In this document: positions 1 through 51,672 of the stretch, one piece after another | Layout of the letters: each line of letters opens with the position of its first letter | Position numbering within the stretch: position 1 is the stretch's first letter | Assembly (NCBI GenBank): GCA_012517825.1 | Contig: JAAYUG010000092.1 | Span: forward strand, 1 to 51,672 | Source: Bacteroidales bacterium | Lineage (GTDB): Bacteria > Bacteroidota > Bacteroidia > Bacteroidales > JAAYUG01 | DNA: 51,672 bases | Direction: 5' to 3' | The notes under the pieces: model-generated | The model's input: only the letters and a program-made list of their open reading frames with translations | The model's database searches: none | What the model was told of the DNA's origin: nothing | Made by a program: the position numbers and the translations under genes

Positions 1-278
1 AAAAAATAGGTTTTCATGTCCTTTACACTTTTAAACGATCGTTCAGCAATGAGAACCCACCGGCGTTCATCCCCTGTATCTTTTCTGAAATTCGTACTCC
101 AGCTGGAATCCAAAGGCTGAATTATTTTTTGTGTGATAACTTCCGATGAATCTCCTGCAATGACAACAGTTCTGTCAATTGATCCATCGGAGTTTACACG
201 GGTGGTAAAGTCATATTCAAGACACCCCTGAAAAAAAATCAGGAAAATAACTGCAACTGGCAAATGTTTTTTCATCAT
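1..278 (-). CDS. Putative lipoprotein, cut by the window edge
   Basis: The reading frame opens at tandem ATG codons (276-278, 273-275) and runs off the left end of the window, giving 92 residues without a stop. The N-terminus has a basic start (MMKKH), a hydrophobic stretch and a lipobox-like FQGC with Cys at residue 19, so an outer- or inner-membrane lipoprotein is expected. The following residues (LEYDFTTRVNSDGS) do not match a family I can name. It is the third gene after an ECF sigma factor and its anti-sigma factor, all on the minus strand, so it may be co-transcribed with them or be a target of that sigma factor. The spacer to the anti-sigma gene is 103 bases. The existence of the gene is well supported; its function is unknown. 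Confidence 0.7.
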   Translation of the reverse strand, partial: MMKKHLPVAVIFLIFFQGCLEYDFTTRVNSDGSIDRTVVIAGDSSEVITQKIIQPLDSSWSTNFRKDTGDERRWVLIAERSFKSVKDMKTYF

Positions 279-381
279 AACATAATTTTAATTTTCTAAG
301 GTATAATGGAACCCGCATGTTCATCATTTTGTTACCGCTGTATTTGTGTTTGTGAAACATGTGGGTTTCATAACTTCTGTT

Positions 382-1053
382 TTACTGAATAAGTCGTATC
401 ATCTTGCCCTTGCTATAGGATTGCATGATAATTCCGCGTAACTTGTCCGGAGCTTGATATTTCAGAAATGCAGGCCAGCTTGACTCCCGAAAAAGAGTAT
501 TCCTTTTAATTTCGCGCAGTATTCTCCGGCATTCCGGACTGAGCTTCTGTACAATAATTCTTGCTTCTCCATCCTGAAGTACCGGAAGACAGGTAAGTGC
601 TTTTGATAAATCAATGGCCGAAGGTGGCTCATAAACCCTGCTTGAAACAACCAGATGCTTTTCAAGCCGCGTAAGCTTGTGTACCATCATGATATTCTGG
701 TACAAAAACAACAGTACAAGAAATACTACCACTGATGCCACAAGGTACTGTATTTGAGGTGAGAATAACAAATAGACCGCTTTGTGTTCCCTTTCCTTTT
801 TTTCTGACCGGACGGTTTTTGCAAAAATCGCTCCCCTCAATGCATCTGTATTCAGCTCCAGGTTTTCTGAAGATATGCATCTCACTGCTTCATCATATTT
901 CATTAACCCTTCAGAAATTTCCCTGCAGGAGGAACATAATTTCAGATGCTCATGCAGCAACTCCTGTTCTTTTTCAGTAAGTTCACCACTCCTGTAAAGA
1001 TAAACCAGTTCCTCACTGCACTCTGAAACAATTTTATTGCCTTGCTTTTTCAT
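382..1053 (-). CDS. Anti-sigma factor with N-terminal zinc-finger (ZAS) domain
   Basis: A 223-residue single-pass membrane protein. The cytoplasmic N-terminus carries C12 and the H36-x3-C40-x2-C43 signature of zinc-binding anti-sigma (ZAS/zf-HC2) domains. A hydrophobic segment at roughly residues 103-125 would cross the inner membrane, and about 95 periplasmic residues follow. In this family the ZAS domain holds the cognate ECF sigma factor inactive until a signal changes the membrane protein. The gene lies 128 bases downstream of an ECF sigma gene on the same strand, the usual arrangement. The periplasmic part has no recognisable sensor domain, so the signal is unknown. Confidence 0.82.
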   Translation of the reverse strand: MKKQGNKIVSECSEELVYLYRSGELTEKEQELLHEHLKLCSSCREISEGLMKYDEAVRCISSENLELNTDALRGAIFAKTVRSEKKEREHKAVYLLFSPQIQYLVASVVVFLVLLFLYQNIMMVHKLTRLEKHLVVSSRVYEPPSAIDLSKALTCLPVLQDGEARIIVQKLSPECRRILREIKRNTLFRESSWPAFLKYQAPDKLRGIIMQSYSKGKMIRLIQ

Positions 1054-1181
1054 GAAACCTATGAATTTTCTTCAATTCATTCTATTCTTTTTGAAACAAT
1101 ATCCTTTATTCCTGTAATGCACCTAAATCTTACCAAACAAGAAAACCTCAGCTACTAAACATGGAACATTGCATCTCCCTT

Positions 1182-1679
1182 TTATTGCTTCCTCATTCTT
1201 TCCCTGATAAATTTCCTGGCCAGGTATAAATGCTGTTTGATGATGTTCATCGGCATACCGGTCAGAATGGCAATTTCTTCCATTTCATAGTTTTCCAAAT
1301 CGCGCAGCACAAATACAACTTTCTGTTTCGGAGGAAGCAGAGCAGAAAGACTTTTAACATAGTCAGCCAACTGCTGGTTTTCCAGTACCTGATCAGGAGT
1401 ACTTTCTCTCGCAATTGTGGTTTTCACTGTACCAGGGTTTTCTGTGGTGTCAAAGAACAGATTTTTTTGGTGTCTCAACCTGTCAATGCAACGGTTGACA
1501 AGTATTTTCATCATCCAGCTCTTAAAATTCCTCTTCTGATCATATTTTCCCCATAACCTCCAGATGGTAAGAAACACATCCTGTACGGCATCTTCTGCTT
1601 CTTCACGACTCCCGAGGATTCTGTATGCCAGCCTGAAAGCCTGCTGATGATATGCTTCAAATGCCTCGGTAAACGTCAT
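1182..1679 (-). CDS. ECF-type RNA polymerase sigma factor (RpoE/SigW-like)
   Basis: 165 residues, the normal length for an ECF sigma factor made of only regions 2 and 4. Region 2 starts near residue 8 and shows the AYRILGSREEAEDAVQDVF core-binding signature. Region 4 (about residues 105-160) contains LPPKQKVVFVLRDLENYEME and a helix-turn-helix ending in IKQHLYLARK. It should direct RNA polymerase to a small regulon and be controlled by the membrane anti-sigma factor encoded downstream. The ATG at 1677-1679 is chosen because the protein then begins directly at region 2. The sigma gene is first in the likely sigma, anti-sigma, lipoprotein operon. Confidence 0.92.
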   Translation of the reverse strand: MTFTEAFEAYHQQAFRLAYRILGSREEAEDAVQDVFLTIWRLWGKYDQKRNFKSWMMKILVNRCIDRLRHQKNLFFDTTENPGTVKTTIARESTPDQVLENQQLADYVKSLSALLPPKQKVVFVLRDLENYEMEEIAILTGMPMNIIKQHLYLARKFIRERMRKQ

Positions 1680-1969
1680 TTCTGTCCGGTGTTACCTATA
1701 ATACGCTCGAAACCTGAAAAAGTAAAACTAATTCAAATTCCCTTTCACAATTCTTTGGATATAAATCCATTGCGCCTGTTTTTCAATAATATAAGAAATT
1801 TCAGGTCGCCATAGCCCTTCACTTGCAAGTGGGTCAGGCATTTCCGGGTAATTCCACCGGCAGGCAAACTGCAAGCAAAGGCAACGCTCAGAATTGCAAA
1901 AAAATAAGAGCCGGCAGGCACCCCCGGCACTAACCGACTCTTTATTCAATTCCTGTTTTTCCTCTGTTT
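1680..1969. other. Intergenic spacer (290 bp) without a convincing gene
   Basis: The spacer holds a rho-independent terminator for the gene on its right and a perfect 12-bp palindrome CACTTGCAAGTG at 1820-1831. CCGGCAGGCA occurs twice (1857-1866 and 1911-1920). A 73-codon minus-strand frame exists here but starts inside the terminator hairpin and was rejected. Confidence 0.6.
1897..1943 (-). terminator. Rho-independent terminator of the S74 protein gene
   Basis: Read on the minus strand, AAGAGTCGG (1942-1934) pairs with CCGGCTCTT (1914-1906) with one T-G wobble, and a run of seven T follows (1904-1898). It starts 27 bases after the stop codon of the gene ending at 1970. Confidence 0.8.
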
Positions 1970-4357
1970 TTATTCTTCCAGTCTCGCCTTTAACGCATTC
2001 ACCAACTGCTTCAGTTGTTCAAGTTCTTCCTTCATTTCCCTGTTCTGCCGGATCAGCTCCTGAATTCCGGCCAGCGAAATTCCCGCCGGATCAATTGTGG
2101 AAATTGATTTGTCATCATTCCCCACGCCAAAGATTGCATGGAAATCCTGAGCCACCGGTCCAATATGTTTTACCGAAGGATTTTCTGCTATGTAATTCCA
2201 TTGAAAAATCGGTAACTTTTCAATTCTCAGCAATATATCCGAACCGCTAACCGGAACAAAATTATCTTTCAGGTTTCTATCGGAAGATTGCGAAATTGTT
2301 CCGGTAACATATACATTTCCATTGAAATAACCTGCATACCCGCTACCGGTTGGTGCATAACCATATACCCCGTAATTTGTGCTTGCTCCACTGGCTGAGC
2401 CAACCACACCATAATGTGTCGTGCCTCCACTTCCGCTTACTTGACTGTAAAGACCATATGTAAGTCCGTCATTACTTGTATTATTTATTTTTAAGGAGTA
2501 AGTTACAGCATCCGTATTTATCGTTACAGTACCGTTTTTACTGACAACAAATGCATTATGCGGATTGCTGAAGGATGTTCCGTTTCCAATGACAAACAAC
2601 GGATCTGTCTCTACCCAATTGAGTGAATCACCATTAATATTATTATAACGCCCTATGACAAAGGAATTGAATGCTTTGGCAATGGTACGGTATCCCATGG
2701 CTGTTGCGTAATTGCCACGTGCCTCTACTGAAGCTCCAATGGCCATTGAATAATAACCACTTGCTATGGTGGGATTATTGACCGTTACCGGAGGATTTGG
2801 AGGAAATAAAAATTTCATATAATATCCACTTCCAATAGCGGTGCTATAGTCTCCCACAGCTTGTGTTCTGTAACCAAAAGCATTGGAACGATACCCTGAA
2901 GCACTGCCTCCGATGCTCAAAGCATAAGGCCCTGATGCTATTCCGTTTAATGCCATGCTTTGTTTTTCGGAAGCCGATGCATAACTGCCCAGAGCAATGG
3001 AATACAATCCGCTGGCCGAAGCCACTGATCCAATGGCCATTGAACCATCAGCTGTTGCCTGTGAACTTAGTCCGATAGCATAGGAGTAATTTCCGCTGGC
3101 CTTTGTTGGTGTCCCGGTTACTGCTCCCGAAGTGTCAATACCCGTAGAACCCAGAGCAAAACTTTTGTCGCCTGAAGCAAGGGCTCCGGAACCAAAAGCA
3201 AATCCATCTTCACCGGAAGCCTGCGCACTCTTGCCAAACGCATAGGAGGATAACCCCAGAGCTTTCGACTGCCAGCCAATCGCCATCGAATAATTCTTTT
3301 TGGCTATGCTTTTGTAACCAAATGCCTGCGACCAGTTTCCGATGGCCTTCGATTCATATCCAAAAGATACCGAATTGGTTCCAACACTGTCGGGCGATTC
3401 CACCAATACACGGCCTGCCAGAAATGCCTCCTTTTGCGGATACCACAAAACCCTTGCTTCCGAAGGGTTTACAATCTGGGCAGCGTCCTTCGGATTGATG
3501 TTGAAAAAATCTTTGGTTTTCCCTATGGTGGAAATTTTGCCTACGGAAAAACCTCCGCTTGTGTTCAAACGGGTTTCAGGTATATTTATCTTCATATCCG
3601 GACTCGTAATGCGCAAACTGTCCAGAGTAATCCGGAATATTTCCTTGGTAAACGACTTTTCCGGAGTTCTTCCTCCAACGGCAAATCCCCCTCGTCCGCC
3701 TTTGCTCTCTTCATTAATGTAAAACCTTATACTGTCAGGTGTCACAATCATCAGCGTATCAAAACCCTTGGAACCCGTCCTTCCCCCGACAGCGAAGCCG
3801 CCACGGCCGCCCTTTACTCCACCTTCCGATACATACATTCTTACCGCACCTTCATAAACGGCAAACACCGTATTTCCGTTGCGGTCCTTAACTTCAAACA
3901 AGGCAGTATCAGACGGCAGATCCGCCCGGCCCTTGATCTCAAACTTTGCCGATGTATTTGTCTTTTCAGCATACATGGCAAATGGCACAGGCAGAAGTTG
4001 CGTGGTGCCTGCATCAGCCCAGCTGCCATTGTTCGCAATATCCAATTCGGTTTTCATATAAAAAGGTCCGGCACTCCAGTCAATCTCCCCGAAATTCCCT
4101 TTAAGTACCGTACCCTTGCCAATCTCTGCATTTACGATGCCCATGGCATTCGAAACCAGAACATGCGACTCCGAATAGAGCACAGTTCCTGTTTCGCTCC
4201 CTGCCAAAATGCTGATTCTCATTCCTACAGTTTTTTCCCTAAGGGGATAACCATCACTCCCCCTAACCACTGCCTGATAACGGAATGACTGAGGTAACTG
4301 CGCCGGCAATAATCCTGCCAGCAGAAAAAACATCACCAGAAGAAAATGCTTTTTCAT
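1970..4357 (-). CDS. Secreted YadA-head-like repeat protein with C-terminal S74 intramolecular chaperone (tail-fibre) domain
   Basis: 795 residues. A signal peptide (MKKHFLLVMFFLLAGLLPAQ) precedes a Bacteroidota N-terminal module (FRYQAVVRGSDGYPL). The middle has two near-identical GGRGGFAVGGRT blocks (about residues 183 and 220) and then a long array of 14-16 residue repeats of the type SMAIGxxAxAxG, as in YadA-head/collagen-binding trimeric adhesins. The C-terminus contains SDRNLK (Ser692 and Lys697, matching the Ser-Lys dyad of S74 self-cleaving chaperones of phage tail spikes), followed by a coiled coil at about 765-795. This predicts a trimeric fibre whose assembly is guided by the C-terminal domain, possibly released by autoproteolysis. 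It is probably a surface or structural protein; its ligand is unknown. It stands alone with its own terminator. Confidence 0.85.
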   Translation of the reverse strand: MKKHFLLVMFFLLAGLLPAQLPQSFRYQAVVRGSDGYPLREKTVGMRISILAGSETGTVLYSESHVLVSNAMGIVNAEIGKGTVLKGNFGEIDWSAGPFYMKTELDIANNGSWADAGTTQLLPVPFAMYAEKTNTSAKFEIKGRADLPSDTALFEVKDRNGNTVFAVYEGAVRMYVSEGGVKGGRGGFAVGGRTGSKGFDTLMIVTPDSIRFYINEESKGGRGGFAVGGRTPEKSFTKEIFRITLDSLRITSPDMKINIPETRLNTSGGFSVGKISTIGKTKDFFNINPKDAAQIVNPSEARVLWYPQKEAFLAGRVLVESPDSVGTNSVSFGYESKAIGNWSQAFGYKSIAKKNYSMAIGWQSKALGLSSYAFGKSAQASGEDGFAFGSGALASGDKSFALGSTGIDTSGAVTGTPTKASGNYSYAIGLSSQATADGSMAIGSVASASGLYSIALGSYASASEKQSMALNGIASGPYALSIGGSASGYRSNAFGYRTQAVGDYSTAIGSGYYMKFLFPPNPPVTVNNPTIASGYYSMAIGASVEARGNYATAMGYRTIAKAFNSFVIGRYNNINGDSLNWVETDPLFVIGNGTSFSNPHNAFVVSKNGTVTINTDAVTYSLKINNTSNDGLTYGLYSQVSGSGGTTHYGVVGSASGASTNYGVYGYAPTGSGYAGYFNGNVYVTGTISQSSDRNLKDNFVPVSGSDILLRIEKLPIFQWNYIAENPSVKHIGPVAQDFHAIFGVGNDDKSISTIDPAGISLAGIQELIRQNREMKEELEQLKQLVNALKARLEE

Positions 4358-4737
4358 AGGATAAAGGTTTTTACTGGTTTCTCAAATATGAAGTGTACTG
4401 GATTTCGAAAACCTGATAACGAGTTGTCTGATTAATCCTTGATAGATACGCAAAATCACGTATAAAGTTACTGTTTTTCTTGAAATTAGATAGTTGAATT
4501 GTATCCCTTTTTATTAAAAAAAATAATTATACCAACAAATTTTACCTTTCTGTCTGCCAAAATTTTTCTTCTGTCAAACTTTTCATAAATGTATTACTAA
4601 ATGCCATTCAGTCTTCCCTCAACTAATACACAACACTGTTCCCTTCTCCCTGATTGAGACTATTGCCTTATATATCCGGAAAAGATACCGATTACAAATA
4701 GCTGAATGCGTAAAACCAAACCATTAGAACTATCTGC
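4358..4737. other. AT-rich intergenic region, 380 bp, no gene seen
   Basis: It lies upstream of the S74 protein gene and downstream of the SNF2 gene. A near-consensus minus-strand -7 element (CATATTTG, positions 4391-4384) sits 26 bases before the S74 start and may be its promoter. No open frame of convincing length, RNA motif or strong hairpin was seen in the remainder. Confidence 0.5.
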
Positions 4738-7725
4738 CTATTCCGTCAGTTTTACAATTGTCTCTTTGGTTATAAACTGAAGCGGATCATTCCGGCGGAC
4801 AAAAAGCTCAGCCAGGTCAGACTTGTGTTGCTGAAGGTTAAGGATTTTTTCCTCAATCGTATCACGGGTGATAAATTTGTATGCCATAACCTTTTTTTCC
4901 TGCCCGATTCTGTGTGCACGGGCTATGGCCTGATTTTCAACAGCAGGGTTCCACCAGGGATCCAGAATAAAAACATAATCGGCTGCTGTCAGATTAATTC
5001 CCACACCCCCTGCCTTCATGGTCATAAGAAATATCGGCGTCTCCCCGTCCTCCTGAAACTTCTTCACTATGGTCATTCTGTCTGCTGAATGCGTCTGTCC
5101 CGTCAGCATAACATACTTCCAGCCCTCCTTTTCAAAGGCTCTGGCAAAAACATTCAGATGCCGTACAAAAGAAGAAAAAACCAGTACCTTGTGCCCCTCC
5201 GCTATGATATTCTCCACACTGCGCATCACTTCCTCAAATTTTCCCGATGAACTTTCCGGTGACCATGGCAAAAGCACTGGATGATTGGCCAGCAAACGAA
5301 GTTCCATCAAACCCTTAAGAATGATAAAACGCGACTTTTCAATCCCGCTTTTCGTAATACTTTCGATCAGAACATTCCGGATCTCTGACTTTCTGGTCTC
5401 GTAAATCTGCCTCTGATCATCATCCATCTCGCAGTAATAAACCTGCTCTGTGAGTGAAGGCAGGTCCTGTGCCACCATTTCCTTGGTGCGCCTTAAAATG
5501 AAAGGAGCTATAATCTTCTTTAGCTTTTCTTCTTTCTCCGGATCCCGGTTCTTCTCAATAGGCACCAGAAACTCATTTCTGAAATAGGCAAGATTCCCGA
5601 GAATTCCTTCATTAAGAAAAGTCATCTGCGCCCATAAATCGGTAAGGGAATTTTCGATCGGAGTACCGGTAAGAACCAGCTTGTACCGGGAGTGCAACTG
5701 CCTCACCGCCCTGAAAATCTTTGAAAAAGGATTCTTAATCGCCTGGCTTTCATCCAGAATAATATACCTGAATTCGCATTTCTTCAGGAGTTCAAGATCA
5801 TTTCTTACAATTCCGTAAGTTGTCAGAATGATGTCGTACCGGTAAAAATCGTCCGGGCTGGTTATTCGTCCCACGCCAATATGCTTATATACGTTGAGAC
5901 GCGGGGCAAATTTCCTTATTTCATTTTCCCAGTTCCAGATAAGTGACAAAGGCATTACGATAAGCGAAGTAATAGCCTCTACCTCACCCGCATTGTTCTG
6001 GCTTCCGAACAGATCCAGCTGCTGCCCCGGTCCTCCGGTCTTTTCAATGTGCAATACACTCTTTTTCCCTTTGCTGTCGGCCAGTATAGCCAGAGCCTGT
6101 AATGTTTTCCCAAGGCCCATATCATCTGCCAGACAACCCCCTAATCCCAGTTCCTGCAAAACATTCAGCCATTGGAAACCGGCCAGCTGATAAGGTCTCA
6201 GCTGTGCTTCTATGCCTTTTGGTATGCGAACCTCATTAAGGGATAAGCTCTTTAGCCCTTCCTTCATCCTTTCTGCAACAGGTATCTTTTCACCTGTTAT
6301 GCTCTCGTCCAGCAAATGGAGATGGCATTTTCGCACCCTGAATGAATCAGTTCCCGGATTGCCTAATTGAACAAGATCCCGGTATTTTGAAAACCATTCC
6401 TTTGGCAGAACTGCAATTGTTCCGTCAGGCAGAAGAAATTCCCTGTTCCCGCTCAGTATATTTTGCCTTAACTTTATGAACGGTATGGAAATATCTCCAA
6501 AATGAACCATGATCTTCAAATCAAACCAGTCGGATTTGATGAGCATTGACTGGGATATCCGTATGGTGCCGGTAAAATACTGGTAGTTTCCCTTCTGCCG
6601 GATGATGATGCCTTTTTCATTCAGCTCTGCCGTATTCAGGTTAATCCATTCGATCAGTTCCGATACCTGAAAACTCTCTTCAGCCAATACGCTGGCTTCT
6701 ACCCGGAAATATCCTCCCAGATGCTTGGTAAGCCCTTTCGCTTTCAGCCATCCGGCCACCTCATCTTCTTTTGCCTGGTTCCTGATAACACGCAAATAAT
6801 GGTATCCGTGTTCGTCCTTCAAAAGTCTTACCATCGTATGGGCGGTTTCCCCGCAGAATACTTCCGCTGATGCGTAACCAAACGAAAGGGCAAGGCCCGG
6901 AAACCCGTCAGGCAACTGTTCCAGGGTCAGAAAAACCTGCTGAAAATCTGTAATATCATCAATCGTAAACCCTTTGGCAATTACTTTGAAATTCCTTACA
7001 GCATTCAGTACAAAGGTTTCAAAGTATTTACTTTCAGCCGCAGCAGAAATATGAATGAAATCCTTCGTAAAGAAGGGCAGAAGCTTGTTCCCGTCAACCC
7101 GCTCATCCACGGTCATCACACTGTCATCACACACTATCCAGCAGGGCTTTGTGCTGATGATTCTCCATGGTTTTCCCGTAATCGGAATTTCTTTTCCGCC
7201 TGATGTCACCGCAAGCCTGTATTCTATTCCATCATCGGTTTTACTGAAATGGAAAATCACTTCAGCCGGTACAGGATTAATTTTTAACGGATGCTCATTC
7301 ACCGGCTCCCGTCTTTTTCCCTTTCGGTAAACAACCATATTCCAACCTGCCATGATCTGAAGCACCCTGGCTATGCGGCGGTCAATATAGGGTCGTATAT
7401 GCTCCTGAAAAACTTCTTCAGGCATTGAATTGTAAAACTCGGAAGGTTTGTTAAACCGCTTTCCGAATCGTTTCAGAATTTCTTCATCTGAATACTGGTC
7501 AATGATGCTCAGTATTTGCCGTTCTCCTTCAGTTAACGTACCTATGTAATCCTTCGCGGTAAAACTGCTGACCCGGCGGCTCGAAAGACTAAACTGCCGG
7601 AACCTGGTTATTTCTACAACAAAACCCTCAATCAGCATGCCCAGCGCCTCATGCTCGGTAATGGCAAAAATCAGCTTCCGCTCAACGGGAGACGTTCTAT
7701 TCTCTTCCTTTTCTCTCAGACTCAT
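4738..7725 (-). CDS. SNF2-family DNA-dependent ATPase (DEAD/DEAH helicase-like)
   Basis: 995 residues from the ATG at 7723-7725. The C-terminal half is a complete SNF2 motor: Walker A DDMGLGKT near residue 533, DESQ (motif II) near 656, LTGTPIENSLTDLW near 680, and the helicase-C motif QAIARAHRIGQ near 930. The N-terminal ~500 residues are the less conserved part typical of bacterial SNF2/HepA-like proteins; no SWIM zinc finger was seen. Such enzymes use ATP to track on DNA or remodel protein-DNA complexes. An upstream in-frame ATG at 7785 would add 20 residues, but a perfect TAnnTTTG element lies between the two starts at the usual distance from 7725, so the shorter form is preferred. It is transcribed divergently from the TetR efflux operon. 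Confidence 0.9.
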   Translation of the reverse strand: MSLREKEENRTSPVERKLIFAITEHEALGMLIEGFVVEITRFRQFSLSSRRVSSFTAKDYIGTLTEGERQILSIIDQYSDEEILKRFGKRFNKPSEFYNSMPEEVFQEHIRPYIDRRIARVLQIMAGWNMVVYRKGKRREPVNEHPLKINPVPAEVIFHFSKTDDGIEYRLAVTSGGKEIPITGKPWRIISTKPCWIVCDDSVMTVDERVDGNKLLPFFTKDFIHISAAAESKYFETFVLNAVRNFKVIAKGFTIDDITDFQQVFLTLEQLPDGFPGLALSFGYASAEVFCGETAHTMVRLLKDEHGYHYLRVIRNQAKEDEVAGWLKAKGLTKHLGGYFRVEASVLAEESFQVSELIEWINLNTAELNEKGIIIRQKGNYQYFTGTIRISQSMLIKSDWFDLKIMVHFGDISIPFIKLRQNILSGNREFLLPDGTIAVLPKEWFSKYRDLVQLGNPGTDSFRVRKCHLHLLDESITGEKIPVAERMKEGLKSLSLNEVRIPKGIEAQLRPYQLAGFQWLNVLQELGLGGCLADDMGLGKTLQALAILADSKGKKSVLHIEKTGGPGQQLDLFGSQNNAGEVEAITSLIVMPLSLIWNWENEIRKFAPRLNVYKHIGVGRITSPDDFYRYDIILTTYGIVRNDLELLKKCEFRYIILDESQAIKNPFSKIFRAVRQLHSRYKLVLTGTPIENSLTDLWAQMTFLNEGILGNLAYFRNEFLVPIEKNRDPEKEEKLKKIIAPFILRRTKEMVAQDLPSLTEQVYYCEMDDDQRQIYETRKSEIRNVLIESITKSGIEKSRFIILKGLMELRLLANHPVLLPWSPESSSGKFEEVMRSVENIIAEGHKVLVFSSFVRHLNVFARAFEKEGWKYVMLTGQTHSADRMTIVKKFQEDGETPIFLMTMKAGGVGINLTAADYVFILDPWWNPAVENQAIARAHRIGQEKKVMAYKFITRDTIEEKILNLQQHKSDLAELFVRRNDPLQFITKETIVKLTE

Positions 7726-7745
7726 TTTCAGAAAACACAAAATAT

Positions 7746-7753
7746 CAAAGGTA
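7746..7753 (-). promoter_or_regulatory. -7 promoter element TACCTTTG for the SNF2 gene
   Basis: A perfect match to the Bacteroidota -7 consensus TAnnTTTG on the minus strand, 20 bases before the ATG at 7725. It decides against the longer start at 7785, which would place the promoter inside the coding sequence. Confidence 0.55.
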
Positions 7754-7953
7754 ATAACTCTTTTTTTTCTGTAAACCTCCGGCACGAAAAATGACCTTTC
7801 TACCGGTAAAATCAGCTTTGTTACCGAAAAACAGACGGCGATCAGTTAAATGATGGTTTTTTTTGCCACGGGTTTATAAACAAAAAATGTGAAAAATTGT
7901 TAAACTTCGGAAACTTTAAATGTAAAAAAAGTTTTCTGCGTTTAAAAAGTTTT

Positions 7954-7961
7954 TACCTTTG
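7954..7961 (+). promoter_or_regulatory. -7 promoter element TACCTTTG immediately before tetR
   Basis: A perfect TAnnTTTG element ends only four bases before the ATG at 7966. A transcript starting at the normal distance from it would begin at or beside the start codon, implying a leaderless message. No clear TTTG at -33 was seen. Confidence 0.5.
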
Positions 7962-7965
7962 CGGC

Positions 7966-8601
7966 ATGAGCGAAGAATATCTATCCATCCTGGAACGAAC
8001 CAGTTGCCTGTACAAAAAATACGGCATCAAAAGCGTCACAATGGACGACGTGTCGCGCGAACTTGGCATTTCCAAAAAAACTCTCTATCAGTATTTTGCT
8101 GACAAGGAAGAATTGGTTACCAAAATAATCGATCATGAAATTGAACTCCGTAACAGGGAATTCGATAAGGTCTTTGCCAGCAATTTAAATGCCATTGACG
8201 AGCTTTTTGAAGTTAACCGGCTGATGATGAACATGCTCAAAGAATACAGCCCGGCTACCGAATACGATCTGAAAAAGTACTATCCTGCTCTTTTTGAGCG
8301 CATTCATCAGATCAAAAGCCGCCGTATGTATGAACTCGTCCTCCAAAACATGAAAAAAGGAAAAGAGCAGGGGATCTACCGCCAGGAGATGAACGAAGAA
8401 GTTATTGCGAAAATGCACGTAACCCGAATAATGAACATGCCTGAAAATTCCATGTTTTCGCGGGAAGAGCTTTTTTCACCCTCAGTAATCATGGAAGCAT
8501 TTGTCTATCATATCCGGGGAATTGCCAATCAGAAAGGATTGGAAATCCTCGAACAAAATCTGAAAAAACTGAACGAAAGCAATAAACAACAAATAATATG
8601 A
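7966..8601 (+). CDS. TetR-family transcriptional regulator of the adjoining efflux operon
   Basis: 211 residues. The N-terminal helix-turn-helix (about residues 15-45: YGIKSVTMDDVSRELGISKK, then TLYQYFADKEELV) is a typical TetR DNA-binding domain; the remainder is the variable ligand-binding domain. The ATG at 7966 is preferred to an upstream in-frame start at 7897 because the TAnnTTTG promoter element lies between them and the HTH then begins at the usual distance. The stop codon overlaps the start of the TolC gene (ATGA), so the regulator is the first gene of the pump operon and probably controls it, perhaps together with the divergent SNF2 promoter region. The effector is unknown. Confidence 0.92.
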   Translation: MSEEYLSILERTSCLYKKYGIKSVTMDDVSRELGISKKTLYQYFADKEELVTKIIDHEIELRNREFDKVFASNLNAIDELFEVNRLMMNMLKEYSPATEYDLKKYYPALFERIHQIKSRRMYELVLQNMKKGKEQGIYRQEMNEEVIAKMHVTRIMNMPENSMFSREELFSPSVIMEAFVYHIRGIANQKGLEILEQNLKKLNESNKQQII

Positions 8602-9986
8602 AGTGCATGAAAATTTGGTTATTGATTCTTTTTACCTTGATGCCATGGCTTGCTGAAGCTCAGGATACGATTTCCGCATCCGATGGCAAAGCCATGAAAT
8701 TCTCTCTGAAAGAAGCACAGGACTATGCATTGCAAAATAGTCCTGCAGTGAAGAGTGCTTCCATTGACCTGGAATCGGCAAGGAAAAAAATCTGGGAAAC
8801 CACAGCCATTGGGCTTCCCCAGGTTACCGCAACCGGAAATTATCAATACATATTCAAGGTTCCGGAATTTTCATTTGGCGGATTTTACGATTATCGCCTC
8901 CTCCCCGATGGTACTCCGATCACAAAGGGCGATCTTCTGAGCACCTATCAGCCTGGACAGCCTGTAAAACTGGGCGTTCAACAGAATTTTACCTGGAACA
9001 TAACTGTGAACCAGTTGATTTTCAGCGGAGAATATATTGTAGGACTTCAGGCTTCGCGTACCTTCAAGGAACTCTCCGAACGCAACCTTCTGAAAACAAA
9101 AAACGAAACCAAAGAGGCTGTCGCCAAAGCCTATTATATGATACTGACCGGTGAGGAAAACCTTTCCATCCTCCGTCAAAGCCTTCAGCTGATCGATAAA
9201 ACCCTCAATGATGTTACAGCTATGTTTAAACAGGGCTTTGTGGAGGAAACCGACGTGGACCAGATAAAAATCAATAAACTGAACCTCGAAAATCTGGTCA
9301 ATTCAGTGACGGAACAGGTTCAGATAGCTTACAGGCTTCTTAAGTTCCAGATGGGCCTTGATGTCAATCAACCCATTGAACTGACCGACAAACTGGATGA
9401 GCTGATCGCACAGGGGAACTTCAAACTCTGGTCGCAGGATGAATTCGACGTACAGAAAAACATCGACATGAAAATCATGCAGACCAATGAGGCTCTTTCG
9501 ATGCTAAACCTGCAACGCGAAAAATCTAAGTTTCTTCCGTCTGTCAGCGCCTTTTACCAGCATCAGGAGCAATTGAAAAAACCCCAGTTCAATTTCACTA
9601 TACCCGACATTGCCGGTGTAGGCATCAGCTGGCCATTGTTTACCAGTGGCGGCAGAAATTCCAAAGTTGCCCAGGCCCGGCTTGCATTGGAAAAGACCAC
9701 CATCGGCAAAAATCAGGTACGCGACGGCCTTCTGATCGACTTCGAACAGTCCAGAAATACCTATAACAAAGCGCTTAATGATTATCTTACACTGAAAGAA
9801 AATCTGAACCTTTCAGATAAAATTTATCGTAAAACACTCCTTAAATACAGTCAGGGCATGGCTTCCGGCATGGAACTCACACAGGCCCAAAATCAGTTCC
9901 TTACAACGGAATCGAACTATTACAACGCCGTTCTCTCTCTCTTTAATGCCCAGGCAAAACTGGAAAAACTTCTTGAAACCAATTAA
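8598..9986 (+). CDS. TolC-family outer-membrane efflux channel
   Basis: 462 residues with a signal peptide (MKIWLLILFTLMPWLAEAQ after an MKC start) and two outer-membrane efflux protein (OEP) repeats, visible as long amphipathic helices such as FSLKEAQDYALQNSPAVKSA near residue 33 and MELTQAQNQFLTTESNYYNA near 420. In the family, three copies form a channel through the outer membrane and periplasm. The start overlaps the tetR stop by four bases, and the adaptor gene follows almost without a gap, so the channel, adaptor and RND pump form one tripartite export system. Confidence 0.93.
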   Translation: MKCMKIWLLILFTLMPWLAEAQDTISASDGKAMKFSLKEAQDYALQNSPAVKSASIDLESARKKIWETTAIGLPQVTATGNYQYIFKVPEFSFGGFYDYRLLPDGTPITKGDLLSTYQPGQPVKLGVQQNFTWNITVNQLIFSGEYIVGLQASRTFKELSERNLLKTKNETKEAVAKAYYMILTGEENLSILRQSLQLIDKTLNDVTAMFKQGFVEETDVDQIKINKLNLENLVNSVTEQVQIAYRLLKFQMGLDVNQPIELTDKLDELIAQGNFKLWSQDEFDVQKNIDMKIMQTNEALSMLNLQREKSKFLPSVSAFYQHQEQLKKPQFNFTIPDIAGVGISWPLFTSGGRNSKVAQARLALEKTTIGKNQVRDGLLIDFEQSRNTYNKALNDYLTLKENLNLSDKIYRKTLLKYSQGMASGMELTQAQNQFLTTESNYYNAVLSLFNAQAKLEKLLETN

Positions 9987-10014
9987 TATGAAAATCAATA
10001 AAATACAAACTATA

Positions 10015-11121
10015 ATGAAAACAAAAATTTTCATCGCTTTTTTGGCGCTTGCCATGGTGGCATGTTCGGGAAACAAACAGAGCCAGTTGAATAAACTGAA
10101 ACAGAAACAGGAAAAACTTACTCAACAGATTCAGAAGCTGGAAGCAGAGCTGAATCAACAAGCCGATACGGCGGTTACTATTCAGCCAAAGCTGGTCCGT
10201 ATTGCGGAAGTTCAACCAGTTTCTTTTAACCATTTCATTGAAGTACAGGGTAAACTCGATGGAGATGAAAATGTGGGTGTAGCAGCCCAGGCGCTCGGTA
10301 AAATAGTGGAAATTTATGTTCGGCAGGGCCAGAATGTTTCCACAGGTCAGTTGCTGGCCAAACTCGACGATGCAGTGCTTCAGCAGCAATTGAAGCAGAT
10401 GGAAACCAACTTGCAGATGGTGACTGAACTCTACGAAAAACAAAAAAGGCTCTGGGAACAGAACGTTGGCTCCGAGGTGCAGTATCTCCAGGCAAAAACC
10501 AACAAGGAATCGCTTGAAAAATCCATCGCTGCCCTCAAAGACCAGATTAAAATGATGGCTATTACTTCTCCTGTCAATGGAACCGTTGAAGATATATCCG
10601 TCAGAATCGGCCAGGTAGTCAGCCCGGGCGTTCCGCTCATTCGGGTTGTCAATTTCTCCAAACTCAAGGTCGTGGCCGATGTCTCTGAAACCTATTCCAG
10701 CAAAGTCAATCCGGGCGACAGGGCAAAGGTTTATTTCCCTGATCTGAAGACAGAAATAGAAACCAAAATTTCTTTTGTAAGCCGGTATATCAACCCGGTT
10801 AACCGCACCTTTACGGTTGAAGCATCGGTCGAAAAACCTATCCCTGGCCTTAAAGCCAATATGGTAGCTGTACTGAAAATCAACGACTATTCCAACCCGA
10901 AAGCGTTGGTTCTCTCGTCCAATCTCATTAACAAAGACCAAAACGGCAATTTTGTCTATGTTGTCGCTTCCAATTCTGCTCCGAAGGCCAGGAAAATCTA
11001 CATTCAAACCGGAGTGACTTATAACGGAATGATTGAAATTACCGGTGGAATTGAACCCGGAACAAAGGTCATCACTGTCGGATACCAGAATCTGCGCGAC
11101 GGAGATCCTGTTCAGTATTAA
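10015..11121 (+). CDS. RND efflux periplasmic adaptor (HlyD/MFP family), lipoprotein
   Basis: 368 residues from the ATG at 10015. The signal peptide MKTKIFIAFLALAMVACSGN ends in a VAC lipobox, so the adaptor is anchored by lipid. A coiled coil (LNKLKQKQEKLTQQIQKLEA) follows directly, then the barrel-sandwich/lipoyl halves (VQGKLDGDENVGVAAQALGK and ITSPVNGTVEDISVRIGQVV), the alpha hairpin between them, and the beta-barrel and membrane-proximal domains. Adaptors bridge the inner-membrane pump and TolC. In-frame starts at 9946 and 9988 are possible, but only 10015 places the lipobox correctly. It lies between its predicted partners in one operon. Confidence 0.92.
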   Translation: MKTKIFIAFLALAMVACSGNKQSQLNKLKQKQEKLTQQIQKLEAELNQQADTAVTIQPKLVRIAEVQPVSFNHFIEVQGKLDGDENVGVAAQALGKIVEIYVRQGQNVSTGQLLAKLDDAVLQQQLKQMETNLQMVTELYEKQKRLWEQNVGSEVQYLQAKTNKESLEKSIAALKDQIKMMAITSPVNGTVEDISVRIGQVVSPGVPLIRVVNFSKLKVVADVSETYSSKVNPGDRAKVYFPDLKTEIETKISFVSRYINPVNRTFTVEASVEKPIPGLKANMVAVLKINDYSNPKALVLSSNLINKDQNGNFVYVVASNSAPKARKIYIQTGVTYNGMIEITGGIEPGTKVITVGYQNLRDGDPVQY

Positions 11122-11149
11122 CAACCGATGAAGATTAAGCAAACAAGGT

Positions 11150-14100
11150 ATGGAAAAGAAATTTAAAGAATTTAAACCCACCAGCTGGGCAGTAGAAAAT
11201 ACTACCAGCTTATACGTGCTGGCTGTCTTTCTTGCCATTTTCGGCATCATCAGTTATACCAGCATCCCGAAAGAACAAATACCCGAAATCGTCATTCCCA
11301 CTATTCTCGTAAACACTGTTTATCCGGGTACCTCTCCCTCTGATATTGAAAACCTGGTCACAAAACCCATTGAGAAAAACCTGAAATCAATCAACGGGGT
11401 CAAAAAAATTATCAGTAACTCCCTTCAGGATTTTTCTTCCATTGTCGTGGAATTTCGCACGGGAATTGATGTTACAGAAGCAAAACAGCGGGTAAAGGAT
11501 GCCGTTGACAAAACCCGGAACCAGGGAGAATTACCGAACGACCTTCCTCAGCCCCCTTCGGTCAACGAAATTGACTTCTCCGAAATTCCCATCATGTATA
11601 TCAATATCAGCGGCGATTATGATCTGAACCAGCTCAAAAAATACGCCGATATGGTGAAAGACCGCGTAGAATCGTTCCCGGAAATTACGCGTTGCGATAT
11701 TGTGGGTGCCCTCGACCGGGAAATCCATATCGATGTTGATATGTACAAAATGCAGGCAGCCAGTGTAACCTTTTCTGATATTGAACGGGCTGTAGCTGCA
11801 GAAAACCGGACTGTTTCAGGAGGAACCATGACCCTTGACGGAATGCGGAGAAGCATCCGCGTAGTGGGAGAGTTCCCTGATCTGGAAACCATAAAAAACG
11901 TAATGATCTCCTCTTCCAGCGGAGCCCTTGTCAAACTGAGCGACATTGCTGATATTAAAGACTCTTTTAAGGAACAGGAAAGCTTTGCCCGCCTGAACAA
12001 CAAGAACGTAATTACCGTCAATGTTATCAAGAAAAGCGGCCAGAACCTCCTGAATGCCTCCGATAAAATCAAGGCAGCTCTCGAAGAACTGAAAACCACT
12101 GCCTTCCCCAACGACCTTAACGTGGTCATCACCGGGGAAATGTCCCGTTATACACGCTCTACCCTTGCTGACCTCAATAACACCATTATCATCGGATTCA
12201 TTCTGGTTACAATTGTGCTGATGTTTTTCATGGGCCTGACCAATGCTATTTTCGTCGGCCTTTCCATTCCTCTCGCCATGGCCCTTTCCTACATAGTTCT
12301 TCCTTCCATCGGATTTACCATGAACATGCTGGTGATGTTCTCTTTCATCTTTGCCCTGGGTATTATTGTCGACGATGCCATAGTGGTGATTGAAAATACC
12401 CACCGGATTTTTAAAAAATCAGGAATGGATATTAAGACCTCCGCCAAATTTGCAGCAGGAGAAGTCTTTGTGCCGATTCTCTCAGGTACACTCACCACCC
12501 TGGCTCCTTTCTTCCCTCTTGCATTCTGGCCAGGGGTCGTTGGAAAGTTCATGTACTTCATCCCGGTCACTGTTATCATTGCCCTTTTTGCTTCCCTCAT
12601 CGTTGCCTATATCCTCAATCCTGTATTTGCTGTCACCTTTATGAAACGTGAAGATGACGAAGCCATCACAGCACACCGGAAAAACCCTTTCCGCATAGGT
12701 GGCATCATCGCCGCTGTAGCAGGAATTTTTTACATTTTCGCAGCTTCAGGAAAGATCAGCTTCGGAATACCCAATTTCATTCTTTTCGCCAGCCTGGTTT
12801 ACATTCTGCATAATACCTATGGATATAAAATCCTGCTTCGGTTTCAGAAAACCATCATTCCCAAAACCCTTGATAATTATGAACGTTTACTGCGCTGGAC
12901 CCTTGTGGGAAAAAGGCCCTATTACCTCGTAACTGCCCTCGCCTTCCTGCTGATCACATCCTTTATGATCACTGCCGTCCGGAAACCAAAGGTCGTTTTC
13001 TTCCCTGAAAACCAGCCAAACAGCATTTATGCCTATATCAAACTTCCGGTTGGAACAGATGTAAAATATACCGATTCCATCGCCCGTATCGCCGAGGAAC
13101 GGGTGTTGAAGACCCTCGGCCCCGATAACCCGCTTGTTGAGTCGGTGGTCACAAACGTGGCTCTCGGTGCTTCCGAGTCTTTTTTCGACAGCGGCACCAA
13201 AACATCCAACAAAGCAAAAATAACGGTGAACTTTGTTGAATATGCCCAGCGTAAAGGGGCGAAAACAGGACCTTATCTTGAAAAAATAAGAGAAGCTCTG
13301 AAAGATATACCCGGAGCTACAATTACCGTAACAAAAAATCAGATGGGACCTCCTACCGGCAAACCTATCAATGTGGAAATTAAGGGAGATGACCTCGACG
13401 ACCTCATCTATACTGCCAACCGGTTTATTCAGTATGTCGACTCCCTTAAAATCCCCGGTATTGAACAATTGAAAACCGATTTTGAAAGCAGTAAACCGGA
13501 GCTGATTGTCGAAGTTGACCGTCAGAGGGCTAACCATGAAGGAATTACTTCCGGTCAGATTGGCATGGAACTTCGTACCGCAATTCAGGGAAAAGAAATT
13601 TCCAAGTTCCGCGATCAGGAAGACCAATATCCGATCGTTCTTCGCTATAACGACTATGTGCGAGAAAATATCGACCGTCTGATGAACCTCAAAATCACAT
13701 ACCGCGATATGACCACAGGCCTCCTGCGTCAGATTCCTCTTTCCTCTGTAGCTACAATTAAATACCAGAATACATACGGAGGCATTAACAGACAAAACGT
13801 ACAACGTATCATTACGGTCTATTCGAACGTGCTTTCCGGATATACCCCTGTCGAAATCAACGCCCGGCTGAAGGAGGTTATTAAAAGCCTCCCTGCACCC
13901 GAGGGCGTTACAATTGATATTACCGGGGAACGCGAAGACCAGCTCGAAGCTATGCAGTTCCTGAGCAAAGCACTCCTGATCTCCCTTGCCCTCGTTTTCT
14001 TCATTCTTATTACCCAGTTCAACTCAATAGGAAAAACAATTATCATCCTTCTTGAAGTACTGTTTAGCATTATCGGGGTTCTTCTGGGCTTCGACATCTT

Positions 14101-14569
14101 CAACATGACTTTCTCGATTATTATGACCGGTATGGGCATTGTGGCTCTGGCCGGCATTGTTGTACGAAACGGGATCCTGCTCGTTGAATTTACTGACGTG
14201 CTCCAGGAACGCGGTATGGAAATGAAAGAAGCTGTTGTTGAGGCCGGAAAAACAAGAATTACTCCTGTACTTCTTACAGCTACATCTGCCATCCTCGGTC
14301 TTATTCCTCTGGCCATCGGTCTGAATATCGATTTCGGCTCCCTGTTTGCCCGTCTCAATCCCCATATCCATCTTGGCGGCGACAGCGTTGCCTTCTTTGG
14401 ACCCCTGGCCTGGACCATCGTATTCGGTCTTGCTTTCGCTACCTTCCTCACACTCATCTTCATTCCCGTTATGTACTATATCCTGTATCATGGCGGCGCA
14501 GCAATTAAAAGAAGGTTCAATGCAGCCTTCCGGCCTGAAAAGAATGTCGATCTCGAACAACTTTATTAA
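11150..14569 (+). CDS. RND-superfamily efflux pump inner-membrane permease (AcrB-like)
   Basis: 1139 residues, the expected size for an RND transporter with twelve membrane helices and two large periplasmic loops. After the first helix (near residue 20) comes the family signature IPEIVIPTILVNTVYPGTSP. The TM4 proton-relay pair is present in GIIVDDAIVVIEN (residues about 403-415). The second half repeats the fold, with TM10-12 near 930-1110. It should expel hydrophobic compounds or drugs using the proton gradient through the adjoining adaptor and TolC channel. It is the last gene of the tetR-tolC-hlyD-RND operon and is followed by a strong terminator. The substrate cannot be predicted. Confidence 0.94.
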   Translation: MEKKFKEFKPTSWAVENTTSLYVLAVFLAIFGIISYTSIPKEQIPEIVIPTILVNTVYPGTSPSDIENLVTKPIEKNLKSINGVKKIISNSLQDFSSIVVEFRTGIDVTEAKQRVKDAVDKTRNQGELPNDLPQPPSVNEIDFSEIPIMYINISGDYDLNQLKKYADMVKDRVESFPEITRCDIVGALDREIHIDVDMYKMQAASVTFSDIERAVAAENRTVSGGTMTLDGMRRSIRVVGEFPDLETIKNVMISSSSGALVKLSDIADIKDSFKEQESFARLNNKNVITVNVIKKSGQNLLNASDKIKAALEELKTTAFPNDLNVVITGEMSRYTRSTLADLNNTIIIGFILVTIVLMFFMGLTNAIFVGLSIPLAMALSYIVLPSIGFTMNMLVMFSFIFALGIIVDDAIVVIENTHRIFKKSGMDIKTSAKFAAGEVFVPILSGTLTTLAPFFPLAFWPGVVGKFMYFIPVTVIIALFASLIVAYILNPVFAVTFMKREDDEAITAHRKNPFRIGGIIAAVAGIFYIFAASGKISFGIPNFILFASLVYILHNTYGYKILLRFQKTIIPKTLDNYERLLRWTLVGKRPYYLVTALAFLLITSFMITAVRKPKVVFFPENQPNSIYAYIKLPVGTDVKYTDSIARIAEERVLKTLGPDNPLVESVVTNVALGASESFFDSGTKTSNKAKITVNFVEYAQRKGAKTGPYLEKIREALKDIPGATITVTKNQMGPPTGKPINVEIKGDDLDDLIYTANRFIQYVDSLKIPGIEQLKTDFESSKPELIVEVDRQRANHEGITSGQIGMELRTAIQGKEISKFRDQEDQYPIVLRYNDYVRENIDRLMNLKITYRDMTTGLLRQIPLSSVATIKYQNTYGGINRQNVQRIITVYSNVLSGYTPVEINARLKEVIKSLPAPEGVTIDITGEREDQLEAMQFLSKALLISLALVFFILITQFNSIGKTIIILLEVLFSIIGVLLGFDIFNMTFSIIMTGMGIVALAGIVVRNGILLVEFTDVLQERGMEMKEAVVEAGKTRITPVLLTATSAILGLIPLAIGLNIDFGSLFARLNPHIHLGGDSVAFFGPLAWTIVFGLAFATFLTLIFIPVMYYILYHGGAAIKRRFNAAFRPEKNVDLEQLY

Positions 14570-14594
14570 AATGTAAATTCAAACCTTCATATTT

Positions 14595-14636
14595 TTCAGG
14601 CGGTTCGCATATTCTGTGAATCGCCTGAATTATTTG
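14595..14636 (+). terminator. Hairpin terminator after the RND efflux operon
   Basis: A 12-bp stem, TTCAGGCGGTTC (14595-14606) with GAATCGCCTGAA (14618-14629), has one wobble pair and an 11-base loop, and is followed by TTATTT. It separates the efflux operon from the patatin gene. Confidence 0.75.
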
Positions 14637-14673
14637 ATAGAATTGCACGGCTTACTTTTACTAATTTTAGCAC

Positions 14674-16923
14674 ATGCATCTACGCTCTAAGATATGGTTC
14701 CTGAGTTTGATACTCTGCCTGCAGGCCTTCGGCCTGAAAGCACAGAATTCTCCGAACCGTCCGCGGGTTGGCCTGGTATTGAGCGGCGGCGCTGCCAAAG
14801 GACTTGCACATATTGGAGTTCTCAAAGTTCTCGAAGAAGCAGGAATTCCCATTGATATGGTAGCCGGTACCAGTATGGGCAGTATTGTGGGCGGACTCTA
14901 TGCACTGGGCTATTCCGCCGATTCCCTTGAAAAAATAGCCCTTTCTCAAAACTGGGCTGCCCTGCTCCTTGACGAAGTATCCCGGGACAATTACTCCAAT
15001 GATGAAAAAGACGAATTCGACAAATACATGGTCTCTTTTCCCGTAAAAGATCTTCGACCCCGCTTGCCGGGCGGACTAAAAACCGGACAGAATATTTCCC
15101 TGTTCCTGAACCGGCTCACCCTTCCTGCCTATTCCGTTTCCGATTTTAACCAATTGCCGCGACCCTTCCTCTGTATTGCCGCCGACATTGTCACCGGCGA
15201 TGAAGTAGTGCTCCGAAAAGGAAACCTCGCCCAGGCCCTGCGGGCAAGCATGGCAATTCCCTCGGTCTTTACACCCGTGCAAATCGATAACCACCTGCTC
15301 GTCGACGGTGGTATCGTTAACAACTTCCCTGCAGACCACCTGAAGGAAATGGGTGCCGATATTATCATCGGAGTTAATCTTGGCTTTCGCCTTCATTCAG
15401 AAAATGAACTGAATTCCCTCTCTTCCATACTGGAACAGTCAGTATTTTTCAGGGCCGCTGAACGCAACAAGCAGAATCAAAAACTGGTTGATATTCTTAT
15501 TCAGCCTGATGTCTATAAGAATTTTACTGCCGCCAGCTTTAATGAAGCAGCCAAACTGATTGCCGAAGGCGAACGCGCGGCCCGTGCTGTATGGCCCCAA
15601 TTGAAAGCACTGGCCGACAGCCTTGCAAAATACCAGCCATCCTCCCCTCCTTCCCTCCCACCAACGCCTGAATTCTTAGATATTACCAGCATTAATATAA
15701 ACGGCCTGAAAAATGTTTCCAAAAGCTTTGTACTTAACAAAATAAAATTTGACGTTCCTGGTTATTACAGTATTCAGGAAATTGAAAACGCCGTAGAACT
15801 GCTTTACGGTACACGATTCTTCAGCAAGGTTGAATATGCCCTTGTGCAAAACCCTGATTCCGGCGTCAACCTGATCTTTGATCTGGATGAAATCGATTAC
15901 GATCTCCTTCGGGTTGGCGGAAAATATGACTCGGAATACAAAGCCACTTTATTGGTTAATACAACATTCCGAAATCTTTTTCTGAAGGGTTCTCGGCTAA
16001 CCCTGGATTTTCGCCTGGGAGATCTTTCCCGCATAAAAGCCGCTTATACCATCCACTCCGCACTTCATACGGCACGAAGAGAGCAATGGATCAATGCTCC
16101 CTGGCTTCTCGCTGTCTTCCCTGATGTCACCTTGTCAACAGAATTCAGCCGCTATAATTATTATACCTATTCCGGCAATATCAAATCCGCTCTCTATAAC
16201 ATTTCAAAAACTAACCTTCAGCTGAAATCAACCAATAATTTCAGCAATTCTGTTTCACTTAGTTCCGACCTGTCTCTTGATTATTCTGCTACCGACGCAA
16301 AGTTCGTTACCTATAACCTGAGCGAGTCATATTCTCATCTCTTTGCCAGCCTGGGAACAACTTTGCTTGTCGATACCCGCGATTCGTATTTTGTGCCTAA
16401 CCGAGGATTATATACCTTTCTCCGTGCTGAAGCCATTCAGGATATCTCTTCCGGGAAAAATGATATTGAAGATATCGTTCGCCTTATTGGAAAATGGAGC
16501 ATTTCCCTCCCCCTTGTGAGAAATAAACTGGTCCTTTCTCCGCAGACAATGATCGGATATAATTTTAAGCCGGTCTCTGTTCCTGATTACAGCCTGTATA
16601 TAGGCGGTAACAGCATTCACCCTGTAAATGAAGGTTCTTTCCCTTTCCCTGGCATAGAATATTTCGAAAGGTCAGGCCAGGCTGTCTTTGTTCAGAATGT
16701 GCAGTTTCAGTTTCAGATGTTTCAGAATCATTATATTATCGCCCAGGGAAATATGGGTAGTGCGCAGGAATCAATATATAATCTCCTGGTGAACCGCCCG
16801 TTTTACGGTGTCTGTCTTTCTTACTGCTATAACAGCGTAGTTGGTCCTCTTATTATTTCAGTCCATTCCAGTGAAATCCATCCGGCTCCCGGATTTTTCC
16901 TGAGCTTTGGATACAGACTTTGA
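14674..16923 (+). CDS. Patatin-like phospholipase fused to POTRA and outer-membrane barrel (PlpD/type Vd-like)
   Basis: 749 residues with a signal peptide (MHLRSKIWFLSLILCLQAFG). The patatin domain (about 28-310) has the oxyanion loop GLVLSGGAAKGLAHIG, the nucleophile motif GTSMG near residue 65 and the catalytic DGG near 210, so the Ser-Asp dyad looks intact. A POTRA-like segment starts near 337 (ITSININGLKNVSKSFVLNK), and a 16-strand-type surface-antigen barrel fills 420-749, ending in a C-terminal FGYRL. The architecture matches the type Vd autotransporter PlpD, in which the barrel carries the lipase to the cell surface. Bacteroidota have many such proteins, and whether the passenger faces out is not settled. 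It is a single gene, convergent with hemW. Confidence 0.9.
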   Translation: MHLRSKIWFLSLILCLQAFGLKAQNSPNRPRVGLVLSGGAAKGLAHIGVLKVLEEAGIPIDMVAGTSMGSIVGGLYALGYSADSLEKIALSQNWAALLLDEVSRDNYSNDEKDEFDKYMVSFPVKDLRPRLPGGLKTGQNISLFLNRLTLPAYSVSDFNQLPRPFLCIAADIVTGDEVVLRKGNLAQALRASMAIPSVFTPVQIDNHLLVDGGIVNNFPADHLKEMGADIIIGVNLGFRLHSENELNSLSSILEQSVFFRAAERNKQNQKLVDILIQPDVYKNFTAASFNEAAKLIAEGERAARAVWPQLKALADSLAKYQPSSPPSLPPTPEFLDITSININGLKNVSKSFVLNKIKFDVPGYYSIQEIENAVELLYGTRFFSKVEYALVQNPDSGVNLIFDLDEIDYDLLRVGGKYDSEYKATLLVNTTFRNLFLKGSRLTLDFRLGDLSRIKAAYTIHSALHTARREQWINAPWLLAVFPDVTLSTEFSRYNYYTYSGNIKSALYNISKTNLQLKSTNNFSNSVSLSSDLSLDYSATDAKFVTYNLSESYSHLFASLGTTLLVDTRDSYFVPNRGLYTFLRAEAIQDISSGKNDIEDIVRLIGKWSISLPLVRNKLVLSPQTMIGYNFKPVSVPDYSLYIGGNSIHPVNEGSFPFPGIEYFERSGQAVFVQNVQFQFQMFQNHYIIAQGNMGSAQESIYNLLVNRPFYGVCLSYCYNSVVGPLIISVHSSEIHPAPGFFLSFGYRL

Positions 16924-17026
16924 TCCGCAAGGGCCGCTTCCTCTGCGTTTCAGCGGGGTTGACCCGGATGCTTTCACAATAACCCACCCACTGCACAATA
17001 GTTCGCTTGCTTTCCTGATGCGCAAC
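16924..17026 (+). repeat. Dispersed intergenic repeat, copy A
   Basis: The block 16944-16969 matches 38472-38497 at 23 of 26 positions. After a spacer of 21 bases here and 22 there, 16991-17026 matches 38520-38555 at 25 of 36 positions. The second block folds as an imperfect hairpin around TTCGCTTGCTTTC. The element starts right after the patatin stop codon. It may be a decayed REP/MITE-like element; no open frame is shared by the copies. Confidence 0.65.
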
Positions 17027-17067
17027 AGGGGCTTATCGTATTCAAAAAATCTCAGGAAATAGAACGA

Positions 17068-17123
17068 GATAAGTCAATAGAAACACAAAAAACATTTCAA
17101 CAACTTGTTTCTATTGACTTATC
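17068..17123. repeat. Perfect 18-bp inverted repeat (hairpin 1)
   Basis: GATAAGTCAATAGAAACA (17068-17085) is the exact reverse complement of 17106-17123, with a 20-base loop. It lies between convergent genes. No run of T follows it closely on either strand, so it is not a classic terminator. Confidence 0.8.
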
Positions 17124-17134
17124 GAGGTAATCCC

Positions 17135-17166
17135 GACTGATAAAATCTGATTAGATTTTGTTAGTC
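17135..17166. repeat. 13-bp hairpin 2 with two wobble pairs
   Basis: 17135-17147 pairs with 17154-17166 around the loop TGATTA; 11 Watson-Crick and two G-T pairs on the plus-strand RNA. It is the second of three consecutive hairpins. Confidence 0.6.
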
Positions 17167-17167
17167 G

Positions 17168-17198
17168 ATTCATCAATTGAGTTTTTCAATTGACGAAT
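17168..17198. repeat. 13-bp hairpin 3 overlapping the hemW stop codon
   Basis: ATTCATCAATTGA (17168-17180) pairs with TCAATTGACGAAT (17186-17198), one wobble, 5-base loop. The hemW stop codon (17173-17175 on the minus strand) lies inside the distal arm, so the last hemW codons are part of the stem. Confidence 0.65.
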
Positions 17199-18324
17199 TT
17201 GGAATAAATAAGGAAGAAATAATGGTGTCTGAAATGAACATTCCGGTATTCGTTAACCTGTACCTGCCTCTTTTAACTTCGATGTGACCCTTTCCGGCAT
17301 ATTTTGAAATGCCTTTGATAAAATACCTTGCAAGTTCTTCTCCGAATTTCTCTCTGATTTCCTCTTCAGTCACCCCATCATCAGTTCGAAGTGCCGTTAA
17401 AAGGTATTCATTGTACAGGTCCTTGTCGGATAATTGCTCCTCCTCATAATATCGTTTGCCTTCCTTTATTGCCAGTATGTAATGGTAAAGCGAGGAAATA
17501 TTCCACCTTCGTGAAATCCCATTGTAGGAATGCGCTGAAGGTCCTATACCACAATATATCTTTCCCTCCCAGTATCCTTTGTTATGCCTTGCCATAAAGC
17601 CTTCGCGGCAGAAATTGGAAATTTCATAATGCCGGTACCCCAGGCTGGCCGAAAATTCACACAGCATCATGTATTGTTCAAATTGTTCTTCTTCACCGGG
17701 CAAACTAACCTCCTCTTCAACAATATCCTGATAAAGAACCGTTCCCTTCTCAGGGGTTAGTAAATAGGCTGAAAAATGAGGAATATCAAAACGTTCCAGT
17801 ATGTGCAGATCCTGAAAAAGGTGATCCGCTGTATATCCCGGGGAACCATAAATTAAATCAATACTTATGCTGGGAATCCCTTCCTGCCGGAGGATATCAA
17901 TGGCTTCCATGGCTTTGCCTGCAGTATGCCTTCTGTCCATAAACTTCAGGACAAAATCCTGAAAAGATTGTACACCCAGGCTTATCCTGTTGATTCCTGC
18001 TCTTCTGAGCGCCTGCACAAAATCCCTGCTGATATCATCAGGATTGGCTTCCAGGGTAATTTCCGGACAGGAATCTACCTGAAACCAGTTCTTTATATTG
18101 TCAATGCACTTTTTATAAAAATCGGGAGCCATCAGACTGGGAGTTCCTCCTCCAAAATAGATACTTTCAACTGCCTCCTTCCCGAGATAACCTCTTCGTT
18201 CTTCCATTTCCTTTTGCAGGCATTCGCCCAGTTCCTGCATCCGCCTCAAATCAATAGTATGGTAAAAATCACAGTAAACACAGGATGATTTGCAGAATGG
18301 AATATGAAAATAGATTCCGGCCAT
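17173..18324 (-). CDS. hemW: Radical SAM protein HemW (coproporphyrinogen III oxidase-like haem chaperone)
   Basis: 383 residues. The radical-SAM cluster motif C11-x3-C15-x2-C18 is followed by Y/F aromatic residues (CVYCDFYH), and the SAM-binding GGGTPS motif is near residue 62. LEANPDDI and RISLGVQSFQD are typical of the HemN/HemW group. The length and the C-terminal HemN_C domain fit HemW, which inserts haem into acceptors rather than oxidising coproporphyrinogen; the very short N-terminus (Cys cluster at residue 11) argues against true HemN. It is divergent from vanZ with 68 bases to the preferred vanZ start. The end of the gene overlaps a hairpin. Confidence 0.9.
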   Translation of the reverse strand: MAGIYFHIPFCKSSCVYCDFYHTIDLRRMQELGECLQKEMEERRGYLGKEAVESIYFGGGTPSLMAPDFYKKCIDNIKNWFQVDSCPEITLEANPDDISRDFVQALRRAGINRISLGVQSFQDFVLKFMDRRHTAGKAMEAIDILRQEGIPSISIDLIYGSPGYTADHLFQDLHILERFDIPHFSAYLLTPEKGTVLYQDIVEEEVSLPGEEEQFEQYMMLCEFSASLGYRHYEISNFCREGFMARHNKGYWEGKIYCGIGPSAHSYNGISRRWNISSLYHYILAIKEGKRYYEEEQLSDKDLYNEYLLTALRTDDGVTEEEIREKFGEELARYFIKGISKYAGKGHIEVKRGRYRLTNTGMFISDTIISSLFIPNSSIEKLN

Positions 18325-18392
18325 TTTCCTGTAACTCTTAATAAAGAAATATGTTTACTTTGTACACATTAATTCCCGGAAAATACACTGTA

Positions 18393-18785
18393 ATGTACAA
18401 CAAGGATAATATCTTCTGGTGGGTTGCATCACTGGTATGGATAATTTTAATTGGCATTCTTTCTCTTTTACCTCCCTCTGAACTATCCGGCTGGAGTTTT
18501 CTTCATATACCAGGTATGGATAAAGTGCTGCATGCCTTATTCTACGTTATCCTGGCAATCTTCCTCTCCAATACCATGTTTCAGGAATTGAAAACGAGCA
18601 AACTGAAAATCAGAATCATGACCATACTCCTCTGCCTGTCTTACGGTCTGTTGATCGAATTCCTTCAGCCTTTGACCGGACGTTCCAAAAGTTTTTATGA
18701 TCTGTTGGCCGACATGGGTGGTGCAATAGTCGGAACTTTGCTTTTCTACCAGATTCGTAAAATAAAAATCCGTTGGTTGGGCTAA
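18393..18785 (+). CDS. VanZ-like family small membrane protein
   Basis: About 130 residues from the ATG at 18393 (an in-frame ATG at 18351 would add 14). Four hydrophobic segments are visible, beginning at IFWWVASLVWIILIGILSLL. The VanZ signature is present: a GMDKVLHALFYVILAIFL segment and a later LSYGLLIEFLQPLTGRS segment with DLLADMGGAIVG. VanZ-type proteins are linked to teicoplanin resistance in enterococci, but most bacterial homologues have no assigned role. The 18351 start is less likely because the promoter-like TTTACTTTG at 18354-18362 would lie inside the gene. Confidence 0.82.
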   Translation: MYNKDNIFWWVASLVWIILIGILSLLPPSELSGWSFLHIPGMDKVLHALFYVILAIFLSNTMFQELKTSKLKIRIMTILLCLSYGLLIEFLQPLTGRSKSFYDLLADMGGAIVGTLLFYQIRKIKIRWLG

Positions 18786-18786
18786 C

Positions 18787-19203
18787 TCAGATCGTTTCTT
18801 CACCCTTCAGAACATCGGCAATGGTTTCATTAGCCAGCATTTCCCTGAACGTATCCCTGATCGGTGCATACTTTTCATGCAGCACACAGGGTTTATGACG
18901 CATGGAACAACGTGCACTGCCAATAATACACTGATTGAGAAAATCCGTATTGTCTACTGTTTCAATTATCTGAAGCAAAGTAATTTTTTCAGCCGGCTTC
19001 CCCAGAGTAAAGCCTCCCGTAGGACCTTTCATTGAATCCAGCAGCTTTTTTCTCGCCAAAACCTGCAGAATCTTCCCCAGGAAAAAGGCTGGAATCTGCA
19101 ATTCTTTTGCAATAACCTTTATGCCAAGCCGCTTGCTTTTTGAACTGTGACTGGCAATATAGATCATTGCCCTGATGGCATACTTGCTGGTATTTGATAA
19201 CAT
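18787..19203 (-). CDS. Rrf2-family transcriptional regulator with IscR-like cysteine cluster
   Basis: 138 residues with the Rrf2 winged helix at the N-terminus (MLSNTSKYAIRAMIYIASHS, then the recognition segment IPAFFLGKILQVLARKKLL, PTGGFTL). Cysteines 92, 99 and 106 with His109 match the order of the IscR Fe-S ligands (three Cys then His at +3), with slightly wider spacing, so an Fe-S or redox-sensing role is plausible. It starts 3 bases after the rpiB stop, and the two genes are probably one transcript. No iron-sulphur assembly genes are adjacent. The family is certain; the sensed signal is inference. Confidence 0.88.
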   Translation of the reverse strand: MLSNTSKYAIRAMIYIASHSSKSKRLGIKVIAKELQIPAFFLGKILQVLARKKLLDSMKGPTGGFTLGKPAEKITLLQIIETVDNTDFLNQCIIGSARCSMRHKPCVLHEKYAPIRDTFREMLANETIADVLKGEETI

Positions 19204-19206
19204 ACA

Positions 19207-19647
19207 CTATGATTTAACCGGAATTTTCTGTATCCTACGTTCATGCCTTCCTCCCTCAAAGGATGCCTCCAGAAACGCTTTGACAATCTTAAAAGCTTCC
19301 ATTTCACTGATAAAGCGCGCAGGCAAAGCACATATATTCGCATTGTTATGCTGACGCGCCAGAGATGCTATTTGCTCGTTCCAGCATACCGCCGAGCGGA
19401 TACCCTGATGCTTGTTCGCTGTCATATTGATCCCGTTTCCGGTTCCGCATAAGGTGATCCCCAAAGGATACTGACCTCTTTCAATAGCCTCCGCTATCAG
19501 ATGCCCAAAATCAGGATAGTCACTTGAATCACTGTTGTATGCACCAAAATCCTTCACCGTATACCCCATATTCTTCAAATACTCAATGATCCTCTGCTTC
19601 ATAAAATACCCTGCATGATCGGATGCAATAGCAATCTTTTTCTCCAT
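19207..19647 (-). CDS. rpiB: Ribose-5-phosphate isomerase B
   Basis: 146 residues, the usual RpiB/LacAB length. It interconverts ribose 5-phosphate and ribulose 5-phosphate in the pentose phosphate pathway. The phosphate-binding DHAG (D10-H11), the catalytic Cys67 in LCGTGNGINM and the HNNAN segment with the ring-opening His are all present. It is the first gene of a two-gene unit with the Rrf2 regulator. A TAnnTTTG element lies 22 bases upstream. Confidence 0.93.
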   Translation of the reverse strand: MEKKIAIASDHAGYFMKQRIIEYLKNMGYTVKDFGAYNSDSSDYPDFGHLIAEAIERGQYPLGITLCGTGNGINMTANKHQGIRSAVCWNEQIASLARQHNNANICALPARFISEMEAFKIVKAFLEASFEGGRHERRIQKIPVKS

Positions 19648-19669
19648 ATTCGCGTTTGTTTTGTTGCTC

Positions 19670-19677
19670 CAAAAGTA
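19670..19677 (-). promoter_or_regulatory. -7 promoter element TACTTTTG for rpiB-rrf2
   Basis: A TAnnTTTG match on the minus strand, 22 bases before the rpiB ATG. Confidence 0.5.
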
Positions 19678-20024
19678 ATAAAAGCAAAAGATTTAAAATA
19701 AAAAAGACCTTTTTATCTTATGCTTCAATAAACACACTCATTTACCCCCAGATGACAAAAAAATGTTAAATACCTGTTCATTTTATATTGATATTGCGTT
19801 ACAAACATAAAATCCGGATTTTTTCACCTTTTACCATAATCTTGTCCGCAGGTATATCAACAAAAAAGCTCCATTCTGCATACCACAAATCAGCCTATTT
19901 TTTTAACAGGCACAAATATTAACAAATGTTACTAATTCCACTTAATATATTGTAATTCAATAAGTAAAGATTTTTACTCTGGTTGAAAATATGTTTTTAT
20001 AAGGTTTATAACAACAAATGCAAG

Positions 20025-20032
20025 TACCTTTG
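20025..20032 (+). promoter_or_regulatory. -7 promoter element TACCTTTG upstream of the YwqK-like gene
   Basis: A perfect TAnnTTTG match. It implies a 5' leader of more than 100 bases before the preferred ATG at 20172, or use of the ATG at 20145. It also argues against initiation at the TTG at 20040. Confidence 0.45.
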
Positions 20033-20171
20033 AAAAATATTGCTAACAGAACTAACAGCATATAATCATATAGTAATAGGAATTCAAAATTCTTTTATAT
20101 GTAATTTTGTTAATGAATTAAATGTGAATAAATGCAATTATCTGATGGAAAAGGGATTTAGACTGGGAAAT

Positions 20172-21743
20172 ATGCAAAAATACGGATGGTACTGTTTGTT
20201 TTTCCTTGAAATACTTATCAGTTTTTCATCTGAAACTATAGCTCAGGAAAAGAAAGAATATTCTGTTCTGTACTATCCGAACGGCGCGAAAGCCAGCGAA
20301 GGCTATATGCGTGATGGTCAACCAGATGGATACTGGATATCCTATTATCCGAATGGTACAAAAAAGTCTGAAGGAAACAGAAAAAATTTTCTTCTTGATA
20401 GTATTTGGGTGTTTTATAATCAGTTAGGCGATACAGCAGAGAAAATTTCTTATGTCCTGGGAAAAAAGAATGGTTATAGCTTAAAATATGGTTACGTAAA
20501 CGATAGGGTAGGCAAGGAAAGAGTGATAATAGTGGCGAAGGAGTTATATATTAATGATGTTAAAGAGGGAAACAGCTACTACTATGACAAGCAGGGAAAT
20601 CTGAGGGAAATTGTAAAATATAGAAAAGGGAAGCGAGATGGAATAACGTTTGTTTTTAACAAAGACAGCATGCTTACTGAAATAAGAGAATACAGAAATG
20701 ATTTTCCGGTACTTTTGGAAAGATTGAACAGGTATGATTCTCTCGGTAGAAAAGATGGGATATGGAGAGAATATTTCCCGGATGGCAAAATTAAAGAAGA
20801 AGCTGTTTATAAAAATGGAGTCTATAATGGAATAATGAAAAGATTCAATGAAAAAGGTGCATTGATTCTGTCATTGCTGTATAAAGACGGTCGCATAGTT
20901 GAAGAGAATCCAAAACTGGAAAAAGCTGCTGAAGTTAAGACAAAAATAAATAGTGAAGGATGGGTCGAATTCAACGGGGCTTTTATTGATGACTCTGTTC
21001 CTGTGGGCATCCATAGGTGGTATAACAAGGATGGTAAGGTGATTCGGGCTGAGCTCTATGGTACGGACGGAAAACTGATATCGGAAGGAATAATTGATAA
21101 TGAAGGAAAACGCGAAGGAATGACTGTTTTTTATTATCCTGATAGGAAAATATTATCAAAAGGTGAGTATAAGGATAACAAAAGGGAAGGCAGATGGAAA
21201 TTCTATGGAATAAATGGAGTTTTGGAGCAGGAAGGTGAGTTCAGAAATGATATGCCAAATGGATTATGGACATGGTACTATCCGGATCAGACTATTAAAA
21301 GGACGGAAGCTTTCCTGAATGGAAAAGAAGATGGAGAATACATGGAATATGATAACGGGGGAAAAATCATTGCAAAAGGAGTTTTCGTAGAAGGAGAAAA
21401 GGAAGGGGAGTGGTTTTATCATGTTGGAGATCATAGCGAAATAGGAAAGTATATTAGCGGTCTAAGAGATGGCATTTGGCGATATTATTACGAAAATGGA
21501 AATTTGCAGTTCGAAGGAAGATATGTTCAAGGTAACCTGGATGGAAAAGTTAAATGGTTTTATGACGATGGGAAAATCATGGAGGAGCAATACTATATTA
21601 ACGGAATAAGAGAAAAGACTTGGAAGAAATATGACAGACAGGGAAATATTGTTCTTACGGTTACCTATGCCGAAGATGTAGAGGTGAGAATAAACGGTGT
21701 AAAAGTTGAAGATTCGGAAAGGGAAATAAAACTTATAAGATAG
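20172..21743 (+). CDS. Secreted MORN/YwqK-type repeat protein
   Basis: 523 residues beginning with a signal peptide (MQKYGWYCLFFLEILISFSS, cleaved near TIAQ). The rest is a series of about 20-24 residue repeats with the pattern YYPNGxKxxEGxxxxGxxDGxW, the signature of the COG2849 YwqK-like group, which resembles eukaryotic MORN repeats. These form extended beta-hairpin stacks; the label antitoxin in databases comes from one B. subtilis case and should not be taken as function. In-frame ATG at 20145 is possible. It lies 6 bases upstream of ruvB and is probably co-transcribed. Base composition is richer in A and G than in the genes to the left. Confidence 0.85.
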   Translation: MQKYGWYCLFFLEILISFSSETIAQEKKEYSVLYYPNGAKASEGYMRDGQPDGYWISYYPNGTKKSEGNRKNFLLDSIWVFYNQLGDTAEKISYVLGKKNGYSLKYGYVNDRVGKERVIIVAKELYINDVKEGNSYYYDKQGNLREIVKYRKGKRDGITFVFNKDSMLTEIREYRNDFPVLLERLNRYDSLGRKDGIWREYFPDGKIKEEAVYKNGVYNGIMKRFNEKGALILSLLYKDGRIVEENPKLEKAAEVKTKINSEGWVEFNGAFIDDSVPVGIHRWYNKDGKVIRAELYGTDGKLISEGIIDNEGKREGMTVFYYPDRKILSKGEYKDNKREGRWKFYGINGVLEQEGEFRNDMPNGLWTWYYPDQTIKRTEAFLNGKEDGEYMEYDNGGKIIAKGVFVEGEKEGEWFYHVGDHSEIGKYISGLRDGIWRYYYENGNLQFEGRYVQGNLDGKVKWFYDDGKIMEEQYYINGIREKTWKKYDRQGNIVLTVTYAEDVEVRINGVKVEDSEREIKLIR

Positions 21744-21749
21744 TATCGG

Positions 21750-22772
21750 ATGGCGAAAAAGGATGAAAGAAAAATTATTAGCCTTGAGACCAGTGATCCC
21801 GATTTTGAGAACAAACTGCGTCCTTCAAATTTTGGGGATTTCAAGGGGCAGGAAAATATTGTAAGCAATCTGAAGATTTTCGTGCAGGCTGCAAAAAACA
21901 GGAAGGAGTCTTTAGATCATGTTCTGCTGCATGGGCCTCCGGGACTGGGAAAGACAACCTTGGCGAGTATCATTGCAAATGAAATGAATGTCGGACTGAG
22001 AACTACATCAGGTCCGGTACTTGATAAGCCTGGTGATCTTGCGGGAATACTTACCAGCCTGGAAGAAAATGATGTACTATTCATCGATGAAATTCACAGA
22101 CTTTCACCCGTAGTGGAAGAATACCTCTATTCAGCCATGGAAGACTATTGCATTGATATATTGCTGGATAAGGGTCCTAATGCAAGATCAGTACAGTTGA
22201 AACTTAATCGGTTCACACTGGTTGGGGCTACTACAAGGTCTGGTTTACTCACTAGCCCATTGCGTGCACGATTCGGAATAAATTTGCATCTGGAATATTA
22301 TAAGGCGAATGTCCTGAAGGATATTGTTCTGAGATCGGCGAAAATTCTTAGAATAGAAATTGACGACGAGGCTGCTGAAGAAATATCAAGAAGAAGCAGA
22401 GGAACACCGCGAATTGCAAACGCCATCTTAAGAAGGGTTAGAGACTTCGCACAAATTAAAGGCGATGGAAAAATCGATCTGAAAATTACCTTATATGCAT
22501 TAAATGCTTTGGATATTGATACCCACGGTCTTGACTTTATGGACAATAAAATTTTAATGACGATAATTCAGAAATTTAAAGGAGGCCCTGTTGGATTAAA
22601 GACGATTGCTACGGCTGTTGGAGAAGACGAAGAAACAATTGAGGAAGTTTATGAACCATTCTTGATTCAGGAAGGCTTTATGAAGCGAACTCCACGAGGC
22701 AGAGAAGTTACAGAACTGGCGTATAGGCATTTTAACCTGAAAAGTGAAATAAGAAATGGAAAACTTTTTTAA
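21750..22772 (+). CDS. ruvB: Holliday junction branch migration ATPase RuvB
   Basis: 340 residues, the standard length. The AAA+ motor has Walker [10 protein letters not shown] near residue 64, Walker [10 protein letters not shown], sensor [18 protein letters not shown] with the conserved arginines, and the C-terminal RuvB winged helix ([20 protein letters not shown]). RuvB hexamers drive branch migration of Holliday junctions with RuvA during recombination repair. ruvA and ruvC are not in the window. It follows the YwqK-like gene by 6 bases. Confidence 0.97.
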
Positions 22773-22792
22773 TATTGCCAAAAATTTAGAAT

Positions 22793-22966
22793 ATGAGAAA
22801 TTTTATGAAATTTTCCGGAATTGTTTTAAACATACTGGGAGTAATTGCCCTGTTGATTCATCAGATAAAGTCTGAAACTTCAAATTCACTTCTTGTTGTT
22901 GGTATTAGTTTGATGCTGTTGGGATTGGTATTCTTTATACTTATTAATAAATTCGCTGAAGATTAG
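22793..22966 (+). CDS. Small two-helix membrane protein (57 aa), unknown
   Basis: An ATG at 22793 opens a 57-codon frame ending at TAG 22964-22966, starting 20 bases after ruvB. The product has two clear hydrophobic helices (FSGIVLNILGVIALLIHQI and LLVVGISLMLLGLVFFILI) joined by a short polar loop, with a basic N-terminus (MRNFMK). The stop codon interleaves with that of the convergent Crp-type gene (4-base overlap). Coding composition resembles the neighbours. No family is recognised; the length, hydrophobic pattern and operon position make it likely to be real. Confidence 0.62.
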   Translation: MRNFMKFSGIVLNILGVIALLIHQIKSETSNSLLVVGISLMLLGLVFFILINKFAED

Positions 22967-23682
22967 CTCATATTGGCCAACTTCTGAAGAAAAGGACGAT
23001 TAAGTATCTTTATCTTCCGGCCCGACAAATCTATTAGTTTATCATCTTTGAATTCTGAAAGCAGTCGGATTGTGGACTCTGTTGCTGTGCCCACAATGTT
23101 GGCCATTTCTTCCCGCGTAAGGGAAAGATTAATAAATCCCTGAGAATCTGTACCAAAAGTCTTTTCAATATGAAGGAGAACTTCAGCCAGCCTTTCTCTT
23201 ACCGTTTTTTGCGCAATGTCAGTTATATACTCGTTGGCTTCGCCTAATTCCTGGCAGATGAGCTGTATTAAATCAAGGGCAAAGGTGCCGTCTGCCTTTA
23301 CAAGATGTATAAGGAAAAAACCTGGAATAAAAAGAAGAGTGCTGTCTTCGTGAACCTGAGCGCTGGTACAGGCGGGTTCATTGCTGAATAATGAACGGAA
23401 AGCTATTATATCGCCTGGTCGTGCAAAACGTATGATCTGCTCCTTGCCATCTGCTCCTGTCTTGAAAATTTTTATAATCCCGCGAAGTACAAAGTAGGAA
23501 CCGGATATATTGTTACCCTGGCGGTAAATAAGCTTATTGCGCTGATATGTAACTTGTTCAGAAATTGTAATAATTTCATCTATCTTGATCGGTGGAAGAT
23601 GACGGAAAACCGAGTTAGGTAAGCCGAATATCGGAAAAATTTGTGAACTTTCAACAGGATGTTGATTCATAAACCATTGCAT
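22963..23682 (-). CDS. Crp/Fnr-family transcriptional regulator
   Basis: 239 residues. A cyclic-nucleotide-binding-like beta roll (about 35-140; IYRQGNNISGSYFVLRGIIKI, RPGDIIAFRSLF) is joined by a long dimerisation helix to a winged HTH (LTREEMANIVGTATESTIRLL near residues 183-203). There is no N-terminal Cys cluster as in FNR, so an oxygen-sensing Fe-S site is unlikely. It begins 4 bases after the pheS stop on the same strand, so it is probably translated from the cyclophilin-pheS transcript. The ligand and regulon are unknown. A second in-frame ATG at 23670 is possible. Confidence 0.88.
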   Translation of the reverse strand: MQWFMNQHPVESSQIFPIFGLPNSVFRHLPPIKIDEIITISEQVTYQRNKLIYRQGNNISGSYFVLRGIIKIFKTGADGKEQIIRFARPGDIIAFRSLFSNEPACTSAQVHEDSTLLFIPGFFLIHLVKADGTFALDLIQLICQELGEANEYITDIAQKTVRERLAEVLLHIEKTFGTDSQGFINLSLTREEMANIVGTATESTIRLLSEFKDDKLIDLSGRKIKILNRPFLQKLANMS

Positions 23683-23686
23683 TTAT

Positions 23687-24721
23687 TCAATACGTAAAAT
23701 GTAGATGAGGCGAAAACTGGTGAAGGAAGCGGATATCGTTTTCAAAATAAAGACGAAGATCGCGCACCTGAAATGTGAGCTGTGCTATCCGTTCAATTCC
23801 CATTCCAAAGGCGTATCCTGAATAAATTGATGGATCAATCCCATTAAGTGAAAGAACATTGGGGTCTACCATTCCGCAACCAAGAATTTCTAGCCAGCCG
23901 GTATATTTGCAAATATTACAGCCATTTCCCTTGCATATGGTGCAGGATACATCAAATTCAGCTGATGGCTCCGTAAAAGGAAAAAAGGAAGGCCGAAGGC
24001 GAACCTTTGTATTTTGTCCAAACATCTCACGGGCAAAATATAGCAATGTCTGCTTGAGATCAGCAAAAGATACATTTTTGTCAATGTATAAACCCTCAAC
24101 TTGATGAAAAATGCAATGAGCACGCGCAGATATTGCTTCGTTACGAAATACTCGTCCGGGCATGATCATTCGTATCGGAGGTTGTGTGTTTTCCATAACT
24201 CTTACCTGGACGGAGGAGGTGTGTGTTCGTAAAAGAATATCAGGATTTTGTTCGATAAAGAAGGTATCCTGCATGTCCCTGGCAGGATGCTCAGGTGGAA
24301 AATTGAGGGCACTGAATACATGCCAGTCGTCTTCAATCTCCGGACCATCAGCAATAGTAAAACCCAGACGGGAAAAAATCTCTAATATTTCTTTCCTTAC
24401 AATGGAAATTGGATGCCGCGAAGACAAAGGAATGTTTTGTCCGGGCAGGGAAAGATCAGAAACTTTTGAAATAGGTCCGGTTGTTTGTTTTAAGTATTCC
24501 TGGAATTGTTCATATTTTGAAACAGCTGCGTTTTTTAGATCATTTAAAAGACGGCCTGTTTCTTTCTTTTGTTCCTGAGGAAGGTGTTTGAATTGATCAA
24601 ATAACTCCGACAATATACCTTTCTTGCTGAGGAAGCGTAAGCGAAATTCTTCAAGTTCAGAAGATGTACCGGGGTGAAAAGAATGAATTTCTTCTAAGTA
24701 ATTGTTAATTAGATCTTTCAT
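23687..24721 (-). CDS. pheS: Phenylalanyl-tRNA synthetase alpha subunit
   Basis: 344 residues. After the N-terminal coiled coil (about 1-90) comes the class II catalytic core with motif 2 ([21 protein letters not shown]), [12 protein letters not shown], and motif 3 [11 protein letters not shown] zinc-ribbon-like C-x2-C-x4-C-x2-C ([17 protein letters not shown]) is inserted, as in many bacterial PheS. It charges tRNA-Phe together with PheT; pheT is not adjacent, as is common in Bacteroidota. It sits between the cyclophilin and crp genes. Confidence 0.96.
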
Positions 24722-24729
24722 ATGTTATT

Positions 24730-25548
24730 CTATTTCTTTATTAAGGATATTTTCATTTTGACATCATGAAGGGGACGATCATTTTTGTCCCTTTCAAGGG
24801 AAGCTATCTTATCGGCTACTTCCATACCTTGAACAACTTCTCCAAAAATTGTGTATGAATTATCGAGATGGGGTGCTCCTCCTATCGTTTTATATACCGT
24901 GCGTTGCTCTGGAGAAAACCGGAATAGAGGCAGTTGAGACATTCTGATTCGGGCTGAATCTGAAGCTATGGCTGAAAGAAGATTACGATCAGGCGTCTGA
25001 CCTGATTGTTCTGCCAGCTTTTTCTGCTCTTCCAGGATACGAAAATAAAGATTCTGGAAAGTTTGTTGCTGAATATAGTTCTCTATTTTATTAAGCTCAT
25101 CGTCAGTGTAACTCCGCCCGGTGACAATGTAAAACTGTGAGCCGCTGGAAAGTCTGTATGGATTTGAGGCGTCACCTTCTCGGGCTGCCGCAAGAACTCC
25201 TCGTTTGTGAAAATGGGATGAAACTATTTCTGGTTCGAGCGTATAATCAGGTCCTCCATTACCAAGAAGAGCTCCGACAGGGGCATTTTTTGAGTCAGGA
25301 TCACCCCCCTGAATCATAAAGGAAGGAATCACACGATGAAACAAAAGATCGTCAAAGTAGTGGTTTTTTACAAGGGAAAGGAAATTCTCCCGGTGTTTCG
25401 GTGTATCTGTATATAACTTAACATACATTGACCCAAATTCCGTGTCAATCCGTATATCAGAATTTTGTGTATTTGTAGTAGTTTTGCAGGAATTAGGAAC
25501 GAGGATAAGAAGAGTTCCTGTTAATAAGATATAGAACTTGGAAAGCAT
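24730..25548 (-). CDS. Cyclophilin-type peptidyl-prolyl cis-trans isomerase, lipoprotein
   Basis: 272 residues. The signal MLSKFYILLTGTLLILVPNS ends at a lipobox-like NSC (Cys21), so it is likely an envelope lipoprotein. The cyclophilin fold is visible from FGSMYVKLYTDTPKHRENFL through FHRVIPSFMIQGGDP and SGSQFYIVTG, to the C-terminal YTIFGEVVQGMEVADKIA. A helical insertion of about 70 residues (NKIENYIQQQTFQNLYFRIL) between FYIVTG and the final strands is typical of the Bacteroidota form. It should aid folding of exported proteins. It heads a minus-strand unit with pheS and crp, 8 bases from pheS, with a -7 element upstream. Confidence 0.92.
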   Translation of the reverse strand: MLSKFYILLTGTLLILVPNSCKTTTNTQNSDIRIDTEFGSMYVKLYTDTPKHRENFLSLVKNHYFDDLLFHRVIPSFMIQGGDPDSKNAPVGALLGNGGPDYTLEPEIVSSHFHKRGVLAAAREGDASNPYRLSSGSQFYIVTGRSYTDDELNKIENYIQQQTFQNLYFRILEEQKKLAEQSGQTPDRNLLSAIASDSARIRMSQLPLFRFSPEQRTVYKTIGGAPHLDNSYTIFGEVVQGMEVADKIASLERDKNDRPLHDVKMKISLIKK

Positions 25549-25569
25549 AATACGTCAACTTTTGAGGTG

Positions 25570-25577
25570 CAAATGTA
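25570..25577 (-). promoter_or_regulatory. -7 promoter element TACATTTG for cyclophilin-pheS-crp
   Basis: A TAnnTTTG match on the minus strand, 21 bases before the ATG at 25548. Confidence 0.5.
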
Positions 25578-25608
25578 TTAAAATTGTATTTCTTTTTTAA
25601 CAGTTACT

Positions 25609-26478
25609 ATGAAGAAGCGATTATGCATAGCCGGCTATACTGGATTCATTGGAAGACATATTGTACCAATGTTTGAGGAAAGCGGATTTGAAGTTTTAGG
25701 AATACAAAAAAAGGATATAGTCGAGGGAAATCTTGATGAAATTGTTCGTGTTGTAGATGGTTGTGATGCTGTTATTAATCTGGCCGGAGTTTCTATTAAT
25801 CGGCGATGGAATAAAAAGAATAAAGAATTAATTAGAAGTAGCAGGATAATATCAACTACCTTGATTGTTAGCGCTGTGGAAATGTCAAAAAAACGGCCGG
25901 ATGTTTTCATCAATGCCAGTGGAGTTGATATTTATCCACCATCACGCATTTGCGATGAAAATTGTACAGAAAAGAATAACTCTTTTTTGTCGGATGTAAT
26001 TAGTGAATGGGAGAATACAGCTGATCAAATGAATAAGCTTGGTGTAAGAACTGTAAAAACTCGGTTTGGTATTGTATTAGGGAAAGATGGTGGGGTTTTT
26101 AAAATTTTTAATGAAAATACAAGAAAATTTGTTGGTGTTGTTTTCGGAAATGGTAGGCAACATATGCCGGTTGTGCATATTTATGATGTCTTTTCGGCAA
26201 TGAAATTTATTCTAGAAAATGAGACTTTGTACGGTGCTGTTAATGTAGTTGCTCCCTTTGATTGCAGACAGATTGATATTGTTGAAAAGATTAGTGAAAA
26301 ATATGGAAAGAAGTTTAAAATTCAAATTAATAAATGGATCGTTAAGTCTTTTGCTGGTGAAATGTCTTGTCTTTTGTTGGACGATAGAATCGTTTATCCT
26401 AAGAAACTGATTGAAAATGGATTTAAATTTAAATTTGATAATTTCAACGCAATAGCTGAAAATTTGATGTATAAATAG
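25609..26478 (+). CDS. NAD(P)-dependent epimerase of the TIGR01777/YfcH group
   Basis: 289 residues of the short-chain dehydrogenase/epimerase fold. The dinucleotide loop is AGYTGFIGRH (residues 8-17). LAGVSINRRWNKKNKELI and SRIISTTLIVSAV are signature segments of the TIGR01777 (YfcH/SulA-like) group, and a C-terminal DUF1731-like segment with a conserved RxxYPKKLIENGF follows. The physiological substrate of this group is not established. It is the first plus-strand gene of a very AT-rich run and ends one base before the flippase start. Confidence 0.87.
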   Translation: MKKRLCIAGYTGFIGRHIVPMFEESGFEVLGIQKKDIVEGNLDEIVRVVDGCDAVINLAGVSINRRWNKKNKELIRSSRIISTTLIVSAVEMSKKRPDVFINASGVDIYPPSRICDENCTEKNNSFLSDVISEWENTADQMNKLGVRTVKTRFGIVLGKDGGVFKIFNENTRKFVGVVFGNGRQHMPVVHIYDVFSAMKFILENETLYGAVNVVAPFDCRQIDIVEKISEKYGKKFKIQINKWIVKSFAGEMSCLLLDDRIVYPKKLIENGFKFKFDNFNAIAENLMYK

Positions 26479-26479
26479 C

Positions 26480-27985
26480 GTGGGAAAAATTCAAAGGCTT
26501 ATTGGACAGACATTAATATATGGTCTTGGAACAATGATACCAAGGCTATTAAATTTCGTTATCCTTACTCCATATTATACAAGAATATTTAAACCTGATG
26601 AATATGGTATAATTACAGAATTGTACGCCTATATTATTGTATTACAAGTATTACTCACTTATGGTATGGAAACGGGATATTTCCGTTTCAGTAGAGATGA
26701 AAAAAGAAAAGGACTTATATATAGTATCGTTCAGACTTCCGTGCTGTTCACATCGGTTTTATTTATTATTGTAACCTTTTTACTGGGTAAAAGTATTGCA
26801 AATGTATTAGGTTACGAAAATAAGGTTATTTTAATCTTTGCAGTTGGACTTATTGTTTCTATGGATGCTTTTTCAGCTATTCCATTTGCTAAATTGAGAA
26901 TGGAAGGAAAAGCAATGAAGTTCGCAATAATAAAAATAATAAATGTGGTTATTACATTAATACTTGTTTTTGGATTTTTAAGTTTTTTCCCTGCATATTG
27001 TTTGAAAAACACAAATTCAATACTTTGTGCTTTATACGTTCCGGAATATAAGGTTGAATATGTTTTTATTGCAAATATTGTTGCCAGTTTTTTTGTGCTT
27101 ATTATGTTATTTAAAGAGATTTATGAATCAGAGCTTCGTTTTGATATTAAAATATTTACAGAATTACTGAAATTTTCTTTGCCTGTGCTTATTGCTGGAA
27201 TAGGTGGTTCGTTAACCGATGCAATGGACAGAATTCTTCTGAAACATTTAATAAAAGATGGATCAGATGCAATGTACCAACTGGGCATTTATGGTGCAAA
27301 CATTAAACTTTCTGTTATTATGATGTTGTTTGTTCAGATGTTTAGATATGCTGCTGAACCCTTTTATTTTGAAAATATGTATGATAAAAACGCAAAAAAT
27401 TTATATGCGGATGTGATGAAAGTTTTTGTATTTATTGGAATGCTTATATTTTTATTTGTTCTGCTGAATTTGAATGTATTTAAATTATTTATAGGACGTA
27501 ATTATTATGAAGGATTAAAAATAGTACCTGTTGTAATGATGAGTTATTTGTTTATAGGTATACAAAATAATGCAAGCATATGGTATAAGATTACAAAGAA
27601 AACAATGGTTGGGGCTTATATTACAGCTATTGGTGCTATATTAACTATTGTTTTTAATTATATGTTGGTACCGAAATTCGGTTATTATGGGGCAGCTGTA
27701 ACAAGATTGTTAACCTTTGGCTTAATGGCAGCAATCACTATATATCTCGGAAATAAGAAGTATTTTATTCCCTATAGATGGAGTGGAATATTTCTGGCTA
27801 TTACACTAAGCATACTCTTTTTTATTCTTTTTTCAAGTTTGAAGCTGAATGAGAGCAGATTTTGGTTTATTTATGCTAACAGTATAGTTATATTGTATGT
27901 ATTTATCATTATTACGTTTGATAAGCAGTTAAGGAAAGAAGCATTTAAACTTAGTAGATATGGTAGATATAAAGATCAGAAATGA
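26480..27985 (+). CDS. Polysaccharide/lipid flippase of the MATE/MVF superfamily (Wzx-like)
   Basis: 501 residues and about 12-14 hydrophobic segments. The N-terminal GQTLIYGLGTMIPRLLNFVI and YTRIFKPDEYGIITELYAYI match the Wzx/polysaccharide_synt family, with a further conserved block FSLPVLIAGIGGSLTDAMDR near residue 233. It should move a lipid-linked sugar or wall precursor across the inner membrane. The start is GTG at 26480. Its last 26 bases overlap the start of dut in another frame. No glycosyltransferases are adjacent, so a role in a housekeeping envelope pathway is as likely as one in capsule export. Confidence 0.88.
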   Translation: MGKIQRLIGQTLIYGLGTMIPRLLNFVILTPYYTRIFKPDEYGIITELYAYIIVLQVLLTYGMETGYFRFSRDEKRKGLIYSIVQTSVLFTSVLFIIVTFLLGKSIANVLGYENKVILIFAVGLIVSMDAFSAIPFAKLRMEGKAMKFAIIKIINVVITLILVFGFLSFFPAYCLKNTNSILCALYVPEYKVEYVFIANIVASFFVLIMLFKEIYESELRFDIKIFTELLKFSLPVLIAGIGGSLTDAMDRILLKHLIKDGSDAMYQLGIYGANIKLSVIMMLFVQMFRYAAEPFYFENMYDKNAKNLYADVMKVFVFIGMLIFLFVLLNLNVFKLFIGRNYYEGLKIVPVVMMSYLFIGIQNNASIWYKITKKTMVGAYITAIGAILTIVFNYMLVPKFGYYGAAVTRLLTFGLMAAITIYLGNKKYFIPYRWSGIFLAITLSILFFILFSSLKLNESRFWFIYANSIVILYVFIIITFDKQLRKEAFKLSRYGRYKDQK

Positions 27986-28397
27986 ATCAGGAAATCCAAA
28001 TCCTGAATATGCTACTGAAGGTAGTGCTGGAATGGATCTTCGTGCAAATTTGAAGGATGATATTTTGCTTAAGCCTGGTCAAAGGGTTGCAATACCTACT
28101 GGCTTATATATCCAGTTACCTGATGGATTTCAGGCTGAAGTGCGACCAAGGTCGGGGCTGGCTTTAAAAGACGGTATAACTGTATTGAATACTCCTGGAA
28201 CGGTCGATTCTGATTATAGGGGAGAAATTAAAGTCATTTTGATTAACTTGTCGAACGAGGGCTTTGTCGTCAAAAACGCCGATAGGATAGCTCAACTTGT
28301 TATTACAAGATATGAAAAAATTAAATGGATTAATGTGAGTGAACTTGAATCGACAAAACGTGCTGATGGTGGATTTGGACATAGCGGTAAAGAATAA
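27960..28397 (+). CDS. dut: dUTP diphosphatase
   Basis: 145 residues with all five trimeric dUTPase motifs in order: GSAGMDLRA, RPRSGLALK, NTPGTVDSDYRGEIKV, RIAQLVI and the C-terminal GGFGHSG. It cleaves dUTP to dUMP and pyrophosphate, limiting uracil in DNA and feeding dTMP synthesis. It starts inside the flippase gene (26-base overlap) and ends one base before the TPR gene. Confidence 0.97.
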   Translation: MVDIKIRNESGNPNPEYATEGSAGMDLRANLKDDILLKPGQRVAIPTGLYIQLPDGFQAEVRPRSGLALKDGITVLNTPGTVDSDYRGEIKVILINLSNEGFVVKNADRIAQLVITRYEKIKWINVSELESTKRADGGFGHSGKE

Positions 28398-28398
28398 A

Positions 28399-30090
28399 AT
28401 GAAAAAGTTTATAATTTTTTTAGTATTTATAAATAAGTTTATAAATACCTTACAGGCATATACTGTGAATGTAGATTCATGTTATATAAAGAATCAGCTC
28501 GACTATGATTATCTTATTGTTGAAGGATACAGATTTCTCTTAAACGGTAATATGCAAATGGCTGAAAGTATTTATGAAAAAGCTGTAAAATATGAGAAAT
28601 GTGGAGCCGCAGCTTATTTTCAGTTATCGAAAATAAAACTCATTAAAGGAGACGCAAAAAGTGCTGAGTATTATGCGGAAAAAGCGTGTTTAATTAGCGA
28701 TAATAATACATATCTATTAAACTATATTAATATTTTAAAAATTACTGGAAATAGAAAAATTATAAATAGTATTATAAAAAGAAGATTAAATGAAGGCGTA
28801 TTAGATAATGAATTAATCTATGAATATATTAATTCGTTTATTGAAGAAAATGAATTAAGATTAGCAAAAAAGGAAATGAGAAAATACCATAAAATATTAA
28901 CTGATGATTTGATTAATAGATTGAATATTGCCTTTGAAATGAAAAGAGAGAATTATGAAAATGTTTTACTGATATTAAATAGTTCAAGTTATATAGATGG
29001 TGAGGAAAAAAATAAGCTAAAAGCCAAAATTTTCACAGAGCTACAAAAAAATGATAGTTTGAAGGCATTAATTAAAAATGGATCTGATTTAAATTCTAAT
29101 TTTAAACGTGAAATTGCTGAAATTATTATAAAAAATGGAAAAGATTCTAAAACCGATATCATAAAGGATTTAATTGAAAATAATATTAAAGATATAGAAT
29201 TTGAGAAATGGTTGATTCAATTTATCATAAATGAAACATCAAAGGACAACTTGAAAGAGATTAATTTAGAAGAATTTATTTATAAGTTAAAAAATTATTG
29301 CTATAAAGATTCTGAAACTCAATTTTATGCTACCCTTGCTGATTATTATGATAAAATAGAATTAAAGGATTCTCTCATAGCTCAGCTGGAAATTCTTCGT
29401 AGGCTTGATGCAACGAATGTTTTTGTTTACTTTAGATTAATAGAAACATACTACAGTTCTAACAAGTGGTTAAAAGTAGTGGATATTTGTAAGGATGCAA
29501 AGAATATTGGGTTAGATGATATACGATTTAACTATTTTATGGGTTTGGCTTTTTATCAGATGTCGGATTATGAGAATGCAAAGAAAAATCTGGAATCATG
29601 TCTTCTTTCGTATGTAAATGATGATTTTAAATATATGGTAAAGGGATTATTAGCTGAGGTTTATTACAAATTAGGACTTTTTGAATTTAGCGATTCACTT
29701 TTTGAAGAGGTTATAAAATATAATCCGAATGATTTGACCGCACGTAATAATTATGCATATTATCTTGCAATAAGAGAAAAAAGATTAGATAAGGCTGAAG
29801 ATTTAAGCAAATATACTATTGAGAGAGAAAAAAATAATGCTTCATTTTTTGATACGTATGCTTGGATATTATATAAGCAAGGTAAATACAGAGAAGCCGT
29901 TAAATATATTGAAAAGGCCATAGAAATTGATAAAGGTAATTATATTATATGGGATCATTACGGATATATTCTGTACAAAATTAGAAAGAGAAAAATGGCA
30001 GAAAATGCATGGAAAAGGAGTTGTGAATTGAAAAATTGTATTTTCAGTTTAGAAGAAAAATTGGAAAATGAAAGGAAGATAAATGAATAA
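28399..30090 (+). CDS. Exported tetratricopeptide-repeat protein
   Basis: 563 residues from the ATG at 28399 (an upstream in-frame start at 28339 lies inside dut). A signal peptide (MKKFIIFLVFINKFINTLQA) is followed by helical repeats. Good TPR units occur at about residues 30-100 (FLLNGNMQMAESIYEKAVKY) and 370-560 (FELSD-type repeats, LTARNNYAYYLAIREKRLDK, ASFFDTYAWILYKQGKYREA). The middle is divergent and very rich in Ile, Lys and Asn, in line with the low GC here. It overlaps the next gene by 8 bases. A TPR protein in this slot before DUF4292 and EnvC-like genes is common in Bacteroidota; it may be an assembly factor in the envelope, but its function is not established. Confidence 0.85.
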   Translation: MKKFIIFLVFINKFINTLQAYTVNVDSCYIKNQLDYDYLIVEGYRFLLNGNMQMAESIYEKAVKYEKCGAAAYFQLSKIKLIKGDAKSAEYYAEKACLISDNNTYLLNYINILKITGNRKIINSIIKRRLNEGVLDNELIYEYINSFIEENELRLAKKEMRKYHKILTDDLINRLNIAFEMKRENYENVLLILNSSSYIDGEEKNKLKAKIFTELQKNDSLKALIKNGSDLNSNFKREIAEIIIKNGKDSKTDIIKDLIENNIKDIEFEKWLIQFIINETSKDNLKEINLEEFIYKLKNYCYKDSETQFYATLADYYDKIELKDSLIAQLEILRRLDATNVFVYFRLIETYYSSNKWLKVVDICKDAKNIGLDDIRFNYFMGLAFYQMSDYENAKKNLESCLLSYVNDDFKYMVKGLLAEVYYKLGLFEFSDSLFEEVIKYNPNDLTARNNYAYYLAIREKRLDKAEDLSKYTIEREKNNASFFDTYAWILYKQGKYREAVKYIEKAIEIDKGNYIIWDHYGYILYKIRKRKMAENAWKRSCELKNCIFSLEEKLENERKINE

Positions 30091-30850
30091 AATTATCATA
30101 ATTGTTTTTTTACTAATTTCATCATGCGTCCATCTCAAAGATAAACGAAAATGTGTGGATTATGATGAGAGAAGAATTGTTAAAAATAACGTTAAAATTG
30201 ATAATATAGTAATAAAGAAAAGTACTTTTGATATAACTATTAACGAACGGAAAAATCTATCTTCAAAATGCATAATAAATTTAAACAAGAGGAAAGGAAT
30301 TGTTATTTCATTGATTCCTTATGTTAATTTTGAAGCATTTAGAATTTTTTTGGACGGAAATAATCTAAAAATCGTTGATAGGGAAAGCAAGAAAATTTAT
30401 GAAAAAAATATCTTTGAAAATAATGGTATTAGTCGGGTGGAATTAAATAAAATATACTGCAGCATTTTGCTTAATAACTATTATCGGAAATACAAATATG
30501 TTGCAAATATCACGGATAACAATGAAAAATATTCAGAATGGATTAAAAATATTACAGATGAAGAGCGAGCATATATATACATAGATAGGCGATATTATAA
30601 AATTAAGGAAATTTATTACGCTGGAAAAAATATGAGTTTATTAATTAATTATAAGACATATTCAGGTTCTGATATAAAGATATGTGATCAAATTAATATA
30701 GAATTAAAAAAGGGAGATACAAAGCTGAATATTAAATTAAAGATTGATGATTATGAAGAAAAAAAAGAAGGAGATAATATATACCTGATTCCGAAAAGTT
30801 ATAATAAAATAGATAATATTGATCTTGATGAATTTCTGGAAAAATTATAA
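30083..30850 (+). CDS. DUF4292-type lipoprotein
   Basis: 255 residues starting MNKIIIIVFLLISSCVHLKD, with a lipobox SSC at Cys15. The body is mostly beta strand with the repeated basic and Asn-rich composition of this AT-rich stretch. Its place between the TPR protein and the EnvC-like protein and its size match the DUF4292 family of Bacteroidota, which resembles LolB/LolA-type lipid-binding folds; this assignment rests largely on synteny and is not proved by a motif. It overlaps both neighbours. Local GC can be as low as about 15 percent (30181-30240: 9 of 60). Confidence 0.7.
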   Translation: MNKIIIIVFLLISSCVHLKDKRKCVDYDERRIVKNNVKIDNIVIKKSTFDITINERKNLSSKCIINLNKRKGIVISLIPYVNFEAFRIFLDGNNLKIVDRESKKIYEKNIFENNGISRVELNKIYCSILLNNYYRKYKYVANITDNNEKYSEWIKNITDEERAYIYIDRRYYKIKEIYYAGKNMSLLINYKTYSGSDIKICDQINIELKKGDTKLNIKLKIDDYEEKKEGDNIYLIPKSYNKIDNIDLDEFLEKL

Positions 30851-32030
30851 AATATTTTTTCTTTTTGCATTGTTATTTTTTGCTGAAAGAATAACATACT
30901 GTCAGCAAAAAGAAACAATACGCAAAAAAATTGATGAAATAAAGGAAGAAATTGAATATCTGAATGGTTTGCTGGAAAAAAGAGAAAGCGAAAAGAAGAA
31001 CTATATTAGTACTATTAGCTTGGTTGAAAGAAAAATAAATTCGCAGGAGAAATATGTGTTTGCTTTGGAATCAGAGATAGGAAATCTTGAGAGAATTATA
31101 AAAGAGTACGACGGAATTTTGAAAAATTTGTCTGAAAAGTTGGAGGGGCTGAAAATGTCCTATGGAATTGCATTGAGAAATTATTATTTAAAACGGGACA
31201 AGGTATATTTTTGGGTTTATCTTTTGGCAGCTGATAACATGGTCCAATCTCAAAGAAGATTTTTATATTATAGACAGTATATAAAGGAAATGGAATATAA
31301 GGCAAAAAGCATTCAGGAATTATTGAATGAAATTGGTGATAAAAAGAAACAAGCACAGATTTTAATAAATGATAGAATAAATTTAATGAAACTAAAAGAA
31401 TCAGAGATAAAAAAGCTTGAAGAAAATAAAAAGCAGAAGATAATTATATTGGAAAAGTTGAAAAAGGAACAAGGTGAAATACGAAAACAAATCACTGAGA
31501 AAAAAAGTATTGCTGAAAAGCTTGAAAAGGAAATGAAGAAGATTATTGAGGAAGAAATAAAAAGAAGTAAAGGAAAAAATGTTATTTCTTTAACGGCCGA
31601 GGAAAAAATTATAGCAGGAAATTTTGAAAGAAATAAAGGAAGGTTACCTTGGCCGGTTGAAAAAGGAGTAATAATTGATAAATTCGGAGAGCATCCCCAC
31701 ATTGTCCTGAAAAATGTAAAAGTAAGGAACAATGGAATTGATATTGAAACGGAAAAGAATTCTGATGTACGATCTATTTATGAGGGTGTTGTGACAAAGA
31801 TTGTAAGTATTTTGGGCGCAAAATTTACTATTATTATTCGACATGGTAACTACTTATCTGTATATCAAAATATTGATGATGTATTGGTGAAAAATGGGGA
31901 AAAAGTACAAACAGGACAGAAAATAGGAAAGGTTATAAATATGGAAGGTGAAGATAATCCTGTGATACATCTTGAAATATGGAAGGATTTTGAACGAATG
32001 GATCCGGAGGAATGGATAAGAATAAAATGA
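30828..32030 (+). CDS. EnvC/NlpD-like murein hydrolase activator (degenerate M23/LytM domain)
   Basis: 400 residues from the ATG at 30828. A signal peptide (NYKIFFLFALLFFAERITYC) is followed by a long coiled coil (about 25-250) and a C-terminal LytM/M23 domain (about 285-400). The zinc-site residues of active M23 peptidases are altered: the usual HxGxD reads NNGID and the HxH motif reads VIH. This is the pattern of EnvC and NlpD, which do not cut peptidoglycan but activate amidases during cell separation. The gene begins 23 bases before the end of the DUF4292 gene. An upstream in-frame TTG at 30819 is less likely. Confidence 0.88.
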   Translation: MNFWKNYKIFFLFALLFFAERITYCQQKETIRKKIDEIKEEIEYLNGLLEKRESEKKNYISTISLVERKINSQEKYVFALESEIGNLERIIKEYDGILKNLSEKLEGLKMSYGIALRNYYLKRDKVYFWVYLLAADNMVQSQRRFLYYRQYIKEMEYKAKSIQELLNEIGDKKKQAQILINDRINLMKLKESEIKKLEENKKQKIIILEKLKKEQGEIRKQITEKKSIAEKLEKEMKKIIEEEIKRSKGKNVISLTAEEKIIAGNFERNKGRLPWPVEKGVIIDKFGEHPHIVLKNVKVRNNGIDIETEKNSDVRSIYEGVVTKIVSILGAKFTIIIRHGNYLSVYQNIDDVLVKNGEKVQTGQKIGKVINMEGEDNPVIHLEIWKDFERMDPEEWIRIK

Positions 32031-32087
32031 AGTAATTTTGAAACAAAAAACAAGAGATATGAGTATAAAGTATCGAATAAGATAAAA

Positions 32088-32489
32088 ATGAAAAGGACAA
32101 TGAAAATAGCATCAAAGATTGAAAACCTGAGGGAAGTTGAAAAGGTGGTTGATGAAATTGCTACTAAGTTTCAACTTAAGAATGAGCTTTATGGAAATAT
32201 TCTTATTGCATTCCTTGAAGCTGTGAATAATGCTATTGTGCATGGCAATAAACAAAATGAAGAAAAGGATGTTATTGTAAACATAACTATTGAAAAAGGT
32301 GAATTACACATTGTGGTCAAAGATCAGGGGAAAGGATTTGATTATGAAAATGTACCTGATCCTACGGCACCGGAAAACATCGAGAATATCAGCGGACGTG
32401 GAATATTCCTTATGAGGAAGCTTTCTGATAAGCTTATATTTGATGAAAACGGTACAAAAGCTGAACTAATTTTTTACCTTGATAAATGA
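32088..32489 (+). CDS. Serine-kinase-like ATP-binding protein (RsbW/SpoIIAB-type HATPase)
   Basis: 133 residues made of a GHKL ATPase fold only: N box EAVNNAIVHGN (near residue 47), G1 box DQGKGFDYENVP, G2 box GRGIFLMRKLSD. Proteins of this size act as anti-sigma factors/kinases in partner-switching, yet no anti-anti-sigma or PP2C phosphatase gene is nearby. The stop overlaps the ybeY start (ATGA). The position just before ybeY is often kept in Bacteroidota. Function is therefore inferred from fold alone. Confidence 0.85.
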   Translation: MKRTMKIASKIENLREVEKVVDEIATKFQLKNELYGNILIAFLEAVNNAIVHGNKQNEEKDVIVNITIEKGELHIVVKDQGKGFDYENVPDPTAPENIENISGRGIFLMRKLSDKLIFDENGTKAELIFYLDK

Positions 32490-32905
32490 GGATTAATTTA
32501 TTTAATGATGTTGGAAAATTTAAATTAAGGCGAAAGAAAAAGCATATTGAATGGATTGCAAGAATTTCGAAGAATCTTGGACTGGATAAGGAGGGAGGCA
32601 TTAATATTATTTTGGTAGGAAGAAATACCATTCTTAAAATAAACAGGGAGTTTCTGGGTCATAATTATTTAACTGACGTTATATCGTTTAAGTACGAAGA
32701 AGATTCTGAAATTTTAGGGGAAATATACATTTGCCCTTACCAGGTAAAAAAGAACGCAAAGCGATTTAATGTTTCTTTTGAAGATGAGTTACGAAGAGTA
32801 ATAGCTCATGGAATGCTGCATTTATCTGGATATAACGATGGTACAGATAAGGAAAAGGAAGAAATGAGAAGGATGGAAGATAGTATGCTTGATTTATGGT
32901 CATGA
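32486..32905 (+). CDS. ybeY: Endoribonuclease YbeY (rRNA maturation)
   Basis: 139 residues. The zinc motif reads HGMLHLSGYND: the first two His of the usual H-x3-H-x5-H pattern are kept and the third ligand position is Asp, as I recall for other Bacteroidota YbeY. The upstream conserved segment DVISFKYEEDSEILGEIYIC is present. YbeY takes part in 16S rRNA 3'-end maturation and ribosome quality control. It is translationally coupled to the ATPase gene before it. Confidence 0.93.
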   Translation: MRINLFNDVGKFKLRRKKKHIEWIARISKNLGLDKEGGINIILVGRNTILKINREFLGHNYLTDVISFKYEEDSEILGEIYICPYQVKKNAKRFNVSFEDELRRVIAHGMLHLSGYNDGTDKEKEEMRRMEDSMLDLWS

Positions 32906-33004
32906 AAAGATACCCAGGTGTTTTAAAAAAAAAGTACGAAAATAGGTAACATTTGGGTTCTGTCTTAAAAATATAAATAAACCTTATTATAATGTGATGG
33001 TAGT

Positions 33005-34882
33005 ATGCTGAATTTGGAATATGATATTATAGTTGTAGGAGCTGGGCATGCAGGTGCTGAGGCGGCAAATATTGCCGGTGTAATGGGATCTAAAGTACTT
33101 CTGGTCAGTATGGATCTGACAAAAATCGCACAAATGTCCTGTAATCCGGCCATGGGGGGAATAGCCAAAGGTCAGATTATACGTGAAATAGATGCTCTCG
33201 GAGGTGGAGCTGGAATAGTTACTGATAAAAGCATGTTGCAATTCAGAATGCTTAATAAAAGCAAAGGTCCTGCGATGTGGAGTCCAAGAGCACAATGTGA
33301 CAGAGTTAAGTTCAGCTGGTACTGGAGGGAATTTCTGGAAAAGAATAAAAATGTCGATTTATGGCAGGATTCTGTTGTACAGCTTAAAATTGAAGATGGT
33401 ACTGTAAAAGGAATAAAAACTGTTCTAGGTATTGAATTTAATGCTAAGTGCGTTATTTTAACAAATGGAACTTTTTTGAATGGATTAATTCATGTTGGGA
33501 GAGCTCATCAAAAGGGTGGAAGAATAGGAGAACCGGCCGCTGAAGGTTTGACTGAGCAATTAAAAGAACTAGGATTCAGAGCAGGAAGAATGAAAACTGG
33601 AACCCCTGCACGATTAGACGGACGAACTATTGATTTTGGCAAAATGATCGAGCAGAAAGGTGACCCTGAAGGAGGGAAGTTTTCATTTCTGGATACGGGC
33701 ACATTCATTGGAAACCACAGATCGTGCTATATTACTGAAACAAATGAGAAAGTACATTCTGTTTTGGAAAGAGGATTTAAGGATTCTCCCCTATATGCTG
33801 GCATAATAAAAAGTATTGGTCCAAGATATTGCCCGAGTATAGAAGACAAGATCGTAACATTTGCGGATAAAAAGAGCCATCACTTGTTTGTAGAACCTGA
33901 AAGCGAGCTAACAAATGAATATTATCTGAACGGATTTTCTTCTTCATTACCTTGGAAAATACAGTATGAAGCTATTAAGTTAATTCCGGGACTTGAAAAT
34001 GTTAAGCTGTTGCGACCTGGTTATGCAATAGAATACGATTACTTTGATCCAACAGAATTAAAGCATACTCTGGAGACAAAGAGAATAAGGAATTTATTTT
34101 TTGCTGGACAAATTAATGGTACAACCGGTTATGAAGAAGCCGGAGCCCAAGGACTTATTGCGGGTATGAATGCACATTTGAGAATAATAGGAGAGAGGGA
34201 ATTCATTTTGAATCGGGATGAAGCCTACATAGGGGTATTAATTGACGACCTTGTGTCAAAAGGCGTGGATGAACCTTATAGAATGTTTACTTCCAGGGCT
34301 GAATATAGAATTCTCTTGCGTCAGGATAATGCTGATGAGCGGTTAACAGAAAAAGGCTATAAAATAGGAAGTGTAACTGAAGATAGGTATAGATTATATG
34401 TAGAAAAAAGAAAATTAATTGAAGATGGGTTAGAAATATTATATAAGAAGAGTGTTAAGCCTGATATAATTAATCAACTACTAAAGGAAAAAGGGAGTTC
34501 GCTTATTAAACAGTCTGTAAAAATTAAAGATATATTAATGCGAACTGAAGTTGGAATTTATGACGTAATTAAATATGTTAATGAATTGAATAATTTCGTG
34601 CAAGAAGCTGGAAAGCTCGGTAAAGAAGTATTAGAATCATTGGAAATAAATATAAAATACGCTGGATATATTGAGCGTGAAAAGGACATTGCATTAAAAT
34701 GCCGTAGGCTCGAGAATATTACTTTGCGCGAAGACTTTGATTATGGGAAAATAAAATCGTTATCAACAGAGGCACGACAGAAACTTAACAGGATAAAACC
34801 TAAAAATATTGGACAAGCCAGTAGAATACCTGGTGTTTCACCAGCTGACATTAATGTTCTATTAATTCATTTAGGAAGATAA
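33005..34882 (+). CDS. mnmG: tRNA uridine-5-carboxymethylaminomethyl modification enzyme MnmG (GidA)
   Basis: 625 residues, full length. The FAD-binding [16 protein letters not shown] lies at residues 9-24, followed by family signatures [20 protein letters not shown], and [29 protein letters not shown] and a GidA-associated C-terminal domain ending in [16 protein letters not shown]. With MnmE it modifies the wobble uridine of several tRNAs. In many bacteria gidA lies beside the chromosome origin and the parAB genes; here its stop codon is directly followed by a parS-type site. Confidence 0.97.
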
Positions 34883-34898
34883 TGTTCCACGTGGAACA
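34883..34898. other. parS-type ParB-binding site 1 (perfect 16-bp palindrome)
   Basis: TGTTCCACGTGGAACA is a perfect palindrome. It keeps the CACGTG core and flanks of the universal chromosomal parS (TGTTTCACGTGAAACA), with the C/G variant known from pseudomonads. It begins on the base after the mnmG stop codon. Confidence 0.85.
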
Positions 34899-34927
34899 AA
34901 AAATGTAAAATCGGAAGTTATTAACAT

Positions 34928-34943
34928 TGTTCCACGTGGAACG
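34928..34943. other. parS-type ParB-binding site 2
   Basis: TGTTCCACGTGGAACG matches site 1 at 15 of 16 positions, with a perfect 14-bp palindrome. Its centre is exactly 45 bp from that of site 1. It lies 26 bases before the adenine deaminase start. Confidence 0.85.
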
Positions 34944-34969
34944 TTAATTATAAAATCAGTTAAATTCAA

Positions 34970-36604
34970 ATGAACAGCATTGTTGGAAATATCTTTGATG
35001 TTCGTACAGGAACTTTTTTTCCAGGCGAAATTTTAATTCAGGGAGATCGCATCATCGATATTATGCCAACCTCAAAATCATGTACAAATTTTATTCTTCC
35101 AGGTTTCATTGATTCGCATGTACATATTGAGAGCAGTTTGCTTCTGCCCTCATTTTTCAGCCAGGCAGCCATATCTCATGGTACAGTTGCTGTGATAGCA
35201 GACCCTCATGAAATTGCAAATGTTCTTGGTGCTGATGGCATCCGATTTATGAAGGAAAATACAGAACAGGCTGAGATAAAATTCTTCTTCGGCGCACCTC
35301 CCTGTGTTCCGGCAACAAATTTCGAGACATCCGGAGCAATTCTTACTGCCAATGATATCAAAAACCTGTTGGCCTCAGAAACCTGCTATCATCTTGCCGA
35401 AGTAATGAACTACCCCGGCGTAATCTTTCAGGATCCTGGTCTGATAGAGAAAATAAACATAGCGAAATCTTTTGGTAAAATCATCGATGGTCATGCTCCA
35501 GGCCTCAGAGGAGAACAGTCCAGAACATATTTTGACGCTGGAATATCTACCGATCATGAATGTGAATCAATTGAAGAAGCCCTTGAAAAAATTAAGTATG
35601 GTTGCCATATTATTATCAGGGAGGGGAGCGCTGCAAAAAATCTGACAAACCTTATCAGCCTTCTTCATGATTTTCCTGATAAAACTATGTTCTGCACGGA
35701 TGATTGCCATGCCGATGAACTGCTGGAAGGGCATATCGATAAAATGGTTAAAAAAGCCATAGATTACAAAATTCCTTTTGAGAACATAATTAAGGCTGCC
35801 TGTATTAATCCCGTCCTGCATTATAAACTCCCCGTAGGATTGCTTCAGAAAGGAGATTATGCTGATTTTATCGTTGTTGACTCTCCGAAAAATTGCAATG
35901 TTTTGGAAACATGGATAAACGGTAAACAGGTATTCTCCAAAGAAAATGACTGCGTCAGGGAAATAACAATCCCTCCATATAAAAACAATTTTCAACGTCA
36001 ACCTGTTTTATCCGATGAGATTAAAATATATCTCCCGGAAAATGCTTCACACATAGTATGTATAGTTGCAAGAGACAAAAGCCTGATCACAGAATCAGCT
36101 ACCGAAAAACCCTTACTGACCAGGGAAAGAGAAATCATAGCTGACAGCAGTCGTGATCTTCTGAAATTGATAAATCTCTCGCGATATACCAACGATAAAC
36201 CTCAGGTTGCCTTGATTAAGGGATTTAATCTCAAAGCAGGAGCCATCGCCTCTTCGGTGGCACACGATAGCCATAACATTCTCGCTGTTGGAACCAATGA
36301 TCATGACCTGATTGCCGCAATCAATATGGTTATCGCTTCAAAAGGAGGCCTTGCCGCCGTTAATGGAAAGGAAACCCTGTTTTTGCCTTTGCCTTATGCA
36401 GGACTTATGAGTGATCTTCCGGCCACTGAGGTAGCTTCTTTATACAATAAATTAAATCAGACTGTAAAATCGTGGGGTTGTGACTTCTCTGCACCCTTTA
36501 TGACCCTTTCCTTTATGGCACTGCTCGTTATTCCCGAACTGAAACTGAGTGATAAGGGATTGTTCGATGCTACCAATTTTACCTTTACCAGCCTGTTCAG
36601 GTAA
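34970..36604 (+). CDS. ade: Adenine deaminase
   Basis: 544 residues of the amidohydrolase superfamily. Metal-binding HVHIE is near residue 50, further ligands are in GHAPGLRG and STDHECES, and the catalytic segment is TDDCHADELLEG. The family-specific C-terminal domain (KGFNLKAGAIASSVAHDSHN) is present. It converts adenine to hypoxanthine and ammonia in purine salvage. Codon use shifts here: the coding strand is C-rich (36481-36540 has 8 G and 20 C), unlike the G-rich genes just upstream. It ends 9 bases before uvrC. Confidence 0.95.
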   Translation: MNSIVGNIFDVRTGTFFPGEILIQGDRIIDIMPTSKSCTNFILPGFIDSHVHIESSLLLPSFFSQAAISHGTVAVIADPHEIANVLGADGIRFMKENTEQAEIKFFFGAPPCVPATNFETSGAILTANDIKNLLASETCYHLAEVMNYPGVIFQDPGLIEKINIAKSFGKIIDGHAPGLRGEQSRTYFDAGISTDHECESIEEALEKIKYGCHIIIREGSAAKNLTNLISLLHDFPDKTMFCTDDCHADELLEGHIDKMVKKAIDYKIPFENIIKAACINPVLHYKLPVGLLQKGDYADFIVVDSPKNCNVLETWINGKQVFSKENDCVREITIPPYKNNFQRQPVLSDEIKIYLPENASHIVCIVARDKSLITESATEKPLLTREREIIADSSRDLLKLINLSRYTNDKPQVALIKGFNLKAGAIASSVAHDSHNILAVGTNDHDLIAAINMVIASKGGLAAVNGKETLFLPLPYAGLMSDLPATEVASLYNKLNQTVKSWGCDFSAPFMTLSFMALLVIPELKLSDKGLFDATNFTFTSLFR

Positions 36605-36613
36605 TTTCATAGT

Positions 36614-38419
36614 ATGAATAAGGAAATCCTGAAAGAAACCATCGCACTCCTGCCCGAAAAACCAGGCATATACCAGTTTTTCGATCAATCGGGCAAATTG
36701 ATTTATGTCGGAAAAGCCAAGAATCTGAAAAAAAGAGTCAGTTCCTATTTTTCCAGGACAACCTTCGAGAACAGAAAAATACAGGTCATGGTTGGGAAAG
36801 TTCATGAAATTAAACACATTGTTGTCCCAACTGAACACGATGCTCTTCTGCTTGAAAACAATTTCATTAAGGAATATCAGCCACGATACAATGTACTTCT
36901 GAAAGATGACAAAACATTTCCCTGGATCTGCATAAAGAACGAACGATTTCCCCGTGTATTCCTTACAAGAAAAATTGTGAATGATGGCTCATCGTATTTC
37001 GGACCCTATACTTCAGCGCAGATGGTCCGAACCCTTCTGGCACTCATTCGGGAACTTTACTCACTGAGAACCTGCAACCTGAATTTGTCAGAAGAAAATA
37101 TCAATGCCCAAAAATTCAAAGTATGCCTGGAGTACCACATGGGCAACTGCAAAGGTCCCTGCGAAGGACTTCAAAGAGAAAATGATTACAATCAAACCAT
37201 TGACCAGATTCGTAAAATACTGAAAGGACACATTAACGAAGTTATTGAATACCTCGAAGAAACCATGAGAAACCTGGCAAAGGAATATCGTTTCGAGGAA
37301 GCAGAAATTATCCGGCAAAAACTGGAGCTCTTATCTAAATTCAGAGGAAAATCTGTCATTGTTAATCCGTCTATTACCAATGTCGATGTGTTTTCTATCT
37401 TAACCGATGGAAATACTTCCATCATTAATTTCATTAAAGTGATTAAAGGTTCTGTAATACAGTCACATACAATTGAAATACAAAAAAAGCTCGATGAAAC
37501 AGAACCTGAAATCCTTGCTCTTGCAATAGCCAGCCTTCGAACCAGGTATGAGAGCAATGCCACGGAAATTATTGTCCCTATTTTGCCCGAATTAAAAATC
37601 CAGGGAGTAAGGTACACCATACCCAAAGAAGGAGACAAGAAAAAACTGCTCGACTTTTCTCTCAACAATGCACTAATTTATAAAAGATCAAAAGATATTT
37701 CTTCCCTGTCGCAAAAAAAACTTAGACGTAAGGAAGAAATTCTGGAACAGCTGAAAAAAGACTTACACCTTCACAATTTGCCCACGCGAATTGAGTGTTT
37801 TGACAATAGCAACCTTCAGGGCACAAATCCCGTGGCAGCCTGTGTGGTGTTTCTGAACGGCAAACCGGCTCCGGGTGAATACCGGCACTATCATGTCAAA
37901 ACAGTTGATCATCCCGATGATTTTGCCTCCATGGAAGAAATTATTTTCCGCCGATACAAACGTGTGCTCGATGAAAACCTGCCTCTCCCGGACCTGGTTG
38001 TAATCGATGGAGGAAAAGGCCAGATCAGCGCCGCTATAAAGAGCCTTGAAAAACTGAAATTAAACAAAAAAATTGCAGTTATTGGAATTGCAAAAAAATT
38101 GGAGGAAATTTACTTTCCGAACGATCCCTACCCGCTGTATCTTGACAAAAACTCACCATCCCTGCGTCTCATTCAACATATACGAAACGAAGCCCACCGG
38201 TTCGGGATCACCTTTCACCGGCAGAAAAGAAGCAAGGCCTTTATACATTCCGAACTGGACGATATTAAAGGAATAGGGGAATCAACCCGTCAGAAATTAA
38301 TGGAAAAGTTTAAATCAGTAAGTGTAATTAGAACATTATCAATACGTAATCTGGAAGAAATTATTGGCACGAATAAGGCCCGAATGGTCTATGATTATTT
38401 TCATCGAGACAAAGAATAA
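36614..38419 (+). CDS. uvrC: Excinuclease ABC subunit C
   Basis: 601 residues. The order is GIY-YIG nuclease (PGIYQFFDQSGKLIYVGKAK, residues 16-35), Cys-rich hinge (CLEYHMGNCKGPC), UvrB-binding UVR motif (LAKEYRFEEAEIIRQKLEL), RNase-H-like 5' nuclease (IECFDNSNLQGTNPVAACVV) and C-terminal helix-hairpin-helix (LDDIKGIGESTRQKLMEKF). UvrC makes both incisions in nucleotide excision repair. It follows ade closely and shares its C-rich coding strand. Confidence 0.97.
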   Translation: MNKEILKETIALLPEKPGIYQFFDQSGKLIYVGKAKNLKKRVSSYFSRTTFENRKIQVMVGKVHEIKHIVVPTEHDALLLENNFIKEYQPRYNVLLKDDKTFPWICIKNERFPRVFLTRKIVNDGSSYFGPYTSAQMVRTLLALIRELYSLRTCNLNLSEENINAQKFKVCLEYHMGNCKGPCEGLQRENDYNQTIDQIRKILKGHINEVIEYLEETMRNLAKEYRFEEAEIIRQKLELLSKFRGKSVIVNPSITNVDVFSILTDGNTSIINFIKVIKGSVIQSHTIEIQKKLDETEPEILALAIASLRTRYESNATEIIVPILPELKIQGVRYTIPKEGDKKKLLDFSLNNALIYKRSKDISSLSQKKLRRKEEILEQLKKDLHLHNLPTRIECFDNSNLQGTNPVAACVVFLNGKPAPGEYRHYHVKTVDHPDDFASMEEIIFRRYKRVLDENLPLPDLVVIDGGKGQISAAIKSLEKLKLNKKIAVIGIAKKLEEIYFPNDPYPLYLDKNSPSLRLIQHIRNEAHRFGITFHRQKRSKAFIHSELDDIKGIGESTRQKLMEKFKSVSVIRTLSIRNLEEIIGTNKARMVYDYFHRDKE

Positions 38420-38440
38420 TCGAAATTTTGCATCAAAAAA

Positions 38441-38555
38441 ATGCGCAACCTGCCTCATGGGACTGCTTCACTGCGTTTCGGCGGGGTTAACCTGGATACC
38501 TCCGCAAAAGGATAAAGCACTGCGCATTAGTTCGTTATCACTTCTAATGCGCCAT
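38441..38555 (+). repeat. Dispersed intergenic repeat, copy B, with perfect 9-bp hairpin
   Basis: It shares two conserved blocks with copy A at 16924-17026 (see that entry). In this copy GCGCATTAG (38522-38530) and CTAATGCGC (38544-38552) form a perfect stem with a 13-base loop. ATGCGC occurs at both ends of the element. It begins 22 bases after the uvrC stop. Confidence 0.65.
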
Positions 38556-38580
38556 TAGATATAACATAATTTTCGTTACC

Positions 38581-39810
38581 ATGAAAGCCTGGAAAAATTG
38601 CATCCTTTTTCTGACGCTGATTCTGGCGGGTCTATTCTATTTTTCCGCCTGTTCAAAACAGGAAGATGTTGAACATGAATATCTTATACGCTATTCACTG
38701 CTCAAGCAAATGACGGTTCCCGGAATACAGTCGTTTATACAGAATGCCAGCCAGGTATATTCCGCGCTTGATTCCCTTCCTGCCGATCTTCGGTATGATG
38801 TATCAGTATATTTGGTGAATTATCCTGTAAATTTTCAGGGAAAGACGCTAACTGCCTCCGGTGTAGTATGCCTGCCTGAAGCGAAAGGAAACTTTGGAAT
38901 CATCAGTTTCCAGAACGGAACAAACACACTTCATGATGCCGCTCCTTCGAGGGATATTTTCAATGGTCTGTATACCCTCATTGAATCAGCCGCTTCTTAT
39001 GGTTTCATAGTTGTTATCGCCGATTACCTGGGGTTTGGTTCTTCAGAACAGATTGTTCATCCGTATTACCACAGGGAATCAAACGACCTGGCCGTAAAAA
39101 ACCTTATTCTGGCTGCCAGGGAACTTACAAACGAGAGCAATATACAGGCCGGATGCAACGGAAATATTTTTCTGATGGGCTATTCACAGGGTGGATGGGC
39201 AACTCTTTCTGCGGGCAAATATTTTGAGGAAACAGCGCCTTCAGGGATGTCATCAAAAGCCGTTTCATGCGGAGCAGGTGCGTACCAGATGATCCCTTTC
39301 TCTGAGCATGTTTTAAGCCTTGTTACTTATCCTACTCCATACTATCTGCCATATTTTATTGAATCGCACAGGCAGAACGGAATGCTCACCGATCCCCTTT
39401 CTCTTTTTTTCAGGGAACCCTATGCCTCCCGTATACCCGGTCTTTTCAACGGCCGTTTTTCAGGGGATGAAATTAACCAGCAGCTCACCGACACAGTGGC
39501 CAGGCTGGTTACCGAAAATCTGAAAAACCATTTTACCGACGGTGCAGAATTCGCTGGTTTACGGAATGAACTCGATAAAAATTCAATATATGGATGGAGA
39601 ACCGAAATACCGGTGCGCTTTTATCATGGTACCTCCGATGATAATGTGTATTATGGACAGTCGGTATTAATGCATGAGGACATGCTCCGGCAAGGTTCCT
39701 CTGAAGAAAATATTTCCCTTTATCTCCTGGATGGACTCAATCATCAAACGGCACTGGTACCATGGGGAGTCACTACCATAAAATGGTTTCTTTCCCTTTC
39801 TGCTCCGTGA
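38581..39810 (+). CDS. Secretory-lipase-like alpha/beta hydrolase, lipoprotein
   Basis: 409 residues. The signal MKAWKNCILFLTLILAGLFY ends in a lipobox SAC (Cys24). The catalytic core has ADYLGFGSS, the nucleophile elbow GYSQGG (Ser near residue 202), an acid candidate in YHGTSDDNV and His in LDGLNHQTA, so the triad seems complete. The layout resembles the secretory lipase (LIP) family and large plant/fungal-type esterases. It probably hydrolyses esters at the cell surface or in the periplasm. It stands alone. Confidence 0.85.
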   Translation: MKAWKNCILFLTLILAGLFYFSACSKQEDVEHEYLIRYSLLKQMTVPGIQSFIQNASQVYSALDSLPADLRYDVSVYLVNYPVNFQGKTLTASGVVCLPEAKGNFGIISFQNGTNTLHDAAPSRDIFNGLYTLIESAASYGFIVVIADYLGFGSSEQIVHPYYHRESNDLAVKNLILAARELTNESNIQAGCNGNIFLMGYSQGGWATLSAGKYFEETAPSGMSSKAVSCGAGAYQMIPFSEHVLSLVTYPTPYYLPYFIESHRQNGMLTDPLSLFFREPYASRIPGLFNGRFSGDEINQQLTDTVARLVTENLKNHFTDGAEFAGLRNELDKNSIYGWRTEIPVRFYHGTSDDNVYYGQSVLMHEDMLRQGSSEENISLYLLDGLNHQTALVPWGVTTIKWFLSLSAP

Positions 39811-39834
39811 AAAATGTAACCTATAAAGTGCTGA

Positions 39835-40809
39835 TCAGTTTTCCCTTGAAGCGATAAAGTAAAGTAATTCTGAAAGGGCATTCCGGGCATCATTGGCGGG
39901 GAAATCCTGAAGCAGGGTCAGTGCCGTTTGGATGTATTCGTTCATTTTTTCTGTTGCCTGCGAAATGCCGCCGTTTCTCTCGGCAAATTCTATGACTGTA
40001 TAAACATCCTTTCCTTTGAGATCCTTTCTGCGCATCATCTTTCTGATTTCCCGGGCTTCGCCTGAAGAAGAATTTTGAAGGGCCAGGATCAGAGGGAGGG
40101 TATATTTTCCTTCCCGGATATCATTTCCCGTTGGTTTCCCTGTTAATCCTGTCTTTTGGTAATCGAGCAGATCATCCTTTATCTGAAAAACAATGCCGGC
40201 ATATTCTCCGAACTGTTTCATCCGCTCGACAATTTCTTCGGAAGCCCCGGCTGAATATGCTCCGGAGGCAGTGCATGAAGATATTAGCGCCGCCGTCTTC
40301 TTACGGATAATTTCAAAATACTCCTCGGCCGTAATGCCATTCCGGCGCGATTTCTGTATCTGAAGAAGCTCTCCTTCGCTCATTTCGCGCACCGCATCCG
40401 AAACGATCTCCAGAAGGCGGTATTCCTTATGTTTGACAGCAAGTAACAGTCCCTTTGCCAGCAAATAGTCGCCAACCAGCACGGCGACCTTTGATTTCCA
40501 CAACGCATTGAGACTGAAAAATCCGCGCCTTTCGTACGATTCATCCACCACATCATCATGGACAAGAGTGGCGGTATGAAGCAACTCAATAAGAGAAGCT
40601 GCAACAAAGGTACTGTTGTTCACCTGCCCGTGAAGACGTGCCGATAGAAAAACAAACAGCGGCCTGATTTGCTTACCCTTCCTTCGAAGAATAAAGTTGG
40701 TAATAAAATCAAGAAAAGGGATGGAGCCCTTTAATGCCTCCCGGAATACTTTTTCAAATTCAGCAAGCTCCTGCTTAACGGGTTTTCTGATCTTTTCGAG
40801 CTCTCCCAT
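39835..40809 (-). CDS. Trans-polyprenyl diphosphate synthase (IspB-like)
   Basis: 324 residues from the ATG at 40809. Both aspartate-rich motifs are intact: VHDDVVDES (first DDxxD) and KDDLLDYQ (second). GKQIRPLFVF and GNDIREGKYTLPL are further family signatures. It elongates isoprenoid diphosphates, most likely to the octaprenyl-type side chain of menaquinone. An in-frame start at 40917 would add 36 atypical residues, and a TAnnTTTG element lies between the two, so the shorter start is preferred. It is convergent with the lipase gene. Confidence 0.92.
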   Translation of the reverse strand: MGELEKIRKPVKQELAEFEKVFREALKGSIPFLDFITNFILRRKGKQIRPLFVFLSARLHGQVNNSTFVAASLIELLHTATLVHDDVVDESYERRGFFSLNALWKSKVAVLVGDYLLAKGLLLAVKHKEYRLLEIVSDAVREMSEGELLQIQKSRRNGITAEEYFEIIRKKTAALISSCTASGAYSAGASEEIVERMKQFGEYAGIVFQIKDDLLDYQKTGLTGKPTGNDIREGKYTLPLILALQNSSSGEAREIRKMMRRKDLKGKDVYTVIEFAERNGGISQATEKMNEYIQTALTLLQDFPANDARNALSELLYFIASREN

Positions 40810-40826
40810 ACGTTTTGTAATCGCGA

Positions 40827-40834
40827 CAAATATA
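40827..40834 (-). promoter_or_regulatory. -7 promoter element TATATTTG for the polyprenyl synthase gene
   Basis: A perfect TAnnTTTG match on the minus strand, 17 bases before the ATG at 40809; supports the short start. A TTTG lies 14 bases further upstream, closer than the usual spacing. Confidence 0.5.
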
Positions 40835-40990
40835 GGAATTATCTGTATCAAATTCTTTTCGGTTCTTTCACAAGCAGTGTACTTCCATAAACAAGGCGGC
40901 CAATAAAATGTTGCCAAACGTGGAATTATTTTAGAACTATTTATATAATAATTTGAAAAACAAAATATTATAATTATTTCTCTTTGGAAT

Positions 40991-41010
40991 CAAATATATT
41001 TATATATTTG
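40991..41010 (+). promoter_or_regulatory. Palindromic operator overlapping the arsR-queD promoter
   Basis: CAAATATAT and ATATATTTG are perfect 9-bp arms around TT. Because CAAATATA is the complement of TATATTTG, the palindrome holds a -7 element on each strand. The plus-strand copy (41003-41010) is 19 bases before the arsR ATG. ArsR-type repressors bind such AT-rich palindromes over promoters, so autoregulation is likely. Confidence 0.55.
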
Positions 41011-41029
41011 CATATCTTAAACCATTACT

Positions 41030-41380
41030 ATGGATTCAGGACCCGCATCTTTCCCGTTTAAGGTTGACGAAGTAAAAGGTTTCTCCGCCGAGCAGTTTAC
41101 TTCGGAACAACTTGACCGCGCTGCTGTTATGCTCAAGGCTATGGCCCATCCGGCCCGGATTGCCATTCTGAACCTGCTCAATGAAGGCAAAAAACTTACC
41201 GTGACAGAAATTCACGAAATGCTTCACATGGAACAATCTGTGGCATCCCACCACCTGGGAATACTTCGCGATAAAGGCATTCTTTCCTCGAAACGCGAAG
41301 GGAAAAATACCTACTATTTTATTAAAAATCCCGGCTTTCTGGGAATTATTGACTGTATCAACCGGTGTGCCTGCCTCTGA
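41030..41380 (+). CDS. ArsR-family winged-helix regulator with C-terminal cysteine cluster
   Basis: 116 residues. The winged helix spans about 30-100: LKAMAHPARIAILNLLNEGK, recognition region MEQSVASHHLGILRDKGIL, wing SSKREGKNTYYFI. The C-terminus has Cys109, Cys113 and Cys115 (C-x3-C-x-C), which could bind a metal or sense thiols together with His residues in the HTH; this is inference. A classical CVC in helix 3 is absent. It lies 38 bases upstream of queD, and a palindromic operator covers the promoter. Confidence 0.88.
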   Translation: MDSGPASFPFKVDEVKGFSAEQFTSEQLDRAAVMLKAMAHPARIAILNLLNEGKKLTVTEIHEMLHMEQSVASHHLGILRDKGILSSKREGKNTYYFIKNPGFLGIIDCINRCACL

Positions 41381-41418
41381 AACCTGGCACGCCCATTGTT
41401 TTTTCAGATAGTTTGAAT

Positions 41419-41868
41419 ATGCCAGTAATCCGTATAACAAAAGAGTTTCATTTTGAAATGGCGCATGCCCTGTGGAATTATGATGGCCCTTGCCGGAACA
41501 TCCATGGTCATTCCTATGCGCTCTTTGTCACCATTTCAGGAGAACCAATGCAGAATCCCGGCCATCCGAAAAACGGTATGCTTATGGATTTCTCTGAACT
41601 CAAAAACATAGTAAAAACACAGATCGTTGACCAGTTTGACCATGCACTGGTGGTCAACAAAAATACTCCACCTGATTTTGCTGCACAGGCGAAAGACCTT
41701 TTCGGAAAAATTCATTTTCTCGACTACCAGCCTACCTGCGAAAATCTGATTGTCGACATGGCTAACCGGTTGCGGAAGAGCCTTCCCTCTGCTGTCAGGC
41801 TTCATAGCCTGAAGCTTTACGAAACAGCCGGTTCGTATGCTGAATGGTATGCCGATGATAATTCCTGA
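41419..41868 (+). CDS. queD: 6-carboxy-5,6,7,8-tetrahydropterin synthase (QueD/PTPS)
   Basis: 149 residues. The zinc ligands His16, His29 and His31 and the catalytic Cys25 are in FEMAHALW and CRNIHGHSY (the CxxxHGH motif that marks QueD). DFSELK, FDHALVV and the C-terminal LKLYETAGSYAEW with its conserved Glu are present. QueD turns dihydroneopterin triphosphate into carboxytetrahydropterin on the queuosine/deazapurine route. Other queuosine genes are not in the window. The ATG at 41419 is chosen because an upstream GTG frame adds unrelated residues overlapping arsR. Confidence 0.93.
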   Translation: MPVIRITKEFHFEMAHALWNYDGPCRNIHGHSYALFVTISGEPMQNPGHPKNGMLMDFSELKNIVKTQIVDQFDHALVVNKNTPPDFAAQAKDLFGKIHFLDYQPTCENLIVDMANRLRKSLPSAVRLHSLKLYETAGSYAEWYADDNS

Positions 41869-42254
41869 TGGCATAGCCATAGGCCTTCCGTCTTACATCA
41901 GACCCAAATACCTGTCCCCCTTTCGGTTAGAAACATTTCCGGTTCCTTTAAACAGGTTTCCTATGAAAATGTAGGATTTAGTAAGCAAGAACACCCATAC
42001 AGGATTCATACCGTGTTTAAAAGGAAATTTTTCTGAAAAATTGGAGCCGCATGCCCGCCGCCCAAGCATAACAGGTAGCCCGGGAGGGTATGAATGCCGG
42101 AATATTTGGAATTACAGCAAAGGATCAACGCTAAAGTCGGGAAAAGAAATTAACCGGGGTCTAAAGGGCGGCGCTTCTGACCTCAGGCGGTAAACGAATG
42201 CGCCTCACTCGAAACACAAAACATTTTTACTACCTTCGTAAAAAACTCTTCCCC
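41869..42254. other. 386-bp intergenic region, possible structured RNA, no gene seen
   Basis: CGCCGCCC at 42056-42063 and GGGCGGCG at 42166-42173 form a perfect 8-bp long-range pair closing a stretch with internal GC-rich pieces. No known RNA (tmRNA, RNase P, SRP, common riboswitches) was recognised by signature. The end holds the polA promoter-like element. It could also be decayed coding DNA. Confidence 0.4.
42231..42238 (+). promoter_or_regulatory. Near-consensus -7 element (TACCTTCG) for polA
   Basis: One mismatch to TAnnTTTG, 16 bases before the ATG at 42255. It lies inside the longer frame starting at 42198 and so favours the later start. Confidence 0.4.
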
Positions 42255-45098
42255 ATGTCTGCGGCCGATACTTCTCCCAGGCTCGTCCTTGTTGATGCCT
42301 ATGCGCTGATTTTCCGGGCCTATTATGCCTTCATCAACAGCCGGATGACCAATGCCAGGGGCCTGAATACATCAGCAATCTACGGGTTCACAGCGGCTCT
42401 CGAAGATGTAATCCGAACGCAGAAACCAACGCACATAGGTGTGGTATTTGATCCTTCAGGTCCCACGTTTCGCAACGAACTCTATCCTCCTTATAAAGCC
42501 AACCGGGAGGAGACTCCTGAACCGATAAAAGTGGCCGTTCCCTGGATAAAAAAAGTGATTGAGGCATGGAACATCCCTATTCTTGAGGTACCTGGTTTTG
42601 AGGCCGACGATGTGATTGGAACCATGTCGCGCCTGGCCGAAAAGAAAGGCTTTTATACCCTCATGGTTACTCCTGATAAGGATTTTACCCAGCTTGTAAC
42701 ACCCAGGGTTAAAATGCTGAAACCCGGACGGTCGGGAGGAGAAGCTGAGATTATCGGGCCGGAGGAAGTTACCAAACGTTTTCAGGTGGACCACCCTTCT
42801 CAGGTAATTGATATCCTTGCTCTCTGGGGTGATACCTCCGATAATGTACCCGGAGCTCCGGGCATTGGCGAAAAAGGAGCAATCAAACTGATCAGCCAGT
42901 TTAAATCAATTGAAAATTTGTACGCAAACATTCATCTTTTACCTGAAAAAACACGTAATATTTTATTAAATAACAAAGAATTAATTGAGCTGTCAAAAAA
43001 GCTGGTTACCATTAATTGCAGTGTTCCGGTGGAATTTATTGAACCGGAACTTAAAATGACAAATCCTGATATACAGAAAATCAGCGAAATATATAGTGAA
43101 CTCGATTTCAGAAGCCTGTTGAACCGCATCCGCCAGAATCCGCCACTCACCGAAGAAAGTACCGCAAAGGAAAAAGGACGTTCAGTAAGCGTAAACCCGG
43201 CACAGACAAGCCTTTTTCCGGCCGACAATGAGCAGTCTTTGATCTCAGGCTTTGCGGGCAGGGATTCTTCTGAACAGGATGCTTCCGGTGCTGTGTTCAA
43301 AACAATTAACGATGTTCCGCATGATTACAGGCTGGTTGTTTCAGAACGCGACGTACAGCAACTTGCTGACTTTCTCGGAAAGCAGAAAGAATTCTGTTTC
43401 GATACCGAGACAACCTCCCTTGATACCCATACGGCCGACCTGGTGGGAATTTCGGTTTCAGCCGAGCCCGGTAAAGCATGGTTTGTTTACACGTGGAACA
43501 ATGAGAAAATTATGGAAATTCTCCGGCCAGTGCTGGAAAATGAAAAAATTGGGAAAATCGGCCAGAACATGAAATTTGACCTGGCTGTGATGGCCCACAG
43601 AGGCATCAATGTGAAAGGAGAGCTGTTTGATACCATGGTGGCACATTATCTGCTGCAGCCGGAGGAAAGGCACAGCATGGATTTTCTGGCCCGGAAATTC
43701 CTGGGGTACAATCCTGTACCCATCACAGAACTGATCGGAGAAAAGGGGAAAAATCAGCTGAGCATGGCCCAGGTAAAGCCTGAAGAAGTGTCGGAATATG
43801 CTGCCGAAGATGCCGATGTTACCCTTCAATTGAAACACATCCTGGAAAAACTTCTTTCAGAGGCCGGCCTTATGCAACTGTTCCGTGAAATTGAAATGCC
43901 CCTTGTGCGGGTACTTACCGAAATGGAATGTACAGGAGTGAAAATTGATACGGAAGCCCTGAACGATTATGCCCTTTTGCTTACAAAAGAAATGAATTCG
44001 GTTGAGGAAGAAATTTATTCCCTGGCCGGAATGCGTTTTAACATCGGATCGCCCAAACAACTGGGAGAGGTTCTGTTCGAAAAACTGAAAATTGCTGAAA
44101 ACGTAAAGAAAACAAAGACAAAACAGTATGCAACTTCAGAAGAAGTTTTACTCGAACTCAAAGGTGCCCATCCTGTGGTGGAAAAAATTCTCGACTACCG
44201 CTCCTACAAGAAGCTTCTTTCTACCTATGTTGAAACGTTGCCGCGGCTGATTAATCCGAAAACGGGGAAGATACACACTTCGTACAACCAGACCATCGTT
44301 GCCACCGGCCGTCTGAGTTCCACAAATCCCAACCTGCAGAATATCCCGGTGCGCGATGAGCGCGGCAGGGAAATCAGGAAAGCATTTATCCCGTCAGACC
44401 CGCAGGGATGCCTTCTTTCGGCCGACTATTCGCAGATTGAACTGCGCATTATGGCACATTTCAGCGAAGATCCTTCCATGATCGAGGCCTTTGAAAGGGG
44501 AGAGGATATTCATATTGCCACAGCGGCTAAAATCTATAAGGTTTCACGTGAAAACGTTACCCGTGAAATGAGGAACAGAGCCAAAACCGCCAATTTTGGC
44601 ATTATCTACGGCATTTCGGCATTTGGATTATCCCAGAGGCTGGGAATACCCCGCCGGGAAGCCGAAGAACTCATACGGGAGTATTTTCATAATTTTCCGG
44701 GAGTTCACCGGTATATGCAGGAGGCTATCCGTAAAGCGCGCGAAAAGGGATATGCTGAAACCATGTTCGGCCGGAGGCGTTTTCTGCCCGAAATCAATTC
44801 GCAAAACGGAAATATCAGAGGAATGGCCGAGCGAAACGCTATTAATACCCCCATTCAGGGAACAGCCGCCGATATTATCAAGCTGGCTATGATCAGCGTC
44901 AACAAACGCCTCCATCAGCAGAAACTCCGTTCGCGGATGATCATGCAGGTACATGATGAACTGGTATTTGATGTGGCACCAGGTGAAGTGGAAGTTGTGA
45001 AGGAGATAGCAGTGCAGGAAATGCAGAATGCCTGCCGGTTAAAGGTTCCTCTGGTTGTGGATGTCGGTACCGGCGCCAACTGGCTTGAAGCACATTGA
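42255..45098 (+). CDS. polA: DNA polymerase I
   Basis: 947 residues with all three activities visible. The 5'-3' flap nuclease (about 1-300) starts LVLVDAYALIFRAYYAF and has EADDVIGTM and DKDFTQLV. The 3'-5' proofreading domain near 380-560 keeps the metal-binding residues (FDTETTSLD, GQNMKFDLAVM, YAAEDADVTLQL), so it is likely active. The polymerase domain has motif A (SADYSQIELRI), motif B (RAKTANFGIIYG) and motif C (MQVHDELVFD). It fills gaps and removes RNA primers. The MoaD-like gene starts 13 bases later. Confidence 0.97.
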   Translation: MSAADTSPRLVLVDAYALIFRAYYAFINSRMTNARGLNTSAIYGFTAALEDVIRTQKPTHIGVVFDPSGPTFRNELYPPYKANREETPEPIKVAVPWIKKVIEAWNIPILEVPGFEADDVIGTMSRLAEKKGFYTLMVTPDKDFTQLVTPRVKMLKPGRSGGEAEIIGPEEVTKRFQVDHPSQVIDILALWGDTSDNVPGAPGIGEKGAIKLISQFKSIENLYANIHLLPEKTRNILLNNKELIELSKKLVTINCSVPVEFIEPELKMTNPDIQKISEIYSELDFRSLLNRIRQNPPLTEESTAKEKGRSVSVNPAQTSLFPADNEQSLISGFAGRDSSEQDASGAVFKTINDVPHDYRLVVSERDVQQLADFLGKQKEFCFDTETTSLDTHTADLVGISVSAEPGKAWFVYTWNNEKIMEILRPVLENEKIGKIGQNMKFDLAVMAHRGINVKGELFDTMVAHYLLQPEERHSMDFLARKFLGYNPVPITELIGEKGKNQLSMAQVKPEEVSEYAAEDADVTLQLKHILEKLLSEAGLMQLFREIEMPLVRVLTEMECTGVKIDTEALNDYALLLTKEMNSVEEEIYSLAGMRFNIGSPKQLGEVLFEKLKIAENVKKTKTKQYATSEEVLLELKGAHPVVEKILDYRSYKKLLSTYVETLPRLINPKTGKIHTSYNQTIVATGRLSSTNPNLQNIPVRDERGREIRKAFIPSDPQGCLLSADYSQIELRIMAHFSEDPSMIEAFERGEDIHIATAAKIYKVSRENVTREMRNRAKTANFGIIYGISAFGLSQRLGIPRREAEELIREYFHNFPGVHRYMQEAIRKAREKGYAETMFGRRRFLPEINSQNGNIRGMAERNAINTPIQGTAADIIKLAMISVNKRLHQQKLRSRMIMQVHDELVFDVAPGEVEVVKEIAVQEMQNACRLKVPLVVDVGTGANWLEAH

Positions 45099-45111
45099 AA
45101 TTCTTTCTGAT

Positions 45112-45345
45112 ATGCCTGTTACGGTTTATTATCATGGAATACTGGCTGACATAGCTCACCGGTTCGACGATGAATACGACCCTGTCCGCTCCACAGAAAA
45201 CCTGCTGAAGCAGTTTTACGAAAAATATCCTGCGGCGAAGCAATACGTTTTCCGTGTGGCGGTTAACAACAGGATCATTTCAGGCAACAGTCCGGTTTCT
45301 GACGGGGATACCATCGATCTGATACCCCCCTTTCCTGGCGGCTGA
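45112..45345 (+). CDS. MoaD/ThiS-family sulphur-carrier-like protein
   Basis: 77 residues from the ATG at 45112. The beta-grasp pattern and the exact C-terminal Gly-Gly (DLIPPFPGG) are those of MoaD and ThiS, where the terminal glycine is adenylated and thiocarboxylated. The segment AVNNRIISGNSPVSDGDTID matches the family. No moaE, moeB or thi genes are adjacent, so pathway assignment is open. It follows polA by 13 bases and may be co-transcribed. Confidence 0.85.
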   Translation: MPVTVYYHGILADIAHRFDDEYDPVRSTENLLKQFYEKYPAAKQYVFRVAVNNRIISGNSPVSDGDTIDLIPPFPGG

Positions 45346-45366
45346 TTTTTTTCTGCCAATAAAACA

Positions 45367-45409
45367 ACCGGTGCACCCTTATACAGCTTTGACAAAGGGA
45401 CACACCGGT
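45367..45409. terminator. Bulged hairpin between convergent genes, possible terminator
   Basis: ACCGGTG (45367-45373) pairs with CACCGGT (45403-45409), and CCCTT (45376-45380) with AAGGG (45395-45399), separated by short internal bulges. It lies between the MoaD-like gene (plus) and the hypothetical gene (minus). No long T run follows. Confidence 0.5.
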
Positions 45410-45447
45410 GATTAAGAAGTAGTTTCATCCGTCAACGCAAGATCGGT

Positions 45448-45858
45448 CTAATGCCGCCCGTAAACAAGCACTGTTGCCTTTTCTCCGCTGAAATTTTTTG
45501 TGTCGTACCAGAATACAATCTTCTCAATCAGCCGTTTGTTTCCGGGCAGGTCAATCAGGCGTGAGGCACTGCCGCGGCGAAACTGATGCCGCAACGCAAC
45601 TTCCTGCGTGTCTCCGTTTTCAAAGTGAATAACGCACCGGTGCATGTTCAGCGAACCGTCTTTTACCACAATCCGGATGGCATTAAAGGCTCCTTCCCTC
45701 CAGGTGACGGGTATTACATCCCTGTCGAGGCGAAAATCCACGGTGCGGCTTCCGAGAAGCTCCCAGCGTTCCCTTCTCTGGGCTGAAAGATCCGTTACCG
45801 ACATGAAAAGAAACGAGCTCATAAGAATGAGCAGTAGTTGATAATGATAGCGTTTCAT
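45448..45858 (-). CDS. Exported hypothetical protein
   Basis: 136 residues from the ATG at 45858 with a clear signal peptide (MKRYHYQLLLILMSSFLFMS, cleaved near LSAQ). The mature part is a small beta-rich domain (WELLGSRTVDFRLDRDVIPV, then VIHFENGDTQEVAL and KIVFWYDTKNFSGEKATVLV). It resembles DUF2541-type periplasmic proteins in size and in the opening WxxLGxxxVDFxxDxDxI; this is a recollection, not a proof. An in-frame start at 45897 would add 13 residues before the signal. It is downstream of yidD on the same strand, 151 bases away. Confidence 0.75.
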   Translation of the reverse strand: MKRYHYQLLLILMSSFLFMSVTDLSAQRRERWELLGSRTVDFRLDRDVIPVTWREGAFNAIRIVVKDGSLNMHRCVIHFENGDTQEVALRHQFRRGSASRLIDLPGNKRLIEKIVFWYDTKNFSGEKATVLVYGRH

Positions 45859-46009
45859 ACTTGTAATGATTTGTTTAAAAGTTGGATGAAAAATCATGGC
45901 CGGGGTTTAATCTTGTTTTGCATAAACAACAAAAATTGTTCCGTAAAATTCATTCAGGAGGCTTATTTAGAGGAGAAAGGCATACGTCCGACGCAACAAT
46001 TTCATTGCA

Positions 46010-46234
46010 TCAGGGTACAGGATCATATCCGTGTCCTCCCCAGGGATGACAGCGCAGAACGCGTCGGATGGCCAGGTAAAGGCCTTTGAACGGGCCATGC
46101 TTCTTCAGCGCTTCGACAGCATATTCCGAACATGTCGGCGTGAAACGGCAGGAAGGAGGCTTAAGCGGTGAAATAGCATACCGGTAAAATTTCACCATAC
46201 CAATGAAAAGGGCATTAAGTCCCTTTTTCAGCAT
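46010..46234 (-). CDS. yidD: Membrane protein insertion efficiency factor YidD
   Basis: 74 residues from the ATG at 46234. The family core is complete: [31 protein letters not shown], and the C-terminal [18 protein letters not shown]. YidD assists YidC-dependent insertion at the inner membrane. The start overlaps rnpA by 20 bases; a longer frame from 46294 exists but exceeds the family length. The rnpA-yidD pair is ancestral, here placed in a hemD operon rather than beside rpmH and yidC. Confidence 0.9.
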
Positions 46235-46619
46235 GCCGTACAACCATTGCAAGAAGTTTGTCAATCTGTTGTGAGATTTCATGATAGGTAGCAATTTCCT
46301 TTCCTGTGTAAATCAGGCCTATATCTATGCAAAGAGTGTGCTTTTCCAGTTCTTCGTAAAAGGAAGTTTTAAGCTGGCGGTATGCTTCCCTGATACGCCT
46401 TTTTATGAGGTTTCTGTCGTGCGCTTTGCGGAATGTTTTCCGTGGAACCGAGATCAGAACCCGCGCCGGAGATAAGTGGCCCTGGCCGTCGCATGATACC
46501 CAGACCAGCTTCAGCGGATGCCGCGATACAGTTTTTCCGTTTTCAAACAGCCTGGAAACCGACCGTTTACCCCGAAGAATCTCATGCTTTCTGAATGTGG
46601 CCATAGTGGTCTTATTCAT
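46215..46619 (-). CDS. rnpA: Ribonuclease P protein component
   Basis: 134 residues. The RNR signature is [13 protein letters not shown], preceded by [16 protein letters not shown], and the N-terminal [20 protein letters not shown] is typical. It binds the catalytic RNA and aids 5' processing of tRNA precursors. A second in-frame ATG at 46604 is possible. It starts 23 bases after hemD and overlaps yidD. Confidence 0.93.
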
Positions 46620-46642
46620 CTCCGGAACGGCCGGAAACAGAC

Positions 46643-47401
46643 CTATTTCTTGTTGTTGTTTTTTTGTGCTTCCCGGATATACTTCTCGAGCGCCATCGTC
46701 ATACTGGGTGCTTCAGGGGCAGGTGCCTGGATGTCCAGACGAAGCCCGCTTTCCTTGACAGCTTTTGCGGTTTCAGCTCCAAACGAAGCAATTTTAATCT
46801 CATTCTGCTGGAATTCGGGAAAATTCTGCAGCAGCGACTTTATGCCGGAAGGACTGTAAAAGACGATAATGTCGTAATTCAACAGCGAAAGGTCGGAAAG
46901 GTCATTGCTCACAGGCCGGTATAAAATCGCCTTGGTAAAGTTGATTTTGTTCTTCTCCAGGGTTTCCGGTATATCTTTCTTATGTTCTGCCGACAGGGGA
47001 AGAAGAAATTTCTCGTCTTTGTGCTTCAGAATCACATCCATCAGATCAGCAAAGCAGGTTTTACCGTAGAAAATCTTTCGCTTCCGGTAAACAATGTATT
47101 TCTGAAGATAAAAAGCAATGGATTCGGTCAGACAGAAATACTTCATGGTTTCCGGAACAGTAATCCGCATTTCTTCGCAAATACGGAAGAAATGATCGAC
47201 CGCCGTACGGCTCGTCATAATAACAGATGAATGATCCAGAATGTTGATCCGTGTCTGACGGAATTCTTTGGCCGTCACAGGCTCAATCTGAATAAAAGGC
47301 CTGAAGTCAATTTTAATGTTATGTTTCACAGCCAGTTCCTGATAAGGCGACTTCTCATGTTCTGGCTGGGACTGTGAGACTAAAATGGATTTGATTTTCA
47401 A
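46643..47401 (-). CDS. hemD: Uroporphyrinogen-III synthase (HemD)
   Basis: 252 residues with the two-lobed HemD fold: first lobe around FIQIEPVTAKEF and VIMTSRTAVDHFF, second lobe around ILYRPVSNDLSDL and IIVFYSPSGIKSLLQNFPEF, then IASFGAETAKAVKESGLRL. It closes hydroxymethylbilane to uroporphyrinogen III. The start appears to be TTG (47399-47401), since no ATG precedes the first strand (KIKSILVSQSQ). The neighbourhood DUF4271-hemD-rnpA-yidD is conserved in Bacteroidota. Confidence 0.9.
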   Translation of the reverse strand: MKIKSILVSQSQPEHEKSPYQELAVKHNIKIDFRPFIQIEPVTAKEFRQTRINILDHSSVIMTSRTAVDHFFRICEEMRITVPETMKYFCLTESIAFYLQKYIVYRKRKIFYGKTCFADLMDVILKHKDEKFLLPLSAEHKKDIPETLEKNKINFTKAILYRPVSNDLSDLSLLNYDIIVFYSPSGIKSLLQNFPEFQQNEIKIASFGAETAKAVKESGLRLDIQAPAPEAPSMTMALEKYIREAQKNNNKK

Positions 47402-47420
47402 GGCTTTCTGTTTTTAAGGT

Positions 47421-48467
47421 TTACATTCCGGTTAGATCCCGGACTATCTTATATCCTAAAAGAACAGGTAAAATTTCAAGGGCACAAAGGTACAAAATCA
47501 GATAAAATTTTGGTACATGATACCGGGAAGCGGTGCGCAGGCCTCTGTAAAGCCGCTCAATGTAAAGGATTCCAACCAGTACGCCTGCTGCAGCAAGAAA
47601 CACTCCGGGAGAAATGCCCCGGAAATAAGCTCCGAGCAATACAAAGGGAAGAAGAACCAATCCGGTTTTGATGTAGAAATTCCTTACAAAAAAGTAATAC
47701 TCTCCGAAAACCTTGTTGCTCTGGAAAAGCTCTCCGGTAACATACAGCAAAATGCGCCTCAGGACAATGATTCCGGCAGCAACGGCCGATAAACCAAGTG
47801 CTGTGACAACCCGCCCGGTGTATTCTCCCCCTTCACCGTTCAGCAGAAGATAAATGGCCAGGGGAGTAATGAGAATAAAGTTCAGCAGCAGAAGAAAAAA
47901 TACCTGGCTGGTGAAAAGATTCCGGCTTTTGTAAAGGCTGAGCGCCTGGTATTCGTTGGTAAGCGCCATGAGAACACGGTTAAAATAACGTTCATACAAC
48001 ATTCTGGCAGTGCTGAGCACCAGAAGTCCTGCAAGAAACAAAAGAAAAAACCAGTCGGGAAGTATCTGATTCCTTTGTATTTCCTTTCTGAAAGAAGGCT
48101 GTCCGCTACTTACAGAAGAAAAGACCTGCAGGCCTGACGAAGCGGAATGCCCATCGGTAAATCCCATCCAGTCTTTCAATGCACCGGAAGGCAAGGCTTC
48201 CGGCAGTTCAGGAACATACTTTTCAATCGGAACAGGAGTATCTGTATTTGGTTGCTTTGCAGGAACCGTAACCGATGATTGTTTCAGAACAGCCTTCCAT
48301 CCTGCATAGGTTGTGTCCCGTAACGTGTTTTTTAGAGAAGTGTCGTTTCCTTTGGTGGCAAAAGAAACCTGTTTTGCAGGCAATGATTCAGCCTTTTCCA
48401 GTGTATCGGAATTTTGGGCAAGGTATTGAAAATCAAGAATATTCATATAAAACGTTCCCTGACCCAT
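47421..48467 (-). CDS. DUF4271 family membrane protein
   Basis: About 348 residues from ATG 48467 (GTG 48470 just before it; ATG 48446 is also possible). The first ~130 residues are soluble and rich in Ser, Pro and Thr; the rest has six or so hydrophobic segments (WFFLLFLAGLLVLSTARMLY near residue 140 onward), ending in LILYLCALEILPVLLGYKIV. The pattern and position directly upstream of hemD are those of DUF4271, whose function is not known. A TAnnTTTG element lies 18 bases upstream. Confidence 0.82.
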   Translation of the reverse strand: MGQGTFYMNILDFQYLAQNSDTLEKAESLPAKQVSFATKGNDTSLKNTLRDTTYAGWKAVLKQSSVTVPAKQPNTDTPVPIEKYVPELPEALPSGALKDWMGFTDGHSASSGLQVFSSVSSGQPSFRKEIQRNQILPDWFFLLFLAGLLVLSTARMLYERYFNRVLMALTNEYQALSLYKSRNLFTSQVFFLLLLNFILITPLAIYLLLNGEGGEYTGRVVTALGLSAVAAGIIVLRRILLYVTGELFQSNKVFGEYYFFVRNFYIKTGLVLLPFVLLGAYFRGISPGVFLAAAGVLVGILYIERLYRGLRTASRYHVPKFYLILYLCALEILPVLLGYKIVRDLTGM

Positions 48468-48485
48468 CACCCGCTAAATTTTGCG

Positions 48486-48493
48486 CAAAGGTA
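48486..48493 (-). promoter_or_regulatory. -7 promoter element TACCTTTG for DUF4271-hemD-rnpA-yidD
   Basis: A perfect TAnnTTTG match on the minus strand, 18 bases before ATG 48467. Confidence 0.55.
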
Positions 48494-48691
48494 CAAAGAA
48501 AAATTAATTCAATACAGAACAAATATTGGCCCTGAAAATCCCATCAGGATTTCTCTCCTGTCTTCATTTGTCAATTGCATAAATTTACATTCTTTAAAAG
48601 AAAATGCAAATAAATAGGGATAAAGAAGGAGAATAATATATATTTCATTTGAAAAATTAATAATAACAGAGGGGTTGTACTGAAAAAATAT

Positions 48692-48699
48692 TATTTTTG
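48692..48699 (+). promoter_or_regulatory. -7 promoter element TATTTTTG for asnB
   Basis: A perfect TAnnTTTG match, 24 bases before the ATG at 48724. It overlaps and so excludes the in-frame TTG at 48697. Confidence 0.55.
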
Positions 48700-48723
48700 T
48701 CCGATAGAATAAAAATTTGCAAA

Positions 48724-50391
48724 ATGTGTGGTATTGTTGGAGTATTTGACCTCAAAATTCCTTCTCAGGATCTGCGCCAGCAGGTGTTAAACATGTCAAA
48801 GAAGCTGCGGCACAGGGGTCCCGACTGGTCAGGAATTTTTGTATGTGACAAGGCTTTGCTGGCACACGAACGACTGGCTATCGTTGATCCTCAGTCTGGG
48901 AAACAACCCCTGTACAGTAAAGACGGTAACCTGGTTCTTGCCGTTAACGGAGAAATATACAACCATCAGTCTTTCCGGAACCGTTACAAAGACAGTTACC
49001 CCTTTCTTACCAATTCAGACTGTGAAGTAATTCTTGCCTTGTACAGGGACAAAGGGCCGGACTTTCTGGATGAACTGAACGGAATATTTGCTTTTGCCCT
49101 GTACGATAAAGAGAAGGACGCATATCTGATTGCCCGTGACCACATTGGTATCGTACCGTTGTATATGGGCTGGGATGCACACGGAAATTTCTATGTGGCC
49201 TCCGAACTGAAAGCCCTTGAGGGAGTATGTACAAGCTACAAGGAATTTCCTCCGGGCCATTATCTTTTCAGCAGGGAAGGCCAGCTCAAGCGCTGGTACG
49301 GGCGCGATTGGGAAGAGTATGAAGCAGTGCAGAACAATGAAACCAGCATTGGCGATTTGCGAAGGTCGTTTGAAGATGCTGTGCACCGTCAGTTAATGAC
49401 CGATGTTCCTTACGGAGTATTGCTTTCGGGAGGACTTGACTCGTCCATCGTATCAGCAGTGGCCAAAAAATTTGCCGCACGGCGTATCGAGACAAACGAC
49501 CTGAAAGATGCCTGGTGGCCCAGCCTGCATTCCTTTGCAATCGGCCTGAAAGGATCGCCTGACCTGGCTGCGGCGCAGAGAGCTGCAGAACATATCGGAA
49601 CAATTCACCATGAAATCCACTTCACCATTGAAGAAGGGCTTGATGCCATCAGGGACGTTATTTATCATATTGAAACCTACGATGTAACAACCGTAAGGGC
49701 TTCCACGCCAATGTACCTGATGGCCCGTGTAATCAAATCAATGGGCATTAAAATGGTGCTCTCCGGTGAAGGTGCTGACGAAGTTTTCGGTGGCTATCTC
49801 TATTTTCATAAAGCACCCAATGCCCGGGCATTTCATGAAGAAACCGTAAGGAAGCTGAAAAAACTGCATCTTTATGACTGCCTGAGGGCAAACAAATCAC
49901 TGGCTGCATGGGGAGTGGAAGGTCGTGTCCCTTTTCTCGACAAGGAATTTCTTGATGTAGCCATGCGGCTGAACCCTGAAGACAAGCGTCCCAAAGAGGG
50001 CAGGATGGAAAAATGGGTCCTCAGAAAGGCTTTCGAGGATCTTCTTCCTGAAAATATCGCCTGGAGACAGAAAGAACAGTTTTCCGACGGGGTTGGCTAC
50101 AACTGGATTGACACCCTGAAAGATATGACCAGTAAAGCCGTTTCAGACCAGCAGCTGGCCAATGCCCGATACCGTTTCCCCATCAATACCCCGATGAGCA
50201 AGGAGGAATACTTTTACCGCTCGGTCTTTAGTGAACATTTTCCGTCCGATTCGGCTGCTTCCTGCGTTCCTTCGGTTCCTTCGGTAGCATGCAGTACGGC
50301 CGAAGCCCTGGCCTGGGATGAGGATCTGCGCAAAAATATTGATCCCTCAGGAAGAGCGGTGAAAAACGTTCATAAGGATGCCTACAAATAG
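48724..50391 (+). CDS. asnB: Asparagine synthase B (glutamine-hydrolysing)
   Basis: 555 residues. The N-terminal class II glutaminase starts MCGIVGVFD, so Cys2 becomes the nucleophile after Met removal; this fixes the start at 48724. RHRGPDWSG, NGEIYNH and the synthetase PP-loop LLSGGLDSSIVSA (near residue 235), then SGEGADEVFGGYLYFHKAP, follow. The C-terminus SCVPSVPSVACSTAEALAWD is the AsnB form. It makes asparagine from aspartate, glutamine and ATP. It is convergent with the metal exporter with a 9-base gap. Confidence 0.97.
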   Translation: MCGIVGVFDLKIPSQDLRQQVLNMSKKLRHRGPDWSGIFVCDKALLAHERLAIVDPQSGKQPLYSKDGNLVLAVNGEIYNHQSFRNRYKDSYPFLTNSDCEVILALYRDKGPDFLDELNGIFAFALYDKEKDAYLIARDHIGIVPLYMGWDAHGNFYVASELKALEGVCTSYKEFPPGHYLFSREGQLKRWYGRDWEEYEAVQNNETSIGDLRRSFEDAVHRQLMTDVPYGVLLSGGLDSSIVSAVAKKFAARRIETNDLKDAWWPSLHSFAIGLKGSPDLAAAQRAAEHIGTIHHEIHFTIEEGLDAIRDVIYHIETYDVTTVRASTPMYLMARVIKSMGIKMVLSGEGADEVFGGYLYFHKAPNARAFHEETVRKLKKLHLYDCLRANKSLAAWGVEGRVPFLDKEFLDVAMRLNPEDKRPKEGRMEKWVLRKAFEDLLPENIAWRQKEQFSDGVGYNWIDTLKDMTSKAVSDQQLANARYRFPINTPMSKEEYFYRSVFSEHFPSDSAASCVPSVPSVACSTAEALAWDEDLRKNIDPSGRAVKNVHKDAYK

Positions 50392-50400
50392 GGTGATATT

Positions 50401-51258
50401 TCATTTATTGCCTGGCGGTTCCACGTGAATCTGCACATCAAGGTGCGGAATGCGTTTCTTAAGGTCTTCTTCAATCTGGTTGCAGTATTCATGCACCTCA
50501 TCCAGTGTTTTGTTTCCCGCCATCTCAATATGCATGTCAACAAACTTGTAATTTCCTGCCTTGCGGGTACGAAGGTTATGCAGTTCAAAGGAGTGTTCAT
50601 TAACAACCTTATGAATGGTACGGATATCCTCATCACCAAGGGAACTGTCAAGCAGAGGGGAATAAGCTTTGCGCAAAAGCTGCCAGGCCTCGAAAATAAT
50701 AAGGCCAGCCACCGCAATGGCAATGAAGGGGTCGAGCAAATGCACGTCGGTTATCCAGATGAGCAACAAACCGGTACCAACGCCAAGCGAAGTAAGCACA
50801 TCGGTTTTAAGGTGCAGGGCGTCAGCTTCAAGAGCCACTGAGTCAGTTTCTTTTGCTACCTTATAAAGCTGGCGCGAAACAATAAAATTAACCAGGGCGG
50901 AAATGAACATTACCAGCCCACCCCATCCGATGGCCTCAATCGTGCTTTCGCCAAGCAGTTTTTTAACGGCTTCGATGATAATCCATACCGCTGCCACAAA
51001 AATCAGGGCCGCTTCAATCACTCCCGACACATTCTCAAACTTGCCATGACCATAAGGATGGTTCCTGTCGGGAGGAGTATCGGAAACTTTTACCGAGAAA
51101 AAGGCTATTACGGCAGCTACCAGATCAATGGAAGAATGAATCGCCTCAGATAAAATACTGACCGATCCTGTGACAATACCGGCCAGCACTTTAATAATGA
51201 TAAGAAAGCTGTTGGAGGCTACCGACAGCCTTGCAACCTTTGTTTTTCGTGTATTCAT
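50401..51258 (-). CDS. Cation diffusion facilitator (CDF) metal exporter
   Basis: 285 residues from the ATG at 51258. Six membrane helices with the TM2 metal site HSSID (His-x3-Asp), the loop HPYGHGKFEN, and the TM5 site HLKTDVLTSLG (His-x3-Asp) match zinc/iron CDF transporters such as FieF. The cytoplasmic C-terminal domain (about 205-285) includes the LHNLRTRKAGNYKFVDMHIE and LDVQIHVEP pieces with the usual His. It exports divalent metal using protons. An in-frame start at 51303 would add 15 unlikely residues. Confidence 0.93.
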   Translation of the reverse strand: MNTRKTKVARLSVASNSFLIIIKVLAGIVTGSVSILSEAIHSSIDLVAAVIAFFSVKVSDTPPDRNHPYGHGKFENVSGVIEAALIFVAAVWIIIEAVKKLLGESTIEAIGWGGLVMFISALVNFIVSRQLYKVAKETDSVALEADALHLKTDVLTSLGVGTGLLLIWITDVHLLDPFIAIAVAGLIIFEAWQLLRKAYSPLLDSSLGDEDIRTIHKVVNEHSFELHNLRTRKAGNYKFVDMHIEMAGNKTLDEVHEYCNQIEEDLKKRIPHLDVQIHVEPPGNK

Positions 51259-51434
51259 AAACCCTGCATAACCGGACGGTTCACCGCCGGATATAAAACG
51301 CAAAATTATGAAAATGTAGCTATTTTTTATTGTAAGATGGTTAAGTTGTTTTACATTCTCCTTTTTACCTCCTCTTTATCGGTTTTCTGTTTTTTAAAAG
51401 AATGGATTCATCGCGCTTATAGCATTATATACTT

Positions 51435-51442
51435 TATCTTTG
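51435..51442 (+). promoter_or_regulatory. -7 promoter element TATCTTTG for the membrane AraC-type gene
   Basis: A perfect TAnnTTTG match, 17 bases before the ATG at 51460. Confidence 0.55.
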
Positions 51443-51459
51443 TTAAAAAATATGCTTTC

Positions 51460-51672
51460 ATGCCCGCTATTAATCTTATTCTTCCTGCATTTTTCCTTTC
51501 CTTTTTCCTTGCTGTACTTCTTCTTACAAAGAAAAACAGGACGGTATCTGACCGGGTTCTTTCGGGCTATTTTCTGATTGCGGCAGTCATTATATTATTG
51601 GCTTACCTCGAAATGCTGAACCGGAACAACGGATACCGCTGGCCATGGCTCATTCATGCATCCACCCCTTTC
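51460..51672 (+). CDS. N-terminus of a membrane protein, probably a membrane-bound AraC-type regulator (partial)
   Basis: 71 residues are visible before the window ends. Two hydrophobic helices (LILPAFFLSFFLAVLLL and SGYFLIAAVIILLAYL) are joined by TKKNRTVSDRVL. This layout, with a charged SDR motif between the first two helices, is typical of Bacteroidota AraC-family regulators with a seven-helix N-terminal membrane domain. The DNA-binding domain would lie beyond the window, so the call is provisional. A competing ATG at 51452 in another frame stops after about 40 codons. Confidence 0.6.
   Translation, partial: MPAINLILPAFFLSFFLAVLLLTKKNRTVSDRVLSGYFLIAAVIILLAYLEMLNRNNGYRWPWLIHASTPF

Follow-up and report, generated by a model that had tools for sequence, protein, structure and literature searches.

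Bacterial MITEs such as RUP, NEMIS/Correia, ERIC, YPAL, and Nezha are non-coding, dispersed elements of 70–300 bp with inverted ends of 15–30 bp; they have strong secondary structure and often adjoin genes (PMC3733652). In Porphyromonas gingivalis, the BrickBuilt MITE contains a 23-nt minisatellite inside the element (PMC4596501). Here we analysed a repeat located in a window of 51,672 nt, the whole stretch of DNA under study, which is contig C92 of a 3.3-Mb host genome of 207 contigs (G000). Likened by description, the repeat resembles the former MITEs in size, inverted ends, dispersal, and folding, but it has three conserved hairpin blocks common to families of one order, and no parent transposase was found in the searches. 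Like BrickBuilt, a MITE of Bacteroidota, it combines internal tandem repeats with inverted ends (PMC4596501), but in the present family the tandem unit (107 or 145 nt) is the entire element. Like REP/BIME sequences with their RAYT, it is palindromic, intergenic, and clustered (PMC3733652). However, it is longer, is flanked by 5-bp duplications in relatives, has no RAYT link, and, unlike REP/BIME, shows no GTAG (or CGTC) tag at any hairpin foot in our alignments. With regard to integron attC sites and CALIN, the arrays of the element run head to tail with no genes between copies. We recognised no literature on repeats with this motif. With a probability of about 0.75, the repeat is a new family, old and widespread, of non-autonomous, MITE-like elements that was amplified in tandem in the host genome.

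Two copies in the window

Copies A and B of the initial annotation were read directly from the window sequence at the places given there, in the same orientation (Table 1), except that copy B, annotated at 38441–38555, reaches further on both sides (38421–38560). Their alignment covered 101 columns with 70% identity and scored 52.5 bits, compared with 22.6 bits for the next-best window match to copy B and 35.4 bits for the best among 300 order-1 (Markov) randomised versions of copy B. As annotated, both copies lie directly behind stop codons, TGA of the patatin/Omp85 gene (16921–16923) for copy A and TAA of uvrC (38417–38419) for copy B. The stem of copy B was confirmed as a perfect 9-bp pairing of GCGCATTAG with CTAATGCGC, and most of it persists in copy A, where two positions are mismatched and one pair is G-U. 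In copy A, the 5′ hairpin (H0) has either disappeared or been replaced by the final part of the patatin gene, and this copy is recognisable from ca. 16924. The flanks of copy B agree at 4/5 bases, which alone is not significant.

Table 1 Features of the two copies of the element in the window.
Feature	Position	Strand	Details	Basis
Copy A	16905..17031	+		R2 cmsearch E 6.4e-21; best genome-wide BLAST 8.5e-23
Copy A hairpin H3	16993..17023	+	Arms 16993-17001 / 17015-17023, loop TTCGCTTGCTTTC	Sequence and model alignment
Copy B, full length	38421..38560	+	Model positions 1-140	R2 cmsearch E 2e-24; best genome-wide BLAST 4.3e-23
Copy B hairpin H3	38522..38552	+	Perfect 9-bp arms 38522-38530 / 38544-38552	Sequence
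Copy B candidate left target duplication	38416..38420	+	ATAAT; overlaps uvrC stop codon	Sequence flanks
Copy B candidate right target duplication	38561..38565	+	ATAAC	Sequence flanks

The surroundings of both copies are ordinary, with the patatin/Omp85 gene and a HemN-like radical SAM gene at copy A, and uvrC and an alpha/beta hydrolase gene at copy B. The identities of uvrC reach 59% at most, to Bacteroidales-like MAGs and Flavobacteriia, which assigns the window to Bacteroidota. In line with the earlier statement that no transposase is present, genome-wide searches with PF01797, PF13701, and PF01609 gave no match on the window contig. As part of the above reading, copies A and B are best explained as old, decayed single insertions. 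By eye, more inverted repeats (e.g., TAAGTCAATAGAAAC/GTTTCTATTGACTTA) were seen just behind copy A at 17070–17200, one of which is possibly a terminator for convergent genes.

Copy number and fold of the element

The repeat had initially been described as two-copy, which proved far too low. BLAST returned 59 matches in G000 with copy B as the query and 75 with copy A. The covariance model R1, which represents a 109-nt core and was built from 57 copies, gave at least 125 matches at E values up to 0.01; this number is a floor because 150 candidates were scored. The finding thus survived the genome-wide search for further copies, and the element most likely represents a passenger moved by a transposase, in a previously uncatalogued family of more than 100 copies.

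In G000, many copies form head-to-tail arrays that repeat every 107 nt, or every 145 nt with an extra 5′ hairpin. Copies often lie at contig ends (e.g., C109, C117, C130, C6, C32, C35, C80, C112, C151, C161, C187, and C191); therefore, the arrays probably broke the assembly of this genome. Fusions of certain copies to two further repeat families occur as well. Other dispersed repeats were also observed in G000 (L072, L074, L077, L075, L063, and L081), including AACCCCGAAGGGGTGGCATTAT..., CGAAACCGGAGGTTTCGAATTCCAATG..., and GAAAGTAACCAAATCCCGCATAAGAAAAT..., and some of them are joined to the element.

The full element of ca. 139–140 bp is non-coding, with variable sequence, frequent indels, and no conserved reading frame. 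It opens with CC and hairpin H0, which a short spacer separates from hairpin H1; an outer stem (AACCCGGAT paired with ATCCGGGTT) then surrounds hairpin H3, and the last bases are GGG. The terminal inverted repeats (CC.GATT.TGCATTA...) are imperfect, and the end pattern is CC(T/C)GATT.TGCATTAG. In the same-genus relative G001, the 5′ end CCTGATTCATGCATTAG matches the reverse complement of the 3′ end, CCCGGATTATGCATTAGGAG, imperfectly and with a one-base gap.

To read the fold, 37 full-length copies from three genomes were aligned without structure, and the structure was then taken from the alignment. Pairing was seen in 88.9% of the cells compared with 81.2% in shuffles, and 107 cells were double-changed (compensatory) compared with 32 ± 5 in shuffles, a signal that was lost in every slid register. 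H0 alone showed compensatory change at 9/11 pairs, while H1 is under-counted in the G001 type because the alignment shifts it by one base there. These results show that the three-block hairpin fold is real and supported by strong covariation. In genomes from several families, the H3 loop, TTYRYTWnnnYTC, can still be recognised, in contrast to the divergent outer stem; percentages from this comparison were left out, as one representative (L113) was mis-assigned. The window gave no Rfam match for the element at gathering or relaxed thresholds.

Insertion signature and distribution in relatives

Perfect 5-bp direct repeats (e.g., ATAAA, ATTAT, TTGAA, and TTCAA) flank 9/12 full copies of G001 at a fixed boundary. 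When the flanks were re-paired between copies, the mean was 1.4 perfect repeats and the maximum was 7 in 20,000 permutations. In G234, a distant genome of another family with 14 good full copies, four of the 14 had a perfect 5-bp duplication at a boundary one base outside the best BLAST start (p 0.009, an optimistic value because the offset was picked after looking at five offsets). The pooled perfect duplications amounted to 13/26 against 2.1 expected in the control, and the copy of G064 has TTTAA on both sides. Position 2 was T and position 4 was A in all 14 perfect duplications, with a target consensus of WTNAW. None of 21 single copies in G000 had a perfect duplication at the chosen boundary, and total identity was not significant (p 0.06). 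Therefore, the transposition signature belongs to the relatives and is presumed for the window.

Among 99 relatives, R1 matched G001 (at least 31 matches) and G064 (one copy). G002, which belongs to the same family as the host, had the element nowhere in searches with R1 and the full-length covariance model R2; hence, the distribution is patchy. When 393 genomes sampled from the order were searched with R2, related elements were detected in 11, among them G234, G246, and G260. No match was obtained in phage records, plasmid records, or a viral contig collection. We found no conserved orthologous site for copy A or B: the incomplete assembly of G001 gave no match to uvrC or the patatin gene, and in the element-free G002, uvrC is present and the patatin/Omp85 protein is matched only weakly. 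No element occurred near uvrC in 28 named Bacteroidota loci. At most one site seems common to G000 and G001 (L147 compared with the ends of contigs C35 and C151).

G260 (L299 1–529, L300 18726–19034, and L301 18178–19196) has 37-nt CRISPR-type repeats, GTCTTAATCCTTG-TTTT-AATGGACAATGTACTACGAC, with unique spacers of 36–43 nt. Many of these repeats are interrupted at the central TTTT by one of two inserts, either a hairpin (40 nt separating the two parts of the repeat) or a 102-nt sequence related to the element (R2 E 2e-16). Next to repeats with an insert, the same spacer-like sequence occurs repeatedly. No Cas protein was present among ten neighbouring proteins scanned.

Mobilisation and alternative explanations

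The initial annotation had suggested a REP- or MITE-like element or a small structured RNA. The MITE part was supported by the inverted ends, copy number, non-coding character, and length within 70–300 bp, together with the 5-bp duplications seen in relatives and not significant in G000, while the REP/RAYT part was not supported. A cut-and-paste (DDE-type) transposase supplied in trans would have acted on the similar ends and placed the element at AT-rich sites between genes, in many cases adjacent to a stop codon, presumably because TAA fits the target. In the species of the window, most dispersed copies would since have decayed, and the family would have grown largely as head-to-tail arrays, probably via slippage or unequal recombination, with loss of H0 yielding the 107-nt unit.

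Searches with PF01797, PF13701, and PF01609 and inspection of partial copies revealed no autonomous element with matching ends, and no half-copies flanking a gene were found in G234. As for candidate mobilisers, the IS1380 transposase (PF13701) had no match in three genomes. The PF01609 match in G001 is enclosed by inverted arms, GAGGCTGTCTAAAA, that do not resemble the element, and that in G000 is a fragment with no intact ORF.

Spread as REP/BIME-type palindromes by a REP-associated tyrosine transposase (RAYT) would agree with the hairpins, intergenic position, and arrays, and genes with a Y1 transposase domain (PF01797) were present in three of four genomes checked (G000, G001, and G002, with no match in G064). 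However, target duplications are not an expected product of RAYTs, and such 5-bp duplications occur in the relatives. Presence of the gene and of the element also fails to coincide: G064 carries the element but gave no PF01797 match, and a Y1 gene is present in G002, which lacks the element. A RAYT/IS200-type transposase with matching ends, for which the initial annotation had proposed a search, did not emerge, as the sole Y1 match of G000 (contig C51) has unrelated REPs of its own (CCAGCAGGGATGCTGG and CCAGAGCAGGGATGCTCTGG) in its flanks and the ends of the element are absent from the flanks of the single Y1 genes of G001 and G002. We therefore consider spread by a RAYT improbable. In contig C51 of G000 (L061/L150, 1–2336), the RAYT-like Y1 domain is in frame inside a methylase-like ORF (a 1270-aa open frame), which is shared by tandem 27-nt REP hairpins.

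The excess of compensatory cells and the H3 loop preserved in several families might instead reflect a structured RNA family of regulatory or processed transcripts, multicopy by chance. Covariation would also arise if folded DNA were the transposition substrate, however, and the insertion signatures, the lack of an Rfam match, and the free position and strand relative to genes leave such an RNA with a low probability. Hairpins directly behind the stop codons, as in copies A and B, could be exapted bidirectional terminators or mRNA 3′-end stabilisers kept by selection. In G001, however, rough ORF-based gene calls placed copies in convergent, tandem, and divergent gaps alike, with no dominant gap type and ca. 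8/21 classified copies between divergent genes; this argues against a dedicated terminator role, which appears very unlikely.

Against a plain MITE, conservation of the internal fold and of the H3 loop exceeds the needs of a mere transposase substrate; in addition, the above searches gave no autonomous element with matching ends, perfect duplications were seen at none of the single copies in the genome of the window, and one site may be common to G000 and G001. The element could be recognised in folded form, and would then be a mobile element guided by its hairpins, or a structured RNA that is transcribed, and not an ordinary double-strand MITE. In favour of this, the H3 loop was kept while the outer stem was rewritten by compensatory change, and the related insert sits exactly at the centre of the CRISPR-type repeats of G260. 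We judge this rather unlikely and favour the MITE family.

The family explains one group of intergenic hairpins that lack annotation in uncultivated Bacteroidales, marks several draft-assembly breaks in G000, and has a fold that can be traced by covariation across distant genomes. If this fold is itself the mobilisation signal, the family would offer a system in which to test transposition guided by structure. Elsewhere in the window, two TGTTCCACGTGGAAC palindromes (34883–34912 and 34928–34957) lie 45 nt apart behind a gene and presumably resemble parS sites.
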